Program-made: the position numbers and the translations under genes | NCBI GenBank assembly: GCA_022486705.1 | Contig: JAKVKC010000007.1 | Coordinates: 1 to 64,000, forward strand | Length of the DNA stretch: 64,000 nt | Reading direction: 5' to 3' | Source of the DNA: Solobacterium sp. | GTDB lineage: Bacteria > Bacillota_I > Bacilli_A > Erysipelotrichales > Erysipelotrichaceae | In this document: piece after piece, positions 1 to 64,000 of the stretch | Numbering within the stretch: the stretch's first letter is position 1 | Layout: each line of letters starts with the position of its first letter | Notes under the pieces: generated by a model | What the model saw: the letters and a program-made list of their open reading frames with translations, nothing else | Database searches by the model: none | Told to the model about the DNA's origin: nothing

Positions 1-30
1 GGGATTGTGTCCTAAGATCTTTTCATATGC

Positions 31-690
31 TTATTCAGCAGCGGAATCTTCACTGCCCTCTTCAGGTTCAGCAGTATCTTCATCATCTACATAGCGAATG
101 CAGATATGACGGCGGGAACCATCTCCCTCAGATTCTGTTTTGATATTATGCCATTCATTTAAAGTCTTATGAATGACTTTTCTTTCATCATTCGGCATTG
201 GATCCAATTCAACATCTACATGTGAATTCTGGACCTGCTTGCCAATTCTCTTTGCCATCATCCGGACTTTGGAATAACGTTCATCCTTGTAATGATTGAC
301 ATCGATCAGTACATCAATTCTGCTCTTGAACTCTGCATTGACAGCAGCTCTGACGACGGTATTGAAAGCAGACAGTGTCTTGCCCATCTTGCCGATCAGT
401 ACCGCGTTATTATCGGCATTGAGGTTGATGACAAAGGCATCCGGCTTTTCTTCAATGGCTACTTCGATATCCAGATCGATACCGGTAAAGTAATCGCCGA
501 GATAGTCAAACAGGAACTCTTTGACATCTCCCATTGTGTAGACTTCAGCGGAAACAGACTTTCCCAGACCAAGAAGTCCGCCTTCTTTTTCTTCTGTAAC
601 TGTGTATTTCAGATCAGAAACAGCACAGCCTTTTTCTTCTGCCGCCTGAGCAAGAAGATCTTCTAATGTTTTAGCAGTATAGACCTTCAT
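31..690 (-). CDS. jag: Jag/KhpB RNA-binding protein (Jag-N, KH, R3H)
   Basis: A 219-residue cytoplasmic RNA-binding protein of the Jag (SpoIIIJ-associated, KhpB) family. The Jag-N domain covers about residues 1-52 (note the GLLGLG motif), a KH domain about 75-150 contains the IGKMG loop, and an R3H domain about 150-205 has an Arg-x3-His pair in NDERKVIH. The tail after residue 205 is acidic. In this family the protein works with KhpA in controlling cell elongation and division through RNA binding. Its ATG shares one base with the yidC stop (TGATG), so the two are translationally coupled, the usual arrangement. It ends the rpmH-rnpA-yidC-jag operon within the window. Confidence 0.95.
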   Translation of the reverse strand: MKVYTAKTLEDLLAQAAEEKGCAVSDLKYTVTEEKEGGLLGLGKSVSAEVYTMGDVKEFLFDYLGDYFTGIDLDIEVAIEEKPDAFVINLNADNNAVLIGKMGKTLSAFNTVVRAAVNAEFKSRIDVLIDVNHYKDERYSKVRMMAKRIGKQVQNSHVDVELDPMPNDERKVIHKTLNEWHNIKTESEGDGSRRHICIRYVDDEDTAEPEEGSEDSAAE

Positions 691-1601
691 CAGCGAGCAC
701 CCTCTTTCTTAGCATTTCGATCATCAATGTATTTCTGTACAAGCAGTGTCTTAGCCACATTGACCAATGAGTTGATAGCCCAGTACAAGGACATTGCGGT
801 TGGCCACATCAAGCCGAAGATCAGGATCATGCCCATCATGTAATACTGCATGACTTTATTCTGGGTCGAAGTCTTAGCTGGCTTTGTATGATGCTTTTCA
901 GATTCTTCTTTTGCCTTCTTCTTCTGAATTGCCATTGGCGTATACATAGAGAAGAACTGACATACGCCCATGAAGATGAACATCAGGATATACATAATGG
1001 AAGCTGTATCGCCGCTGATCAGATTCTGCATACCTGCAAGCGGTGTCAGCTGCAGATCCATTCCTAAGAAAGAACCAGTAGCGACAGCATAAGATCTCTG
1101 CACAGCCATATACATAGCGATGATGACTGGGAACTGCAGGAACGTAACAAGCAGCGAGCCCATTGGATTGACATCATACTTCTTGTAGAGGGCCTGCATC
1201 TCATTTGCCTGGCGCATCTTAGATGTGTTGTCAGATCTGCCTTCATATTTCCGATTCAGTTTTTCAAGTTCCGGCTGGATCAGCTGCATCTGCTGCATGC
1301 CGATCGTTGACTTCAAGGTAGCTAAAGCCAGCAGTCCGTTGACCACGACAGTAACGACAGCGATTGCGCCGCCGACACCGATGGCCGGTGTCATATGGTT
1401 GATCCACTCTGCTAAAGGCCAGACAAAGATCGCACTGAACCAGCTCTCACTGGCCATGATATCCTGGAAGGTTGTTTCCAGTTTGATCAGTACAATACTT
1501 CCATCTGCATTCTTTGGCACGGTGCAGCCTGTCAATGTAATGGCAACTGTCAGAACAGCTAAGACAGTAAATATTTTTTTTGCTTTCGGGGTGAGTTTCA
1601 T
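690..1601 (-). CDS. yidC: YidC/OxaA membrane protein insertase (lipoprotein form)
   Basis: A 303-residue membrane insertase of the YidC/Oxa1/SpoIIIJ family, which helps proteins enter the membrane with or without SecYEG. The N terminus is a lipoprotein signal peptide with lipobox LTGC (Cys26), typical of Gram-positive YidC. Transmembrane segments follow at about residues 72-95, 150-170, 205-225 and 255-280, with the cytoplasmic hairpin between the first two. The C-terminal tail is short and basic. The gene lies 32 bases after rnpA and overlaps jag by one base, as in most Bacillota. The length is normal for the Gram-positive branch, which lacks the large proteobacterial periplasmic domain. Confidence 0.96.
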   Translation of the reverse strand: MKLTPKAKKIFTVLAVLTVAITLTGCTVPKNADGSIVLIKLETTFQDIMASESWFSAIFVWPLAEWINHMTPAIGVGGAIAVVTVVVNGLLALATLKSTIGMQQMQLIQPELEKLNRKYEGRSDNTSKMRQANEMQALYKKYDVNPMGSLLVTFLQFPVIIAMYMAVQRSYAVATGSFLGMDLQLTPLAGMQNLISGDTASIMYILMFIFMGVCQFFSMYTPMAIQKKKAKEESEKHHTKPAKTSTQNKVMQYYMMGMILIFGLMWPTAMSLYWAINSLVNVAKTLLVQKYIDDRNAKKEGAR

Positions 1602-1633
1602 TACTTCTTCTCCTTATATAAATAATATACGAA

Positions 1634-1966
1634 CTATTTAATTGTAGCCTTAATGAACAGTTTTTCCAAGTTCTTTTTATTTGCCTCATAGCTTTGATTC
1701 AGATATCCAAAGCGGACGATCAGGACCGCATCTTTTGTGCAGTCGCGAAAATCAACTAAGTCCTGGCACATCATTCTGACTTGGCGCTTATACAGATTGC
1801 GTTTTACCGCAATCCCTATTTTTTTTGAAAGCGTGATTCCGATCCGGGCCTGTTCTTCTTTTCTGTCCTTAGTATAGAGAACAAAGGAAGAATTGACATA
1901 TTTGCTGCCTTTATGGACAAGATCTTGGAATTCTTCGGCTTTCCTGACACGATTTTTTTTCTTCAT
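1634..1966 (-). CDS. rnpA: ribonuclease P protein component
   Basis: A 110-residue basic protein that supports the RNase P RNA in removing 5' leaders from pre-tRNAs. It shows the family pattern: a basic N terminus (MKKKNRVRKAEEF), a central strand region ending in RIGITLSKKIG, and the RNR-like signature as AVKRNLYKRQVRMM. It sits directly downstream of rpmH and upstream of yidC, the conserved order. A hairpin terminator separates it from rpmH, so it is probably expressed by partial read-through. The Shine-Dalgarno (GAAG) is weak, in keeping with lower expression than rpmH. Confidence 0.95.
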   Translation of the reverse strand: MKKKNRVRKAEEFQDLVHKGSKYVNSSFVLYTKDRKEEQARIGITLSKKIGIAVKRNLYKRQVRMMCQDLVDFRDCTKDAVLIVRFGYLNQSYEANKKNLEKLFIKATIK

Positions 1967-1991
1967 ATTGCTTCAGATCTTCTAAAAGTGA

Positions 1992-2013
1992 AAAAAAACC
2001 ACCGAACGGTGGT
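1992..2013 (-). terminator. terminator/attenuator between rpmH and rnpA
   Basis: On the minus strand an AACCACC/GGTGGTT hairpin with a 4-base loop is followed by eight T. It begins 3 bases after the rpmH stop and ends 26 bases before the rnpA start, so it should end most rpmH transcripts and let some continue into rnpA. Confidence 0.85.
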
Positions 2014-2015
2014 TC

Positions 2016-2150
2016 TTACGCAGACAGGACCTTTCTTCCCTTAGCTCTTCTTCTAGCTAAGACCTTGCGGCCGCCAACTGTAGCCATACGTGCTCTGAAG
2101 CCATGCGCAGCTTTTGTCTTATGCTTGCTTGGCTGGTAAGTTCTCTTCAT
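2016..2150 (-). CDS. rpmH: 50S ribosomal protein L34
   Basis: A 44-residue ribosomal protein. The translation starts [19 protein letters not shown], continues through [18 protein letters not shown] and ends KVLSA, which is diagnostic for L34 of the large subunit. The start has a strong Shine-Dalgarno (GGAGGTGG, 6 bases before ATG). A good sigma-A promoter lies 49 bases upstream and a terminator follows immediately, so it is probably made mostly as a short abundant mRNA. It heads the rpmH-rnpA-yidC-jag block. The usual neighbour dnaA is absent on the upstream side. Confidence 0.98.
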
Positions 2151-2198
2151 TTATGCCACCTCCATTTTTTCTTTTTTGTAGAAAACAAACGCCTAAAT

Positions 2199-2227
2199 AT
2201 AATAACGATATTGAAATAAAAAGTCAA
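2199..2227 (-). promoter_or_regulatory. sigma-A promoter of rpmH
   Basis: Read on the minus strand: -35 TTGACT (2222-2227), a 17-base spacer and -10 TATTAT (2199-2204). Both hexamers are 5/6 matches to consensus at ideal spacing, 49 bases before the rpmH ATG. Confidence 0.85.
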
Positions 2228-2235
2228 TTCTCTTG

Positions 2236-2263
2236 AAAAAGCAGCTGACGGTAGGTCAGTTGC
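2236..2263 (-). terminator. terminator of the VanY-like gene
   Basis: Minus strand GCAACTGAC / GTCAGCTGC, a 9-bp stem with one mismatch and a 5-base loop, followed by TTTTT. The TGA stop of the carboxypeptidase-like gene lies inside the left arm. Confidence 0.75.
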
Positions 2264-3050
2264 TGATCTTGTAATACTCTTCAAAAGTCTCATCTGGACT
2301 GACAGCATAGATAGCATTTGCAGCATCGACACCGACATAGCGATAATGCCAAGGCATGTAGTCATAGCCAGTAATGCTTTCTTTGCCCTTTGGATAGCGG
2401 AGAATGAAGCCATATTCATGGGCATGGGCATAAAGCCACTTGCCGGCATCCGTATCCGCAAAGGCACTGGTAGGTGTTGATTGGGCGGCATCATTGGTGA
2501 AATCAATGGCCAGACCTGTCTGATGCTCAGAATATCCTGGTTTTTCAATAGCCGTTGAAGCCGGACCGTTATCGCCGCCGCCAAGCAGCTTGACTCTTGT
2601 ATTGTACAGGTCTTCCTGCTCTTTATATGTGATATAGCCAGAAGATACGATCAATGTGATACTGGCTTCTGCGGCTGCTGCTTTCATAGCTTTTGCCTGC
2701 TCTGCTGCTTCGCTCTTTAAGCGGATCGCATCGGTAGAGCTGTTCAGATATGGCGTTGAAAGTTCCGCATCGGTCGGTTCATATCCATCCGGCAGTTTAT
2801 GTGTCTTATTGACCAGGATCAGGTTGGAACTTGTGCTGGTCAGTTCCGTTGGCAGTGAGGATGCCGAAGCAGAAGAGGTGGAAACAGAAGAACTTGCCAG
2901 ATCTTCTGCAATTTTCTTGCCGATCTCATCGCGATGCAGGTTGGCATATTCAGCCAATCCCAGGAAGACCAAAGCAATGACCAGCAGAACACAGATCAGA
3001 TCGGTAGAAGTAAAATGTCTTTTATGACTGTTTTTATTTTCATTTTTCAT
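2256..3050 (-). CDS. VanY/DacB-type M15B peptidase-like protein, catalytic Glu replaced by Met
   Basis: A 264-residue membrane-anchored member of the M15B D-Ala-D-Ala carboxypeptidase family (VanY). The start at 3050 (MKNENK) has an AAAGG Shine-Dalgarno; the open frame extends 29 codons further upstream without support. One transmembrane segment lies at about residues 16-34, then a Ser/Thr-rich linker, then the peptidase domain. The zinc ligands are visible: SEHQTGLAID gives His176 and Asp183, and PWHYRYVG gives His235. The position three before that His, normally the catalytic Glu of the E-P-W-H motif, is Met232 here (DYMPWH). It may therefore be impaired, or act as a peptidoglycan-binding protein. 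It is monocistronic. Confidence 0.88.
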   Translation of the reverse strand: MKNENKNSHKRHFTSTDLICVLLVIALVFLGLAEYANLHRDEIGKKIAEDLASSSVSTSSASASSLPTELTSTSSNLILVNKTHKLPDGYEPTDAELSTPYLNSSTDAIRLKSEAAEQAKAMKAAAAEASITLIVSSGYITYKEQEDLYNTRVKLLGGGDNGPASTAIEKPGYSEHQTGLAIDFTNDAAQSTPTSAFADTDAGKWLYAHAHEYGFILRYPKGKESITGYDYMPWHYRYVGVDAANAIYAVSPDETFEEYYKISN

Positions 3051-3245
3051 AATATTAAAAACCTTTATCAGCAATCTTTCTTTTTTTATACGAACCTGCA
3101 TATTATAGCAGACTTCACATAAATATAAAAAATGCACAGAAGCTCAGTGCAAAGCAGTGCCATATATAAGAAGGATAGCCTGACCGCAGTTCATTGTTTT
3201 ATGTTATCCTTATCCCCTTCTTCCTTCAGAATCAGAAATCTGGTT

Positions 3246-3274
3246 TTTACGCTGGCCAAGGAAACCTGTATAAT
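3246..3274 (+). promoter_or_regulatory. promoter for the TPR-like gene / pth-mfd operon
   Basis: -35 TTTACG (3246-3251), 17-base spacer, -10 TATAAT (3269-3274, perfect). It lies 34 bases before the ATG at 3309 and probably drives the long run 3309-9550. Confidence 0.75.
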
Positions 3275-3308
3275 AAGATAGCGACATTTATAAAGGAGAC
3301 TGAATATT

Positions 3309-4211
3309 ATGGATATTTCATTATTAATCAATATTATGCTGTACGGTGTCATTGCAGTAATGATCGTAAATATCGTTATTACCTCAAAGAGCCAGAAAAA
3401 GAGAAAGGGACTGATCGAGCTGGTCAATACGATCAAAGATCAGGATCTTTTCTTTGAAAAAGCGGATGAGATCATGGAGGCCAATCAGGATGATGCTGAG
3501 ATCCTGAATAAAGCCAGAGTACTGACATTGTGGGGCATTGCTTATCATAAGAAGTATGAAAGATTTGAAGAAGCACTGAATGCCATTGAACTGGATAAAC
3601 TGATTGCAGTAAAGAAGGGTGCAGCTTCTATTGACATGAATGAAGATTCTTTCTTCTATATGTATCTTGGCATTCCTAACTTCCTTTATACGGATCAGAA
3701 AATGGATCTGTATCAGAAGATGGAAGATAAGATGCAGAGCGTAGATGAAGAACTGAAAGGACAGCTTGTCCGTGAAATTGCCAAGGAAACAGATAAATAC
3801 TATAAGAATGAAGATGACCGCGGCCTTGCTTTCTATGAAAAGGTATTGGATGGTAACTATGGTGAATACACCTACAGCAAGACAATGATTGGTCTGTATA
3901 AATCCATCGTGAATGCGAATGCAGCCAGGATCTATCTGGATCGCGGCGATACGGAGAAATATCAGAATACTGTTGAGATGCTGAGAGATTTTGATCAGAG
4001 CGGCGTCGGGCACAGATGGCTGGCATCGCTGGATCTGAAGGTAGAAGAAGAACAGCCGGAAGACGAAGTAGAGCCAAGCAGTGATGAAAACAATGAGACC
4101 TTTCAGATCACAGAAGATTCTGCTAAACAGGCAGATGTCGTGGATGCTGAAGTTGTAAAAGAAGAAGACAAAGAGCAGGATCCTGAAGAAAAGAAAGAAG
4201 ATCACGAATGA
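3309..4211 (+). CDS. membrane-anchored TPR-like protein of unknown function
   Basis: A 300-residue protein I do not recognise as a named family. An N-terminal transmembrane helix (about residues 4-25, hydrophobic and followed by SQKKRKG) places the rest in the cytoplasm or outside with a short lead. Residues 40-235 are helical and look like degenerate TPR repeats (for example ILNKARVLTLWGIAYHKKYERFEEALNAIE). The last 60 residues are very acidic (runs of E and D) and probably disordered. It has a good Shine-Dalgarno (AAAGGAG) and overlaps pth by 4 bases, so it is translated with it. No catalytic motif is seen. Confidence 0.8.
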   Translation: MDISLLINIMLYGVIAVMIVNIVITSKSQKKRKGLIELVNTIKDQDLFFEKADEIMEANQDDAEILNKARVLTLWGIAYHKKYERFEEALNAIELDKLIAVKKGAASIDMNEDSFFYMYLGIPNFLYTDQKMDLYQKMEDKMQSVDEELKGQLVREIAKETDKYYKNEDDRGLAFYEKVLDGNYGEYTYSKTMIGLYKSIVNANAARIYLDRGDTEKYQNTVEMLRDFDQSGVGHRWLASLDLKVEEEQPEDEVEPSSDENNETFQITEDSAKQADVVDAEVVKEEDKEQDPEEKKEDHE

Positions 4212-4783
4212 AGCTGATTGTAGGTCTTGGCAATCCCGGCAAGGAATATGAGAAGACAAGACATAACAGCGGCTTTATGGCAATGGATGTCTTGGCCGAA
4301 AAGCTTGGCGTCAGAGTAGCAAGTGAAAAATGGAATGCAATGGTCGCCAATGTGATGATCGAGGGACAGAAGATCGTCCTGATGAAACCATTGACGTATA
4401 TGAATGAAAGCGGATCTGCCGTATCACAGGCAGTTAGTTTCTATCATATTGAACCAAGTGATATTTTAGTAATGCATGATGATATGGATCTGCCGACGGG
4501 CTCCGTACGGATACGGAAGAATGGTTCAGCTGGCGGCCAGAAAGGCATGAAGTCGATCATTGAATGCCTCTCTACAAGTGAGATTGCCCGCATCCGCATT
4601 GGGGTCGGCCACAGTACGCGAGGAGATCACGAAAAGGTCCCAGACTGGGTTTTGTCCCCGGTGCCGAAAGCGGAGCAGGATGAATGGCAGGCAGCTTTGA
4701 AAGATGCTGCTGAAGCAGCGTATGCCTGGGTCTATCAGCCGATGGATAAAGTCATGAATGAGTACAATGTGAAAGTGAAGTAA
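4208..4783 (+). CDS. pth: peptidyl-tRNA hydrolase
   Basis: A 191-residue cytoplasmic esterase that recycles tRNA from drop-off peptidyl-tRNA. The family signature is clear: GLGNPGKEYEKTRHNSGF (the Asn and catalytic His), LMKPLTYMNESG, the HDDMDLP catalytic Asp, and GSAGGQKGMKSI. Length and motifs are normal. The ATG overlaps the preceding stop (ATGA), and mfd starts 11 bases downstream with its own GGAG site, giving the conserved pth-mfd pair. Confidence 0.97.
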   Translation: MKLIVGLGNPGKEYEKTRHNSGFMAMDVLAEKLGVRVASEKWNAMVANVMIEGQKIVLMKPLTYMNESGSAVSQAVSFYHIEPSDILVMHDDMDLPTGSVRIRKNGSAGGQKGMKSIIECLSTSEIARIRIGVGHSTRGDHEKVPDWVLSPVPKAEQDEWQAALKDAAEAAYAWVYQPMDKVMNEYNVKVK

Positions 4784-4794
4784 TTGGAGAATCA

Positions 4795-7700
4795 ATGTCA
4801 GAATTTCCCGCATGGTTAAGTGAAGCACTGAAACAAAATAAGGCAGTCGAAGCTTTGGACAAAGAAAAAGGACCGATTCCTGCTTCATCATTGATTGAAG
4901 AAGCACTGGTCATCTGTACTTCCTATCGCAAAAAGCCAAGACCGATCCTTGTGATCAAAGAAAATTTATACAATGCACAGCGTTTTTATGAAAGGATCTC
5001 TACCCTCCTGGATGAAAGTGAGTGTGCCCTTTTCAGTGCGGATGAATCGCTCCGTGTAGAGACAATAGCCGCAAGTCCTGAAATGACAGCAATCAAAGTA
5101 GAGACGATGGCGTCACTGCTGGAGAAGCCAAATCAGGTCACGGTCACCTGCCCTTCTGCCCTTCTGCGCCATCTGCCTCTGCCGCAGAATTTTCAGCATG
5201 GATGCATATCCCTGCATGCAGGCGATGAGATGGAGATCGATGATCTGAAGAGAAGATTGATGGCTGGCGGCTATACACAGACATCGCATGTAGATCAGCC
5301 ATTATCCTACGCCTCCCGCGGCGGTATCGTTGATGTATATTCGATCAATTATGAGAATCCGATCCGCATTGAATTCTTTGATACAGAAATTGATTCGATC
5401 CGCTTCTTTGATGTTCTGAGCCAGAAGACGGTTGAAACATTGGAAGAAGTTAAGATCGTACCGGCATCGGATGTGATATTCACGGATGATGAGATCAAAG
5501 AGATCCAGAAGAAAAGTGAAGAACTGATGAAGGGCGATATCCCTTCTGAGATCGAATCCGATCTGATGTCTTTAGAGAATCATGTGTTTGATCGTTCTAT
5601 GTATCCATATATGAGCCTGCTGGATCATACAGCAGGTATCTGGGACTATATGCAGGATCCGCTGTTTGTTTTCAGCGATAAATCTGCGATCCATGAGAAT
5701 GCAAAGCATTTTACTGAAGATACGATTGCGTATGTGCAGGAAATGGTGCAGGAAAGAAAGATGATGCCGAAGTATGCCATCTATCATGATCTGGATCATC
5801 TTCCATGCACGCATAAGATCCTTGAAGATCCCTTCATGGATAATATTTCTGCTGTTTCGGAAGTGCATCTGCCGAATGAATCGTTATCGGTAAAGCTGAA
5901 AATGATGCATCCAGACTGCCGAAATGTTCTTGCCCTGCCTGATCATGAAATGAAGAAAGTCATGGATGCATGCATTGAGAATCAGCTGAAATACAATCTG
6001 CTGATGGGCGATCAGGAACCAATCAAAGGACTGAACCTATGGATGTCAGATCTTTCACAGGGATTTTCACTGGAAGATGAGAATCTGTATGTATATACTG
6101 TTTCAGAACTGTTTGAGATCCATCATCATAAAGGAAGATACGAAAATAAATTCAGAAATGCTGAAGTGATCCATGGCTATGATGAATTGGAGCCAGGTGA
6201 TTATATTGTTCATGCGACATATGGCGTTGGCCAGTATGTTGGAATTGAGACACGGGAGATCCAAGGTGTTAAAAGAGACTTTTTAAAATGCATCTATCGC
6301 GGCAATGCCGAACTGCTTGTACCATTGGAACAGTTCCGTCTGGTACGCAAGTTTGTATCGCGTGAAGGTGTTGTGCCGCGGCTGAATAAACTTGGCAGCG
6401 GTGATTGGGAAAAGACAAAGAAAAAGCTGCAGGAGAATGTTGAAGACATTGCCGCAAGACTGATCGCATTGTATGCAAATCGTGAGGAACATATCGGGCA
6501 TGCCTTTTCACCAGATACAGAACTGTCGCGCAAGTTCGAAAATGAATTTGATTATGAACTGACACCGGATCAGAAGCAGGCAGTGATCGAGATCAAAAAA
6601 GATATGGAATCCAGCAAGCCGATGGATCGTCTGGTGTGCGGCGATGTTGGTTTCGGCAAAACAGAAGTTGCCGTATGTGCTTCGTTTAAAGCTGTCTCTG
6701 ATGGCATGCAGACAGCGGTACTGTGCCCGACAACGATCTTAGCTGAACAGCATCTTCATACCTTCCAGGATCGTTATAAAGGATATCCCGTAACCATTAA
6801 AGTATTGGATCGCTTTGTGCCGGATAAAGAAGTCAAGCAGACATTGAAAGATCTGAAAGCAGGCAGAGTGGATATTCTGATCGGAACGCATCGTCTGCTG
6901 TCAAAGGATATTGTCTTTAAGAACTTAGGACTGCTTGTCGTTGATGAAGAGCAGCGCTTTGGGGTAGAACATAAAGAACGCATTAAAGAAATGAAGAATG
7001 GCATTGATGTCCTGACGCTCAGTGCAACACCGATCCCGCGTACCCTGCAGATGTCATTGGTCGGCATCCGTCAGCTGTCGCAGCTGGAGACACCGCCGAT
7101 GAACCGCTATTCTGTGCAGACCTATGTGGTTGAAAAGAATCAGGGACTGATCGTTGATGCGATTGAAAAAGAGCTCAGCCGCAAAGGACAGGTATTCTAT
7201 CTGTACAATAATATCGAACAGATCTATAACATTGCCCGCACCCTGCAGACAAAGATCCCGGAAGCGAATATCGGTGTTGTCCATGGGCAGATGAATCGTG
7301 AAGATATTGAAGATACAATGATGCGCTTCAATGATCATAAGATCGATGTACTTGTGTGTACGACAATTGTTGAGAATGGCATTGATGTACCGAATGCAAA
7401 TACGATCTTAATTGACAATGCACAGGATTTCGGTCTGGCTCAGATCTATCAGATCAAAGGAAGAGTCGGCAGATCCAACCGTCTTGCGTATGCCTATCTG
7501 ATGATCCCGCCGCGCAGGCAATTATCAGAAATAGCCCAGAAAAGACTGCAGGCAGTGAAAGAATTTGCCAGATTGGGATCGGGATATAAGATTGCCATGC
7601 GAGATCTGACGATCCGCGGTGCCGGAGATCTTTTAGGTCCTTCCCAGTCAGGCTTTATTGATACGGTAGGCATTGATATGTACATTGAAATGCTGGAAGA

Positions 7701-8208
7701 AGCTATTGCGGCAAAGAAAGAAGGCCGTGAAGCAAAGCCCGTCATCAATGAGACACATGCCGCAAACATTCAGAAGACAAGTTATATTCCGAAAGAATTT
7801 GCACCGGATGATTATGATAAACTGGCAATGTATCAGAAGATCGATGAAGCAAAGGACAGTCAGGAACTGAGCGAATATCAGAAGATCGTGGAAGATCAGT
7901 TCGGCCGCCTGCCGAATGAAGTGAATGCCCTGTTCATGAAAAAGCATCTGGATCTGCTGCTGAGCGATCCGGATATTCAGGCATATCACGAACTGAAGAA
8001 CAAGAATGAGATTACTTTCTCTTCTCTATTCTCAGAAAAAGCAGATGGCGTAAAACTGTTTGAAGACTTTACGAAGATCTCAAAGGACGCTGCCTTAAGA
8101 TATACTGATAAAAAGATCACGGTATCCTATCCAAAAGGAAAAGATGATCTGTCTTTGGCAATTGCCCTGATTCAAAAAGCAAAGGAAGATATAAAACATG
8201 CGAATTGA
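4795..8208 (+). CDS. mfd: transcription-repair coupling factor Mfd
   Basis: An 1137-residue SF2 DNA translocase that dislodges RNA polymerase stalled at lesions and recruits UvrA. Visible parts: the UvrB-like N-terminal half (about 1-340), the RNA-polymerase-interacting domain around residues 460-530 ([18 protein letters not shown]), the helicase core with Walker [10 protein letters not shown] (about 615-623), the Walker B/DEEQ box VVDEEQRFG (about 716) and [10 protein letters not shown], and the C-terminal TRCF domain. Length is standard. It overlaps rqcP by 11 bases. Confidence 0.98.
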
Positions 8209-8464
8209 TAAGTATCTGAAAGCAGCCAGGATCTTAAAAAGAAGAACGATCTCCAAAGAACTGGCAATGAATCAGCGCGTTGAGATCAACGGCAGAAGTG
8301 TTAAGCCATCGCATGAAGTCAATGCGGGAGATACAGTGGCTGTGACCTTCGGCAATCGGCGCTTGGAGATCAAAGTGATCAGCACGCAGGAAGCGAAGAA
8401 AAAAGCGGATGCGGCAGAAATGTATGAAGTGATCGGGGAAACGCGCGTCGCAGAAGAAAAATAA
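8198..8464 (+). CDS. rqcP: S4-domain ribosome quality control protein RqcP (YabO/Hsp15-like)
   Basis: An 88-residue RNA-binding protein, essentially one S4 domain: [19 protein letters not shown] at the N terminus, then GRSVKPSHEVNAGDTV. The family (YabO, now RqcP) binds 50S-peptidyl-tRNA complexes and supports RqcH in C-terminal alanine tailing of stalled chains. It starts inside the end of mfd, the same neighbourhood as in Bacillus. The C-terminal 20 residues are charged, as usual. Assigned from family and context. Confidence 0.9.
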   Translation: MRIDKYLKAARILKRRTISKELAMNQRVEINGRSVKPSHEVNAGDTVAVTFGNRRLEIKVISTQEAKKKADAAEMYEVIGETRVAEEK

Positions 8465-8473
8465 TGTTAAAAT
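8465..8473 (+). promoter_or_regulatory. possible extended -10 promoter before the divIC-like gene
   Basis: TGTTAAAAT forms an extended -10 (TG-N-TAAAAT) 22 bases before the ATG at 8496. No convincing -35 is seen, so it is a candidate only. Confidence 0.35.
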
Positions 8474-8495
8474 AAAACAGAAGAAAGGAACATCC

Positions 8496-8822
8496 ATGAC
8501 AGCAGGAAGAAGAAAGAACAGCAGGAAACCAAAGCGCAGACTGACACCGATGACAAAGATCATCTGCATCATTGCTTTATGTGCATCTGTTTTTATGCTG
8601 TGGGGTGTTCTGAAAGAAGTCATCACGACGATCAATCTGCAGAGACAGCTGACGGAAGTACAGGCAGAACTGCAGAAAGTAACAGACGAGAATACATATC
8701 TGAACAGTGAGAAGACAAAGCTGCAGGATCCGGATTATGTTGAGAATTATGCCCGCGGAAAATACATGCTGTCAAAAGACGGAGAACAGATTTTTCATCT
8801 GCCGGAGGATACCGATAAATGA
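8496..8822 (+). CDS. DivIC/FtsB-like septum formation initiator
   Basis: A 108-residue single-pass division protein. The N terminus is basic (RRKNSRKPKRR), a transmembrane helix lies at about residues 24-45, and a coiled coil follows at about 45-72 (leucine heptads in RQLTEVQAELQKVTDENTYL). The ending DYVENYARGKYMLSKDGEQIF is the typical DivIC/FtsB pattern. In Bacillota it bridges FtsL and DivIB in the divisome. It follows rqcP, the conserved neighbour. The stop overlaps the next start (ATGA). Confidence 0.88.
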   Translation: MTAGRRKNSRKPKRRLTPMTKIICIIALCASVFMLWGVLKEVITTINLQRQLTEVQAELQKVTDENTYLNSEKTKLQDPDYVENYARGKYMLSKDGEQIFHLPEDTDK

Positions 8823-9550
8823 AGAAGATCAAATGCATGGTACTTTCTGTTTCCTGCCTTGCCCTGCTGTGCGGATGCGGTCAGCAGAAAACATCTTCGT
8901 CAGCAGCTACAGCGTCAGCTGCTGCGGCAGAAACACCAACGCCTACGGCTTCAGCTACTGTTTCGACCGAAAGCCTGTCGCCGAATGCAGTGACAGAATA
9001 TGATAAGACAGCAGTTACTTCGCTGATCAATGCAGATCTGACCGCATATTATGGTACGGGCATTGTTACCGCGGTCATTGCGGACAATATTTCTTTTTCA
9101 AAAAAGGATGGTGTTATAACAGCATCCGGTGAATACAACTACAAAGATAACAGTACGGTCCTGAGCCGCAATTTTACCTATACGTATTTAGACAGAAATG
9201 TAGACTATGAAGAACAGTCGAAAGATATCGGTACAGATACTTCTGCCCCGAAAGCAGATCTGCCGAGCAGTACATCATCAAGCAAGACATCCGGCGTGAC
9301 TTCGGATATGACCCTGCAGGATTCCTTCGATGTAACGATCTCCAGCAGTATCACGATCACGGTGTCCGCAAGCGGCGATGGCAATGTGCTCATTCAATTG
9401 ACAGATACCAATGGCAAGGCTGTTAAAGATCTGGTAAATCAGGCAAAGCCAGTGAATACAGAAGTGACGGAGTCCGTGCCGGCAGGAAGCTATCAGCTGA
9501 AAGCTTATACAAGCGGCGGGGCATGTACCTTCAGCTACAGAACAAACTAA
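8819..9550 (+). CDS. lipoprotein of unknown function
   Basis: A 243-residue exported lipoprotein. The signal peptide ends in the lipobox LCGC (lipidated Cys20). Residues 21-60 are a low-complexity Ser/Ala/Thr linker. Residues about 62-140 form one small domain, a second linker rich in Ser/Thr follows at about 145-165, and the C-terminal 80 residues look like a beta-rich domain (SITITVSASGDGNVLIQLTD, then SVPAGSYQLKAYTSGG) that could bind a wall component. It overlaps divIC by 4 bases and ends the operon at a terminator. No enzyme motif is recognised. Confidence 0.75.
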   Translation: MKKIKCMVLSVSCLALLCGCGQQKTSSSAATASAAAAETPTPTASATVSTESLSPNAVTEYDKTAVTSLINADLTAYYGTGIVTAVIADNISFSKKDGVITASGEYNYKDNSTVLSRNFTYTYLDRNVDYEEQSKDIGTDTSAPKADLPSSTSSSKTSGVTSDMTLQDSFDVTISSSITITVSASGDGNVLIQLTDTNGKAVKDLVNQAKPVNTEVTESVPAGSYQLKAYTSGGACTFSYRTN

Positions 9551-9834
9551 CGAGATGAAATACTCTCGTTTTTTTCTGCCTGCAGTTCATCTTTTAAGTA
9601 GTTCTCAAAGATGGCATTCAGATGGATCCCCGTCTCATTGTAGGACTGCGATCCATTCAGTCCCGTGCGCAGCACAAGAGAACGATACTCGATGATAAAT
9701 TCATCGATCTTGTGATTCGCAAAATCCAGAGACACATCATCTTCGTTATAAGCAATATTGATAATGTAGGAATCCAGATCATGAAAACGATCCTTCAGAT
9801 ATAGAAATTCTTTTGTCGGCATGATGGCAGACAT
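9547..9834 (-). CDS. small protein of unknown function
   Basis: A 95-residue protein with no family I recognise. I place the start at 9834 because GAGGTG lies 6 bases upstream of that ATG; the frame is open 9 codons further to 9861, but those starts are badly placed relative to the ribosome site. The sequence is mixed helical and acidic (DVSLDFANHKIDEFIIEYRSLVL), with no signal peptide or membrane segment, so it is probably a soluble cytoplasmic protein. It converges on the lipoprotein gene, overlapping its last 4 bases and its terminator. A real gene is likely, judging by the ribosome site and codon composition. Confidence 0.6.
   Translation of the reverse strand: MSAIMPTKEFLYLKDRFHDLDSYIINIAYNEDDVSLDFANHKIDEFIIEYRSLVLRTGLNGSQSYNETGIHLNAIFENYLKDELQAEKNESISSR
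9549..9575 (+). terminator. terminator of the pth-mfd-divIC operon
   Basis: AACGAGA, an 8-base loop and TCTCGTT followed by TTTTT. It begins at the stop codon of the lipoprotein gene and lies inside the 3' end of the convergent small gene. Confidence 0.8.
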
Positions 9835-9872
9835 GATCATCACCTCTTCTAATATACTCATATCATAGCGAA

Positions 9873-9896
9873 CAAAAGAGACCTTTGAAAGGTCTC
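9873..9896 (-). terminator. terminator of the 5'-nucleotidase-like gene
   Basis: GAGACCTTT/AAAGGTCTC inverted repeat (9878-9896), with TTTTGTT following on the minus strand, directly at the TGA stop of the phosphoesterase gene. Confidence 0.75.
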
Positions 9897-11418
9897 ACTT
9901 GATCACAGATATATTATTGACTGGTTCGAAATCAATGACTTTATGCTTGAGGATATACTCAGCCAACAGTTCGACCATTGAAGAAAGGTTGACGCTGACG
10001 GTTGGACAGTTCTTGATCATGGAGAAGTTTCCGCCGCCGGCTGCCCGGTAGTTGTTGATGCATACCGTGAACTCCTGATCTGGTTCAACGTCTTTTCCCT
10101 GATAGGTCAGAGAAGTGATCCGCTGTCCGATCGGATTGGATACTTTGATCGTATAGTCTACACCATCCAGCATGTCATAGTTGTAATGCTGCGGGGTAGG
10201 AAAATCATGGCTTGGATCCACCCCGATCGTATCGTCCGCACGGATCGACCAGAATTCCGCATCCTTCTCAAGGTATTCACGCAGGATCTTTCCGGTCATC
10301 TTTTTGACTGTAAGGGTATTTGGATAGACGTAGCTGGAGATCAGATTGCGCATGGTGATCTGCGGATTAAAACCCGTGCAGTTCAGAAAGAGAGCAGTCG
10401 CTGAGATCTCAGCCCCGGTAGCTTCCATCTGCACTTGGTTGAAGAATGTGATGAGCTGGCTCTTATGCAGCCGGGCATCATTTTCATCGGTGATCTTCAG
10501 ATTGACATTTGAAGTGCCCAATGTCTGATCCAGCCAAAGCTGACATTCATCTTCTTCCTTCTGTACAGGGGAGAGAACGGAATCATCTGTTTTCCCATCG
10601 CCTGGGATCATTCTGGCTTCGATCTTTCCGGTATCCGGATCAATATCGACACAGGCCAGATCCATGCCATAGGCGGAAGTTTCTGTATAAACAATATTGT
10701 TATAGGTACCGCAGAGAGAATGGTGCTGATGGCCAGCCAAAAGGATATCGAGATCTGGGATCATCCGCATCATCTGGATGCCTTCATCTTCACCAGTATC
10801 TTCTTCGGTCAGATAACCTGTCTTGAAATCCCTTTCAAAACCGCCGTGATACAGAGCAATAATATAATCTGGCTTTTCCAGTTTCTTGACGAGCTCAACA
10901 TTTTTCTTTAAGTTCTCAAAAGCATCTTCAAAGCGGGAATGCTTAATATGCGCGGGATTCTCCCAATGCGGCGTATACTGGGTCGTCACGCCAATCAGAG
11001 CCAATTTCTTACCGGCGATTTCGCGAATAACATAATTCGGACCGTATGGAACACCGCGGAAGAGATAGTTGTTTGTAATGCATGGTGCACCGACATTCTG
11101 CAGATGCATCATCAAAGCATCTTCGCCATAGTTGAAATCATGGTTGCCGACATTGATATAGTCATACTGCATTTCATGCATGATTGCGGTGATCGGCGAG
11201 ATCTCGTCTGCATGTTTTAAATAATGAAAGAAGGACAGAGGAGAGCCGGCCAAAGAATCACCGTTATCCAATAAAAGTGTATTTTCAGTGCGCAGGGACT
11301 GTACCAAAGTATACAGCTGCCCAAAGCCCTGCTTCTGTACGGAGCCATCCGCATAGCTGTACGGATAGATCAGACCGTGAACATCAGATGTAACTAAAAG
11401 ACGAATAGGTTCGTTCAT
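9895..11418 (-). CDS. 5'-nucleotidase / 2',3'-cyclic phosphodiesterase family metallophosphoesterase
   Basis: A 507-residue UshA/CpdB-like enzyme. The start at 11418 (MNEPIRLLVTSDVHG) has a GGAGGT site; 52 upstream codons in frame are not supported. The metallophosphatase domain (about 1-280) shows DVHG, DNGDSLAG, GNHDFNYG, ALYHGG and LAGHQHH, the five metal-binding blocks. The C-terminal 5'-nucleotidase domain (about 310-500) carries NYRAAGGGNFSM, the substrate-binding loop. Family members hydrolyse nucleotides or 2',3'-cyclic nucleotides. No signal peptide is seen at this start, so it is probably cytoplasmic, unlike UshA. Divergent from the phosphatase gene at 11486. Confidence 0.88.
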   Translation of the reverse strand: MNEPIRLLVTSDVHGLIYPYSYADGSVQKQGFGQLYTLVQSLRTENTLLLDNGDSLAGSPLSFFHYLKHADEISPITAIMHEMQYDYINVGNHDFNYGEDALMMHLQNVGAPCITNNYLFRGVPYGPNYVIREIAGKKLALIGVTTQYTPHWENPAHIKHSRFEDAFENLKKNVELVKKLEKPDYIIALYHGGFERDFKTGYLTEEDTGEDEGIQMMRMIPDLDILLAGHQHHSLCGTYNNIVYTETSAYGMDLACVDIDPDTGKIEARMIPGDGKTDDSVLSPVQKEEDECQLWLDQTLGTSNVNLKITDENDARLHKSQLITFFNQVQMEATGAEISATALFLNCTGFNPQITMRNLISSYVYPNTLTVKKMTGKILREYLEKDAEFWSIRADDTIGVDPSHDFPTPQHYNYDMLDGVDYTIKVSNPIGQRITSLTYQGKDVEPDQEFTVCINNYRAAGGGNFSMIKNCPTVSVNLSSMVELLAEYILKHKVIDFEPVNNISVIK

Positions 11419-11467
11419 AATACCTCCACAAAACATGGCTATTATACTCTCAAAAGAAGAGAAATAA

Positions 11468-11476
11468 TGATAAAAT
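11468..11476 (+). promoter_or_regulatory. extended -10 promoter giving a predicted leaderless mRNA
   Basis: TGATAAAAT (TG-N-TAAAAT) ends 9 bases before the ATG at 11486. With +1 about 7 bases after the hexamer the mRNA would start within 1-4 bases of the start codon, and no Shine-Dalgarno is present. The same layout occurs before tmk. Confidence 0.55.
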
Positions 11477-11485
11477 AGTGGGCAT

Positions 11486-12259
11486 ATGAGTGAGAACAGC
11501 TGTGAGCAGTTTCGCAAGGAATTGAATTTTCGAGATCTGGGAGGATATGCGACGGAAGATGGCAGAAAGATCAAGCATGGGATCTTTTACCGTTCGGGTG
11601 CTTTCAGCGGCATGAACACAGCAGAAAAAAAGATCTTTGATGGATTGGGGATCCGGTGTGTCATTGATCTGAGAACAGAAGAAGAGAACCGGCGGAATCC
11701 CGATCCGCCATTGAATATGCCTGTCTATCGCTGCAGCGGGGTCGTTTCCAAAGGCGGTGAAGGGATCGACTTTTCGCCGAAGGGAATGAAACAGATCGGC
11801 AGTGCCGGGCAGAAACAATGGGAACTTCTGCAGAAGTACTATCAGGAAATGCCTTTTCAGAATCCAGCTTTTCAGATGATGATGAAGCAGGCAGAACAGA
11901 AGCATGTGCCCCTCTGCATCCATTGCGCTACGGGGAAAGATCGGACAGGGGTTGCATGCATGATCCTGCTGCGGATGCTGGGCGTCAATGAGGAGACGGT
12001 CTTGGATGATTATATGCTCAGCTGTGTCTACCGGAAGAAAGCACTGGATCATATCCTGGAAAAAAATAAAGAAGAGATCAAAGCAGAACCGATCCTGAAA
12101 AAACTGCTGATCATGAAAGATGGTGTTTTGAGGGAGACCGGGGAAGCGGTCCTGAAGAACATGCATGAAAGATATGGCTCCTATGCCGCCTATTTCGAAA
12201 ATGAATTCGGGCTGAAGGAAGAACAGATCCAAGAGATGAGAGATTGGTATCTGGAATGA
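11486..12259 (+). CDS. protein tyrosine/serine phosphatase family (Cys-x5-Arg)
   Basis: A 257-residue cytoplasmic phosphatase of the Y_phosphatase3 (PTP-LMW-unlike, IphP/MptpB-like) group. The catalytic loop HCATGKDRTG supplies Cys147 and Arg153. Near the N terminus NFRDLGGY and RSGAF are the other hallmark motifs, and VIDLRTEEE is the usual strand before the general acid region. Family members remove phosphate from phospho-Tyr/Ser/Thr or phosphoinositides. It is divergent from the 5'-nucleotidase gene and appears to be translated from a near-leaderless mRNA. The cellular substrate cannot be told from sequence. Confidence 0.9.
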   Translation: MSENSCEQFRKELNFRDLGGYATEDGRKIKHGIFYRSGAFSGMNTAEKKIFDGLGIRCVIDLRTEEENRRNPDPPLNMPVYRCSGVVSKGGEGIDFSPKGMKQIGSAGQKQWELLQKYYQEMPFQNPAFQMMMKQAEQKHVPLCIHCATGKDRTGVACMILLRMLGVNEETVLDDYMLSCVYRKKALDHILEKNKEEIKAEPILKKLLIMKDGVLRETGEAVLKNMHERYGSYAAYFENEFGLKEEQIQEMRDWYLE

Positions 12260-12567
12260 AAAACAGCGCAGATTTGATATAAAAATTACATGAGTTTACA
12301 GCAAATTTTACATTTCAATACTACAATGTCTTAGGGATGGAGCAGGGAATGAAAAATTTTACCTTGAAGCATCTTGAAACAGCGGAATGAGATGTATAGA
12401 ATTAAAGTCAGAGCATGTTTCGAATAAAAAACCGACACAAAAATTATCGTACCTAGATAATAATATATGATGGATCTGATTGAAGAGCAGTTTTCTTGAG
12501 AGGGCATTATTGGGCATTCTAGAGATGGCCATAATGATATGTGAGAAATCACTAAAGGGAGGAATAA
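12260..12567 (+). other. intergenic leader upstream of the phosphonate-type transporter
   Basis: 308 bases without a supported gene, visibly A+T-rich. A candidate promoter is CCGACA (12432-12437), 18 bases, GATAAT (12456-12461). The -10 forms one arm of the inverted repeat ATTATC-N7-GATAAT (12443-12461), which could be an operator. Downstream, CATTATTGG (12505-12513) can pair with CCATAATG (12529-12536) in the predicted leader RNA. No terminator was found for the phosphatase gene, and no known riboswitch was recognised. Confidence 0.4.
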
Positions 12568-13674
12568 ATGAACAAGAAGCTTTCATCAGTATTACTTGCA
12601 GCAGTAATGTTGACTGGCTGTGCATCTGGCGGAACAGCATCAGCATCTGCAGCAGCAACAACAGCAAGCGGCAAAGCAGCTCCAGCTGAATCCGGCAGCA
12701 AGACAATTGACGATCTGACCGTGGAATTCGTTCCATCGAAGGATGCCGATGTCATCATCACAGGTACCAAGGGATTGGATAAGCTGATCATCAATGCTAT
12801 GAAAGAACAGGGATATACGATCGGAAAGGTCGATATTACTGTTGGTACAAACTATGATGCAACAGGTGAAGGTATGTCTTCAGGCAGTATTGATGTAGGC
12901 TGGCTTCCAGGCGGTACATATGCACTGTATTCCAATGAGACAGATGTTGTCCTGACTGCTACAAGAAACGGTCTGAGCAATGATTCTACAGATCCTGCAA
13001 CATGGAATGGCGATGCCAATGCAACAAAGAAGGTCGGCGATCAGGTCAAGAGCTATCGTTCATTGATCTATGCAACTCCTTCTGCTTATGGCAAAGAGCT
13101 CGCTGCTAAGGTCAATAAGGGCGAGAAGCTGACATGGGATGATCTGAACAAGGCTAACTGGGGCGTCCAGAAGACATCCAGCTCTGCTGGTTACATCTAT
13201 CCTACAATGTGGCTGGAAGATAACTATGATGGCAAGAAGATCTCTGATCTTGAGCATGTAACTGTTCTTGACAGCGGCTATGGCACAGCATTTGCCCAGG
13301 CTGCTTCTGAATCTCTGGATATCATCGTATGCTATGCAGATGGCAGAAATGACTATGAAGATTCTTGGAAACTTCCTACAGATCAGAAGGACAGCACAGG
13401 CAAGGCAGGTATGGGCCGTACAGATTCTATCTGGAATGAAATGAATGTTATTGGTGTTACAGAGCCGATCTACAACGATACTGTTGCTATCACAATGGCA
13501 AATAAGGACATCTATAACAAGGAATTCATCTCTGCTCTGCAGAAGTCATTGATCGAGATCATTGGCACAGATGAAGGAAAGAAGATCTTCAGCGTATATT
13601 CTCATACAGGATATGCAGTAGCAGAAGACTCCGATTATGATGGTGCTCGTGCAGCATTGAAGGCTGTTGAGTAA
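12568..13674 (+). CDS. phnD: phosphonate/phosphite-type ABC transporter substrate-binding lipoprotein
   Basis: A 368-residue PhnD-family binding protein. The lipobox LTGC gives lipidated Cys18, followed by an Ala/Ser/Thr-rich linker to about residue 45. The body starts with VEFVPSKDADVI and contains the pattern expected of a two-lobed type II binding fold (GSIDVGWLPGGTYAL, then SSSAGYIYP, where Ser residues typically hold a phosph(on)ate oxygen). It is the first gene of an importer with an ATPase and two permeases. A hairpin terminator separates it from the ATPase gene, which would raise binding-protein levels. No phn C-P lyase genes follow, so the ligand could be phosphonate, phosphite or another oxyanion. 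Confidence 0.88.
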   Translation: MNKKLSSVLLAAVMLTGCASGGTASASAAATTASGKAAPAESGSKTIDDLTVEFVPSKDADVIITGTKGLDKLIINAMKEQGYTIGKVDITVGTNYDATGEGMSSGSIDVGWLPGGTYALYSNETDVVLTATRNGLSNDSTDPATWNGDANATKKVGDQVKSYRSLIYATPSAYGKELAAKVNKGEKLTWDDLNKANWGVQKTSSSAGYIYPTMWLEDNYDGKKISDLEHVTVLDSGYGTAFAQAASESLDIIVCYADGRNDYEDSWKLPTDQKDSTGKAGMGRTDSIWNEMNVIGVTEPIYNDTVAITMANKDIYNKEFISALQKSLIEIIGTDEGKKIFSVYSHTGYAVAEDSDYDGARAALKAVE

Positions 13675-13723
13675 AAGCTAGTTGTTGCAGTAGACAAATC
13701 TTTAGAAATAAAAAGCTAGATTT

Positions 13724-13760
13724 GGGTGACTGTATTTCTATGCAGTCGCCCTTGTTTTTA
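13724..13760 (+). terminator. intercistronic terminator/attenuator after phnD
   Basis: GGGTGACTG and CAGTCGCCC (9-bp stem with one G-U pair, 10-base loop), then TTGTTTTTA. It lies between the binding-protein and ATPase genes of one transporter and should give partial read-through. Confidence 0.8.
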
Positions 13761-13786
13761 TTAAAAGAGAAAAGAGAAAATCATTT

Positions 13787-14560
13787 ATGATCGAATTCAA
13801 GGATGTGTGCAAGACCTATCCGAATGGTGTTAAAGGTTTAAAACATGTGAATTTAAAAATTGAACAGGGCGAGTTTGTCGCTATCATCGGTCTTTCCGGT
13901 GCCGGCAAATCAACCTTGATCCGTACCATCAACCGTATGATTGATATCACCGGCGGTCAGCTGATCGTAGATGGCACAGATGTTATGACGTTGAAAGGAA
14001 AGAGCCTGCGCAGATTCCGCCGTAAGATCGGAATGATCTTCCAGTCATTCAACCTGATCACAAGAGCTACTGTTATTAAAAATGTACTGACAAGCTATGT
14101 TCCTGATATGCCTTGGTACAAAGTGCTTTTTGGCATTTACTCCAAAGAACAGAAAATGAAGGCTCTGGAGTCATTGGATAAAGTAGGGATCCTGGATAAA
14201 GCATATACAAGATGCGATGAACTGTCCGGCGGTCAGCAGCAGCGTGTTGCTTTAGCAAGAACACTGTGCCAGACACCGACCATTATCTTAGCAGATGAAC
14301 CAGTTGCCTCACTGGATCCTATTATGGCAGATGAAGTCATGAGCGACTTTGGACGTGTCAATAAAGAGATGAATATCAGTATTCTGCTGAATATCCACCA
14401 TGTTGACCTTGCCCTGAAGTATGCTGACAGAGTCATCGGTGTTCGTGCCGGTGAGATTGTTTATGACGGCCCAGTCAAGGATGTCACAAAGGATGTGCTG
14501 AACGAAGTATATAACGGTGCTGAAATTCCTGAAATTTCAAAGGAAAAGAAAAATGGATAA
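13787..14560 (+). CDS. phnC: phosphonate-type ABC transporter ATP-binding protein
   Basis: A 257-residue cytoplasmic ATPase. Walker A is GLSGAGKST (about residues 32-40), the signature is LSGGQQQR (about 147-154) and Walker B is IILADEPVASLD (about 166-177), followed by the switch His in LNIHHVD. Sequence and length match PhnC. It overlaps the first permease gene by 8 bases (the frame carries ATGGATAA). The Shine-Dalgarno is weak, so its translation may be low relative to the binding protein. Confidence 0.93.
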   Translation: MIEFKDVCKTYPNGVKGLKHVNLKIEQGEFVAIIGLSGAGKSTLIRTINRMIDITGGQLIVDGTDVMTLKGKSLRRFRRKIGMIFQSFNLITRATVIKNVLTSYVPDMPWYKVLFGIYSKEQKMKALESLDKVGILDKAYTRCDELSGGQQQRVALARTLCQTPTIILADEPVASLDPIMADEVMSDFGRVNKEMNISILLNIHHVDLALKYADRVIGVRAGEIVYDGPVKDVTKDVLNEVYNGAEIPEISKEKKNG

Positions 14561-15401
14561 CAAAGATGCTGCGGTAAAAACGGCACTGTTTGATCGGATC
14601 TTCAAACCGGAGACGATCACTTTATCCAATGGGCATACAGTCAATCGGCCAAGAAGCAGAATGTGGCTGATATGCGGTACGCTTCTGGTCGTTTTTATCA
14701 TTTCTATTAAAATGACCGGTTTTGATCTGGGGATCCTGATTTCCCGCGGAAATCAGCTGACCTTTATTCTTTCCAAGATCTTCCAGCCTAATTTCGGTTA
14801 TTTCAGCAAAGTCATCAATCCTCTGCTGGATACCATCAAGATGTCTGTCTTAGGTACGCTGCTTGGCTGTGTGGTCGGTCTTGTGGTGGCTATCATTGCC
14901 TCCAGCAATATCAATAAAAATAAGTTCACTCTGGTGCTTGTCCGCTTTATCCTAGCGGTATTGCGTTCGGTGCCAACCTTGATCATTGCTTCTATTGCAG
15001 CATTGATCTTCAGCTTAGGTACCTTTGCCGGTACTGTAGCAATTACCTTATTTACGTTAGGCATTGTTGCCAAGATGCTGTATGAAAGCATTGAGACAAT
15101 TGATATGAAGCCATTTGAGGCCATGATCTCGATGGGCTGCAATCAGTTCCAGGCATTCTGGGCTGCATGCATGCCGCAGATCCTGCCAACGTATCTTTCA
15201 CACAGTCTGTACTGCTTTGAGATCAATGTCAGAGCTGCTGCCATCTTAGGATATGTCGGTGCCGGCGGCTTGGGCATCCTGATCAATGAACGTATTGGCT
15301 GGCGTGATTACAATGGCTTAGGCATGGTACTGCTGGCATTGTTCGTTCTTGTTCTCTGTATTGACCAGCTGAGTGATTATCTGAGAAGCAAGCTGAGCTA
15401 G
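14553..15401 (+). CDS. phnE: phosphonate-type ABC transporter permease 1
   Basis: A 282-residue inner-membrane permease. The start at 14553 (MDNKDA) follows AAAGGA and overlaps the end of phnC; the frame is open 12 codons earlier, but those codons lie inside phnC without a ribosome site. Five to six transmembrane segments are seen (first about residues 40-60, others from about 95 to 275). The EAA loop is present as YESIETIDMKPFEAMISMGCNQFQAF, and the end GYVGAGGLGILIN is typical of PhnE. It pairs with the second permease to form the channel. Confidence 0.92.
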   Translation: MDNKDAAVKTALFDRIFKPETITLSNGHTVNRPRSRMWLICGTLLVVFIISIKMTGFDLGILISRGNQLTFILSKIFQPNFGYFSKVINPLLDTIKMSVLGTLLGCVVGLVVAIIASSNINKNKFTLVLVRFILAVLRSVPTLIIASIAALIFSLGTFAGTVAITLFTLGIVAKMLYESIETIDMKPFEAMISMGCNQFQAFWAACMPQILPTYLSHSLYCFEINVRAAAILGYVGAGGLGILINERIGWRDYNGLGMVLLALFVLVLCIDQLSDYLRSKLS

Positions 15402-15416
15402 GGAGGGGAATGAAAA

Positions 15417-16247
15417 ATGTCTGATATTGAAAAACAAATGACGCCGCTTGAAATGTATATGCAGCGTCCGAAGAATCTTTGGAAGCGGATCGCCATTGCG
15501 GCTGTTCTCCTTGTCTTAGTGATATGGAGTGCGGATGGCATCTCGTTCAACGGCATCGCTGCCAAGGGCAGTGAAGTTGCGTATGGTATTGTCTATGGTC
15601 TGACCCATCCTGACCTGGATCTCTTATTTGATATGTCTACGGATGGTGTCTTCTATCTGACGGCACAGACGATCGCTATTGCCATTCTTGGTACGATCTT
15701 CGGAGCTATTCTTGCTATTCCAGTCAGTTTTCTGGCCAGCAAGAACATTACCAATAAATGGGTCGCTTTCATCTTCCGTGCTTTGATCCTTTTGATCCGT
15801 ACGATCCCATCCTTAGTATGGGCCTTGGTATGGATCCGTGTTACCGGACCGAATGCATTCTGCGGTGTTGTAACACAGTCGGTATGTTCTATCGGTATGA
15901 TCTCTAAAATGTATATCACAGCAATTGAAGATCTGGATACAGGGGTCTTGGATGCGCTGGATGCTTCGGGATGCACGACTTTCCAGAAGATCCGCTGCGG
16001 AATTCTGCCGCAGCTCTCCGCAAACTTTATCTCGACCACGATCTATCGGTTCGATATCAACCTGAAAGATGCAACGACATTGGGTATTGTCGGTGCCGGC
16101 GGTATCGGTGCGGCTCTTGTACAGTCGATCAACTCTAGAAGATGGGCGATGGTCGGCAGCTTCCTGCTTGCCTTGATCATCCTTGTCCTGATCATTGAAT
16201 ACTGCTCTACAAAGATCCGCAACAAGTTAGCACATGGAAACCAATAA
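15417..16247 (+). CDS. phnE: phosphonate-type ABC transporter permease 2
   Basis: A 276-residue permease homologous to the preceding gene product. It has a cytoplasmic N terminus, a first membrane helix at about residues 24-42, a periplasmic stretch, then a five-helix MetI-like domain. The EAA loop is EDLDTGVLDALDASGCTTFQKI and the closing motif GIVGAGGIGAAL. The gene begins 15 bases after the first permease with a strong GGGAGGGG site. Two unlike permeases plus PhnC and PhnD make a complete importer. A terminator follows. Confidence 0.93.
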   Translation: MSDIEKQMTPLEMYMQRPKNLWKRIAIAAVLLVLVIWSADGISFNGIAAKGSEVAYGIVYGLTHPDLDLLFDMSTDGVFYLTAQTIAIAILGTIFGAILAIPVSFLASKNITNKWVAFIFRALILLIRTIPSLVWALVWIRVTGPNAFCGVVTQSVCSIGMISKMYITAIEDLDTGVLDALDASGCTTFQKIRCGILPQLSANFISTTIYRFDINLKDATTLGIVGAGGIGAALVQSINSRRWAMVGSFLLALIILVLIIEYCSTKIRNKLAHGNQ

Positions 16248-16256
16248 TTGAAACAG

Positions 16257-16297
16257 ACAGTTCCTGGAAAGATGAAAATCCCTGGGAACTGTTTTTT
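16257..16297 (+). terminator. terminator of the phosphonate-type transporter operon
   Basis: ACAGTTCC (16257-16264) pairs with GGAACTGT (16285-16292), then TTTTTT. Confidence 0.9.
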
Positions 16298-16302
16298 ATT
16301 GC

Positions 16303-16332
16303 TTTACGAAAATAGGACTTGCATACTAAAAT
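16303..16332 (+). promoter_or_regulatory. candidate promoter of the SBP-hybrid kinase gene
   Basis: TTTACG (16303-16308), 18 bases, TAAAAT (16327-16332), 42 bases before the ATG at 16375. It follows the transporter terminator, so the kinase is probably transcribed on its own. Confidence 0.5.
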
Positions 16333-16374
16333 GATTATAGGAGCAGGAACTTAAAAAAGAGCGGGGTAGATCTC

Positions 16375-19131
16375 ATGAAGAGATTCGCAAAATTTTTTAC
16401 TGTCTTGGCCACCCTCTTATATCTGAGTGTTCCGTGCCAAGCAGAAAACAATGCAAAGACATCCAACAATCCTCATGTACTCTTTTTAAGCTCGTACAGC
16501 TATCAATGGGAAAGCAATCCGCTGCAGCTGAGAGGATGCGCTGAAACATTATCTGATAAAGCTATCATTGATTATGAATTCATGGACACAAAACGGCTGG
16601 ATTATGAAGATGTCAAGGACCGTGTTTATAACGACATTGTTTCTTTTGAAGAAGAGTCTCAGTTTGACTATGTGATCACGGCAGATGATGCGGCCCTGCA
16701 CTTTGCGGTGGAATATCAGGATGATCTGTTTGCGGATACGCCGATCATCTTTGAAGGGATCAACGATGTTGATTTTGCTTATGAAGCAGCGAAAAATCCA
16801 TTGATCACCGGCGTGATCGAGACCTTCCCTTTGGAAGAGACCATCGATCTAGCCTTAAAGCTCAACCCGAAAGCAAAGACGATCACCGCAATATCAGATG
16901 ATACGATTTCCGGACAGGGATCAACGAAGCAGTTCATGGCCTGCCAAGAGAATCATTCAGATCTGGAATTCAATGTCATCGACTGTTCAGAATTGACTGC
17001 CTCTGAGCTCAGTCAGACCGTTGAGAACTGTGATAAAGACACGATTCTGGTCTATCTGATGATGACAACAGATAAAGACGGCAATCATTATACGATCAAT
17101 GAAGCCATTCATTATTTATATGAAAGTGCGGATGTTCCGATCTATAAAGCAGATGAACTTGGCATGGATGAAGGGATCATCGGCGGAGTCGTCATATCCT
17201 ATTATGATATGGCCGCGCAGGCCGCCAATATTGTCCTGTCGATTGCCCAAGGGGCAGAAATATCTCAGTTCCCGATCATCAATACAACGACATACTGTGA
17301 ATTTGATATGAATGTCATGAAAAAATTCGGGATCACAAAGACCTCTGTTCTTTCTTCCTATGATGGCGAGATCAAGTTCATCAATGAAAATAAGACCTAT
17401 TTTGAGGAACATCAAAGTGCACTGATTCCAGCGGGCATAATCATCTGTCTGCTGATCGCGATCCTGATCATCTTTATCACATCGGTGAAAAAGAATCGCA
17501 AGATCATGCGGGAAATGGTGGACCGTGATCGCATGCTGGATAACTTATTAAAGAATATGCCTGGCGGTATGATCATATACCGCTTCCAGAAACAAGATTT
17601 CCATAAAGCGAAGATCGTTTATTTTTCACAGGGCATTCCAAAGCTGAGCGGCCGGACAGATCAGGAATTCAAAGAATGGATGGGGAAAGATGCCTATGCC
17701 AATCTGAAGGATGAAGTCGATCATCCGGAGATCCTGCAGACGGTATATGAAAGTGTGCAGCAGAGAAAGCCGATCTCTCTGAGCTATCATAGAAAAGATC
17801 GCAATGGCAGAAGAATGCTGATATCTCTGGCAGCTACCTGGTCCTATGATGATGCCAATGGGAATCGTGTTTACTATGCGGTCCTTATGGATGAGACTTT
17901 GCAGGATCAAGTCCTTGCCGCAGAGAAGGAAGCGTTCTTGGCAAAAGCATCAGATACCGCAAAGTCAGAATTCCTATCCAATATGAGCCATGATATCCGT
18001 ACTCCGATCAGTACGATCATCGGGATCACAGATCTGGCCGAAAGTGAAACAGAAGATCCATCGGCGATGAAGAAAGATATTGTAGATATTCATGAAACAA
18101 GCCAATATCTGCTTGGCATTGTGAATGACATTCTGGATATGAGCCGCATTGAAAGCGGCAAGTATACATTGAATTATAAATGGGCACGCATTGCGGAAGT
18201 GATGCACAGCTGCATCAATATTGTGAAGCCGGATATGGAAAAGAAGAAGATCCATTTCATTTATCCGGATATGTCGAAATATGAAAACATTGAATACTAT
18301 ATCGATGTGCTGAAGACGCAGAGAATGCTGGTGAATATCCTGAACAATGCATGCAAGTTCACGGGCGAAGGCGGGACGGTCTCATTGACGATCAGGAACC
18401 TGAAGCATAATGATACGAACTCGACTGATCTGATCACGATTGAAGACAATGGCTGCGGCATGAGCGAAGAATTCTTAAAGACGATCTTTACACCGTTTGC
18501 TCAAGAGAACAATCAGTATTCCGATCAGCAGCCGGGCACCGGATTGGGCTTAGTGCTGGCTAGACAGAACGCCAAAGCAATGGGCGGCGATATCACCGTA
18601 GAAAGCAAGCTTGGTCAGGGAACGAAATTCATGATCACATATCAATACCGCTACCGCGATGCAGATCAGAACACAGAAAAAGAACCGGCGATCAATCAAT
18701 ATGATGCCAATGTCCTGAAGGGCAGGCGTATTCTTGTCTGTGAGGACAGTTCGATCATTGCGGAAATTGAAAAGAAACAGCTGGAAGCAAAGAAATGCAT
18801 TGTGGATATTGCGGCGGATGGCAGAATGGCTGTAAATATGTTCCTGAAATCAAGACCTGCATACTATGATGCCATTCTTATGGATATCCGCATGCCGGTG
18901 ATGAATGGCCTGGAAGCGGCACGGCATATCCGTGAAGCGGAACGTTCGGATGCCAAAGAGATCCCGATCATTGCGATGAGCGCCAATGCGTATCAGGAGG
19001 ATATTGATAAGAGCATAAATGCGGGTATGAATGCGCATTTGGCAAAGCCGGTAGATACTTCTTTGATGTTTGCAACATTGGTAAAACATATCATGGATCG
19101 TGAAAATAAAGGTGTTTCTAACAACTCATAA
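16375..19131 (+). CDS. transmembrane hybrid histidine kinase with ABC substrate-binding-like sensor
   Basis: A 918-residue membrane sensor. A signal peptide (about 1-23, ending PCQA) leads into an extracytoplasmic ABC_sub_bind-type two-lobe domain (about 33-335, starting HVLFLSSYSYQW). One membrane helix lies at about 348-370. Inside the cell are a PAS domain (about 385-510, with MPGGMIIYR and LSGRT), a HisKA domain with His539 (SNMSHDIRTP), an HATPase domain (about 640-770; EDNGCGMS, GTGLGLVLA) and a receiver with phospho-acceptor Asp837 (ILMDIRMP). It ends at the receiver, with no DNA-binding output. It sits right after a phosphonate-type importer, so it may sense a related solute. The output partner is not in the window. 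Confidence 0.9.
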   Translation: MKRFAKFFTVLATLLYLSVPCQAENNAKTSNNPHVLFLSSYSYQWESNPLQLRGCAETLSDKAIIDYEFMDTKRLDYEDVKDRVYNDIVSFEEESQFDYVITADDAALHFAVEYQDDLFADTPIIFEGINDVDFAYEAAKNPLITGVIETFPLEETIDLALKLNPKAKTITAISDDTISGQGSTKQFMACQENHSDLEFNVIDCSELTASELSQTVENCDKDTILVYLMMTTDKDGNHYTINEAIHYLYESADVPIYKADELGMDEGIIGGVVISYYDMAAQAANIVLSIAQGAEISQFPIINTTTYCEFDMNVMKKFGITKTSVLSSYDGEIKFINENKTYFEEHQSALIPAGIIICLLIAILIIFITSVKKNRKIMREMVDRDRMLDNLLKNMPGGMIIYRFQKQDFHKAKIVYFSQGIPKLSGRTDQEFKEWMGKDAYANLKDEVDHPEILQTVYESVQQRKPISLSYHRKDRNGRRMLISLAATWSYDDANGNRVYYAVLMDETLQDQVLAAEKEAFLAKASDTAKSEFLSNMSHDIRTPISTIIGITDLAESETEDPSAMKKDIVDIHETSQYLLGIVNDILDMSRIESGKYTLNYKWARIAEVMHSCINIVKPDMEKKKIHFIYPDMSKYENIEYYIDVLKTQRMLVNILNNACKFTGEGGTVSLTIRNLKHNDTNSTDLITIEDNGCGMSEEFLKTIFTPFAQENNQYSDQQPGTGLGLVLARQNAKAMGGDITVESKLGQGTKFMITYQYRYRDADQNTEKEPAINQYDANVLKGRRILVCEDSSIIAEIEKKQLEAKKCIVDIAADGRMAVNMFLKSRPAYYDAILMDIRMPVMNGLEAARHIREAERSDAKEIPIIAMSANAYQEDIDKSINAGMNAHLAKPVDTSLMFATLVKHIMDRENKGVSNNS

Positions 19132-19167
19132 TATTAGAAGCGAAACAGACAAAACCAGGTGCTTTCG

Positions 19168-19176
19168 TGGTATATT
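19168..19176 (+). promoter_or_regulatory. candidate extended -10 promoter of gpmI
   Basis: TGGTATATT (TG-N-TATATT), 27 bases before the gpmI ATG, with only a weak -35 (AGACAA, 18-base spacing). A GGAG ribosome site lies between. Confidence 0.4.
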
Positions 19177-19203
19177 TAGTACGCAAAAGGAGAAAAAATA
19201 TAT

Positions 19204-20769
19204 ATGGCAAAACCAGTAGTATTGGTAGTAATGGATGGCGTTGGCTGGACAGATAAAGATAATGGCAACGCAGTATTGCATTCTTATAAGCCGCAGATCG
19301 ATGAGCTTATGACGAAGTGGCCTCATACAACGATCAAGGCATCAGGAACCGCTGTTGGACTTCCAAGTGACGGTGATATGGGCAACTCTGAAGTTGGTCA
19401 TAATGCATTGGGATGCGGACAGATCTATTCTCAGGGCGCAAAGCTTGTCAATGAATCGATTGAAAGCGGAGATATCTATAAATCAAATGCCTGGGTCGGA
19501 GCTGTGAAATATGTAAAGGAACATCAGGGAAAGCTGAACTTCTTAGGCTTGCTGTCTGATGGCAATGTACATTCCAACATTTCTCATCTGATCGCGATGA
19601 TCAAAGAAGCGAAGAAAGAGGGAATCAAGGAAGTCAGAGTCCATGCTTTGCTGGATGGACGCGATGTCCCAGAGACAAGTGCACTGCAGTATGTTGATCA
19701 GCTGGAAGAAGTATTCAAGGAACTGAATGATGATACCTTCCATGGCTGCATCGCTTCCGGCGGCGGCAGAATGGTCATCACGATGGATCGTTATGAAGCA
19801 GATTGGTCGATGGTCGAAAAGGGATGGCATATTCATGTGATGGGCGATGGCAGAATGTTCAATTCAGCCAGAGAAGCCATTGAGACATACCGCAAAGAAG
19901 GCAACTATACAGATCAGTATCTGCCTGGATTTGTCGTTGGCAAAGATGGCAAGCCAGCAGGCACCATTGATGATGGCGATGCCGTTATCCTCTACAACTT
20001 CAGAGGTGACAGAGCAGTAGAGATCTCCAAGTGCTTTGACTATATGGATCACTTCACTCAGTTCCCAATGCCGAAGAAGCCAAAGGTATACTATGCAGGC
20101 ATGCTGCAGTATGACGGCGATCTGCATCTGCCGACAAACTTCTTAGTTGAACCTCCGCACATTGAACATACAATGTCTGAGTATTTGGTAAAGAAGAACG
20201 TAAAGTCTTATGCATGTTCAGAAACACAGAAGTTCGGACATATGACATATTTCTGGAACGGCAACCGTTCCAATAAGTTCTCTGATGAATTGGAAGACTG
20301 GGAAGAAGTTCCTTCTGATGTTATTCCATTTGATCAGAAACCATGGATGAAGGCAACGGAAGTCACTGAAAAGATGATCGCTGCCATTGAATCCGGCAAG
20401 TATCAGTTCTTGAGATGCAACTATCCAAACGGCGATATGGTCGGTCATACCGGAAACTATGAAGCAACCATCATCGGTGTTGAATCTGTTGATCTGAATC
20501 TGAGAAGAATCATGGATGCATGCAAGAAGATGGACTATACATTGATCGTTGTTGCGGATCACGGCAACTCTGATGAAATGATCGATAAGTCCGGCAAGCC
20601 TAAGACATCGCATTCCTTAGCTGTTGTTCCATTCGCTATTTACAATGGACCGGAAGGAACAGAGATGAAGGAAGGAGACTTCGGTCTGGCCAATGTTGCG
20701 GCTACTGTTGTTAAGCTCCTTGGCTTCACAGATGCACCGAAGGAATGGCTGGAACCAATCATTAAGTAA
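19204..20769 (+). CDS. gpmI: 2,3-bisphosphoglycerate-independent phosphoglycerate mutase
   Basis: A 521-residue cytoplasmic glycolytic enzyme that interconverts 3- and 2-phosphoglycerate with two Mn ions and a phosphoserine intermediate. The first metal site is VVMDGVGW, the catalytic Ser is in GDMGNSEVGH (about residue 62), and the second metal cluster is VVADHGNSDEM with NYPNGDMVGHTG nearby. The length is normal for the alkaline-phosphatase-superfamily enzyme. Here it stands alone, between two sensor and transport loci, rather than in the gapA-pgk-tpi-gpm-eno operon. A terminator follows. Confidence 0.97.
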   Translation: MAKPVVLVVMDGVGWTDKDNGNAVLHSYKPQIDELMTKWPHTTIKASGTAVGLPSDGDMGNSEVGHNALGCGQIYSQGAKLVNESIESGDIYKSNAWVGAVKYVKEHQGKLNFLGLLSDGNVHSNISHLIAMIKEAKKEGIKEVRVHALLDGRDVPETSALQYVDQLEEVFKELNDDTFHGCIASGGGRMVITMDRYEADWSMVEKGWHIHVMGDGRMFNSAREAIETYRKEGNYTDQYLPGFVVGKDGKPAGTIDDGDAVILYNFRGDRAVEISKCFDYMDHFTQFPMPKKPKVYYAGMLQYDGDLHLPTNFLVEPPHIEHTMSEYLVKKNVKSYACSETQKFGHMTYFWNGNRSNKFSDELEDWEEVPSDVIPFDQKPWMKATEVTEKMIAAIESGKYQFLRCNYPNGDMVGHTGNYEATIIGVESVDLNLRRIMDACKKMDYTLIVVADHGNSDEMIDKSGKPKTSHSLAVVPFAIYNGPEGTEMKEGDFGLANVAATVVKLLGFTDAPKEWLEPIIK

Positions 20770-20776
20770 TACTGAG

Positions 20777-20807
20777 CAGGATCTTCATCTGAGGATCCTG
20801 TTTTTTT
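20777..20807 (+). terminator. terminator of gpmI
   Basis: CAGGATC, a 10-base loop and GATCCTG, followed by seven T. Confidence 0.9.
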
Positions 20808-20862
20808 ATTGCGCCATGAAGAAAGAAAGCGGATAATAGACAGGTTAAAAGGGGAACAGAGA

Positions 20863-22230
20863 ATGAGTGAAAAGAAAACGATCGGTCAGGTAGATCTTCT
20901 GCATGGTCCGATCTTAAAGAATTTAATGATCTTTATGATCCCGATCTTTATCTCCAATGCTTTTCAGCAGCTGTATAATGCGGTCGATACGGCATTGGTA
21001 GGAAATATCTTAGGAGAGAACAGTTTAGCTGCTATCGGAGCAACGGCTTCGATCTTTGAACTGCTGGTTGGTTTTTCGATGAGCCTTGGCACAGGCTTTT
21101 CCATTGTGATTGCCAGAGCCTATGGTTCAAAAGACAGTGATCGTATGAAGAAGGCCATTGCCGGATCGCTTGTGATCGGCCTTGGGACGATCGTGCTCTT
21201 AACGATTTTATCTTATTATGGTCTGGGACCTCTGCTTCATCTGATCAATACACCGGATACGATCTTTGCGGAAGCGCTGCTGTATATACGTATTATCGGT
21301 CTGGGGACCTTGGTGATGTTTGCCTACAATCTGATGTCAGCGATCTTGCGGGCGGTGGGCAATTCCATCATGCCATTGATCTTTCTGATCATCTCTTCAA
21401 TCCTGAATATCTTTTTAGATTATGCTTTCATGAAATGGTTCGGTATGGGCGTGGCGGGAGCTGCTATTGCGACGGTGATCGCTCAGGGCGTATCGGTCAT
21501 ACTGTGCGCTGCTTATATTGTACTGAAGCAGAAGGAACTGATCCCGAGCCGCAAAGACTTTGTCAGAGATGGCGACCTTTATGCGGATCTGGCGGGACAG
21601 GGATTTTCCATGGCCTTTATGGGCTCTATTGTTTCCGTTGGCTCGATCATCCTGCAGTCCGGCATCAATTCTTTAGGAACACAGATCATCGCTGGGCATG
21701 TTGCCGCAAGAAAGATCTTCGCAATTGCCAACCTGCCATTCACTTCCATGGCTATGGCCATCGCTACCTTCATTGGACAGAACAGAGGAGCCAATCAGGG
21801 GCAGCGCATCCTGACGGCTATGAAAGATGCCTATCTCTTTGATGCCATCGGTGCTGCCTTCGTTACCGCATTGCTGTGGCTGACGGCACCATCGCTGATC
21901 CATCTGATCACCGGATCCACCAATGAGGTCATTCTGCAGAATGGCTCCATGTATCTGTATGTATTGGGCCCCTTCTATGCGGTATTGGGGGTATTGCTGC
22001 AGACCAGGTTTGCCTTACAGGGATTGGGATCGAAACTGATCCCGCTCATATCGTCTCTGATCGAATGCATTGGCAAGATCTTATTCACCATCTTCCTGAT
22101 CCCGCCCTTCGGCTATACCGCAGTGATCTGGTGCGAACCGATCATCTGGTGTGCTATGACTTTGCAGCTGGTCTATAGTTTTGCAAAGAACCCATATATC
22201 AAAGAGATCAAAGCAGTTAAAGAATCATAA
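20863..22230 (+). CDS. MATE family efflux transporter
   Basis: A 455-residue membrane exporter of the MATE (multi-antimicrobial extrusion) family, DinF/NorM-like fold. The start at 20863 (MSEKKTIGQVDLL) is chosen because AAAAGGGG precedes it; 18 further upstream codons are open. About twelve transmembrane helices are visible as two similar halves. The N-terminal part reads LKNLMIFMIPIFISNAFQQLYNAVDTALVG, broken here by domain pattern rather than shown in full, and the second half begins near FSMAFMGSIVSVGSIILQ. Family members exchange drugs or metabolites for Na+ or H+. It is monocistronic between two terminators. The substrate is unknown. Confidence 0.9.
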   Translation: MSEKKTIGQVDLLHGPILKNLMIFMIPIFISNAFQQLYNAVDTALVGNILGENSLAAIGATASIFELLVGFSMSLGTGFSIVIARAYGSKDSDRMKKAIAGSLVIGLGTIVLLTILSYYGLGPLLHLINTPDTIFAEALLYIRIIGLGTLVMFAYNLMSAILRAVGNSIMPLIFLIISSILNIFLDYAFMKWFGMGVAGAAIATVIAQGVSVILCAAYIVLKQKELIPSRKDFVRDGDLYADLAGQGFSMAFMGSIVSVGSIILQSGINSLGTQIIAGHVAARKIFAIANLPFTSMAMAIATFIGQNRGANQGQRILTAMKDAYLFDAIGAAFVTALLWLTAPSLIHLITGSTNEVILQNGSMYLYVLGPFYAVLGVLLQTRFALQGLGSKLIPLISSLIECIGKILFTIFLIPPFGYTAVIWCEPIIWCAMTLQLVYSFAKNPYIKEIKAVKES

Positions 22231-22242
22231 GACTGCTTTTTT
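22211..22242 (+). terminator. terminator of the MATE gene
   Basis: AAGCAGT, a 14-base loop and ACTGCTT, then a T run. The stop codon lies in the loop. Confidence 0.8.
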
Positions 22243-22411
22243 GATGCATTATATGCTATGGAAAAACATGGAAATCAGGCAAGATAATATTCATAAACAA
22301 AAATATACGATAGAATATAAATAGCTTGATTTTAATGATGTGTTCTATGAGTTGGCAATGATTCTATAGTGATTTTCGCTATTCAGCAGCAGTAATGCAG
22401 GAGGTATATGT

Positions 22412-25400
22412 ATGAAGACTGCCCTGGCATTGGTCAAAGAATTCTGTACCAATGATTTTGTCAGGAGAGATACGGAAAAATCTCTCTCTTTTCTTGCTAA
22501 TGACATTCATTGGTTTGGGACTTCTGATAATGAAGATGTTTTCAATATTGAAGATGCCCGCAGATATATTGAAGATGAGGTCGAACAGATCCCGTCTCCT
22601 TATCATTTGGACTTCCTGGAAGAAAATGCGATCCCAATCGATCAGAATACAGAGGCGGCATACCTTCGTATCCGTTTGGAGAATTCCGGTGTTTCGATCG
22701 TCGTGCGGATCACTGCGGTGACAAAGATCGAAGATGGAGGACCAAAGATCTGTTCCATGCATTTCTCGGTAGCCGATGAAGAACAGGTAAAAGGGGAATA
22801 CTTCCCATTGCTGAAAAAAGAAGAAAAGATCTTTAATGAAAAGAGAGAACTGGTACTCTCAACGATTGCCGGCGGGATGATGGGCGGCTATATGAAACCA
22901 GACTTCCCTCTCTACTTCATCGACGAAAGAATGCTTGCATACTTAGGGTATCAGAGCGAAGAAGAATTCTCGGCAGATATCGACGGTCTTATCAGCAATA
23001 TCATTCATCCAGATGACAGAAAGATGGTGGATGATGAAGTAGATCGCCAGCTGGCTGTTTCGGATCATTACACGGTCGACTATCGAATGCGCAAAAAGGA
23101 TCAAAGTTATATATGGGTCCATGATATCGGCAAAGTCACGAAATCCATTGATGATGAAGATGTCATTATTTCGGTATGCTATGACATTACTGAGGATCAT
23201 AATAAACAGATCCAGCTGGATAACCTGATCAATGCGATGCCGGGTGGCGTTGTGATCTATCGGATCAAAGGAAATGAATTTTCAATCCTCTATCAATCCA
23301 AAGGCGTCAGTGCACTCTCTGGCAGAACAGAAGCAGAATTCAGCAGTGTCATTGAGCAGGATAAAGCTGCCTCTGTCTACAGTGAAGATGTGGATCGTGT
23401 GGAGGCGGCGATGAATAAAGCAGTTGTCAGCAACGAATCGGTGTCGCTCGACTATCGTATTCCGGTAATGACAGGCGGCTATCGCTGGATCAATGCAAGC
23501 TTTCGCAAAGTCGGCGAAGAGAATGGATATGCTTTTGTCCATGCGGTCTATTCTGAAATGTCGCAGCTGCAGGAACTGTTCCGAGAGATCACCGACAATG
23601 CGGAATTGGCAGTAGGCGTCAGTGACAATGAAACGCATGAGATCCTGTATGCCAATCAATATGCCCGCTCGATCTATCACAAAGAGGGCGTAGATTATAC
23701 TGGAAAAAAATGCTACTCATTCCTAAGAGGATTCAAAGAACCATGCCGATTCTGCGATCAGCTCTATACGAATGGAAAGGGTGCAGAGCAGAGAGATATC
23801 TATGATCCGGCATCAGACCGGTACTTCCTATCGCAGGGAAGACTGATCAATTGGGGCGGGCGCGAAGCACATGTTGTTTATCTGACCGATAATACAAACA
23901 ATCATCGCTCACAGCAGAAAATGCAGGAGATGCTGAAGAATGTTACCTCCGGTATTTTAGTGTGCCATATCGATTGGGAAGGAAAGATCCATAATACGGC
24001 TGTCAATGAGGGGCTCTGCCGTCTGTTTGAAAGAAGTGAAGAAGAACTGCTGGATCAGCTGTATCCAATCTCATCTTATATTTATGCCGATGAAGATGTC
24101 ATGAAGGTAGATGAACTGATCGAAGAAGCGACCAAGCACAAACATGCCCACAGCACCTTCCGGATCTCCGTACCGGATGGCCGGATCAAATCGCTCGCGG
24201 TCGATGTGAATATTGTCAAAGATACCGAGAAGACAAAAACAGCATATATTACTTTCTCTGATATAACAGCACAGAAAGAACAGGCCCAGCAGCTGAAAGA
24301 TGTCCTGAAGAATGTACCGGGAGGCGTCTGCCTGTATCATTGGGATGGAAAGAAACTGAATCCATTGGTGATCAGCGAACACTTTTCTTCTCTTTTAGGT
24401 GCCGATGCGAAGGAAAGAATAGGAAATACCGATGATCTGGATTTCGTGAATGTTCATCCGGATGACTTGGAAGGACTGAAGAAAGCAATATATCACACCA
24501 TTGAAATGCATGAGGTCAATGAGTTTGCATACCGTACGTGGAATGCCGATAAGAAGCAGTATATCTGGCTGTCCTGCCAGGCCATTGCTTTGCCGCAGGC
24601 AGATGGCACAGCAATGGTATACGCAAGCTATGCCGATATCACGAATGAGAGAGAAACAGCACTGCAGCTGATTGCCAGTGAGACGGCTTTGGATATTGCG
24701 GCGAAAGAAGCAGGACTGTGGTATTGGAAGTATGAGCCGGACAATGATCGTGCCTTCTTTGGCGAAAGAACAATGACAAGCCTTGGGCTGCCTCACGTAC
24801 TGGAAAACTTCTCTGAAACTTGGCTGACCTATGGCATGATACTGCCGGCATACCATAGCGTGTATCTTAATGCACTGGATAAAATTAAAAGAGGAGAACC
24901 GCAGGCTGTATTTGAAGCACAGATCATGGTCAATCATGAGATACATTGGGCAGAATTTCACTTCACCAATCTGCCGAAAGCAGAAGGACAGGATCGGATC
25001 GCTGTCTGTACTGGGCGCTCAATTGATTATGAAAAATCACTGGCTGCTAAGTATGAGCTGGAGAAACAGAAACCGGTGTTAGGCGAGAAGAACCTTCTCT
25101 TCCATTGCATTTTTGATCTTGAGTCGGATCATACAGAGGAATATGGAAGTGCCTTCACAGATCTCTCTTTGAAAAAGAAATATCCGACCAGAGAAAAGAT
25201 CGTCGATCATGCGGCCGAGCAGATCATCTCGGAAAAGGACAGAAAGAAATTTATTAAGATCAACAGTGCTGAATATTTGAAGGAACAGCTTAAGACCGGG
25301 AATAATTCTTTCTCAATGAATTATCGCAGAAGACTGCCGGATGGACGGATCAGCTGGACAAAGAATATTCTTCATCTTGTTGAAAATCCAGACACCAGAA

Positions 25401-27025
25401 AGCCGATTGCTTTTGAATACTGCTATGATATCGATGAGCAGAAGATGCTGGAAGAAGTCCTGTCCAATTCAGCAGGAAAAGACTATGAGTTCATCTGCAG
25501 TGTGAATTTCCAGACAGATCGAATGATCCCATACCACAGTCAGGATCCAAATGACCGCAGAGAAGCCAGTTCCTATCAGGCATCCATCGATGAGTATGCA
25601 AAGAGGATGGTACTTCCGGAAGAAAGGGAACAGTTCTATCTGAATGCTTCACCGGAAACGATCATGAAGGAAGCTTCACACGGAAATCCATATACGTATT
25701 CGATCAAGGTATCTCTTCCAGATGGGTCGATGGGGGTAAAAAGAGTACGTGCTCTGCCTTATGATGCAGAGAATAAAATATATATTATGACAAGGACAGA
25801 TGTAACAGATGTCCTGCGTACCGAGGACATACAGAACGGAAATCTGAAAGAAGCGCTGTCCATTGCACAGCAGGCAAATAATGCGAAGTCGAACTTCCTG
25901 TCTTCCATGTCCCATGATATGCGGACCCCGATGAATGCCATCATAGGAATGTGCAATCTGGCAATGGAAGATGAAAAGGATACGGCACAGATCCATGAGA
26001 GCTTAACGGCCATTCAATCCTCTTCCCAGCTGCTGCTGTCCTTGATCAACAACATTTTGGATATGAATCGGATCGAAGCAGGCGTCATGGAACTGAACAA
26101 TCAGAAATTCTCTATGAAAGAAGAATTGGAACGTTCCAAAAACACCTACGATGCATTGATCGAACAGAAACATCAATCATTAGAACTGTCTGCAGATATC
26201 AAGCATGATCACTGCATGGGAGATGTCAGCCGCATTCACAGTGCATTGGACAATATACTGTCAAATGCGATCAAGTATACACCTGACGGAGGCAGGATCG
26301 TTTTCCGTATTTCAGAGGAGCCAACTGAGAATGACCAGATCGGCAGATTCATTTTTAAGATTTCCGATAATGGATACGGCATGGATGAAGAGACACAGAA
26401 ACATATGTATGAACCTCTGTATCGAGGAAAGTCACCTTCAACATCTAAAGTCGAAGGGACGGGATTGGGCCTTTCTATTGCCAAAGCAATCGTAGACCTC
26501 AAGGGAGGCACCATTGCCTGCTGCAGTGAAAAAGGAAAAGGCACCGAGTTCACCATTGAACTGCCGCTGGCATACGCTGATAATGAAGAGGGAGCGGTGA
26601 AGCCATCTGAAGAACAGCGATCTTTAAGCTCCTATGATCTTTCCAATATCCATATATTGGTATGCGAAGATCATCCGCTGAACCAGAAAGTCATTCAGAA
26701 GGTATTGGAAAAAGCGAACGCCGAAGTTACTCTTGCGGATGATGGGAAGATCGGTTCCGATCTTTTCCTGAACAGTCCGGCCGATGCATTCGATCTGATC
26801 CTGATGGATATCAGAATGCCGAATATGGATGGCTATGAAGCGACAAGGGTCATTCGTTCTTCTCAGCATCCTAGAGCCAAGACGATCCCAATCGTTGCCA
26901 TGACGGCCAATGCGTATGCCGAAGATGTGAAGAAGAGCTTAGCGGCAGGAATGAATAAGCATCTGGCAAAGCCAATTGAACCAAAGACGGTCTATGAGAC
27001 AATTCTGCAGTATGTTCACAAATAA
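22412..27025 (+). CDS. soluble multi-PAS hybrid histidine kinase with SnoaL-like N terminus
   Basis: A 1537-residue kinase without signal peptide or membrane helix, so cytoplasmic. The first 130 residues look like a SnoaL/NTF2-type ligand pocket (DIHWFGTSDNED). Then come about eight PAS or PAS-like modules between residues 150 and 1130; recognisable ones begin near 160 (NIIHPDDR), 270 (NAMPGGVVIYR), 390, 515, 630 (KNVPGGVCLYH), 755, 890 and 1015. The PAS near 390-500 carries a Cys cluster (CYSF, CRFC). HisKA holds His1168 (MSHDMRTP), HATPase follows (NGYGMD, GTGLGLSIA), then a receiver with Asp1466 (LMDIRMP). No output domain. Ribosome site AGGAGG. The stimulus and phospho-partner are unknown. 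Confidence 0.88.
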   Translation: MKTALALVKEFCTNDFVRRDTEKSLSFLANDIHWFGTSDNEDVFNIEDARRYIEDEVEQIPSPYHLDFLEENAIPIDQNTEAAYLRIRLENSGVSIVVRITAVTKIEDGGPKICSMHFSVADEEQVKGEYFPLLKKEEKIFNEKRELVLSTIAGGMMGGYMKPDFPLYFIDERMLAYLGYQSEEEFSADIDGLISNIIHPDDRKMVDDEVDRQLAVSDHYTVDYRMRKKDQSYIWVHDIGKVTKSIDDEDVIISVCYDITEDHNKQIQLDNLINAMPGGVVIYRIKGNEFSILYQSKGVSALSGRTEAEFSSVIEQDKAASVYSEDVDRVEAAMNKAVVSNESVSLDYRIPVMTGGYRWINASFRKVGEENGYAFVHAVYSEMSQLQELFREITDNAELAVGVSDNETHEILYANQYARSIYHKEGVDYTGKKCYSFLRGFKEPCRFCDQLYTNGKGAEQRDIYDPASDRYFLSQGRLINWGGREAHVVYLTDNTNNHRSQQKMQEMLKNVTSGILVCHIDWEGKIHNTAVNEGLCRLFERSEEELLDQLYPISSYIYADEDVMKVDELIEEATKHKHAHSTFRISVPDGRIKSLAVDVNIVKDTEKTKTAYITFSDITAQKEQAQQLKDVLKNVPGGVCLYHWDGKKLNPLVISEHFSSLLGADAKERIGNTDDLDFVNVHPDDLEGLKKAIYHTIEMHEVNEFAYRTWNADKKQYIWLSCQAIALPQADGTAMVYASYADITNERETALQLIASETALDIAAKEAGLWYWKYEPDNDRAFFGERTMTSLGLPHVLENFSETWLTYGMILPAYHSVYLNALDKIKRGEPQAVFEAQIMVNHEIHWAEFHFTNLPKAEGQDRIAVCTGRSIDYEKSLAAKYELEKQKPVLGEKNLLFHCIFDLESDHTEEYGSAFTDLSLKKKYPTREKIVDHAAEQIISEKDRKKFIKINSAEYLKEQLKTGNNSFSMNYRRRLPDGRISWTKNILHLVENPDTRKPIAFEYCYDIDEQKMLEEVLSNSAGKDYEFICSVNFQTDRMIPYHSQDPNDRREASSYQASIDEYAKRMVLPEEREQFYLNASPETIMKEASHGNPYTYSIKVSLPDGSMGVKRVRALPYDAENKIYIMTRTDVTDVLRTEDIQNGNLKEALSIAQQANNAKSNFLSSMSHDMRTPMNAIIGMCNLAMEDEKDTAQIHESLTAIQSSSQLLLSLINNILDMNRIEAGVMELNNQKFSMKEELERSKNTYDALIEQKHQSLELSADIKHDHCMGDVSRIHSALDNILSNAIKYTPDGGRIVFRISEEPTENDQIGRFIFKISDNGYGMDEETQKHMYEPLYRGKSPSTSKVEGTGLGLSIAKAIVDLKGGTIACCSEKGKGTEFTIELPLAYADNEEGAVKPSEEQRSLSSYDLSNIHILVCEDHPLNQKVIQKVLEKANAEVTLADDGKIGSDLFLNSPADAFDLILMDIRMPNMDGYEATRVIRSSQHPRAKTIPIVAMTANAYAEDVKKSLAAGMNKHLAKPIEPKTVYETILQYVHK

Positions 27026-27043
27026 AAAGAAGGAGATATGAAA

Positions 27044-27574
27044 ATGGATCAGATCTTAGAGAATATAGAGACAAGAAGAAGTATTCGAAAGTATACCGAA
27101 AAGAAGGTCAGAAAAGAAGATATAGATCAGATCATTGAAGCAGGGATCTATGCACCAAGCGGTATGGGAAGACAGTCTTCGATCGTTATTGCGATAACGG
27201 ATCCCGAGCTGCGCAATAAACTGTCAAAGATGAACGCAGAAGCAGGAAACATGCCGCAGGGCACGGATCCCTTCTATGGCGCACCGGCAGTATTGGTCGT
27301 GCTGGCAGATAAATCATGTCCTACATATATCTATGACGGCAGTCTGACGATGGGAAACATGATGCTGATGGCTCATGAGCTGGGATTGGGCAGTTGCTGG
27401 ATCCATCGGGCAAAAGAAGAATTTGAAAGTGCAGAAGGAAAAGAGATTCTAAAAAAGCTGGGGATCCAGGGTGACTATGAAGGCATAGGACATTGCATTC
27501 TTGGATATACCGATGGGGAAGAACCAGAGGCGAAAGAACGGAAACAGGGAAGGGTATTCACTGCATCCATATAA
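27044..27574 (+). CDS. nitroreductase family FMN-dependent protein
   Basis: A 176-residue NAD(P)H-dependent flavin enzyme. ETRRSIRKYTEK at the N terminus is the FMN phosphate-binding RRSxR motif, IYAPSGMG follows, and GLGSCWIHRAKEE is the typical second signature. I choose the ATG at 27044, 8 bases after GGAG; an ATG at 27038 lies only 2 bases after it. The gene begins 18 bases after the large hybrid kinase and may be co-transcribed with it. Substrates could be quinones, nitro compounds or flavins. Confidence 0.9.
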   Translation: MDQILENIETRRSIRKYTEKKVRKEDIDQIIEAGIYAPSGMGRQSSIVIAITDPELRNKLSKMNAEAGNMPQGTDPFYGAPAVLVVLADKSCPTYIYDGSLTMGNMMLMAHELGLGSCWIHRAKEEFESAEGKEILKKLGIQGDYEGIGHCILGYTDGEEPEAKERKQGRVFTASI

Positions 27575-27578
27575 AAAG

Positions 27579-27643
27579 AACAGCAGATCCATCTTCGACA
27601 AGGGCGTATCAGAATACGCTTGGAAGAGAAATCTGCTGTTTTT
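27579..27643 (+). terminator. long, compound hairpin terminator after the nitroreductase gene
   Basis: The outer stem AACAGCAGAT (27579-27588) pairs perfectly with ATCTGCTGTT (27631-27640), followed by TTT. It encloses a second hairpin GCGTAT-CAGA-ATACGC (27604-27619). At 65 bases it is unusually large for an intrinsic terminator. Confidence 0.7.
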
Positions 27644-27820
27644 ATATGCATCAGAAATCAAAAGAATTGTAAAATTCTTGAATAAACGCCAGAAAAGATT
27701 TGAATAATTCGCAACAGATCATCTATATCAGGCTTAACAAAGGGGAATTAGAGATGTCTATGCAGTATGAATGAAAAATATATAAAAGGATGATGTAGAT
27801 AAAACAGAGAATAGCATGCA

Positions 27821-28603
27821 TTACTGCTGATATTGGCTGAATATCTTAAGGCCTAATTCAAAGGCCAGATAAGCAATCTGTGTTTTTGTATCTACATTGG
27901 TAAAGTTATCAAGACTGCGCGAATTCCAGATTGTATGAGCCAATGTATCCCCAGCATAAAAGAAAGTAAATAGGTCTGTATGGCGGAAGTCGCATAATGC
28001 CTGCATGCCTGCACATTCCATCTCCACACAGATGGCACCCTGGTTTTTGCGGCGTTCCATCTTTTCAGCTGTTTCCCGATAAAAGGCATCGGTTGTCCAG
28101 GTCGTTCCCTCGGTACAGTCATAGCCATGTTCCTGCAGGACCTCTTTGAACTCGCTGATATATTTATGATTGACGGGGATGCTGTCAGAGGCCGGTGCGT
28201 AATGATAGCTGGTCCCTTCATCGCGCAGTGCGTTTGTTGGAATAATGATCCCGCAGTCATCAATGGATTTCTTTAATACACCGCAGTTGCCAAAAAGGAT
28301 CAGACATCTGCTGCCGTGATAGAGCAGTTCTTCATAGTCCCCTATGCAGTTTGGCTCGCCGACAGGCGAACGATAGATAGCGAATCTCTTTTCTTTATAA
28401 AAGATCTCATAGACAGGATTCAGACCATTGGCACCCGAGATCGAAACAATTTCTTTATGAGGCAGGGATGCAAGCACACTGTTAAGCAATTCATCAGAAA
28501 AGCAGGAAATTGTGATGGCAGGAAAGTTCGATGCTTTTTCACCAATTGTCATTTCCGGTGTAATGATCTCGCGATCGTTTTCATTGAATTCATCTAACAG
28601 CAT
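27821..28603 (-). CDS. nucleoside phosphorylase (PNP/UDP family, uridine phosphorylase-like)
   Basis: A 260-residue cytoplasmic enzyme of the hexameric/trimeric PNP_UDP family, which splits nucleosides with phosphate to a base and (deoxy)ribose-1-phosphate. Seen: FGNCGVLKK (phosphate-site strand), RDEGTSYHY, and CVEMECAGMQAL, the ribose-binding Met-Glu signature. Which base is used cannot be read safely. The gene starts 11 bases after the DNPH1-like gene (GGAG site 6 bases before ATG), so the two form a nucleoside-salvage operon. No clear terminator was found downstream. Confidence 0.88.
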   Translation of the reverse strand: MLLDEFNENDREIITPEMTIGEKASNFPAITISCFSDELLNSVLASLPHKEIVSISGANGLNPVYEIFYKEKRFAIYRSPVGEPNCIGDYEELLYHGSRCLILFGNCGVLKKSIDDCGIIIPTNALRDEGTSYHYAPASDSIPVNHKYISEFKEVLQEHGYDCTEGTTWTTDAFYRETAEKMERRKNQGAICVEMECAGMQALCDFRHTDLFTFFYAGDTLAHTIWNSRSLDNFTNVDTKTQIAYLAFELGLKIFSQYQQ

Positions 28604-28613
28604 ATCATTCTCC

Positions 28614-29027
28614 TTACTTTAGTATTGCAGATATCATCTGCCAAAGTTCTTCTTTTGTTTCATAGGATTGAATATGAAAGTAGGGGTCCCCTGTCAGCAT
28701 TGCGCTTAATTCTACTTCAGAGTGCCGATAAAAGATATAGACAGGCTTCAGATTCTTTTCGGCATATGCCATTTCATAGCCGACGCCTAAAGATGGATGC
28801 GTGCATTCCGCAATGACAAGATCACATTCTCTTAACCATGCAGTATCTTTATCATAGATTGCCTGATCTTTCGAACGTCCATGTTCCATGGCACTATGAT
28901 GAATGTCACCGACCTGTTCGGTCAGCACCTGATCCGTCTGATTGATCTTGGAAATGATCTCATGATAGAAGGCAGTATCGTTCTGTCCGCCGCGGATCGA
29001 GCCGGCAAAGTAGACTTTCTTGTTCAT
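28614..29027 (-). CDS. DNPH1/nucleoside 2-deoxyribosyltransferase-like N-hydrolase
   Basis: A 137-residue protein of the nucleoside 2-deoxyribosyltransferase superfamily, closest in pattern to DNPH1/RCL, which hydrolyses the N-glycosidic bond of (modified) deoxynucleoside 5'-monophosphates. The start at 29027 has AAGGAG 7 bases upstream; the open frame continues 14 codons into the divergent promoter region. Visible motifs: YFAGSIRGG (phosphate loop), DTAWLRECDLVIAE, and PSLGVGYEMAYA containing the catalytic Glu. It is first in a two-gene operon with a nucleoside phosphorylase. Confidence 0.85.
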   Translation of the reverse strand: MNKKVYFAGSIRGGQNDTAFYHEIISKINQTDQVLTEQVGDIHHSAMEHGRSKDQAIYDKDTAWLRECDLVIAECTHPSLGVGYEMAYAEKNLKPVYIFYRHSEVELSAMLTGDPYFHIQSYETKEELWQMISAILK

Positions 29028-29048
29028 AGAATTTCTCCTTTTCTGTAG

Positions 29049-29058
29049 TACTATTGTA
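29049..29058. promoter_or_regulatory. overlapping divergent -10 elements
   Basis: The 46-base gap between two divergent genes holds TACTAT (29049-29054) for the plus strand and, overlapping it, TACAAT on the minus strand (29053-29058) preceded by TG-N, an extended -10. Occupation by polymerase of one should exclude the other. No good -35 is seen for either. Confidence 0.45.
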
Positions 29059-29073
29059 GCAGAGGTCATGAAA

Positions 29074-29622
29074 ATGGATGAACTGAAAGAAAAGACAGCT
29101 GCGAGCAGATATGTATATCATGGGAAGATCTTGAAATTAAGAGAAGATCAGGCACAGATGCCGGATGGAAAAATCTATGACAGAGAAGTCGTGGAACATC
29201 CCGGCGGTGTCGGCATTGCCTTGGAAGATGAAGATGGAAAGTTCTTTTTTGTAACACAGTGGCGATATGCCCAGAAAACGGTCACTTTGGAATATCCTGC
29301 CGGCAAAAGAGAACCAGGAGAAGATGATCTGCATACAGCGCAGAGAGAGATCATTGAAGAGACGGGCTATGAAGGAACAGACTGGAAATACCTTGGCCTG
29401 ATCTATCCGACACCTGCCTATGATACCGAGACTATTGGCATGTACTATGCGAAAAAAGGAAAGTTCATCGGACAGAACTTAGATGAAGATGAAGCTATCA
29501 ATCTATCCAAGTTATCTTTAGATGAAATCACCGATAAGATCGTCAAAGGCGAAGTTCATGACAGCAAGACCATTGCGATGACTTTCTTAGTGAAAGAAAA
29601 GAAAGAGAAAGGAATTCTATAA
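29074..29622 (+). CDS. Nudix hydrolase, ADP-ribose pyrophosphatase-like
   Basis: A 182-residue Nudix hydrolase. The Nudix box is complete: Gly at the start of GKREPGE, then REIIEETGY, with the metal-binding Glu residues. The following Pro-rich region (IYPTPAYDTETI) is typical of the ADP-ribose pyrophosphatase group. I set the start at 29074 (MDELKEK), 8 bases after GAGG; 29068 is possible. It overlaps the next gene by one base (TAATG). It probably cleans up ADP-ribose or related nucleoside diphosphates. Confidence 0.92.
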   Translation: MDELKEKTAASRYVYHGKILKLREDQAQMPDGKIYDREVVEHPGGVGIALEDEDGKFFFVTQWRYAQKTVTLEYPAGKREPGEDDLHTAQREIIEETGYEGTDWKYLGLIYPTPAYDTETIGMYYAKKGKFIGQNLDEDEAINLSKLSLDEITDKIVKGEVHDSKTIAMTFLVKEKKEKGIL

Positions 29623-31589
29623 TGAAAAAAATCGAGATTAAAGATCTATTGAAATACCAGTTTCCAGAGAACCTGCAGTATAACGAAAAGGGAGATCTCT
29701 TAGCTTTTCAGGTCGCATACAGCGATGAGAAGAAGAACAGCTATCGAAGAGATGTGCATCTGATCAAGAATGGCAGAGATATTCAGCTGACCAGTACACT
29801 GAATGCGTCCATCGTACTGTGGCTTGATGATGCACATATGATCCTAAGAAGAAATACCGAAGAGACACAGCCGGACACGACAGATCTATATATCATTGAT
29901 GTCAATGGCGGCGAAGCACAGAAATGGATCACGCTTCCTTTCGGTATGAGCGAGATGAAGAAAGTATCCAGCAATCGCATGATCGTTTCAGCTTCCATTG
30001 ATTATAAAGATCCGGATGCGTATAAAGATACGGAAGAAGAGAAAAAGAAAAAAGCAGACGAGAAAAAGAAAGATGCTGATTATCAGATCGTTGATGAAGT
30101 CCCGTATTGGATGAATGGCGCAGGGTTCATTGATCATCAGAGAATGGCATTGTTCGATGTAACGATCGAACCGCTTGCCATCAAGAGAATTACGCCGGCA
30201 TCGTTTGATACAGACTCTTTCATTGTGGATGATACAAAAGTGTACTATACCGGCAATGCAAGAACACGGCGCATGTCTTTATATAACAAACTGTATTCCT
30301 ACGATACGGTGAAGAAAGAAAAGACATGCCTGTATGGAAAGAGCGATCGCAGTATCGGGAATCTTTACGTGATGGATGGAAAGCTCTATTGCCAAGAGAC
30401 TGACATGCAGGCATACGGTGTCAATGAAACAGGTACGCTCGCTGTCTTCCAGCATGGGACGTTCCAGGAGATATGCAAACCAGAATACTCTTTATATAAC
30501 AGCGCGGCTGGCGATACGCTGCTGGGCGGCGGAAAAGAAGCGGAAGTCATTGATCATCGAAGGATCACGATTGCTACGATCGAAGACCATAATGAAATTG
30601 TTTCCCTGGATGCAGACATGCATGCAGAAAAGATATACAGTGCACAGGGAATAGTCAGCTGTCTGGCATGCAATGGAAAGAAGATCGCTTTTATCAAAGA
30701 AGACTGGGATCATTTAGGAGAAGTCTATGAGATCGATCTGAAGGGAAAGAATGAGAAGAAACTGACATGCCTGAATGATGAGAATATCAAGAGCAGATAT
30801 ATTGCCAGACCGAAGAAGATCAATTACACATCGCAGTCAGAAAAGCTCCATGGCTGGGTGCTGCTGCCGGAAGGATTCAATGCAAAGAAGAAATATCCAG
30901 CCGTCCTAGATGTCCATGGCGGACCAAGAGCAGTCTATACAGAAGCGTTCTTTCATGAGATGCAGGTATGGGCAGCGAAAGGATATGTCGTATTGTTCAC
31001 CAACATCAGAGGATCAGATGGACGCGGTGATGAATTTGCGGATATCCGAGATCAGTATGGCAGCGTCGATTTCCAGGATCTCATGGATTTCACGGATGCC
31101 GTTCTGAAGAAGTATCCGAATATCGATCCAAAGAAGCTCTGTGAAACAGGCGGATCCTATGGCGGATTCATGACCAACTGGATCATCGGACATACCGATC
31201 GTTTCTGTGCCGCCGCTTCGCAGAGAAGTATTGCCAACTGGGTATCTATGAGCTTTATTTCGGATATCGGCCTGTATTTCGGACCGGATCAATGCGGTGC
31301 TTCCGGCTTGTTCGGTGAAAAGAATACAAAGAAACTTTGGGAACATTCACCTTTAGCCTATGCGGATAAAGCGAAAACACCGACCCTGTTCATTCACAGT
31401 GATGAAGATCATCGCTGCCCATTGCCTGAAGGCATGCAGATGATGCAGGCATTGGCTGAACGCAATATTGAGACACGCATGGTCATCTTCCATGGCGAGA
31501 ATCACGAATTGAGCAGAAGCGGAAAACCTCTGCATCGGATCAAGCGCTTAGAAGAGATCACCAATTGGTTTGATATACATACAAAGTGA
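29622..31589 (+). CDS. S9 family prolyl oligopeptidase / acylaminoacyl peptidase
   Basis: A 655-residue cytoplasmic serine peptidase. The N-terminal two thirds (about 1-400) form a beta-propeller that filters substrates by size; a Lys/Glu-rich loop (DTEEEKKKKADEKKKDAD) interrupts it near residue 140. The C-terminal alpha/beta-hydrolase domain holds the triad: Ser512 in GGSYGGF, Asp596 in DEDHRCP and His628 in GENHEL. The pattern is closest to the S9C group. It is translationally coupled to the Nudix gene and is followed 7 bases later by mtnN, so the three are one operon. Confidence 0.94.
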   Translation: MKKIEIKDLLKYQFPENLQYNEKGDLLAFQVAYSDEKKNSYRRDVHLIKNGRDIQLTSTLNASIVLWLDDAHMILRRNTEETQPDTTDLYIIDVNGGEAQKWITLPFGMSEMKKVSSNRMIVSASIDYKDPDAYKDTEEEKKKKADEKKKDADYQIVDEVPYWMNGAGFIDHQRMALFDVTIEPLAIKRITPASFDTDSFIVDDTKVYYTGNARTRRMSLYNKLYSYDTVKKEKTCLYGKSDRSIGNLYVMDGKLYCQETDMQAYGVNETGTLAVFQHGTFQEICKPEYSLYNSAAGDTLLGGGKEAEVIDHRRITIATIEDHNEIVSLDADMHAEKIYSAQGIVSCLACNGKKIAFIKEDWDHLGEVYEIDLKGKNEKKLTCLNDENIKSRYIARPKKINYTSQSEKLHGWVLLPEGFNAKKKYPAVLDVHGGPRAVYTEAFFHEMQVWAAKGYVVLFTNIRGSDGRGDEFADIRDQYGSVDFQDLMDFTDAVLKKYPNIDPKKLCETGGSYGGFMTNWIIGHTDRFCAAASQRSIANWVSMSFISDIGLYFGPDQCGASGLFGEKNTKKLWEHSPLAYADKAKTPTLFIHSDEDHRCPLPEGMQMMQALAERNIETRMVIFHGENHELSRSGKPLHRIKRLEEITNWFDIHTK

Positions 31590-31596
31590 GGGGAAA

Positions 31597-32301
31597 ATGA
31601 AAATAGGAATAATCGGAGCCATGGATGTAGAAGTATCACATATCAAAGAAAGCATGATGATCAGCAAAGAAGTGAAGATTGCTGGTCAGGAATACTGTGA
31701 GGGAACGATCGGCGGAATGGATGCGGTCGTCGTAAAATGCGGCGTAGGAAAAGTCAGAGCTGCGATGAGCGTGCAGGTCTTATGCGATCTGTTCCGCGTT
31801 GATGCCATTATCAATACAGGTGTCGGCGGATCGCTGAACAATGATCTGAATATCGGTGATATCCTGGTATCTAAAGATGCTGTCTATCATGATGTGGATG
31901 CGACAAACTTTGGCTATGCATTGGGTGAAGTGCCCTCATCGGGATGCCTGTATTATAAGGCAGATAAAGAACTGATTGAAAAAGCATTGGCGGCAGTGAA
32001 GGCCGCGGCACCGGATGTCAAAGCTATGCCGGGACGGATTGCTTCGGGCGATGCTTTCATTCATACGAAAGAAAAGAAAGAGTGGATCCGCAAGAACTTC
32101 ACTGCAGACTGCTGTGAAATGGAAGGCTGTGCAATTGCTCAGGCATCCTATCTGAACAATGTCCCCTTCGTTATTATCAGAGCGATCTCTGATAAAGCAG
32201 ATGAGAGCGTGGCAGAAAGCTATGATCTGTTTGAAAGCAAAGCAGCCGAGCACTGTGCAAAGATCACCGCATATATGATCCAGAATATGAAAAAAAACTG
32301 A
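31597..32301 (+). CDS. mtnN: 5'-methylthioadenosine/S-adenosylhomocysteine nucleosidase
   Basis: A 234-residue nucleosidase that removes adenine from MTA, SAH and 5'-deoxyadenosine. Start at 31597 (MKIGIIGAMDVEVSH) after GAGGGG; 9 upstream codons are open but lie in the peptidase gene. Conserved residues are in place: Glu12 in AMDVEV, the ribose-binding CEMEG, and the catalytic Asp in RAISDKAD. It ends in a bidirectional terminator and gives the local cluster a fourth nucleoside-splitting or nucleotide-cleaning enzyme. Confidence 0.96.
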   Translation: MKIGIIGAMDVEVSHIKESMMISKEVKIAGQEYCEGTIGGMDAVVVKCGVGKVRAAMSVQVLCDLFRVDAIINTGVGGSLNNDLNIGDILVSKDAVYHDVDATNFGYALGEVPSSGCLYYKADKELIEKALAAVKAAAPDVKAMPGRIASGDAFIHTKEKKEWIRKNFTADCCEMEGCAIAQASYLNNVPFVIIRAISDKADESVAESYDLFESKAAEHCAKITAYMIQNMKKN

Positions 32302-32319
32302 GGCATGTGCTTCAGTTTT
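32294..32319. terminator. bidirectional terminator between mtnN and the EamA gene
   Basis: AAAACTGA (32294-32301), 10-base loop, TCAGTTTT (32312-32319), with T on the right for the plus strand and A on the left for the minus strand. Confidence 0.85.
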
Positions 32320-33240
32320 TCAATCTTTATTTACTAAGTATATACCGACGCATACAAGCAGCAGTGCGGCATACAGATGCCAGCCAAGGGCAGTTGGATC
32401 TTCCTGCAGGAAGACAGCAGAAGACAGAATGCCGAAGATCGGATTGGTAAAGCTGAAGACCGATACTTTGGAAACAGGATGGTACTTTAACAATAATCCC
32501 CAAAGCGAATATGCTGCCGCACTTAAGAAGCCAAGATAGAACAGCAATAGATAGGCTGTGCTGTTTACAGGGGAAAGCGTACCGCCCATGCAGTATCCAA
32601 CAGCAGCCATGAGGAGACCGCCGAAGAAGAACTGCCATCCGCAGATCAATACCGGTGATTCATCTGCAGAATACTTCTTGATCAATACTGTAGCCATACT
32701 GGCCGCAATGGTCGAGAAGAGAATAAAGCCTTCGCCATTCCATTGAAAGTCCAGGGTCAGTGTCTGTCCATTCAGATTGATCAGGAGCACACCGAGAAAC
32801 CCTGGCAGACAGCACAGCAGTTTCTTGGCAGTGTTCTTTTCATTATGCAGAAAGATCGCACTTAGGATAATGGTAAAGAAGACCAAAGAAGATTCTATGA
32901 TGGAAGACTTTACGCCGCTGGCATGTGCTAAGCCGCCATAGAAGAAGAAATACTGCAGCACAGTCTGGAAGAGACTGACCATAAAGATCTTTGAGATGTT
33001 CTTCTTATTCGGCAGAAGCAGTTTCTTCGCCGATAAGGAACCAATGCATAGAGTCAGCAGACCAGCCAAGGTAAAGCGGATGCCGGCAAACAGGATCTGC
33101 GAAGCAGTATCCGATGAAGGAATCTGGAACAGCTGATAGCCGATCTTGATCGCTGGGATTGCCGTCCCCCACAGCAGATTGCAGAACAGGGCAGTAACGA
33201 CAAGCATAAATGTATTTTGCAGTATCGATTTCTTTTCCAT
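32320..33240 (-). CDS. EamA/DMT family transporter
   Basis: A 306-residue membrane protein of the drug/metabolite transporter superfamily with two five-helix EamA repeats. I start it at 33240 (MEKKSILQ) because the 13 upstream in-frame codons are hydrophilic and unsupported; the ribosome site is weak (GAAG). The first repeat covers about residues 8-145 (LLWGTAIPAIKIGY), the second about 155-300 (SLWGLLLKYHPVSKVSVFSF, ending PIFGILSSAVFL). Family members export amino acids or other metabolites. It stands alone, convergent with mtnN. Confidence 0.9.
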   Translation of the reverse strand: MEKKSILQNTFMLVVTALFCNLLWGTAIPAIKIGYQLFQIPSSDTASQILFAGIRFTLAGLLTLCIGSLSAKKLLLPNKKNISKIFMVSLFQTVLQYFFFYGGLAHASGVKSSIIESSLVFFTIILSAIFLHNEKNTAKKLLCCLPGFLGVLLINLNGQTLTLDFQWNGEGFILFSTIAASMATVLIKKYSADESPVLICGWQFFFGGLLMAAVGYCMGGTLSPVNSTAYLLLFYLGFLSAAAYSLWGLLLKYHPVSKVSVFSFTNPIFGILSSAVFLQEDPTALGWHLYAALLLVCVGIYLVNKD

Positions 33241-33284
33241 AATAGCTTCAATCATACAGCAGTTGATCCATTGACACAAAAGAA

Positions 33285-33315
33285 AATAACGATCCTGACA
33301 ATCGTTATTTTGTTT
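33285..33315. terminator. hairpin at the end of the DUF4143 remnant
   Basis: AATAACGAT, 7-base loop, ATCGTTATT, with a T-rich flank on both strands (TTGTTTT to the right, TTTTCTTTT read leftwards). The stop of the remnant lies in the right arm. Confidence 0.65.
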
Positions 33316-33631
33316 TCCCTATAAGCCAATCCAATGCATTGATCCTGCGGATACCGTCATAATCTGCTTCAGGATCTTCATCGAGGGTCAAAATGAATTT
33401 TGGATAATGATCATGGATCTGCTGCAGAGATGCTAATGCTCTTGCTAAAGTATGTGGATCTCTGACGGTTGCTGATACTTGATAATAAATGATTTCCTTT
33501 TGATTCATCGCAACAAAATCTACTTCAAGTGTATCTATTTTTCCTGTATAAACGTCATATCCACGGCGAAGCAATTCTAAGTAAATTACATTTTCAAGAA
33601 TGTGACTAGTATCTGCAGAATGAGAACCCAA
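33305..33631 (-). pseudogene. remnant of an AAA/DUF4143 ATPase (C-terminal part only)
   Basis: About 108 residues matching the C-terminal half of the large DUF4143 family of AAA+ ATPases: SHILENVIYLELLRRGYDV, EVDFVAMN, IIYYQVSATV and a closing INALDWLI. Full-length members are about 400 residues with Walker motifs, none of which exist here. Only a TTG could serve as start. In frame upstream a few more codons (SILLGSHS) still resemble the family, then a TAG stop is met just after the arginase gene end. So the 5' portion has been lost. Confidence 0.8.
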
Positions 33632-33677
33632 AAGTATTGAAAAGCATAAAGAAATGGGAATACAATCCCAAAACTAT

Positions 33678-34556
33678 TCAATGCTTGCTGCTGACGGCAT
33701 GCAGCAGATCCAGCAACAATCGATCAGCAATTGCCTTTGTTTTTCCGTTCTGATCATACTCAGGATTGAATTCGACCAGATCATAAGAAGAGATCTGAGC
33801 AATATGCTGCATGAAATAGGTGTTGGTCTGCTGTGCTTCTTCCAGTGTCAGGCCAGCGGCGACCGGTGTAGATACACCAGGTGCCAAAGCACTGTCGATG
33901 GCATCAATGTCATAGCTGACATGGATCTGGCCATGGTCATTGCCGGCAATCTGAAAGGCTTCCTGCATGATCTGCTGCATGCCAAGCCGATGGATATCCG
34001 GCATGGTAAATACCGTGATCCCTGCATCCTTGACATTGACGGCTTCCTGTTCATCAATACTGCGGGCACCGATGACAACCGTTCTCTTCGGGTCATAGCA
34101 TGTACCATGGAAAAAAGTACGGAAGTCGGCGCAGTCATATCCTGTAATGCAGGCTAAAGGGAAGCCATGGACATTTCCGGTGATCGTAGACGCAGGGGTA
34201 TTGTAGTCAGTATGGGCATCGATCCAAATGATCCCGAGGTCATTGTTCTCTTCCTTGGCGGCTAAAGCACTGCCAATGGCGGCAGCGTGGTCTCCGCCAA
34301 CTGTTATAGGGAATCTGTTTTCTTGGATCCCCCTTCTGACTTCATGATAGAGCTGTTCGTTGAAATGATTGATCTCTGCTTCGTTTTTGCGGTGGTCCTG
34401 CGGATCAGTGCTCTTTATGACAGATGGTGATGGATATACCATGCGGCATTCTGCGCCGGCTTTCTCGGCAGTCTCTGCCAAGGCATCCGCACCCCAGCGA
34501 GCGCCATCAATATGGCAGCCAAGATCTATGCACGCTCCAAAAACAATTGCTTTCAT
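33678..34556 (-). CDS. rocF: arginase
   Basis: A 292-residue ureohydrolase, splitting arginine to ornithine and urea with two Mn ions. Metal motifs are all visible: GGDHAAAIG, WIDAHTDYNTP and SYDIDAIDSALAPG. GNVHGFPLA and VEFNPEYDQNGKT are further arginase-type blocks, favouring arginase over agmatinase. The start at 34556 (MKAIVFG) has GGGAGGG upstream; 10 earlier codons are open. It is monocistronic, with a weak TGGGA/TCCCA hairpin downstream, and divergent from queT. Confidence 0.9.
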   Translation of the reverse strand: MKAIVFGACIDLGCHIDGARWGADALAETAEKAGAECRMVYPSPSVIKSTDPQDHRKNEAEINHFNEQLYHEVRRGIQENRFPITVGGDHAAAIGSALAAKEENNDLGIIWIDAHTDYNTPASTITGNVHGFPLACITGYDCADFRTFFHGTCYDPKRTVVIGARSIDEQEAVNVKDAGITVFTMPDIHRLGMQQIMQEAFQIAGNDHGQIHVSYDIDAIDSALAPGVSTPVAAGLTLEEAQQTNTYFMQHIAQISSYDLVEFNPEYDQNGKTKAIADRLLLDLLHAVSSKH

Positions 34557-34683
34557 TCTTTCCCTCCCGATGGCAATGAAATACAAGTGTCAATTCGCTT
34601 CTTTTTCTCATCATAGCAGAAAGAAAATGCGGCAGAACAAAGAGCAGCCGTCAAATAGTCATATACATGAGATTGTATAGGTA

Positions 34684-34689
34684 TATAAT
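34684..34689 (+). promoter_or_regulatory. -10 element of the queT leader
   Basis: Perfect TATAAT, 24 bases before the riboswitch stem. No good -35 is found; TATACA-N6-TGTATA (34662-34679) sits where one would be and might bind a regulator. Confidence 0.5.
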
Positions 34690-34713
34690 GATTCCTGCAG
34701 ATCAGTGCTCTGC

Positions 34714-34752
34714 CGAGAGTAGCAGCTACCTCTCGTTAACTAAAATAAGGAG
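34714..34752 (+). promoter_or_regulatory. preQ1-I riboswitch
   Basis: P1 is CGAGAG (34714-34719) with CTCTCG (34730-34735). The 10-base loop TAGCAGCTAC contains the AGCTAC core, and the A-rich tail TTAACTAAAATAAGG holds the CTAA that pairs with the loop TAG to form the pseudoknot. The tail runs straight into the queT Shine-Dalgarno (AAGGAG), so preQ1 binding should block translation. The downstream gene is a queuosine-precursor transporter, which supports the call. Confidence 0.88.
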
Positions 34753-34762
34753 ATGATTTTAA

Positions 34763-35269
34763 ATGAGCACAAGAACATTTTCACGCGTTGCAATGATTGC
34801 GGCGATCTACACCGTATTAACACTATGTCTGGCACCAATTTCATTTGGCAACTTTCAGATCCGGATCTCGGAAGCATTGACGATGCTGCCGCTGATCTAT
34901 CAGCCAAGTATTATCGGAGTTGCCTTAGGATGCTTCCTGAGCAATCTGATTGGTGCGATGATGGGACTGAATCCAACCGGGCTGATCGATGCTGTGGTAG
35001 GTACAATGGCTACCTTAGGGGCAGCTTACTGTACATGGAAACTGAAGGACCTTCTGGTCCAGAAAGTGCCATTGGCAGCGATGTCGATGCCGGTCATATG
35101 GAACTTTGTATTTGTCGGTGCAGAATTGGGATATCTGATGATGCCGGACAATGTATTGCTTGGAACAGTCATTTTCGGAGGAGAAGTAGCAGTAGGAGAG
35201 ATCGTAGCTGTCATCCTGGGCTTCTTCCTGAACAGAGTATTTGTAAAGACAAAGATATTCGAGAAGTGA
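34763..35269 (+). CDS. queT: QueT queuosine-precursor transporter (ECF S component)
   Basis: A 168-residue membrane protein of the QueT family, the substrate-binding S component of an energy-coupling-factor importer for queuosine precursors. Five to six hydrophobic segments are seen. IAAIYTVLTLCLAPISFG at the N terminus, then QIRISEALTMLPL and GLIDAVVGTMATLGAA, are the family patterns. No ECF ATPase or T component is nearby, so it must share one encoded elsewhere. A preQ1-I riboswitch covers its ribosome site, and a terminator follows at once. Confidence 0.94.
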   Translation: MSTRTFSRVAMIAAIYTVLTLCLAPISFGNFQIRISEALTMLPLIYQPSIIGVALGCFLSNLIGAMMGLNPTGLIDAVVGTMATLGAAYCTWKLKDLLVQKVPLAAMSMPVIWNFVFVGAELGYLMMPDNVLLGTVIFGGEVAVGEIVAVILGFFLNRVFVKTKIFEK

Positions 35270-35270
35270 G

Positions 35271-35294
35271 AACAGGAGAGATCCTGTTTTTTTT
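35271..35294 (+). terminator. terminator of queT
   Basis: AACAGGA-GAGA-TCCTGTT followed by a T run. It starts 2 bases after the stop codon. Confidence 0.92.
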
Positions 35295-35297
35295 GTA

Positions 35298-35336
35298 TTG
35301 ACGGTTGAATTAATTGTATTATAGTGAATAATACAA
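35298..35336 (+). promoter_or_regulatory. promoter and operator of the GntR/ABC operon
   Basis: -35 TTGACG (35298-35303), 16 bases, -10 TATAGT (35320-35325). Overlapping the -10 is a perfect inverted repeat, TTGTATTA (35314-35321), 7 bases, TAATACAA (35329-35336). The gene that follows is a YtrA-type GntR repressor, so this is most likely its own operator. Confidence 0.8.
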
Positions 35337-35350
35337 AAGGAGAAGACAGA

Positions 35351-35722
35351 ATGATCCTGAAATTTGATTTTGCCAGCAAAGTGCCGCTGTATCTGCAGCT
35401 GCGCAATCAGATCGTTATCGGCATTGCCGAAGGAAAACTGAGCCCAGGAGAGAAACTGCCTACAGTCAGAGCTTTGGCAGATGAATCCGGCATCAATTCA
35501 ATGACGGTCTCAAAGGCATATCAGCTTTTAAAACAGGAGAATTATATTGTGACAGATCGGCGGGGCGGCACAGCAGTTGCCAGCCAAACACCAGAAAAGG
35601 TAGATGCACGGACAGTGCATGCACTGCGTCTGCATATTTCCGAACTGCGTATCTCCGGCATGAGCAAAGAAGATGTGTTGGACCTCTGCGCAAAGCTTTA
35701 TGAAGAAGGTGATCAGAAATGA
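35351..35722 (+). CDS. GntR family regulator, YtrA-like
   Basis: A 123-residue repressor. Start at 35351 (MILKFDF) after AAGGAG; 9 earlier codons are open and include the operator. The winged helix (about 10-75) shows PLYLQLRNQI, GKLSPGEKLPTVRALA and MTVSKAYQLLKQENYI, the GntR DNA-binding pattern. The short C-terminal helix pair (LRISGMSKEDVL) identifies the YtrA subfamily, which lacks a metabolite domain. It heads an operon with a membrane protein and an ABC exporter, and overlaps the next gene by 4 bases. Confidence 0.92.
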   Translation: MILKFDFASKVPLYLQLRNQIVIGIAEGKLSPGEKLPTVRALADESGINSMTVSKAYQLLKQENYIVTDRRGGTAVASQTPEKVDARTVHALRLHISELRISGMSKEDVLDLCAKLYEEGDQK

Positions 35723-37059
35723 CAATGAAGATAATTCTTTGGCTGAGTACAGGCTGGATCCCGATCATTACCGGGATCATGCTGATCAATGAAACAAAGT
35801 TCAAGAAAAATATAACAGTCGGCGTCACTCTTCCATATGAAGCAAGAGAGGATGCAGATGTTCTGCAGATCCTGAAACGATATCGCAGAGGCGTGGAAGC
35901 TGTATGCGGATTTCTGCTGGTTCTTTCTTTGATCTGCTTCTGTTTCAGTTCAGAGACGGTACTGATGACAATCTGGATGATCTGGATCGATCTGGCAATT
36001 ATTCTGCCATATGTTCCATATGCGATCACCAATATACAGCTGAAGGAAGTGAAAGAGAAGAAAGGCTGGAAAAGATCTGAAGAACAGAGGACAGCTGCGG
36101 TAAATCTGTCGGCGATGCCTTCATATTCCTGGATCTCACCTTGGGTCTTTGCGCCAGCTGATCTGATCTGTCTGGCATTGATTCTCTTTGATCCAAGCAT
36201 GTTCTTGATGTATCTGATATTTGCCGGATGCTGTGCCTTCTGCTGGTTCAGCTACCGCTATCTGTACCGCAATAAAGCAGAACTGGTCGATGAAAACACA
36301 GACCTGACCATTGCCTTGAGCAATATTCGCCGATACAACTGGGGCAAGACATGGATCCTATGCAGCTATGCAATGTCCATCTATGCGATCGTCATGTGCT
36401 TCTTTGTTTCCTATCCGATCATCAGTATGATCATGATCGTTGCTGTTACCGCGATCCTCTGTATCTGTACCTACCGGATTGAATTCAAGACGCGCCATCT
36501 GCAGGAAAAACTGACGAAAGATTCTGGTCGGCAATGGTATGCCGATGAAGATGATCATTGGATCTTTGGTATCTTCTATAACAATCCGGATGATTCTCGC
36601 CTGCTGATCAATCAGCGGATCGGTATCAATTCAACGGTCAATCTAGCAAGACCGCTAGGCAGGCTGATGTATATTCTGCTGGCATTGGTCATTGCGGCAC
36701 TTCCTTTCACAGGTGTCTGGATGGATTCCATCGGAACCCAGGATATTTCTATGCAGATCACGGAGAATCAGCTGACTGTGAAGTCAGGCTTTACATCCTA
36801 TCGTATTGAAACAGATGAGATCCGATCTATTGAATTGATGGATGCCCTTCCGACGAATCTGCATCGTAAGATGGGAACCGGCATGGATTGCTATCTGGAA
36901 GGGAAATTCACTGCTGATGAGATTGGGGATGTTACGGTGCTGTTAGACCCGGAGGTCTCTCCGTATCTGCTGATCCAGATGGAGGATGATCAGTATTATC
37001 TCTTTGGCACCAGAGATGGGGAAGAAGCAGAAGCAGCATATGATATACTGAGAAAATAA
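35719..37059 (+). CDS. multi-pass membrane protein with DUF5808-like segment
   Basis: A 446-residue membrane protein. Hydrophobic segments lie at about residues 4-22, 57-95, 150-180, 213-250 and 310-335. The segment DHWIFGIFYNNPDDSRLL followed by QRIGINSTVNLARPLG (about residues 275-310) is the DUF5808 pattern. The last 100 residues look like a beta-rich, PH-like domain outside the helices (RIETDEIRSIELMD). It is co-transcribed between a YtrA-type regulator and an ABC transporter, so it may assist or sense for that transporter. No enzymatic motif. Confidence 0.78.
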   Translation: MTMKIILWLSTGWIPIITGIMLINETKFKKNITVGVTLPYEAREDADVLQILKRYRRGVEAVCGFLLVLSLICFCFSSETVLMTIWMIWIDLAIILPYVPYAITNIQLKEVKEKKGWKRSEEQRTAAVNLSAMPSYSWISPWVFAPADLICLALILFDPSMFLMYLIFAGCCAFCWFSYRYLYRNKAELVDENTDLTIALSNIRRYNWGKTWILCSYAMSIYAIVMCFFVSYPIISMIMIVAVTAILCICTYRIEFKTRHLQEKLTKDSGRQWYADEDDHWIFGIFYNNPDDSRLLINQRIGINSTVNLARPLGRLMYILLALVIAALPFTGVWMDSIGTQDISMQITENQLTVKSGFTSYRIETDEIRSIELMDALPTNLHRKMGTGMDCYLEGKFTADEIGDVTVLLDPEVSPYLLIQMEDDQYYLFGTRDGEEAEAAYDILRK

Positions 37060-37118
37060 CTGTGGACAGAGCAATCTGGGACCATACGAAATACTTTCCA
37101 ATTAGAGAGGGATAAAAT

Positions 37119-37829
37119 ATGTTAGAAATCAATAATCTCCACAAATCTTTCGACAAGAAAGAAATTCTTCATGGCGTATCATTGAATGTAAAGGATGGCG
37201 AGATCTTTGGCTTTATCGGACAGAACGGTGCTGGCAAGACAACGACCATCAAAAGTGCTGTCGGCATTCTGGACTTTGAAGAAGGAACGATCACGATCAA
37301 CGGGATCAATATCAAGGAACATCCTTTAGAAGCCAAGAAAATAACAGCCTATCTGCCGGATAATCCAGATCTGTATGAAAATCTGAGCGGCATCCAGTAT
37401 CTGAACTTTATCGCGGATGTTTTTGAGATCTCTTCGGAACAGAGAGAAGCAAGGATCAGTGAATATGGCAAAGAACTTGGCATCTATGACAATCTGGGCG
37501 ATCAGATCAAATCTCTGTCGCATGGCATGAAGCAGAAGGTCGCCATTGTATCGGCATTCATGCATGATCCAAAGCTGCTTGTTCTGGATGAACCATTTGT
37601 TGGCTTGGATCCAATTGCTTCGCATACGATGAAAGAAAAACTGAGACAGCTGTGCGATAAGGGCGGATCGGTCTTCTTCTCTTCACATGTATTGGAAGTG
37701 GTTGAAAATCTATGTGACGAAATTGCCATCCTGAAATCAGGTTCCGTTATCTTAGATGGCAAGACAGCAGATCTTTTGGCACAGTCCGGCACATCATTGG
37801 AAGAGCTCTTCCTGGAGCGTGCAGAATGA
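37119..37829 (+). CDS. ABC transporter ATP-binding protein
   Basis: A 236-residue cytoplasmic ATPase. Walker A is GQNGAGKTT (about residues 37-45), the signature is the variant LSHGMKQK (about 131-138), and Walker B LLVLDEPFVGLD (about 151-162) is followed by the switch His in FFSSHVLEVVE. The LSHGM signature is common in CcmA/YhaQ-type exporters. It overlaps the permease gene by 4 bases (ATGA), so the two are made together and repressed by the GntR regulator upstream. Confidence 0.93.
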   Translation: MLEINNLHKSFDKKEILHGVSLNVKDGEIFGFIGQNGAGKTTTIKSAVGILDFEEGTITINGINIKEHPLEAKKITAYLPDNPDLYENLSGIQYLNFIADVFEISSEQREARISEYGKELGIYDNLGDQIKSLSHGMKQKVAIVSAFMHDPKLLVLDEPFVGLDPIASHTMKEKLRQLCDKGGSVFFSSHVLEVVENLCDEIAILKSGSVILDGKTADLLAQSGTSLEELFLERAE

Positions 37830-39403
37830 ATCACTATTGGCTGATCACAAAAGTCCAGCTGATGAATATCTTCAAACAGTCCAATCGGAAGAATAATCTG
37901 CTGCACTTAGGAAGCTATACGATCGGTGTTCTTGTAATGGCTGCACTTGGTATCTATTACTCCACGATGCTGTTCTCTTCCATGGAACCGGAAGCGTACA
38001 GTACGGTACCGATGCTCATGGCATATGTGGCAACGGTGCTGATCTTTGTTATGGGTACTTCTTCTTCCCGCGGAATGCTGTTCGGCTTCAAAGATCTGGA
38101 TCTGCTGAAAGCAATGCCGTTCACAGATAAAGAGATCGTATTCTCCAAGCTGGCCGTCTTTACTTTGACCGAATTTGCCTATGCAGGTGCTTTCTTTATA
38201 CCAGTCATCATTATTTTCGGCATCAAAGCAGGCATGGGCATTCTGTTTTATCTGCTGGCACTTCTTGGCTTTATTTTCCTTCCTTTCATTCCGATCGCCC
38301 TGTCTTCTTTGATCGGCATGGGAATGGAACGGCTCAGTGCAGGAAAAAAACATTCTGATCTGATCCGGAATATCACAGCAGTTCTTTTCTTCCTGGCCAT
38401 CTATGCCGGATCCATGTACATGAGCTTTCAAAGTGATGGACTGACAGATCTCGGAAATATCAATTCATTTTTAGGCAGTATACTGCTTCCGGCCAAGTGG
38501 TATATGGAGGGCGCGCTTGAAGAAAATGTTCTGCCCGTGCTTGGCTTTGCGGCATTGTCAGCTGCGGTCTATGCGCTGTTTGTATATTTCTATGCAAAAT
38601 CTGTTATGAAGATCAATGCTTTATCTGGGCAAGGCTATCATGTTAAGGGCTTTAAGGTAAAGAGAGTCAAACGGAACAATGTCTTTGGGGCATTGGTCAA
38701 TAAAGAAAAGGATCGGTTCTTCAAGAATTTCCTCTATGTCTTCAATACTGCTTTTGGAATGTTCCTATTGGTTGGCGGATCCATCTATCTGATGTTTGCT
38801 CATAATGCGACAGTTGCCATGCTGAGCGAGATCATCGGCGATGATGCATCTATTAACGTGATGATGTCGCAGCTGTTCATTCTGGCCATTGTCATGCTTG
38901 GTGAGATGACATGCACAACAAGCTCTTCGATTTCTTTGGAAGGAAAAAGTCTCTGGATCATGAAGACACTGCCGGTAACGACATCACAGGTCTTCTGGTC
39001 AAAGATGATGATCAATATTCTGCTGATCGTGATCCCAAGTTCGATCTCTCTGATCCTGCTGGGCATCGTCTTTGGTTTCCAATGGCTCTATTATATCTGC
39101 GGTCTTGCGTTTATTGCGGCAGCGGCATTTGGCATCAGTATGTTCGGTCTGCTGATGAATCTTGCCTTCCCGAAATTAACATATGAGAATGAACAGGAAG
39201 TGATCAAGCAGTCAATGCCTGCCTTCCTCGGTGTCATGGTACCGATGTTCGTTGGCATATTGATGCTGATGGGATTCTTCCTGCTTGGGCCGGATATGGA
39301 TGGTCTGTTCTATATCTATTTGGCTGGCTTTGCGGTCTTGGATATTGTGATGTATGCGATCCTGATGAGCGCAGGAAAAAAGAAATACAATTCTCTGAGC
39401 TGA
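37826..39403 (+). CDS. ABC transporter permease (ABC-2 exporter type)
   Basis: A 525-residue permease with about twelve predicted membrane segments in two halves (first half about residues 28-260, second about 305-520). Between them, VKGFKVKRVKRNNVFGALVNKEKDRF forms a basic cytoplasmic loop. DLLKAMPFTDKEIVFSK and LWIMKTLPVTTSQVFWSK are the repeated family motif seen once in each half of this exporter group, probably contacting the ATPase. Substrate unknown; GntR/YtrA-controlled exporters of this kind often answer to cell-wall stress. Confidence 0.9.
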   Translation: MNHYWLITKVQLMNIFKQSNRKNNLLHLGSYTIGVLVMAALGIYYSTMLFSSMEPEAYSTVPMLMAYVATVLIFVMGTSSSRGMLFGFKDLDLLKAMPFTDKEIVFSKLAVFTLTEFAYAGAFFIPVIIIFGIKAGMGILFYLLALLGFIFLPFIPIALSSLIGMGMERLSAGKKHSDLIRNITAVLFFLAIYAGSMYMSFQSDGLTDLGNINSFLGSILLPAKWYMEGALEENVLPVLGFAALSAAVYALFVYFYAKSVMKINALSGQGYHVKGFKVKRVKRNNVFGALVNKEKDRFFKNFLYVFNTAFGMFLLVGGSIYLMFAHNATVAMLSEIIGDDASINVMMSQLFILAIVMLGEMTCTTSSSISLEGKSLWIMKTLPVTTSQVFWSKMMINILLIVIPSSISLILLGIVFGFQWLYYICGLAFIAAAAFGISMFGLLMNLAFPKLTYENEQEVIKQSMPAFLGVMVPMFVGILMLMGFFLLGPDMDGLFYIYLAGFAVLDIVMYAILMSAGKKKYNSLS

Positions 39404-39408
39404 GGATC

Positions 39409-39455
39409 AGCCTGTATGCGGATGGTGAGAAAACCTTCTGCAGCAGGCTTTTTTT
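39409..39455 (+). terminator. terminator of the GntR/ABC operon
   Basis: AGCCTG (39409-39414) pairs with CAGGCT (39444-39449), with further pairing inside, then a T run to 39455. Confidence 0.88.
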
Positions 39456-39462
39456 GTGGATG

Positions 39463-39478
39463 CAACTGACAGTTGACA
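39463..39478 (+). promoter_or_regulatory. -35 element overlapped by a palindrome before the XRE gene
   Basis: CAACTG-A-CAGTTG (39463-39475) is a perfect palindrome, and its right arm runs into a perfect TTGACA (39473-39478). A convincing -10 is lacking (GGTAGT at 17 bases). It is suited to autoregulation by the XRE protein encoded next. Confidence 0.45.
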
Positions 39479-39548
39479 CATTTCCAAGTAGAATTGGTAG
39501 TGTGCAATCAAGAAAATAAGTACGCTCTATGTGCTGGAGGAAACAAAT

Positions 39549-40535
39549 ATGATATTCGCAGAAAAGATTACGTTATTAAGAAAGAAGAATGGATGGTCGC
39601 AGGAAGAATTGGCGAATCAGATCCATGTATCAAGGCAGTCTGTATCGAAATGGGAGAGCGCGCAGGCAGTTCCTGATCTGGAGAAGATCCTGCTGCTGAG
39701 CCAGATCTATGGGGTCAGTACAGATTATCTGCTGAAGGACAGTATCAATGAAGAAGAACCAATACCGGCACAGGAAGATGCAACATCGAACCGTACGATA
39801 TCAATGGAAGAGGCCAATGACTATCTGGCTGTCAAAGCGAAAGCAGCGCACAGTATTGCACTTGGTGTCATGCTCTGCATTATTTCACCCATCTGTCTGA
39901 TCCTGCTGTCTGCTCTGCAGGAAGCACAGGTACTGAAGATCAGTGAAAATATGGCAGCCGGGATCGGATTGTGCGTATTGATCCTATTGGTGGCATGTGC
40001 GGTGGCGGTCTTTATCCTGACAGGTGAAAAGACCAAACAGTATGATTGGCTGGAGAAAGAAGATTTTGAAACAGCCTATGGTGTGGATGGCATGGTGCGG
40101 GAAAGAAAGAAAAGCAGCAGCGACAGTCATACATATGGCATGATCGCGGGCATTATATTATGCATCCTATCCGTACTGCCGATCTTTGCGGCCTTGCTGC
40201 TGGGAGAAAATGAAGTGCTGATGATCTGTGCTGTCTGTATGCTGCTGGCGATTGTCAGTATCGGTGTCATGATCATTATCCGTTCGGATATGTCCTGGGC
40301 AGCGATGAAGTGCCTCCTGCAGGAAGAGGACTATACAGCTGCCGAAAAGAAAAAGAATGCACATTTGGACAAAGTTGCCAGTGCTTATTGGTGTGTGATC
40401 GTAGCAGGCTATCTTGCCTACAGTTTCCTGACCAATGACTGGAAACGAAGCTGGATCATCTTTGCGGTAGGAGGTGTCTTCTATGGGGCAGTTGCCGCCA
40501 TCGATCAGGCATTCTTCCATCATGGTGAAAAATAA
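39549..40535 (+). CDS. XRE family regulator with C-terminal membrane domain
   Basis: A 328-residue protein joining a DNA-binding domain to membrane helices. Start at 39549 after GGAGG. The HTH (about residues 1-58) reads ITLLRKKNGWSQEELA and VSRQSVSKWESAQAVPDL, a classical XRE fold. After a linker come hydrophobic segments at about 105-128, 140-160, 205-232, 235-252 and 290-325. Family members of this build are thought to tie transcription to a membrane or envelope signal. It has its own promoter region and a shared terminator. Confidence 0.87.
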   Translation: MIFAEKITLLRKKNGWSQEELANQIHVSRQSVSKWESAQAVPDLEKILLLSQIYGVSTDYLLKDSINEEEPIPAQEDATSNRTISMEEANDYLAVKAKAAHSIALGVMLCIISPICLILLSALQEAQVLKISENMAAGIGLCVLILLVACAVAVFILTGEKTKQYDWLEKEDFETAYGVDGMVRERKKSSSDSHTYGMIAGIILCILSVLPIFAALLLGENEVLMICAVCMLLAIVSIGVMIIIRSDMSWAAMKCLLQEEDYTAAEKKKNAHLDKVASAYWCVIVAGYLAYSFLTNDWKRSWIIFAVGGVFYGAVAAIDQAFFHHGEK

Positions 40536-40549
40536 TATATACATATATA

Positions 40550-40580
40550 AAAATATCGACAGCTGATCTGCCGATATTTT
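40550..40580. terminator. bidirectional terminator between the XRE and GH1 genes
   Basis: AAAATATCG (40550-40558), 13-base loop, CGATATTTT (40572-40580); A- and T-rich on both sides, serving both convergent genes. Confidence 0.8.
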
Positions 40581-40582
40581 CT

Positions 40583-42151
<1,569 letters not shown>

Positions 42152-42305
42152 TCAGAATGATCCAATATCCATTCTTGTTCACCCACAGAAAGCTGCTTGC
42201 ATTCCTTTTTGAAGTACAGCATATAATCATTTAAGCGATAGATAAATAGATAGAAAACAGATATTTCAGAATGGTGTGCTACACTGAATAGGAAAGAAGA
42301 AGACC

Positions 42306-42863
42306 ATGTCGCAGACAACGAAAAAAGCCTTAGAAGGATCTTTAAAACATCTCTTATTAGAGAAACCTTTGGATAAGATCACGATCAGTGATATAGCCGA
42401 AGACTGCGGGATCAACCGCATGACGTTCTACTATCACTTTAAAGATATCTATGATTTGGTGGAATGGTCATGCTACGAAGATGCGGCACGGGCATTGGCT
42501 GGTCATAAGACCTATGATACTTGGCAGCAGGGATTCCTGGAGATCTTTAAGGCAGTAAAAGAAAATAAACCGTTTATAACAAATGTCTATCAGTGCGTAT
42601 CACGCGGACAGATCGAGAAATACTTAGATAAGGTGACATATGAACTGCTGATCAATGTTGTCAATGAAGCAGCGAAAGAAATGGCGGTTGATGATCAGGA
42701 TAAAGAGTTTATTGCGAACTTTTACAAGCATGCTTTTGTGGGCCTGATGCTGGATTGGATCGGTGAGGATATGAAAGAAGATCCGGAAGAGATCGTTGAT
42801 GCTTTATCAAAGCTCATGCAGGGGAATTTCCATCGTGCTTTGGAAGCATATAAGAGAAAATAA
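42306..42863 (+). CDS. TetR/AcrR family regulator
   Basis: A 185-residue regulator. The N-terminal helix-turn-helix (about residues 5-50) reads LEKPLDKITISDIAEDCGINRMTFYYHFKDI in two motifs, ITISDIAEDC and MTFYYHFKD, which are typical of TetR. The C-terminal part resembles the TetR_C group found in DhaS-like regulators. It lies between a divergent beta-glucosidase gene and the downstream oleate hydratase gene, either of which it could control; the terminator after it suggests independent transcription of the hydratase. Confidence 0.9.
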   Translation: MSQTTKKALEGSLKHLLLEKPLDKITISDIAEDCGINRMTFYYHFKDIYDLVEWSCYEDAARALAGHKTYDTWQQGFLEIFKAVKENKPFITNVYQCVSRGQIEKYLDKVTYELLINVVNEAAKEMAVDDQDKEFIANFYKHAFVGLMLDWIGEDMKEDPEEIVDALSKLMQGNFHRALEAYKRK

Positions 42864-42879
42864 TATAGATACATCAAAG

Positions 42880-42918
42880 AGACCGGTTTGATAAAGAAAG
42901 CATCAGATCGGTCTTTTT
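42880..42918 (+). terminator. terminator of the TetR gene
   Basis: AGACCG (42880-42885) and CGGTCT (42909-42914), with TGAT/ATCA continuing the stem inside, then TTTTT. Confidence 0.85.
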
Positions 42919-42923
42919 GTTTA

Positions 42924-42951
42924 TCGAAATGAAAATTTAAACAGATATGAT
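42924..42951 (+). promoter_or_regulatory. candidate promoter of oleate hydratase
   Basis: TCGAAA (42924-42929), 16 bases, TATGAT (42946-42951), 27 bases before the ATG; directly follows the TetR terminator. Confidence 0.45.
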
Positions 42952-42978
42952 GAAAGTACAAAACAGGAGGATAACAGT

Positions 42979-44754
42979 ATGTATTATTCAAGCGGCAACT
43001 ATGAAGCATTTGCCCGTCCGGAAAAACCGGAAGGCGTAGATCACAAATCAGCGTATCTGATTGGTACAGGCTTAGCAGCGCTCTCGGCTGCATGTTTCCT
43101 GGTCAGAGATGCACAGATGCCAGGCAAACAGATCCATATCTTTGAGAAGGATGCACTGCCAGGCGGCGCATGCGATGGCTATAAATATCCTGGTGTCGGC
43201 TATGTGATGCGCGGCGGACGTGAAATGGACAATCACTTTGAATGCATGTGGGATCTGTTCCGTTCCATTCCATCTATTGAGACCGAAGGCGTCAGTGTAT
43301 TGGATGAATACTATTGGCTGAATAAGAAGGATCCGAACTACTCTTTATGCAGAGCAACAGAGAAGCAGGGACAGGATGCTCATACCGAGAATAAGTTTGG
43401 CCTGAGCGATGCGGCCCAGCAGGAGATCCTGAAACTATTCTTCACACCGGATGAAGATCTCTATGATAAGAAAATTACAGATTTCTTTGATGATGAAGTA
43501 CTGAATTCCAATTTCTGGATGTATTGGCGGACGATGTTTGCTTTTGCCAATTGGCATTCTGCTCTGGAAATGAAGCTCTATTTAAAGAGATATGTTCATC
43601 ATGTGGGCGGCCTGCCTGACTTTACGGCACTGCGCTTTACAAGATACAACCAGTATGAATCAATGATCCTGCCTATGGTCAAGTATCTGCAGGACCATGG
43701 TGTGCAGTTCCACTTCAATACGAAGGTAACAGATGTAAAGTTCGATGTAACAGGAGCTAAGAAATTAGCGAAGAACATGACTGTTCTGCATGAAGGAAAA
43801 GAAGAGACGATCGATTTCACAGAGAATGACTATCTCTTTATCACCAATGGCGGCAATGTTGAAAATTCTACGATCGGCGGACAGGATAAAGCATGTGTCT
43901 TTAACAAGGACATTCAGCCAGGCGGCGGCTGGGATCTGTGGCGCAGAATTGCAGCTCAGGATCCATCTTTCGGCCATCCGAATAAGTTCTGCGGCGATCC
44001 AGAGAAGACAAACTGGATGGGCGTGACCGTCAATACACTGGATCAGAAGATCATTCCTTACATTAAGAACATTACAAAGCGTGACCCATTCACTGGCAAA
44101 GTCGTCACCGGCGGCATTGTCACCGTCAAGGATTCTTCCTGGCTGATGAGCTGGACGATCAATCGCCAGCCGCAGTTCAAAGAACAGCCGAAAGATCAGT
44201 GCTTAGTATGGGTCTATGGCCTGTTTACAGACCGTCCAGGCGACTATATCAAGAAGCAGATGAGAGACTGCACAGGCAAGGAAATCTGTGAAGAATGGCT
44301 GTATCACTTAGGCGTACCGACAGATCAGATTGAAGATCTGGCTTCTAATTCAGCCAATACAGTGCCTACCATGATGCCGTTCGTCAGTTCCTTCTTTATG
44401 CCAAGAGCTGCCGGAGACCGTCCGAATGTTGTCCCAGATGGCGCAGCGAACTTCGCTTTCTTAGGTCAGTTTGCGGAAACAAAGAGAGATACGATCTTTA
44501 CGACAGAATATTCCATCCGTACCGGCATGGAAGCTGTCTATACACTGATGAGAGTTGACCGCGGGGTCCCAGAAGTATGGGGAAGCACGTATGATGTACG
44601 TGATCTGCTGAATGCAACAATACAGCTGAGAGACGGCCATCCAATCACAGAAATGCAGCTGGGCTTTAAAGAAAAGATCGCTGTCAAGGAAGGTCTCAAG
44701 AAGATCGAAGGCACAGATCTTGAGAAGCTTTTGAAAGAGTATCACGTTATTTAA
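42979..44754 (+). CDS. ohyA: oleate hydratase (MCRA family)
   Basis: A 591-residue FAD-containing enzyme that adds water to the cis-9 double bond of oleate and related fatty acids, giving 10-hydroxy acids. The FAD motif YLIGTGLAALSAACFL with HIFEKD lies at about residues 27-58. GGREMDNHFECMWDLF, WHSALEMKLYLKRY and the long GGIVTVKDSSWLMSW block are specific for the family. Length is standard. In gut bacteria it is linked to detoxifying unsaturated fatty acids. It carries its own ribosome site (AGGAGG) and a terminator, downstream of a TetR regulator. Confidence 0.96.
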   Translation: MYYSSGNYEAFARPEKPEGVDHKSAYLIGTGLAALSAACFLVRDAQMPGKQIHIFEKDALPGGACDGYKYPGVGYVMRGGREMDNHFECMWDLFRSIPSIETEGVSVLDEYYWLNKKDPNYSLCRATEKQGQDAHTENKFGLSDAAQQEILKLFFTPDEDLYDKKITDFFDDEVLNSNFWMYWRTMFAFANWHSALEMKLYLKRYVHHVGGLPDFTALRFTRYNQYESMILPMVKYLQDHGVQFHFNTKVTDVKFDVTGAKKLAKNMTVLHEGKEETIDFTENDYLFITNGGNVENSTIGGQDKACVFNKDIQPGGGWDLWRRIAAQDPSFGHPNKFCGDPEKTNWMGVTVNTLDQKIIPYIKNITKRDPFTGKVVTGGIVTVKDSSWLMSWTINRQPQFKEQPKDQCLVWVYGLFTDRPGDYIKKQMRDCTGKEICEEWLYHLGVPTDQIEDLASNSANTVPTMMPFVSSFFMPRAAGDRPNVVPDGAANFAFLGQFAETKRDTIFTTEYSIRTGMEAVYTLMRVDRGVPEVWGSTYDVRDLLNATIQLRDGHPITEMQLGFKEKIAVKEGLKKIEGTDLEKLLKEYHVI

Positions 44755-44764
44755 ACTAAATTGA

Positions 44765-44793
44765 CCGCAGACCAGATGATCTGCGGCCTTTTC
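44765..44793 (+). terminator. terminator of oleate hydratase
   Basis: CCGCAGA, 8-base loop, TCTGCGG, then CCTTTTCTTT. Confidence 0.8.
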
Positions 44794-44988
44794 TTTGTCT
44801 TGCATACAGGTACAGCACTGTACAAAAGAGTGCAGATAGCGATGAAAGGAAATCACTTCATGGAAACCAGCATCTGCTGCAGCTGAGAATCAATCGATGC
44901 ATCCCATCAGCACGGCATTTAGTTTCTGCGGGATGAGCAAAGTATGGACTTCTATAAGCCATATATTAGCGAAGAATAAGCGTGTTCA

Positions 44989-44997
44989 TGATATAAT
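44989..44997 (+). promoter_or_regulatory. extended -10 promoter of tmk, predicted leaderless
   Basis: TGATATAAT (TG-N-TATAAT, perfect hexamer) ends 8 bases before the tmk ATG. No -35 and no Shine-Dalgarno are present, so transcription should begin 1-3 bases before the start codon. The flanking sequence (ATAGCGGCATATG) closely resembles that of the phosphatase gene at 11486. Confidence 0.65.
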
Positions 44998-45005
44998 AGC
45001 GGCAT

Positions 45006-45635
45006 ATGGAAAAAGGGAAATTCATAACATTTGAGGGACCGGATGGAAGCGGAAAGACAACGGTATCGAAGGCAGTATGCGAACGATTGTCAAAAGAAGG
45101 CTATACGGTCCAGTATACAAGAGAACCAGGCGGCTCTGATATTGCGGAGCAGATCCGAAAGATCATCCTGGATCCAGCCAATACAGATATGGATGTAAGG
45201 ACCGAAGCATTGCTGTATGCAGCAAGCAGACGTCAGCATCTTATGGATATTGTTCTGCCGGCATTGAACAAAGGGATCAATATCATCAGCGACCGTTTTG
45301 TGGATAGTTCTTTGGCATATCAGGGGTATGGCAGAGAGATCGGTATAGAGGAAGTCTATGCCATCAATCAATTTGCGATTGAAGGACACATGCCGGATAA
45401 GACGGTCTTTCTGAATATTGATGCTGAAACAGGACTGAAACGGATCAATGCAAACAGGACATATTTAGATCGCTTAGATCAGGAGAGCGTTGCTTTTCAT
45501 CAGCGAGTCCATGAAGGGTATCAGAAGGTCATTGAGAAGTATGCGGATCGTATGATCATGATCGATGCCTCTCAAGAGACAGATGCTGTGATCGAGGATG
45601 CATATCTGGCTGTGAAAGGAATCTTGGATGCTTAA
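45006..45635 (+). CDS. tmk: thymidylate kinase
   Basis: A 209-residue kinase making dTDP from dTMP with ATP. P-loop GPDGSGKTT (about residues 11-19), TREPGG, the DRF motif ISDRFVDSSLAYQG and a short LID (RTYLDRLDQES) identify it. Length is normal. It opens the conserved tmk-holB-ricT-rsmI operon, overlapping holB by 8 bases. It appears to be translated without a leader. Confidence 0.97.
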   Translation: MEKGKFITFEGPDGSGKTTVSKAVCERLSKEGYTVQYTREPGGSDIAEQIRKIILDPANTDMDVRTEALLYAASRRQHLMDIVLPALNKGINIISDRFVDSSLAYQGYGREIGIEEVYAINQFAIEGHMPDKTVFLNIDAETGLKRINANRTYLDRLDQESVAFHQRVHEGYQKVIEKYADRMIMIDASQETDAVIEDAYLAVKGILDA

Positions 45636-46653
45636 GGAACTGCTGCAGGAACAGCAGCCGATCGTCTATAAGGCATTGGAAACAGCGTGCTTAGAAAATG
45701 AAGTCTCTTCGGCATATCTCTTTGCCGGTCCTTATGGAACGCCAAAGAAAGAAGCTGCGATCCTCTTAGCGGAAAGCATTTTCTGTGAAAAGGAAGGCTT
45801 GGCATGTGAGGAATGCAATACATGCCGCAGAGTAAGAGAGAATGTGTATTCTGATCTGATCATTCTGGATGGCAGCGAAGAACCGATCTCGAAAGATATG
45901 ATCGATGGCATTCAGGAAAAATTCTCTAAGACGGCATTGGAAAAGAATGGACAGCGCGTCTATATCATCTTCAATGCAGAGAATGCCAGCATATCTGCGC
46001 AGAACAGCATGCTTAAATTCTTAGAAGAACCAGGTGCTGGGATCACAGCGATCCTGACAGCAGACAATGAAAGCAGACTGCTTCCAACGATCCTGTCCCG
46101 CTGTACGATCCTGCCGTTCGTACCGATGAAGCATGAAGGCTATCTGAAGATGGCAGAAGAAGCAGGCATACAGAAGGATGAGGCATATCTGATCAGCCAT
46201 GTGGCAAAGAATCTGGATGATATCAATGAACTGATGATCGAAGAAGAGGATGGTACCAGGACGCCTTCTTCCGCATATGCAAGTGCTTTGGGGATGTTTC
46301 AGCAGTATCTGGATCCGCGGCAGAGAAATGATCTGCTGGTGGACTATGAGATATCCTGGAAAAGCAAAGAACGAGATCCAAAAAAGGCAAAGAAAGAAAA
46401 TATGGTGATCCAAAATGCTTTCTTTGATCTTATGATGATGTATGGACATGATGTGATCCTGCACAGCAGTCAGGGACCCCAGTGGTATCGCCGGGCATTG
46501 GCTGAGGCAAAAGGATCATCTAAGATATATGGAAAGCTGATCATGATCGCTTCAGAAGAAAAGGACAGAGTCAATAAATACAATGACCTGAATCTTCTGA
46601 TGGACCAGGCTTTCTGCCGATTGGAGGAATTAGACCATGAATCGAGAATTTAA
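45628..46653 (+). CDS. holB: DNA polymerase III delta' subunit
   Basis: A 341-residue clamp-loader subunit. The nucleotide-binding region is degenerate (GPYGTPKKEA), as expected for delta', which does not hydrolyse ATP. A zinc knuckle follows (CEKEGLACEECNTC), then ENASISAQNSMLKFLEEPG and the arginine-finger region SRLLPTILSRCTILPF (SRC motif). It lies between tmk and ricT, the usual order. It overlaps tmk by 8 bases and ricT by 17. Confidence 0.94.
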   Translation: MLKELLQEQQPIVYKALETACLENEVSSAYLFAGPYGTPKKEAAILLAESIFCEKEGLACEECNTCRRVRENVYSDLIILDGSEEPISKDMIDGIQEKFSKTALEKNGQRVYIIFNAENASISAQNSMLKFLEEPGAGITAILTADNESRLLPTILSRCTILPFVPMKHEGYLKMAEEAGIQKDEAYLISHVAKNLDDINELMIEEEDGTRTPSSAYASALGMFQQYLDPRQRNDLLVDYEISWKSKERDPKKAKKENMVIQNAFFDLMMMYGHDVILHSSQGPQWYRRALAEAKGSSKIYGKLIMIASEEKDRVNKYNDLNLLMDQAFCRLEELDHESRI

Positions 46654-47845
46654 TAAAGAAGAACAGACAGAGAACAGACCGAATGAAAAGTATCCTTATT
46701 CAGTAGCGGTATGTTTTCGCGGCGCAGGGAAGCCATATTCCTTTGGTACGTATCACACAGATCTGCAGAAGGATGACTGGGTCGTTGTTGAAACAGCACA
46801 GGGCGATGAAATGGGCCAGATCGTAGCAGAGCCTTTGAATATTGAAAAGTATGGCCTGCCGATGCCGACCAAGCCGATCATGCGCAAAGCAACGCAGAGA
46901 GACCATGAAGACTATCAGGAGAACCTGGAAGAAGAAAAGGCTGCGTTCCGTATCTGCTGTGATGAGATCACAGAGTTGAAGCTGGATATGCATCTGCTGA
47001 GTGCACAGTTTACCCTGTCGCACGATAAGATCCTGTTCGTTTATATTGCGGAACAGAGAGTTGATTTCAGAGAACTGCTGAAAAGATTGGGCACGGCATT
47101 GAGATGCCGGATCGAACTGCGGCAGATCGGTGAAAGAGATAAGGCAAAGATGGTCGGCGGCATTGGTATGTGCGGTATGGAATGCTGCTGTACAAGATTT
47201 AAGAATCATTTTGATGTCATCAGCATCAACATGGCCAAAAATCAGCTGCTGGCATTGAATATTGATAAGCTTTCCGGTATGTGCGGCAAACTGAAGTGCT
47301 GCCTGAAGTATGAAGACAATGACTATAAGCAATTGACAGAGGGACTGCCGAAGATGGGATCTCAGGTTGAATATGATGGCGAGATCTATCGTATTACGAA
47401 CATGAATGTCATGAGCGAAGAAGCCAAGCTGGAGAATCATCAGACAGCGATCTTTATCACTTTGGATGATCTGCGCAATAAAGCAATTCCACGCAAAGGT
47501 GCAGTGATGAAGAAGAGAGATCCAAGCTCTGATAAGCCAGCCCATAAGACAGTCATTCATGCAAACCGTCCGGCGGAAGAGCCAAAGAAAGAAGACCGTA
47601 TCCTGCAGGCACCAGGCAGTGAAGCAGAAGTACGTGCTTTTGGCCGCAAAGAGAATGGCAGCAGTTCACATGGCCGGAACAATGCAAATCATAATCGTGA
47701 CAATAACAGGAATGCACATGCAAATCGCGGCAATGCAAACGGACGTCGCAGCAATGCTGAGACAAAGAAGCCGGTACAGGAATCTAAAAATGTGACCGTA
47801 CGTACTTTTGGCCATAAGAAGAAGGATTCTGGGGAGACAAAATGA
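46637..47845 (+). CDS. ricT: PSP1-domain protein RicT (YaaT) with Asn/Arg-rich C-terminal extension
   Basis: A 402-residue member of the PSP1/YaaT family. The conserved part (about 15-285) contains GQIVAEPLNIEKYGLP and Cys clusters (MCGMECCC, MCGKLKCCLKYE) that bind iron-sulfur clusters in the RicAFT complex, which modulates RNase Y. The remaining 110 residues are low-complexity, rich in Asn, Arg, His and Gly (for example GRNNANHNRDNNRNAHANRG), ending with lysines. Bacillus YaaT is about 275 residues, so this tail is an addition and could bind RNA. Start ATG at 46637 after GGAGG. Confidence 0.92.
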   Translation: MNREFNKEEQTENRPNEKYPYSVAVCFRGAGKPYSFGTYHTDLQKDDWVVVETAQGDEMGQIVAEPLNIEKYGLPMPTKPIMRKATQRDHEDYQENLEEEKAAFRICCDEITELKLDMHLLSAQFTLSHDKILFVYIAEQRVDFRELLKRLGTALRCRIELRQIGERDKAKMVGGIGMCGMECCCTRFKNHFDVISINMAKNQLLALNIDKLSGMCGKLKCCLKYEDNDYKQLTEGLPKMGSQVEYDGEIYRITNMNVMSEEAKLENHQTAIFITLDDLRNKAIPRKGAVMKKRDPSSDKPAHKTVIHANRPAEEPKKEDRILQAPGSEAEVRAFGRKENGSSSHGRNNANHNRDNNRNAHANRGNANGRRSNAETKKPVQESKNVTVRTFGHKKKDSGETK

Positions 47846-48702
47846 ATCGCCAGCATTCTTTTGAAAATGAGAAGCCAACTCTGTATCTTGTGCCGACACC
47901 GATCGGCAATCTCAATGAGATGACGCCAAGAGCACTGGATGTTTTAAAGAGCGTTGATATCATTGCCTGCGAAGATACACGTACCAGCGGACAGATGCTG
48001 AAGCATTTTGAGATTGAGAGCCGACTGATCGCCTATCATAACTTCAATGAAGAAGCCAGTACAAATGGGATCCTGGAATTGCTTTCCGAAGGAAAGAATA
48101 TTGCTTTGATCTCAGATGCAGGATATCCTCTGATCAATGATCCAGGGCAGCGGGTCGTCGCGGCGGCATCCGGCGCAGGATACAATGTTGTGCCGGTATC
48201 GGGCGCCAGTGCTTTCTTAAATGCGATCGTGGCTTCCGGCCTTGTCGTACAGCCATTCATTTTCATTGGCTTTCTGCCGCAGCAGCATACGGATCGATTG
48301 AAAAAGCTGAGAGAATACAAAGCGTATCCGATGACAATGGTCTTCTATGAATCTCCGCATCGCATTGATAAATGTCTGCAGGACTGCCTGGATGTCTTCG
48401 GCGATCGGCAGATGGTATTGGCCCGTGAGCTGACGAAGATCCATGAAGAATTTCTGCGCGGAAAGATCTCAGAGATCCTGCCTGTTCTGCCGGAACTCAA
48501 GGGAGAAATGGTCATTGTAATTGATGGCAATCATGAAGATTATTCAAAGGATGTCGATATGAATGCCATTATGGATATGGTGCAGGCGTCGATCGATGCA
48601 GGGCTTTCGACCAAAGATGCAATTAAGGAAGCAGCGGCGCGCACGGGCATTGCTAAGAACCGGATCTATGATGAATATCACAGCCGGTCAGGTGAGTGCT
48701 GA
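47842..48702 (+). CDS. rsmI: 16S rRNA 2'-O-methyltransferase RsmI
   Basis: A 286-residue SAM-dependent enzyme that methylates the ribose of C1402 in 16S rRNA. Family motifs: LYLVPTPIGNLNEMTPRA, ACEDTRTSGQML, LISDAGYPLINDPG and PVSGASAFLNAIVASGL, followed by FYESPHRI. The tetrapyrrole-methylase fold fills residues 10-230. It overlaps ricT by 4 bases and the next gene by 1. Confidence 0.96.
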   Translation: MNRQHSFENEKPTLYLVPTPIGNLNEMTPRALDVLKSVDIIACEDTRTSGQMLKHFEIESRLIAYHNFNEEASTNGILELLSEGKNIALISDAGYPLINDPGQRVVAAASGAGYNVVPVSGASAFLNAIVASGLVVQPFIFIGFLPQQHTDRLKKLREYKAYPMTMVFYESPHRIDKCLQDCLDVFGDRQMVLARELTKIHEEFLRGKISEILPVLPELKGEMVIVIDGNHEDYSKDVDMNAIMDMVQASIDAGLSTKDAIKEAAARTGIAKNRIYDEYHSRSGEC

Positions 48703-49424
48703 TGTTCATCAGTGCAGCAATGAGCACCATCGCGATCTATCTTGCGGCAGCTGTACTTCCTGCAGTGTTCCTGCTGCGGTATATCTATCGGCTGGATGCG
48801 GCGGAGAAAGAACCGCCGGAATTATTAGTGAAACTGATCTTTGGCGGTTTGGGCGCTGCAGTATGCGCACTGATCCTGGAAGAAGTATTTGATTGGCTGA
48901 TCGGTATCGCAGGCGGCTCCAGTGATGAATTGATCTCGGTATTGATCGAAGCTGGTTCAGTCGCTGTGATCGAAGAATCGATGAAGTATATTTTCTTAAA
49001 GAGGATCAGCTGGAATCATCCAGCGTTCAACTATCGCTTCGATGGCATGGTGTATGCGATCTTTGTATCACTTGGCTTTGCCATCCTGGAGAATATTCTC
49101 TATGTCTTCTTCAATGGCGGACTGTATGTGGCACTGACCAGAGCGGTCCTGTCGATCCCAGCGCATATGTGCTTTGCGGCATATATGGGCATCTATTACG
49201 GCCGGGCCAAAGTCTGCGAGCATGCTCATGATCCAAGCGGTGTGAGATGGAATCTGGCAGCCGGACTGCTGATGGCGATCCTGTTCCACATGATCTATGA
49301 CGGAACACTGATGTTCGATACGGGAACATCCCTGCTGCTGTTCATAGCTGTCGTTGCCTTTATGTATCTGTATGTATTTCATCGGATCAAGCGCGAAGCA
49401 GCGCAGGATGAATCTATTGATTAA
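48702..49424 (+). CDS. PrsW family intramembrane metalloprotease
   Basis: A 240-residue membrane protein. I use the ATG at 48702, 5 bases after AGGTGAG and sharing one base with the rsmI stop; an in-frame GTG lies at 48696. About seven hydrophobic segments are seen. The catalytic family motifs are present: IEESMKY (EExxK), then DGMVYA with GFAILENILY, and His residues in HMCFAAYMG and LFHMIYDG. In Bacillus PrsW makes the first cut in anti-sigma factor RsiW. It ends the tmk operon here. The substrate is unknown. Confidence 0.9.
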   Translation: MFISAAMSTIAIYLAAAVLPAVFLLRYIYRLDAAEKEPPELLVKLIFGGLGAAVCALILEEVFDWLIGIAGGSSDELISVLIEAGSVAVIEESMKYIFLKRISWNHPAFNYRFDGMVYAIFVSLGFAILENILYVFFNGGLYVALTRAVLSIPAHMCFAAYMGIYYGRAKVCEHAHDPSGVRWNLAAGLLMAILFHMIYDGTLMFDTGTSLLLFIAVVAFMYLYVFHRIKREAAQDESID

Positions 49425-49731
49425 TGAAGTGGAACTAACTGTGCAGTAAACTCAATTATTTGGAAAAGGAAGTTTAAGAATATAATGCTAAGACTTGATT
49501 CCATTGGCAGGAATTAAGCCTTTTAGTTTGCCTTGATTTCGGTATTGTAATAGAGAGTGTGTTCTTTTAAAAATCATCAAGAATATTGAATATTAAGGGG
49601 AGTATTCCCAATACTTAGTACAATCGGCACAATAATGAGAGCGTTTGAAATGTATGTTTAACTTGTATTCAATATTCATACTGGATTATACTTTTCAAAG
49701 TGTTTTGATTATTTCAGTAGGAGGGGGACCT
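49425..49731 (+). other. A+T-rich intergenic region before the surface-protein gene
   Basis: 307 bases without a supported gene. It contains a perfect 11-base inverted repeat (GAATATTGAAT 49581-49591; ATTCAATATTC 49667-49677) and the small palindrome AGTATT-CCC-AATACT (49601-49615). A weak promoter candidate is TTGTAT (49663-49668), 18 bases, TATACT (49687-49692), 40 bases before the start. No terminator for the tmk operon is evident. Confidence 0.4.
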
Positions 49732-52700
49732 ATGATGAGTCTGAAGTTAAAAAAACAAATAATTAAATTTATTTCAATCTTGATGTCCTTTATATGCATG
49801 TTAAGTCTTGTTCAACCAGTATATGCAGACTATAAAGGTACTCAGAAATTAACAGGAGGAACAGCACCAAACAATCTGTATGTGTTTAATACTCTTTCTG
49901 TATTTACTGGCGATACGGAGAGTATATATGCAAGTTATGATTCTGGTGAAACATTTGATACAAATACTATATTCACTGTAATAAGCGGAACAGAAAATAT
50001 TCAAGTAGATAAAAGTGTTGATACAAATAATCAAGCTTCTGTTAAAGGCTTAAAAGCGGGTACATCTGTTATCAGGGTAACTTCCGCCGCGAATACTAAA
50101 TTAAAAGAAGATGTGACTGTAACGGTGAAAGATGAGGAAGCATATTCTTCGCTTAGCTTTTCAAGTGAATCCACCACATTTAAAATAAATAACAGTGAGT
50201 TCCCAAGCTATCAATCTATAAGTTATACAGCAAACCCAGAAAATGTGAATCCGCAGAGATTGACAGCTGTTTCGTCAGATCCAAGTGTTTTTGATGCTGC
50301 AGGGCTTGGAAAAGATACTCTTTCCATAAAGCTTTATAAAGAAGGTACTGCTACCTTGACGTTGACCGCTGAAAATGGTGTCTCTGCATCTATTATAGTT
50401 ACAATACAAGCGGGAAATTATGCAACGGGGTTTAAAGACGATATTCCACATGAAATAACAATTAAACCAAATGAAAAGTTTAATCTAGATAAATTCGTAA
50501 GAAATTATGTTGAACCTGAGAATGCTTCAAGTACGGAAAATATTAAATATGCTGTCAATTCATCATATTGTTCTGCAGAAATCAGTGACGGAATATTGGA
50601 TGATAAAAAACAAGAAACATTCAGCGTCTCAGCAACACTTGAAAATGGCGTGTGCACATTCATACAAGTATATGTTCATGATGATGTGACGGCATTTGAT
50701 TTTGATATTAAAGAATACTCAATTGCTTCGGATGTAAAATATTTATCTCTTTTGAATCATCTTAAAACCAATTTGTCATCGGCTTCATTAATTGACCCTA
50801 ACAAAATCACTTGGACATCTTCAAAAGAGAATATTGCTAAAATAAAGAATACTAATGGATTACTTGAGATCTTATCTACAGGAGATACCACAATCACAGC
50901 TAAATATAGGGACTTTTCAGCTTCTATGGTGCTTCATGTTATAAACAGAAAGGCTCCAACGTCAATGAGTGTTCTTGGAACATATAAACCATTGGAATTA
51001 TACGTGGGACAAGTTTATAACCTTTATGTTAATTATGATGGGAGTTATGAATTAACGGATCGTCATACTGATTACACACTATCAAAGGGAAATGACATTG
51101 TCAGTATTGATTCTAAAAGTGATAGCAATTCAGTCAACATTACAGCCAATAAAGTGGGTGAAGCTGAGCTTAAAGTGACGTCGCGAGCAAACAAAGAACT
51201 GAGTAAAACTGTAAAAATAACGGTTAAAGAAGCTGAACAAGCAACGGCAATAAAGTTTCGGAAATCTGAGATTACGACAACAATTCGCAATGGTAAAGTA
51301 CCAAACAACGTCTCATATTTAGATTATTCATTAGAACCTTATGCAGCATCTTATACAACATCTCTTAAGTATTCATTTGATGGACCAAATGATTTGTTAG
51401 ATCAAGTGAAGGTTCAGAACGGCTTTGTTTATTATCGCCCAATCAAAGCTGGAACGACAAATTTGGTGCTTACAGCAGATAATGGCATTTCTTCTTCAGT
51501 GAAAATCACGGTATTGGATGGTGATTATGCCACAGGATTTGTTGATCAGAGCTCTATTCAGAAGAAACTGAAGGTTGGCGAAACACTTGATTTTGGTGCT
51601 AATATAAGATCCGGACTTGCTCCTGCTGATGAAAAATGCAGCGATGAAAAAATAACGTATTCTATATCGAACAATGGTGTGGGATCTGTTGATGAAAATG
51701 GAATAGTTACAGCATTAAAAGAAGGAACCAGTACAGTTACTGCATCCTTAATGAACGGTCAGACAAAATCGGCAACAATCTATGTGCTGAATGATGTCAT
51801 TGATCTGGAGTTCACAAAAGAGGAAACGTCTATTGCGCTAGATGAACTATATCCAAATGTTGATTCTTTATTGCGTTTGAATAAATCACTAAATGCATAT
51901 AATATACCTCGTGATGAGCTGAAATGGTCTTCTTCTAATGATGATGTTGCCTCTTTTGTGACGCAGAATGGTTATACTTCGTTCAGATTGAATGGCATAG
52001 GAGATACTACAATCTCAGCAACATATGAAGGTCATACAGCCTCCATGATTCTTCATGTAGTGGACAGAAAGATGCCAACTGCTTTTGACTGTGCTGATCA
52101 ACTGATATTGGATGTTGGTTCTTGTAAAGGACTGAGCAGTGTCTATGAAGATAATGACATCGTGTACAGTGATACAGCTTATGAAGTGATTTCAGGGTCA
52201 GATACTATCAATGTTACGCAGGAAAGTAAAGATAATATCGTTGTTGAAGGAATTAAAGCAGGTGAGGCAGAAATTCGACTCACTTCCAAATACAATAAGA
52301 ACTTAAGTAAAGTTGTCAAAGTTACAGTTGAGTCATGGGATACACAAACCACTAAAATCAGATTGATAGATAAAACAGGAAAAAACATTCTGGAAAACTC
52401 TTCTGCAGATGTGATTTTTGGTGCTAAATATGATTTGGAATACAGTAGTAAAACAAGTGGCAAACAAATACCGAATATATTTGAAAATATGCAGAATTCT
52501 ACCTATTTGCAAACACTAGGCGGAGGCGGTGTACAGGAACTGGATTATGCGTATGCAATAGAGTATTTTGTTCCGTCAAAGCTAGGCGCAGAAACTATAA
52601 AAATAGATGACGATCATTCTATAACATTAAATATTGTTTCTGAACCAATCAAGGTGAAGGATGTTGTTTACAACAATGTGGCTGACATTGATACGAATCT

Positions 52701-53322
52701 TGTAAATCAGTGCGTAAGAACAATGTCAGATAATATCAGCAATGTATCTACTTTATCAGAAAAGAACACGGCAGTCTCGTCAATTCTTGCTTCGAATCCA
52801 TTGCAAAGCAATACTGTTGTAGATGCTAAGGGAAATGAAACACAAGAATTAGTTGAAGCAGATACAAATTTCTTTACAGGTACTACAGTGCAACTGAAAG
52901 ATACAACATTGCAATATGATATTACTCCTACTGTGAGTATTCATCAAAAAGATAGTAAAATTGAGCTGGGCTCCACAGAATTAAATGTAACAGAGAATAT
53001 AAATATGGCATTGCCGGTTGGGAATCTTGTAGATTCATCTGTAACTCAAGTCTATGTGGTTCATGAAAAAAAGGATGGAACGAAGATTGTAAAAATAGGC
53101 ATTGTTAACAATGGAATAGTAACTTTTGAAAACTCAGATGGTTTTTCTACTTTTGAAATTTTACTGAATACAGAAGTGAACGATGAAAACACGAAACAGC
53201 TTATGAACACTGCTGATACAGGAGATGCAACAAATACTCTTTTCTACGCTGGAATAATGCTTATCAGTTCATTCTCCGCATTGGCAATTGTTTTGTTTAA
53301 GAAAAAGTATCTTCAGAATTAG
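49732..53322 (+). CDS. large secreted surface protein with Ig-like (Big2-type) repeats
   Basis: A 1196-residue exported protein. Start at 49732 after AGGAGG; a signal peptide ends at VYA32. Nine Ig-like domains follow, arranged as a-b-c-d, a-b-c-d, a, with a super-repeat of about 372 residues (domain a begins near 33, 406 and 778; matching pairs GNYATGF/GDYATGF and INRKAPT/VDRKMPT). Residues about 867-1160 are unique. The end reads TADTGD, a hydrophobic helix (about 1170-1188) and FKKKYLQN, resembling a sortase signal without the LP. The DNA is clearly more A+T-rich than its neighbours. It is probably an adhesin or wall-bound structural protein, acquired or fast-evolving. Confidence 0.85.
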   Translation: MMSLKLKKQIIKFISILMSFICMLSLVQPVYADYKGTQKLTGGTAPNNLYVFNTLSVFTGDTESIYASYDSGETFDTNTIFTVISGTENIQVDKSVDTNNQASVKGLKAGTSVIRVTSAANTKLKEDVTVTVKDEEAYSSLSFSSESTTFKINNSEFPSYQSISYTANPENVNPQRLTAVSSDPSVFDAAGLGKDTLSIKLYKEGTATLTLTAENGVSASIIVTIQAGNYATGFKDDIPHEITIKPNEKFNLDKFVRNYVEPENASSTENIKYAVNSSYCSAEISDGILDDKKQETFSVSATLENGVCTFIQVYVHDDVTAFDFDIKEYSIASDVKYLSLLNHLKTNLSSASLIDPNKITWTSSKENIAKIKNTNGLLEILSTGDTTITAKYRDFSASMVLHVINRKAPTSMSVLGTYKPLELYVGQVYNLYVNYDGSYELTDRHTDYTLSKGNDIVSIDSKSDSNSVNITANKVGEAELKVTSRANKELSKTVKITVKEAEQATAIKFRKSEITTTIRNGKVPNNVSYLDYSLEPYAASYTTSLKYSFDGPNDLLDQVKVQNGFVYYRPIKAGTTNLVLTADNGISSSVKITVLDGDYATGFVDQSSIQKKLKVGETLDFGANIRSGLAPADEKCSDEKITYSISNNGVGSVDENGIVTALKEGTSTVTASLMNGQTKSATIYVLNDVIDLEFTKEETSIALDELYPNVDSLLRLNKSLNAYNIPRDELKWSSSNDDVASFVTQNGYTSFRLNGIGDTTISATYEGHTASMILHVVDRKMPTAFDCADQLILDVGSCKGLSSVYEDNDIVYSDTAYEVISGSDTINVTQESKDNIVVEGIKAGEAEIRLTSKYNKNLSKVVKVTVESWDTQTTKIRLIDKTGKNILENSSADVIFGAKYDLEYSSKTSGKQIPNIFENMQNSTYLQTLGGGGVQELDYAYAIEYFVPSKLGAETIKIDDDHSITLNIVSEPIKVKDVVYNNVADIDTNLVNQCVRTMSDNISNVSTLSEKNTAVSSILASNPLQSNTVVDAKGNETQELVEADTNFFTGTTVQLKDTTLQYDITPTVSIHQKDSKIELGSTELNVTENINMALPVGNLVDSSVTQVYVVHEKKDGTKIVKIGIVNNGIVTFENSDGFSTFEILLNTEVNDENTKQLMNTADTGDATNTLFYAGIMLISSFSALAIVLFKKKYLQN

Positions 53323-53392
53323 GCTGGCAGCTTTGAAACTTCTTATGTGCATGAACATTTCTTACAGCGACTAATGATAAATCCATACTGAA

Positions 53393-53422
53393 TTGGTCAC
53401 TTTCATGCAATTGTTGTATGAT
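53393..53422 (+). promoter_or_regulatory. candidate promoter of the FHA gene
   Basis: TTGGTC (53393-53398), 18 bases, TATGAT (53417-53422), 30 bases before the ATG at 53453. Confidence 0.45.
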
Positions 53423-53452
53423 AGTAGGGTATAAAAATAGGGAGTAAAGAAT

Positions 53453-54028
53453 ATGTTTGACAATGCACAGTTAGATAAAATGATTATCTTTGCATTAATT
53501 GGCATCGTTGTGATCCTGGTCGTTGCAGTATTCGTTTTGGCGGTAAAAAGAAACATCTATTATGTGGATGAGAATGGCAATGAGATCAAGCCGAATAAGA
53601 AATTATCTGCCAATGGACAGCCTGTCCATCCAGCTCCGCAGAAGATGACCCCGCTGAAGGCAGATCCGCTTCCGCAGGACTATGACAAAGCTGAACCGCT
53701 GGAGGTAAAGGGTTCAGCAGTTACGGGTGCGCTTGTTTCTGTCACGATCAATGGTGCAACATCGGAATCTGAGATCACCAGTTTCCCATGCTTAATGGGA
53801 AGAGAGACTTCATCCTGCAATCTGGTCATTTCAGAACCAGCTGTATCAAGAAGACATGCTCAGATCATCGAAGAGGATGGAAATCTGTATTTGGAAGATG
53901 TTTCTGAACATAATGGCACCTTTATCAATGGCATCAAGCTTCCGCCTTTAGGCAGAGCACGGATCCATGAAGGGGATCAGATCAGTCTTGGCAGAGCGGA
54001 GATTGATGTACAGAAGCTTCTGTATTAA
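53453..54028 (+). CDS. membrane-anchored FHA domain protein
   Basis: A 191-residue protein with an N-terminal membrane helix (about residues 8-30), a Pro- and Lys-rich linker (about 40-90) and a C-terminal FHA domain (about 95-188). The phospho-Thr-binding residues are in place: LMGRETSSCNL (Arg), VSRRHAQI (Ser and His) and NGTFINGIKL (Asn). FHA domains dock phosphothreonine proteins, usually products of PknB-type kinases. No kinase gene is in the window. It is followed by a terminator with a GAAA loop and then by the zinc-ribbon protein. Confidence 0.9.
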   Translation: MFDNAQLDKMIIFALIGIVVILVVAVFVLAVKRNIYYVDENGNEIKPNKKLSANGQPVHPAPQKMTPLKADPLPQDYDKAEPLEVKGSAVTGALVSVTINGATSESEITSFPCLMGRETSSCNLVISEPAVSRRHAQIIEEDGNLYLEDVSEHNGTFINGIKLPPLGRARIHEGDQISLGRAEIDVQKLLY

Positions 54029-54039
54029 TGTATCTATAG

Positions 54040-54065
54040 GAAGCGCAGAAATGTGCTTCTTTTTC
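54040..54065 (+). terminator. terminator of the FHA gene
   Basis: GAAGCGCA-GAAA-TGTGCTTC (8-bp stem with one G-U pair, GNRA-type loop), then TTTTT. Confidence 0.85.
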
Positions 54066-54163
54066 GTTGCAGAACAGAATTCAGGATTTAGATGTTTCAA
54101 TTCATCTGGGAACATATGATAATAGTTCTGCATAGAAGAGAAATGAAAGTGTAAAGTGAATAT

Positions 54164-55933
54164 ATGAAATGTATCCATTGCGGTCATGAAAACAAAGAAG
54201 GTTCAAAGTTCTGCACATACTGCGGAGCTCCTTTGACGGTACCATCAGCTGCTTCTTTGGATGCAGCATCTTTTATAGAACTGGCTGAGGCATATACCGG
54301 CAATTTAGCTGCCGCAAAAAAGATCGTTTCTGCCAATGCCAATGATATCCGGACGATATCTGAAGCATGTACTGCATGGATCAGAGCGAAAGATCCTGTT
54401 CTGTTCCAGAATGCTGAGCCAAGTGAAGCGAACAGTCCTTTGCTGGATGCGATAGGAAAGACAGAAGATACACTGCGGGATCTGGATTATGAAGAACGCA
54501 TCTGTGTACTGATGCATTGCTTAGAAAAGATGGAACCGCAGGCGATCGCGAATATTTTAAATATTCCGGAGGATGCAGTCCGGTATTATCTGCAGTGTGC
54601 GTATGAAAAAACACATCCGACAAAGATCCAGACACCGATCAATCATCCGGATACAAAGAAGAAAGCAGAACGCAGAAAGAGACATGTCCGTCATAGAGAC
54701 AATAAGGAAGAAACAGAGAACAGTCCAAAGTTTCTGAAGAATATTACCATGCAGACAAAGATCATTGTGGCGGTGATCGCAGCTGTGATCATAGGAAGCT
54801 TCCTTGGTATCAAGAACTATGCACATAATGAATATCTCAGGGGCACGGCATTGCTGGCTGAAGAAAAATATGAGGAAGCAGCTGAACCATTGCTGAATGC
54901 CAAGAGATACGGCGGCAGTGAAGATGCGGGATTGAAGCTGGGAGATGTGTACTATGCCCAAGGAGACTATACGAAGGCACTGCAGGAATATCTTGCCTGC
55001 TCGAGCAGTCAGAAAGGCGTGAAAGATGCGCTGATCCGTACATATGAGAAACTGGCAGATGCGTCTGTAACTGACCGCAACTATGGTACGGCGGCAGAGT
55101 ATCTGCAGAAGCAGTATGATCTGGATGAGGATGATCATACAAATATTCGTCTGCAGGCTGTGCAGAATAATGGAACTTATACAGATGAGGATGGAAATAT
55201 CTTCAATGCATGGGGAGACCCTGTTAAGCTGTGTGCGGTGAAGAAGGGCAAGACTCTGTATCAGGTAGACCTGGAATACAATGATGACCGTACATTGAAA
55301 GCAATGAAGGAATATGTATCAAACTATACAAGCAAAGTGAATTACAATCAGTTCGCGGATGATCAGAGGATCGAAGCGTCCTGGATCCTGAAGGATGATG
55401 GGACTGTGACATATTCGGTAGAAGCAGCTTCTTATGATGAACATGACAATCCTCTGCTGCAGACAGTAACAACTTCTTCCTCTATCAAGAAGACAAATTA
55501 CAGCTATACCTATGAAGAAGATCAGATCGCTTCTGCATCTGTCAGATCAAGTACAGGAACTGTCAAAGCAGAATATACCTATAAGGATGATCAGCTGGTC
55601 GAGATCAAGAATGACGATGGGACATCCACGGTCTATAAATATGACCGCAAAGGGAATCTGGTCCATGAAACAGAAACAGAGGAAAATGGCGATATTATCA
55701 CAGAGACTGCTTATGAATATGATGACAATGGCAGGGTCAAAGAAAAGACGGTCAAGAGAAATAAAACAGACAGCATTCTGCCGTATGCGGACAATGAAGA
55801 TATCCTCTATACATATACTGAACAGGGAGATCCATATACATTGATCATCCGGAACAATAACAGTCAGGTGGCCAAAGGCTATTATATTGATGGTACAGGA
55901 TGGATCATTCTGTACGATACTGCCGAGGAATGA
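54164..55933 (+). CDS. zinc-ribbon / sigma4-like HTH / TM / TPR / YD-repeat protein
   Basis: A 589-residue single-pass protein of unusual build. A zinc ribbon (Cys3, Cys6, Cys17, Cys20) is followed by a helical region whose part at about 107-148 matches the sigma-70 region 4 pattern (LDYEERICVLM, then AIANILNIPEDAV and CAYEKT). A basic stretch precedes one membrane helix (about 199-217). Beyond it come TPR-like helices (about 225-330; LLAEEKYEEAAEPLLNAK), then YD/RHS-type beta repeats (about 445-550; YTYKDDQLVEI, YKYDRKGNLVHE, YEYDDNGRVKEK). The positive charge before the helix suggests the N-terminal part is cytoplasmic. A weak ribosome site and a candidate promoter (TTTCAA, 17 bases, GATAAT) precede it. 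Function unknown. Confidence 0.82.
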   Translation: MKCIHCGHENKEGSKFCTYCGAPLTVPSAASLDAASFIELAEAYTGNLAAAKKIVSANANDIRTISEACTAWIRAKDPVLFQNAEPSEANSPLLDAIGKTEDTLRDLDYEERICVLMHCLEKMEPQAIANILNIPEDAVRYYLQCAYEKTHPTKIQTPINHPDTKKKAERRKRHVRHRDNKEETENSPKFLKNITMQTKIIVAVIAAVIIGSFLGIKNYAHNEYLRGTALLAEEKYEEAAEPLLNAKRYGGSEDAGLKLGDVYYAQGDYTKALQEYLACSSSQKGVKDALIRTYEKLADASVTDRNYGTAAEYLQKQYDLDEDDHTNIRLQAVQNNGTYTDEDGNIFNAWGDPVKLCAVKKGKTLYQVDLEYNDDRTLKAMKEYVSNYTSKVNYNQFADDQRIEASWILKDDGTVTYSVEAASYDEHDNPLLQTVTTSSSIKKTNYSYTYEEDQIASASVRSSTGTVKAEYTYKDDQLVEIKNDDGTSTVYKYDRKGNLVHETETEENGDIITETAYEYDDNGRVKEKTVKRNKTDSILPYADNEDILYTYTEQGDPYTLIIRNNNSQVAKGYYIDGTGWIILYDTAEE

Positions 55934-55943
55934 AGGAGAACAG

Positions 55944-56495
55944 ATGAAGAAAATCATGAAATATATGCTGGCTGGCATTGCCGCATGCATACTGACAGCC
56001 TGCACCAGCTATAAAACGATCACAGGAAATATCCACGAAAGTGTAGCGACGATGTTCTACCAGTTCACGGTAGAGGACTGCTACAGTACGCTGGCCATTG
56101 GGGAACATAAGCCAGAGGATGGAAAAATGTTCGTTGTTGTTTCGGTATCTATTGAAAATACATACAAAGGAAAGCTGTCACTGACGGATCATCACTTCCA
56201 GCTGCAGACACTGAGCAGTTCTGATGATGAGGAGGACAGTGAGAGCACGGCATCCGCATCCAGCGATATCAGCTATGTACTGCCGCTGTCAGGATCCTAT
56301 CTTGCGGACGAACTTCCTAGCAGCTATGACCTTGAACAGTCGGAGACAAAAAAAGGAACGCTTGTCTTTGAAATGCCGGCCACGGAGACGGTCTTCAACT
56401 TCTGCTCAGCAGATTATTTCAACTATGGCAGCAGTACTTCTTCCCCATCGACCGGGAATACATATTTTGTACAGATCACACCGGAGGCTCGCTGA
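55944..56495 (+). CDS. lipoprotein, DUF4352-like
   Basis: A 183-residue exported lipoprotein; lipobox LTAC gives Cys20. Start at 55944 after AAGGAG; upstream in-frame codons lie in the previous gene. The body (about 55-180) has the pattern of DUF4352-type immunoglobulin-like domains (MFVVVSVSIENTYKG, then GTLVFEMPAT). A Ser/Ala/acidic loop interrupts it near residues 95-110. It begins 10 bases after the zinc-ribbon gene, so the two are co-transcribed and may cooperate at the cell surface. Confidence 0.8.
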   Translation: MKKIMKYMLAGIAACILTACTSYKTITGNIHESVATMFYQFTVEDCYSTLAIGEHKPEDGKMFVVVSVSIENTYKGKLSLTDHHFQLQTLSSSDDEEDSESTASASSDISYVLPLSGSYLADELPSSYDLEQSETKKGTLVFEMPATETVFNFCSADYFNYGSSTSSPSTGNTYFVQITPEAR

Positions 56496-56506
56496 GCCTC
56501 CTTTTT
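56483..56506 (+). terminator. terminator of the zinc-ribbon/lipoprotein operon
   Basis: GGAGGCTC-GCT-GAGCCTCC followed by TTTTT; overlaps the stop codon. Confidence 0.92.
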
Positions 56507-56612
56507 GTAAAGGAAAGTTAACAGAAATGCACTGAATCTGCAACGTTCAGTTGGTAGAAAATGCTTTTATACTGCATATAATGAAATTATAGATAAGGAA
56601 AGTAGGAAAAGT

Positions 56613-57041
56613 ATGCTGAAAGACAATTTACTTACTTTAAGAAAACTGCATCACTATTCCCAGGAAACCGCAGCAGAAAAGATCGGTGTATCACGCCAAT
56701 CGCTGGCCAAATGGGAGACAGGAGAATCTGTGCCGGATGTGGATAAATGCATGCGCATGGCAGAACTGTATCAGGTATCTTTAGATGATCTGGTGAACTA
56801 TGCACAGGATAAGAGCGGCCTTGGCATTCCGCCGAAAGGCAAGCATCTGTTCGGATCAGTCACTGTCGGTGAGAAGGGACAGATCGTCATTCCTAAGAAA
56901 GCTAGAGAGATCTTTCACATCAAACCAGGCAGCACCATTCTGGTACTGGGTGATGAAGAACAGGGACTGGCTTTGATCTCATCAGAAAAGATGGAAGAAC
57001 TGATGAGTGAAATTGCACATGCTATAAAGAAAGAGGACTGA
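56613..57041 (+). CDS. XRE HTH plus SpoVT-AbrB domain regulator
   Basis: A 142-residue regulator with two DNA-binding folds. Residues about 1-62 form an XRE helix-turn-helix (LRKLHHYSQETAAEKIGVS, RQSLAKWETGESVPD). Residues about 82-130 form an AbrB swapped-hairpin domain (VTVGEKGQIVIPKKAREIF, IKPGSTILVLGDE). It lies 1 base before the ABC ATPase gene, so it probably controls its own ABC operon. A TATAAT-type -10 lies about 35 bases upstream without a clear -35. Confidence 0.9.
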   Translation: MLKDNLLTLRKLHHYSQETAAEKIGVSRQSLAKWETGESVPDVDKCMRMAELYQVSLDDLVNYAQDKSGLGIPPKGKHLFGSVTVGEKGQIVIPKKAREIFHIKPGSTILVLGDEEQGLALISSEKMEELMSEIAHAIKKED

Positions 57042-57042
57042 T

Positions 57043-57774
57043 ATGAGCGAAATACTCCAGGTAAAGAATCTAAGCAAAACGTATCCGAAGTTCCAGCTGA
57101 AGGATGTTTCCTTTGCCATGGAACAGGGCTCTATTATGGGATTGATCGGACGGAATGGTGCGGGCAAAACAACGACGATGAAATCCATGCTTGATCTTGT
57201 TCATCCAGATCAGGGAGAAGTTCTGTTCTTTGGCCAGTCCATTCATCAGAAAGAGAATACGATCCGGCAGAAGATCGGCTACGCTTCCGGTGCCAATATA
57301 TTCTATCCGCGCAAGAGGATCGGTGAAATTGCCAAGATGACCAAAACGTTCTATGACAGCTGGAACGAAGAAGCGTATCAGAAATATTTAAAGATGTTCG
57401 GCTTAGATGAAACGAAGAAACTGATGGAGCTGTCGGAAGGCATGAAAGTAAAATTCAGCCTGACGATTGCACTGTCCCATCATGCGGAACTGCTGATCTT
57501 GGATGAGCCGACCAGCGGACTGGATCCGGTATCCCGGGAAGAACTGCTGGAGATCTTTCAGTATTTGGCAAAGCAGGGAACATCGATCTTATTCTCTACG
57601 CATATCACAACGGATCTGGAGAAATGTGCTGACAGTATAACATATCTTAAAACAGGCAGAGTTATTGCCTCTAAGCCGATGCATGCATTCATGGCAGATT
57701 ATCCAGAAGAACATTCACTGGAAGATATCATGGTACATTTGGAAAGGAGCCCGCTGTCTTTTGATGGGGAGTAA
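57043..57774 (+). CDS. ABC transporter ATP-binding protein
   Basis: A 243-residue ATPase. Walker A GRNGAGKTT (about residues 36-44), variant signature LSEGMKVK (about 132-139), Walker B LLILDEPTSGLD (about 150-161) and the switch His in LFSTHITTD. The LSEGM signature and the YtrB-like length fit a small ABC-2 exporter. It forms a three-gene operon with the XRE-AbrB regulator upstream and the permease 4 bases downstream. The substrate is unknown; peptide or antibiotic defence is a common role for such sets. Confidence 0.93.
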   Translation: MSEILQVKNLSKTYPKFQLKDVSFAMEQGSIMGLIGRNGAGKTTTMKSMLDLVHPDQGEVLFFGQSIHQKENTIRQKIGYASGANIFYPRKRIGEIAKMTKTFYDSWNEEAYQKYLKMFGLDETKKLMELSEGMKVKFSLTIALSHHAELLILDEPTSGLDPVSREELLEIFQYLAKQGTSILFSTHITTDLEKCADSITYLKTGRVIASKPMHAFMADYPEEHSLEDIMVHLERSPLSFDGE

Positions 57775-57778
57775 AGCG

Positions 57779-58429
57779 ATGAAAAAACTACTGCATAAAG
57801 AATTCTGCTTTACAGCACTGCCTTTGACCTATCTCTTTCTTCTGTTTGCCTTCATGACATGGATCCCTGGCTATCCGATCCTTGTCGGTGCCTTCTTTGC
57901 CTGCTTAGGGATCTTTCAGTCCTTTCTTTCAGCAAGAGAACAGAATGATCTTCTCTATACGGTGCTGATGCCTATCTCAAAAGCTGATGCGGTCAAGGCA
58001 AGATATCTCTTTGCGATATGCATTGAGATGATCTATGTCATCCTATGCGCAATCCTGACAGCTTTCCGCATGACAGTATGGAAAGATGTGCCGGCGTATG
58101 TGAACAATCCGATGATGAATGCCGATCCTGCGTATCTTGGCTATATTCTGCTTCTGTTTGCGGCTTTCAATGGGATCTTTATCAGAGGGTATTGGAAAAC
58201 AGCATATGCCTTGGGCAAGCCGTTTCTGATCAGCGGCATTGTGATATTCCTGCTTGTCGGCATCGCGGAAACACTGCACCATCTGCCTGGCATGACCTTT
58301 CTGAACAGCAGTACGGAAGGCCAGGGCATGCAGTATCTGATCCTAGGCGGAAGTCTGCTCATATATGCGGCCGTATCCTATCTCAGCATGAAAGCATCCT
58401 GCCGGGACTTTGAAAAAATCGATCTGTAA
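57779..58429 (+). CDS. ABC-2 type permease
   Basis: A 216-residue membrane protein with about six hydrophobic segments (about residues 12-45, 80-100, 120-142, 145-165 and 190-208). Start at 57779 after GGGGAG; the open frame extends 38 codons back into the ATPase gene, without support. MKKLLHKEFCF at the start and SAREQNDLLYTVLMPISKADAVKARY in the first loop are the ABC2_membrane_5 pattern. It is the partner of the ATPase just upstream. Confidence 0.87.
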   Translation: MKKLLHKEFCFTALPLTYLFLLFAFMTWIPGYPILVGAFFACLGIFQSFLSAREQNDLLYTVLMPISKADAVKARYLFAICIEMIYVILCAILTAFRMTVWKDVPAYVNNPMMNADPAYLGYILLLFAAFNGIFIRGYWKTAYALGKPFLISGIVIFLLVGIAETLHHLPGMTFLNSSTEGQGMQYLILGGSLLIYAAVSYLSMKASCRDFEKIDL

Positions 58430-58433
58430 AGGA

Positions 58434-58465
58434 ACGGAATATCTGAAAAGGTATTCTGTTTTTTT
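58434..58465 (+). terminator. terminator of the XRE-AbrB/ABC operon
   Basis: ACGGAATA, 10-base loop, TATTCTGT (one G-U pair), then seven T. Confidence 0.8.
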
Positions 58466-58470
58466 GTGAG

Positions 58471-58519
58471 AGCAGTACCTTTCTTCTTTTCGGCAGAGAA
58501 ATGATACAATGGTACTGCT
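58471..58519 (+). promoter_or_regulatory. extended -10 promoter flanked by a 9-base inverted repeat
   Basis: TGATACAAT (58502-58510; TG-N-TACAAT) precedes the M16 peptidase gene. AGCAGTACC (58471-58479) and its exact reverse complement GGTACTGCT (58511-58519) flank it, 40 bases centre to centre. Confidence 0.55.
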
Positions 58520-58531
58520 TACGGAGGCTTT

Positions 58532-61423
58532 ATGGAATTGAAACTGAATGAGAAGTACCATGGCTTTGCTTTGAAAAAGATACAGGACCTGAAAGACTGT
58601 GAGGGAACACTGTATGAATTTGAACATCAGAAGACAGGCGCACAGCTCGTCTGGCTGGATCGCAGAGATGCCAACAAGACATTTGCGATAACATTTAAAA
58701 CGATCCCCAGCGATGATACGGGCGTCTTTCATATACTGGAACATTCTGTATTGAATGGTTCCAGGAAATATCCGGTGAAAGAACCGTTTGTACAGCTGCT
58801 GAAGAGCTCCATGCAGACATTCCTGAATGCCTTTACCGCACCGGATAAAACAATGTATCCTGTTTCATCCCGCAATGATAAAGACTTTATGAATCTGATG
58901 TCGGTCTATATGGATGCAGTATTTCATCCGGCCATCTATACCAATCCGAATATCTTTTATCAGGAAGGGTGGCATTATGAGATCCGGGATGAAAAGGAAG
59001 CACCTGTATATAAAGGCGTTGTCTTAAATGAAATGAAGGGCGCATTCTCATCCGTAGACGAGACCATGATTGATGAACTGAACCGCATGCTGTTCAAAGA
59101 TAACTGCTATCAGTATGTATCCGGCGGGGATCCCGAACATATTACCGATCTGACCTATGAGAAGTTCATTGAGACACATCAGAAGTTCTATCATCCTTCC
59201 AATGCCAGAGTCTGGCTGGATGGCGATCTCGATATTGATGCATGTTTGGCTTTTATCAATGATGAATACTTCTCCATGTATCAGAAAGAAGATAAGAACT
59301 TTTCTATACCGATGCAGACGGCTGAAAAAGCAGCGGTCAGAAAATGTGTGTATGAGATCGAGGAAGAAGATCAGATCAAAGACCGCACACAGATCTCTAT
59401 TGCTAAGATCATTGCTTCCTATGATGAAGTAGAAAAGAATCTGGCTTGGTCGGCTCTGGATGATGTTGTTGTGGCCAACAATGAATCCTTGCTGAAAAAG
59501 AATATTATTGATGCCGGACTTGGAGAAGATGTAGAACTTGGTGTTTACAATGGCATTCAGCAGCCTTGGGCTGTTCTGACGATCCGCAATACCAATGAAG
59601 ATCAATACGAGGCATTGCATAAAGTGATCCATGATACGGCTGAAGCTCTGGTCAAAGAGGGCCTGAATCATGATGAGATCATTGCCACACTGAATCAGAT
59701 GGAATTCAAGTATCGTGAGAAACATGAACCAGCCGGTCTGATGTATGCCGAAAGAGCGATGAACAGCTGGCTGTATGAAGGAGATCCTGCGCTGTATCTG
59801 CAGGAAGGAGAGATCTTTGAACAGCTGCGCCAGAAAGTCAAAGATGGCTATTTTGAAGAACTGTTAAAAGATTTTCTGCTGGATGAAGATCACCTGCAGA
59901 CGGTCATTGCAGTACCGTCAAAGAAGGCAGGCGCAGAAAGGATCAAGCGCGAAAATACAAAACTGCAGGAAGCGAAGAAGTCATGGGGCATGCATGTCAG
60001 CGATTATGTTTCGCTGAATGAGAACTTAGATAATTGGCAGGCGGCGGAAGATATTCCGGAAGCTCTGGATACATTGCCGAAGCTGTCTCTAAATGATATT
60101 CAGAAAGAACCAGTGCCTTTTCCGTATGAAGAAAAAGAGATCAGCGGGGTACCTGTACTGATCCATCCGCAGGAAGACGGTATTGTATATCTGAACCTGT
60201 ATTTCAATCTGGCTGGTATTACCCGCGATCATTTAGCTTCGCTTGGCTTCTGGTCGACTTTGATGACGAACCTGCGTACGAAGGAACATACCTTATCGCA
60301 GCTGCAGGAAAATATGAAAAGAGATCTCGGCGATCTCGGCATTTATTTAGAGGCATATTCACAGCGGAATGAAGCAGATTCCTGCTATCCGATCATTGGC
60401 GTTTCTATTTCTGCACTGCAGCAGAATATTCATAAAGCAGTCCCGATCCTGAAAGAGATCCTGTTTGATACCATGTATGAGAAAGAACCAATTCTTTCTC
60501 TGCTGAAGCAGGACAATGAAAGCTTCCGTCAGGAACTGATCAATGCAGGTCATGGCGATGCCATGCGCAGAGCAGCGGCTCATCAAAGCGCAGAAGGTGT
60601 CTTCCGTGAATTTGTCGGCGGGTATGAAAGCGGCCTTTATGAGAAGGAACTGGAAGATGCGTATGATGACAAGTTTGCGACCTTTCAGCAGGAATGTGAG
60701 ATGTATGCGGACATCATCTTCTCAAAGGCAAGAGTGACCGTCTCTATCAGCGGCAGTGAAAATATGGATACCGTTAAAGAAGTCATTTCCATGCTGCATG
60801 ACTATGATGCCAATAAAGCAAAGATGCATTATCCGCTGTTAGCAGAAGACAGACAGTCGCTGATGATCCCAGCTGGCATTGCCTATGGTGCGATCAATAC
60901 AAATATCACGCATTTCAGCTATGGCTATGAACCATGCATGAAAGTCATGGCGCATATCCTGACTTATGATTGGCTGTGGAATGAAGTCAGAGTCAAGGGC
61001 GGTGCCTATGGCACGGGCTTTGCGGTCAATGAGAATGGCAGTATTGGAATCTATTCCTACCGCGATCCGGACCCAATGAATCTGTACCATGCGGCCATGG
61101 ATGCAGCAGACTATCTCATTCAGTTAGCAGACAGCGATCTTGATCTCGATCAGATGATCATTGGGACAATTGCATCTGGCGAGCCATTGCTGTCACCGGC
61201 CATGAAGGTGAGAGTCGGCGATGCGATGTATTTCAGCCATGTGGATTATGCCATGCGGGCCAAAGGCAGAACAGAACTTCTGTCCATGCATAAGAAACAG
61301 CTGAAGGAATATGGCGAGATGCTGAAAGAAGTACTTGCGGGAAGTTCGATCTGTGTCATCGGTTCAAAAGAAAAAATAGAAGGCTGTGAAGAATTGAAAT
61401 TGAAACCATTGCAGCAGCTGTAG
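58532..61423 (+). CDS. M16C family insulinase-like metallopeptidase
   Basis: A 963-residue zinc peptidase related to presequence protease (PreP/Cym1) and falcilysin. The inverted zinc motif HxxEH is present as FHILEHSVLNG near residue 70, and the distal Glu is expected in the segment VVLNEMKGAFSS (about 165). The M16C-associated middle domain and an inactive C-terminal M16 half follow. The clam-shell chamber degrades peptides up to a few tens of residues. No signal peptide, so cytoplasmic. Strong ribosome site (GGAGG), own promoter and terminator. Confidence 0.94.
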   Translation: MELKLNEKYHGFALKKIQDLKDCEGTLYEFEHQKTGAQLVWLDRRDANKTFAITFKTIPSDDTGVFHILEHSVLNGSRKYPVKEPFVQLLKSSMQTFLNAFTAPDKTMYPVSSRNDKDFMNLMSVYMDAVFHPAIYTNPNIFYQEGWHYEIRDEKEAPVYKGVVLNEMKGAFSSVDETMIDELNRMLFKDNCYQYVSGGDPEHITDLTYEKFIETHQKFYHPSNARVWLDGDLDIDACLAFINDEYFSMYQKEDKNFSIPMQTAEKAAVRKCVYEIEEEDQIKDRTQISIAKIIASYDEVEKNLAWSALDDVVVANNESLLKKNIIDAGLGEDVELGVYNGIQQPWAVLTIRNTNEDQYEALHKVIHDTAEALVKEGLNHDEIIATLNQMEFKYREKHEPAGLMYAERAMNSWLYEGDPALYLQEGEIFEQLRQKVKDGYFEELLKDFLLDEDHLQTVIAVPSKKAGAERIKRENTKLQEAKKSWGMHVSDYVSLNENLDNWQAAEDIPEALDTLPKLSLNDIQKEPVPFPYEEKEISGVPVLIHPQEDGIVYLNLYFNLAGITRDHLASLGFWSTLMTNLRTKEHTLSQLQENMKRDLGDLGIYLEAYSQRNEADSCYPIIGVSISALQQNIHKAVPILKEILFDTMYEKEPILSLLKQDNESFRQELINAGHGDAMRRAAAHQSAEGVFREFVGGYESGLYEKELEDAYDDKFATFQQECEMYADIIFSKARVTVSISGSENMDTVKEVISMLHDYDANKAKMHYPLLAEDRQSLMIPAGIAYGAINTNITHFSYGYEPCMKVMAHILTYDWLWNEVRVKGGAYGTGFAVNENGSIGIYSYRDPDPMNLYHAAMDAADYLIQLADSDLDLDQMIIGTIASGEPLLSPAMKVRVGDAMYFSHVDYAMRAKGRTELLSMHKKQLKEYGEMLKEVLAGSSICVIGSKEKIEGCEELKLKPLQQL

Positions 61424-61450
61424 ACCAGGAAAATATCCTGGTTTTCTTTT
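61424..61450 (+). terminator. terminator of the M16C gene
   Basis: ACCAGGA-AAATA-TCCTGGT followed by TTTCTTTT. Confidence 0.88.
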
Positions 61451-61458
61451 GCCTGCTG

Positions 61459-61488
61459 TTGCTAACATATCTGCCAGCATGCTAAAAT
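61459..61488 (+). promoter_or_regulatory. promoter of the heterodimeric ABC exporter
   Basis: TTGCTA (61459-61464), 18 bases, TAAAAT (61483-61488) preceded by TG-N (extended -10); 21 bases before the ATG. Confidence 0.65.
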
Positions 61489-61509
61489 ATGCAATACTAA
61501 GGAATAAAT

Positions 61510-63330
61510 ATGGAAAAGAAAGATAGGTTTCAGACAAGAACACAGATGATCATGTACTTCCTGCGGGGATCAAAGAGATATTTTGCAGTATCCATTTTTT
61601 TTGCCTGCATGGTATCTGTCTTTGATCTGATCAATCCAAAGATCATATCTTTTACGGTCGATTCCCTGCTGGATTCTCAGACGGTACAGCTTCCATCTAT
61701 CTTGAATAGCTGGATCGCAGAGATCGGCGGAATGGGATATCTGCGTACACATCTGTGGCTGATTGCCTGTGCGGTCCTGTTCGTGGCGGCTTTGGGTGCA
61801 CTGTCAAGATTCCTCTTCAATCTTTACAACTCGATCGGGGCGGAACATTTGGTCAAGACAATGCGCGATTCTCTGTTCGATCATATTCTGCATCTTCCCT
61901 TTTCCTGGCACAGTGAGAATCATACCGGCGATATTATTCAAAGATGTACCTCTGATGTTGAACAGATCAAGATGTTCCTTTCAGAACAGCTGACGGCACT
62001 TTTTCGGATCATTGTCATGATCTGTCTGACCTTGTATTTTATGTTTTCGATGAATTGGAAATTGGCTTTGGCAGCGGCAGTGTTTATTCCTATCGTTGTC
62101 TGCTACTCCTTCTTCTTTCATACACGGATCGGAAGTTCTTTTGAAAAAGCAGATATTGAAGAAGGAAAGCTTTCTTCGATTGTGCAGGAAAATCTGACCG
62201 GTGTGCGTGTTGTGCGTGCCTTTGGCCGTGAGAAATATGAACAGGATCGTTTTGATAAGCAGAATGGCAAGTATACAGGCATGTGGGTCCATCTGATGAA
62301 GCTGCTGGCAGCGTTCTGGATGAGCTCCGATCTGTTCTCTTATGGTCAAGTCATCGCCGTACTTGCGTATGGTTCAGTATTGGCTGTCCATGGTGAGATC
62401 ACACCGGGGAATTATATCGCGTTCGTCAGCTATACGATGATGCTGATGTGGCCGATCCGCAACTTGGGCAGAGTCATTTCAAATTTAAGCAAAGCCGGTA
62501 TTTCTATTGACCGTCTGCGCTATATCATGAACAGTGAAACAGAACAGGATCTGCCGCAGGCAAAGACACCGGACATGTCCAAGGATATTGTTTTCGACAA
62601 TGTATCCTACCAGTATGACAATGGTTCCGCGGAGATCTTGGATCATGTATCCTTTACAGTAAAAGCAGGAAGTACCGTCGGCATCCTTGGCGGCACAGGC
62701 TCTGGCAAAAGCACACTGATGTATCTATTAGATCGTCTGTATGATCTGAAGGATGGAACGATTTCCATCGGCGGCGTTGATATTCGTGAAATGAAAGCAG
62801 AATGGGTCCGGCAGAATGTCGGCATGGTCCTGCAGGAACCGTATCTCTTCTCACGTTCTTTAGGTGAGAATATCAAGATCGCAGAACCGGAAGCAGATAT
62901 TGAAGAGATCCAGCATGCCGCAAAGATCGCATCTTTAGATCATGCGGTCGAACATTTCAAAGAAGGATATGAGACCTTTGTCGGAGAACGCGGTGTAACC
63001 TTATCCGGCGGACAGAAACAGAGAGCAGCGATTGCTCAGATGCTGATCAGGAAACCGCCGATCATGGTCTTTGATGATTCTTTGAGTGCTGTCGATGCAG
63101 AAACAGATGCGAAGATCCGTGCTTCTTTAAAAGAGAATACCGGCGGCAGTACGGTGATCCTGATTGCTCATCGCATCACGACGCTGATGAAGGCAGATCA
63201 GATCATTGTCATGGACCAGGGAAAGATCTCAGAAGCTGGTACACATGAAGAACTGATGGCGAAGAATGGCATCTATAAAAAGATCTATGACCTTCAAAGC
63301 AGAAGCAGTGCAGAGGAGGTGCAGGTATGA
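61510..63330 (+). CDS. ABC exporter half-transporter, degenerate catalytic site
   Basis: A 606-residue ABC half-exporter with six membrane helices (about residues 20-310) and a C-terminal ATPase. Walker A is GGTGSGKST (about 394-402) and the signature LSGGQKQR is canonical. Walker B reads IMVFDDSLSAVD: the catalytic Glu is Asp. A degenerate site in one half is typical of heterodimers such as BmrCD, LmrCD and TM287/288. It overlaps the next half-transporter gene by 4 bases, which supports pairing. Probable substrates are drugs or lipids. Confidence 0.93.
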   Translation: MEKKDRFQTRTQMIMYFLRGSKRYFAVSIFFACMVSVFDLINPKIISFTVDSLLDSQTVQLPSILNSWIAEIGGMGYLRTHLWLIACAVLFVAALGALSRFLFNLYNSIGAEHLVKTMRDSLFDHILHLPFSWHSENHTGDIIQRCTSDVEQIKMFLSEQLTALFRIIVMICLTLYFMFSMNWKLALAAAVFIPIVVCYSFFFHTRIGSSFEKADIEEGKLSSIVQENLTGVRVVRAFGREKYEQDRFDKQNGKYTGMWVHLMKLLAAFWMSSDLFSYGQVIAVLAYGSVLAVHGEITPGNYIAFVSYTMMLMWPIRNLGRVISNLSKAGISIDRLRYIMNSETEQDLPQAKTPDMSKDIVFDNVSYQYDNGSAEILDHVSFTVKAGSTVGILGGTGSGKSTLMYLLDRLYDLKDGTISIGGVDIREMKAEWVRQNVGMVLQEPYLFSRSLGENIKIAEPEADIEEIQHAAKIASLDHAVEHFKEGYETFVGERGVTLSGGQKQRAAIAQMLIRKPPIMVFDDSLSAVDAETDAKIRASLKENTGGSTVILIAHRITTLMKADQIIVMDQGKISEAGTHEELMAKNGIYKKIYDLQSRSSAEEVQV

Positions 63331-64000
63331 ACGACGATGATAAAAATATCAAACTGAAGTGGTTCGGCATCCCGCAGCTGCTTCCGTTTGCGAAGAAGTA
63401 TAAAGTACGTATTATCTGGATGATCATTTTAGGAATCATTACATCCCTGATCGATGCAGTTTATCCGCTGTTCAATCAGTATGCATTGAATCATTTTGTG
63501 CTCGGCAATACATTGGATACATTGGGATTCTTCATTCTTGCATATCTGGTCATTCTTGTCTGCCAAGTCATTCTGAACTTTCTGAGCGTATACTGGACCG
63601 GACTGATTGAAATGAGCGTGGATCGGGATCTGCGCAGTGCTTCCTTCAATCATCTGCAGGAACTGTCCTTTGCCTATTTCAATCAGAACAATGTAGGCTA
63701 TGTACAGGCACGTGTCATGAGCGATACCGGCAAGATCGGTGAAATGGTATCCTGGCGGATGATGGATATTGTATGGAATGGTTCCTATCTGATCTTTGTC
63801 TTTGTCAACATGTTCCTGATCAATGCGGAATTGGCACTTTATATTCTGCTTCTGGTACCGATTGCTGTGCTGATCATTGCTTTATTTCAAAAGAAGCTGG
63901 TCGTCCTCAATCGGAAGATCCGTGAGATCAACAGCCGTATTACCGGCAACTTCAATGAAGGAATTACCGGTGCGAAATCGATCAAGACACTGGTCGTTGA
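63327..64000 (+). CDS. ABC exporter partner half-transporter (partial, runs off the window)
   Basis: The first 224 codons of a second ABC half-exporter, with no stop before the window end. It begins MNDDDKNIKLKWFG, overlapping the previous stop (ATGA) and preceded by GAGGAGG 7 bases upstream. Hydrophobic segments at about residues 30-52, 65-90, 142-165 and 167-188 match the transmembrane domain, and LQELSFAYFNQNNVGYVQARVMSDTG is the usual intracellular loop. It should carry the intact catalytic site, but that lies outside the window. Confidence 0.9.
   Translation, partial: MNDDDKNIKLKWFGIPQLLPFAKKYKVRIIWMIILGIITSLIDAVYPLFNQYALNHFVLGNTLDTLGFFILAYLVILVCQVILNFLSVYWTGLIEMSVDRDLRSASFNHLQELSFAYFNQNNVGYVQARVMSDTGKIGEMVSWRMMDIVWNGSYLIFVFVNMFLINAELALYILLLVPIAVLIIALFQKKLVVLNRKIREINSRITGNFNEGITGAKSIKTLVV

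Follow-up and report, generated by a model that had tools for sequence, protein, structure and literature searches.

A single-pass membrane protein of Solobacterium sp. with a decayed, ECF sigma-like head, encoded beside prsW and FHA genes

The locus and the architecture of the protein

The DNA that was analysed, called the window below, is a stretch of 64,000 nucleotides from Solobacterium sp. (assembly GCA_022486705.1, contig JAKVKC010000007.1, positions 1-64,000, forward strand). An unbroken open reading frame at 54164-55933 (+) encodes a protein of 589 residues, which comprises, in this order, a zinc ribbon, a sigma2-sigma4-like head, one transmembrane (TM) helix, a set of TPR-like helices and a β meander of the YD/RHS type. 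Residues 30-152 are referred to here as the pseudo-sigma head. The neighbouring genes and the parts of the protein are located as follows.

48696..49424, + strand: prsW, a PrsW family intramembrane protease (Pfam PrsW-protease, E 1e-35)
53453..54028, + strand: FHA gene, upstream, with an N-terminal TM segment and an FHA domain (Pfam FHA, E 1.2e-18)
54167..54235, + strand: N-terminal zinc ribbon, residues 2-24 (Pfam Zn_Ribbon_1, E 1.1e-8)
54251..54619, + strand: pseudo-ECF-sigma head, sigma2-like plus sigma4-like, residues 30-152 (AlphaFold2, Foldseek, VIA-align, profile-profile alignment)
54260..54418, + strand: shortened helices resembling sigma region 2, lacking region 2.3, residues 33-85 (hhalign, joint alignment)
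54458..54619, + strand: sigma4-like helix-turn-helix (HTH), residues 99-152 (Pfam Sigma70_r4_2, E 8.9e-6; dN/dS 0.024)
54620..54748, + strand: basic, disordered juxtamembrane linker, residues 153-195 (pLDDT <50 at 154-194)
54755..54811, + strand: single TM helix, residues 198-216 (hydropathy 2.39, the sole such segment)
54833..55165, + strand: TPR-like helical hairpins, residues 224-334, predicted to lie outside (weak TPR matches, AlphaFold2 helices)
55175..55915, + strand: YD/RHS-type β meander, residues 338-584, predicted to lie outside (RHS_repeat, YD_repeat, modelled β strands)
55953..56495, + strand: downstream gene, often conserved alongside, for a DUF4352 protein with a lipoprotein-like start (Pfam DUF4352, E 2e-7)

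An earlier note on this DNA had described a zinc ribbon, a sigma4-like HTH, a single TM helix, TPR-like helices and YD repeats in one protein, and Pfam, NCBIfam, hydropathy and AlphaFold2 all agree with that description. It had also known no named family with this order of domains; indeed, the whole protein is not covered by any Pfam or NCBIfam family.

Hydropathy reveals no TM helix in the protein other than that at about 198-216. There are nine Lys and Arg residues in the 30 positions preceding this helix and three in the 30 positions following it. Because of this bias and the absence of other TM helices, the N-terminus is predicted to be cytoplasmic and residues 220-589 are predicted to be outside. 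The bias is slight in several relatives (e.g. 5 versus 4). Cys is absent from residue 153 to residue 197, and therefore the linker contains no zinc anti-sigma motif. Likewise, no zinc-finger anti-sigma domain is matched by Pfam between the sigma4-like part and the TM helix.

The TPR models match residues 224-322 with an E-value of 3e-4 at best, below the Pfam cut-offs, and TPR_16 matches 15 of the 19 relatives. Further along the chain, RHS_repeat (Pfam) is found at 475-505 with an E-value of 8.2e-6, above its cut-off, and the NCBIfam YD repeat with an E-value of 2.3e-6. The invariant residues of the family alignment are mostly within this outer part. The protein shares the YD-type repeat and β hairpins with Rhs/YD-repeat proteins, but its repeat region has only about 250 residues, and the full model matches known structures in Foldseek at TM-scores of about 0.1-0.2, so that a Rhs shell is not claimed. 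A polymorphic toxin of the Rhs/YD kind was rejected because the YD repeats run to the C-terminus and neither Pfam nor NCBIfam finds a toxin domain.

The head has the fold of an ECF sigma factor

The match of Sigma70_r4_2 to residues 102-147 (E 8.9e-6, 25.7 bits) lies exactly at the curated Pfam cut-off. The same model is matched independently by 11 relatives, which puts the assignment beyond chance. A profile of the 13 heads matches SigL and SigW among solved structures with E-values of 2-3e-4, and the same search aligns a weak additional segment to regions 2.1-2.2 in the correct order. When the profile of the 13 heads is aligned with that of 14 ECF sigmas from the same order, all 126 columns are matched with a probability of 99.2, the accompanying E-value being that of a single comparison and not of a database search. 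On its own, the sigma2 half gives a modest hhalign score of 24.3-24.8 (probability 25-39%), to be compared with 19.3 for the best of 100 column shuffles and 9.7 for the reversed profile.

The isolated head is modelled by AlphaFold2 with a pLDDT of 93.4 and a pTM of 0.87. ECF sigmas and PhyR top the Foldseek results for this model, none of them at an E-value of 0.001 or better. VIA-align superimposes the model onto SigG1 with a Z-score of 10.7 over 108 residues at 3.7 Å, and onto SigJ (9.6), SigW (9.5), RpoE with NepR (8.8) and PhyR (8.5), in all cases across the whole model, although Z-scores near 10 can occur by chance in helical bundles.

Because sequence, order and structure agree, the head is assigned the sigma2-sigma4 fold that is characteristic of ECF sigmas. 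Judged by sequence and model, the stretch from residue 30 to 152 represents an entire ECF sigma that has undergone decay. The sigma4 assignment of the earlier note is thus sustained by the structural comparison of residues 30-152, in which Foldseek and VIA-align return sigma-type matches. What that note overlooked in the N-terminal half is the sigma2-like part, residues ~33-85, in front of the HTH. A lone sigma4 HTH was rejected, as the helices preceding it align to sigma2.

Promoter-reading elements are lost, but the gene is constrained

The joint alignment shows a gap of about 15-19 residues in all 13 heads, past the region 2.2 helix and ahead of the final helix of sigma2. Region 2.3, which in ECF sigmas is responsible for -10 recognition and melting, is consequently absent from every head. 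In place of the Asp that is conserved in region 2.2, five heads have Glu and eight have Lys, Arg or Gln, and the Gln beside it is kept in one head of 13.

The sigma4-like part has lost most of its equivalents of the SigW residues that contact the -35 element, namely Thr168, Lys170, Thr171, Arg172 and Arg175 (PMC6713349). Arg172 is the telling position because Arg175 varies among ECF sigmas as well. An Arg is found there in 14/14 ECF sigmas of the order and in 0/13 heads, which have Tyr, Leu or Trp instead. The equivalents of Arg175 and Thr171 are not found in any head and that of Thr168 is found in one, but the Lys170 position is basic in 9/13. As a set, the residues that contact the -35 element in ECF sigmas are not preserved in the heads. 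The mean net charge of the sigma4-like part is -4.9 in the heads versus -0.9 in the ECF sigmas of the order.

Despite these losses, the gene is under purifying selection, as judged from codon comparison with the 92%-identical protein of genome G063. The dN/dS ratio is 0.07 for the whole gene, 0.024 for the sigma4-like part and 0.14 for the sigma2-like part, values that derive from this single pair, in which each segment has few changes. Given the losses, the head is unlikely to read promoters.

Gene neighbourhood

The usual gene order in the 18 other loci is tmk-holB-ricT-rsmI-prsW-FHA-pseudo-sigma-head gene-(DUF4352)-M16, where M16 is a tentative label based on an HxxEH motif and similarity between loci. 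The FHA gene is adjacent to the pseudo-sigma-head gene in 17 of these loci, and prsW is part of the cluster in 15; one of the three loci without prsW, L081, starts at a contig end. In the window, a gene for a Big_2-repeat protein (49645-53322, 1225 aa, C-terminal TM) stands between prsW and the FHA gene. L081 likewise has a Big_2 gene ahead of its FHA gene, and the other loci do not have it at that place.

PrsW makes the site-1 cut in the anti-sigma RsiW of Bacillus subtilis (PMC3498285), and PrsW proteins fused to FHA or Zn-ribbon domains have been interpreted as signalling peptidases (PMC3482391). No paper that joins PrsW and Erysipelotrichaceae was found in the literature search. The FHA gene is present in 35 of the 70 genomes of the genus, including all 19 that encode the pseudo-sigma-head protein. 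PrsW is present in 61/70, mostly in genomes without that protein. Where the protein is absent the gene order is kept, and the slot after the FHA gene is empty or otherwise filled. In L100, L101, L103 and L105 the slot is occupied by a different zinc-ribbon protein, in some cases of a small membrane type. The 589-residue protein is probably part of a PrsW/FHA signalling unit. Nevertheless, gene order around the cluster is conserved in general, and common descent alone may account for the proximity of PrsW and FHA.

The host genome encodes a site-2-type protease of the M50 family. It also has a Ser/Thr kinase with repeats that look PASTA-like by eye, alongside a phosphatase gene. Two sigma factors of the primary type are present (L118 in G000:C5 and L119 in G000:C4), one of which has a long Lys/Ala-rich N-terminal extension. 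No other ECF sigma is found by the Sigma70_r4_2 or Sigma70_r2 models in this genome, which is 92% complete; its second Sigma70_r4_2 match, L049, was rejected as an ECF sigma, being a different kind of protein.

Relatives and the origin of the head

The protein occurs in 19 of the 70 genomes of the genus. Profile searches of 315 genomes of the order and of 392 genomes drawn evenly from the phylum found no full-length relative outside the genus, the weak matches there being to the TPR part only. The nearest named record is from a metagenome-assembled genome of an Erysipelotrichaceae bacterium (91% identity). The sigma-like head is present in 13 members, five of which also have the zinc ribbon; in the other six the zinc ribbon stands alone ahead of the TM helix, so that one or the other module is present in every member. 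When the tree is built from the TM helix and the outer part, the six zinc-only proteins group as a single clade (support 100/100). Under a midpoint root this would read as a single loss of the head, though several branches are long.

The order contains ECF sigmas that are tethered to the membrane, have both region 2 and region 4 intact and carry diverse outer domains. Examples of such intact TM-fused proteins are L064, L066, L070 (with a DUF3160 outer domain), L079, L136, L137, L141 and G012:C60; the last contig contains four matches inside about 10 kb, which are apparently tandem paralogs. Single-pass proteins with half-decayed ECF heads are found in the same genus as the pseudo-sigma-head family (L065, L076, L078, L127, L128, L129, L130, L132, L133 and L134). 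Their Arg172 position is mostly hydrophobic, and the outer domain of L065 is an SH3 domain. The sigma2 profile scores 84-134 bits with the intact tethered proteins, which were outside its building set, about 13-57 bits with most half-decayed heads and about 0 bits with the pseudo-sigma-head family. An LF motif that follows the last sigma2 helix is invariant in the 13 heads. It resembles the [LM]FS[DE] of most tethered ECF sigmas and is absent from most soluble ones. These comparisons suggest that, among the tethered ECF sigmas, the pseudo-sigma-head family is the branch in which decay has gone furthest.

Comparison with known systems

ECF sigmas fused to TM parts have been described in groups ECF48, ECF52 (for example SCO4117), ECF53 and ECF243, the last represented by IutY (PMC8999054). 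They are regarded as latent sigma factors and are found mostly in Actinobacteria; IutY, activated by proteolysis, is the sole experimentally shown case (PMC8999054). As in these groups, sigma2 and sigma4 are on the cytoplasmic, N-terminal side of the 589-residue protein and are followed by a TM helix and an outer region; in the known groups proteolytic control is expected or shown. Unlike them, the protein lacks region 2.3 and the -35 contacts, begins with a zinc ribbon, and belongs to a host of the Erysipelotrichaceae with PrsW and FHA as neighbours. It also does not have the zinc-finger anti-sigma domain that ECF48, ECF52 and ECF53 carry between sigma4 and the TM helix. The intact tethered ECF sigmas of the order (L064, L066, L070 and L079) share with it an ECF head, one TM helix, an outer domain and an LF-type motif, but they keep regions 2 and 4 and Arg172 and have other outer domains.

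The pairing with prsW resembles that of RsiW and SigW in Bacillus subtilis, where prsW is likewise linked to a single-pass signalling protein. There, however, the PrsW target is an anti-sigma and the sigma is soluble, whereas the 589-residue protein is linked to PrsW by gene neighbourhood. The sigma-like domain of PhyR is a precedent for a sigma fold used in protein binding and is similarly compact. PhyR, however, is soluble and has a receiver domain; the protein described here has no receiver match in Pfam or NCBIfam, and no ECF/anti-sigma pair was found for it.

A possible function of the protein

With the fold, the ancestry, the losses, the purifying selection and the conserved prsW-FHA neighbourhood in place, there is an even chance that the protein is a single-pass membrane receptor, whose pseudo-ECF-sigma cytoplasmic head acts by protein contacts and which is cut by PrsW in response to an envelope signal. 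The outer TPR-like helices and YD-type β sheet would face out and sense the signal. The head, a derivative of tethered ECF sigmas found in this bacterial family, would be freed or removed when PrsW, perhaps followed by a site-2-type protease, cuts the protein. It would bind other proteins, such as the FHA partner, RNA polymerase or a regulator, instead of promoter DNA. The direct envelope-to-gene switch that the earlier note proposed holds up in part: the ECF-sigma ancestry and the neighbouring prsW support a signalling role, but direct promoter switching is weakened by the deletion of region 2.3 and the replacement of the -35 contact residues in 13/13 homologs, as well as by the headless clade of six members.

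Another explanation is that the outer part is what matters, the cytoplasmic modules being exchangeable anchors or leftovers and PrsW and FHA an inherited gene order. The zinc ribbon and the sigma-like head are each absent from some members (the six zinc-only proteins being one clade), the invariant residues are mostly outer, and the gene order persists without the protein. Against this, the sigma4-like part is strongly constrained (at the dN/dS given above, from one pair), no member lacks both cytoplasmic modules, and the protein occurs only alongside the FHA gene. This explanation is unlikely, though it deserves some weight.

It is improbable, too, that the protein is a working, membrane-latent ECF sigma, whose head is released by proteolysis, joins RNA polymerase and turns genes on, as in IutY. 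Such a function would agree with the ECF fold and ancestry, the intact tethered ECF sigmas in the same order and genus, the nearby prsW and the M50 protease in the genome, the proteolytic activation of IutY (PMC8999054) and the basic residue at the Lys170 position in 9/13 heads. It is contradicted by the loss of region 2.3 and of the Arg172, Thr171 and Arg175 equivalents from all 13 heads, by the mostly lost Asp and Gln of region 2.2 with a sigma2 profile score of about 0 bits, and by the clade that has no head. A PhyR-like mimic, the head of which would bind an anti-sigma factor and so free a true ECF sigma, is very doubtful: full-length structural matches to PhyR and to RpoE with NepR, matches of two members to PhyR_sigma-like (best E 4e-4) and a compact head model like the anti-sigma-bound forms favor it, but the host genome (92% complete) yielded no other ECF sigma, no adjoining anti-sigma gene was seen and there is no receiver domain.

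Fusions of ECF sigmas to membrane parts are known already (PMC8999054). A search of literature that includes few subscription journals found no description of the decayed form, of its series of graded relatives or of its association with PrsW and FHA. Within one genus, tethered ECF heads differ in their degree of decay, some being intact, some half-decayed and some fully decayed, and purifying selection persists even in the family that has decayed furthest. A wider proposal, that this lineage turned tethered ECF sigmas into a class of pseudo-sigma-head receptors signalling by protein contacts under PrsW control, is put forward tentatively, as a possibility that falls short of even. The graded decay combined with purifying selection makes the use of the sigma fold as a protein-binding receptor arm testable, and PrsW and FHA, as recurring neighbours, are candidate partners. 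If the receptor interpretation is true, a sigma fold would have found a second use as a receptor's cytoplasmic arm.
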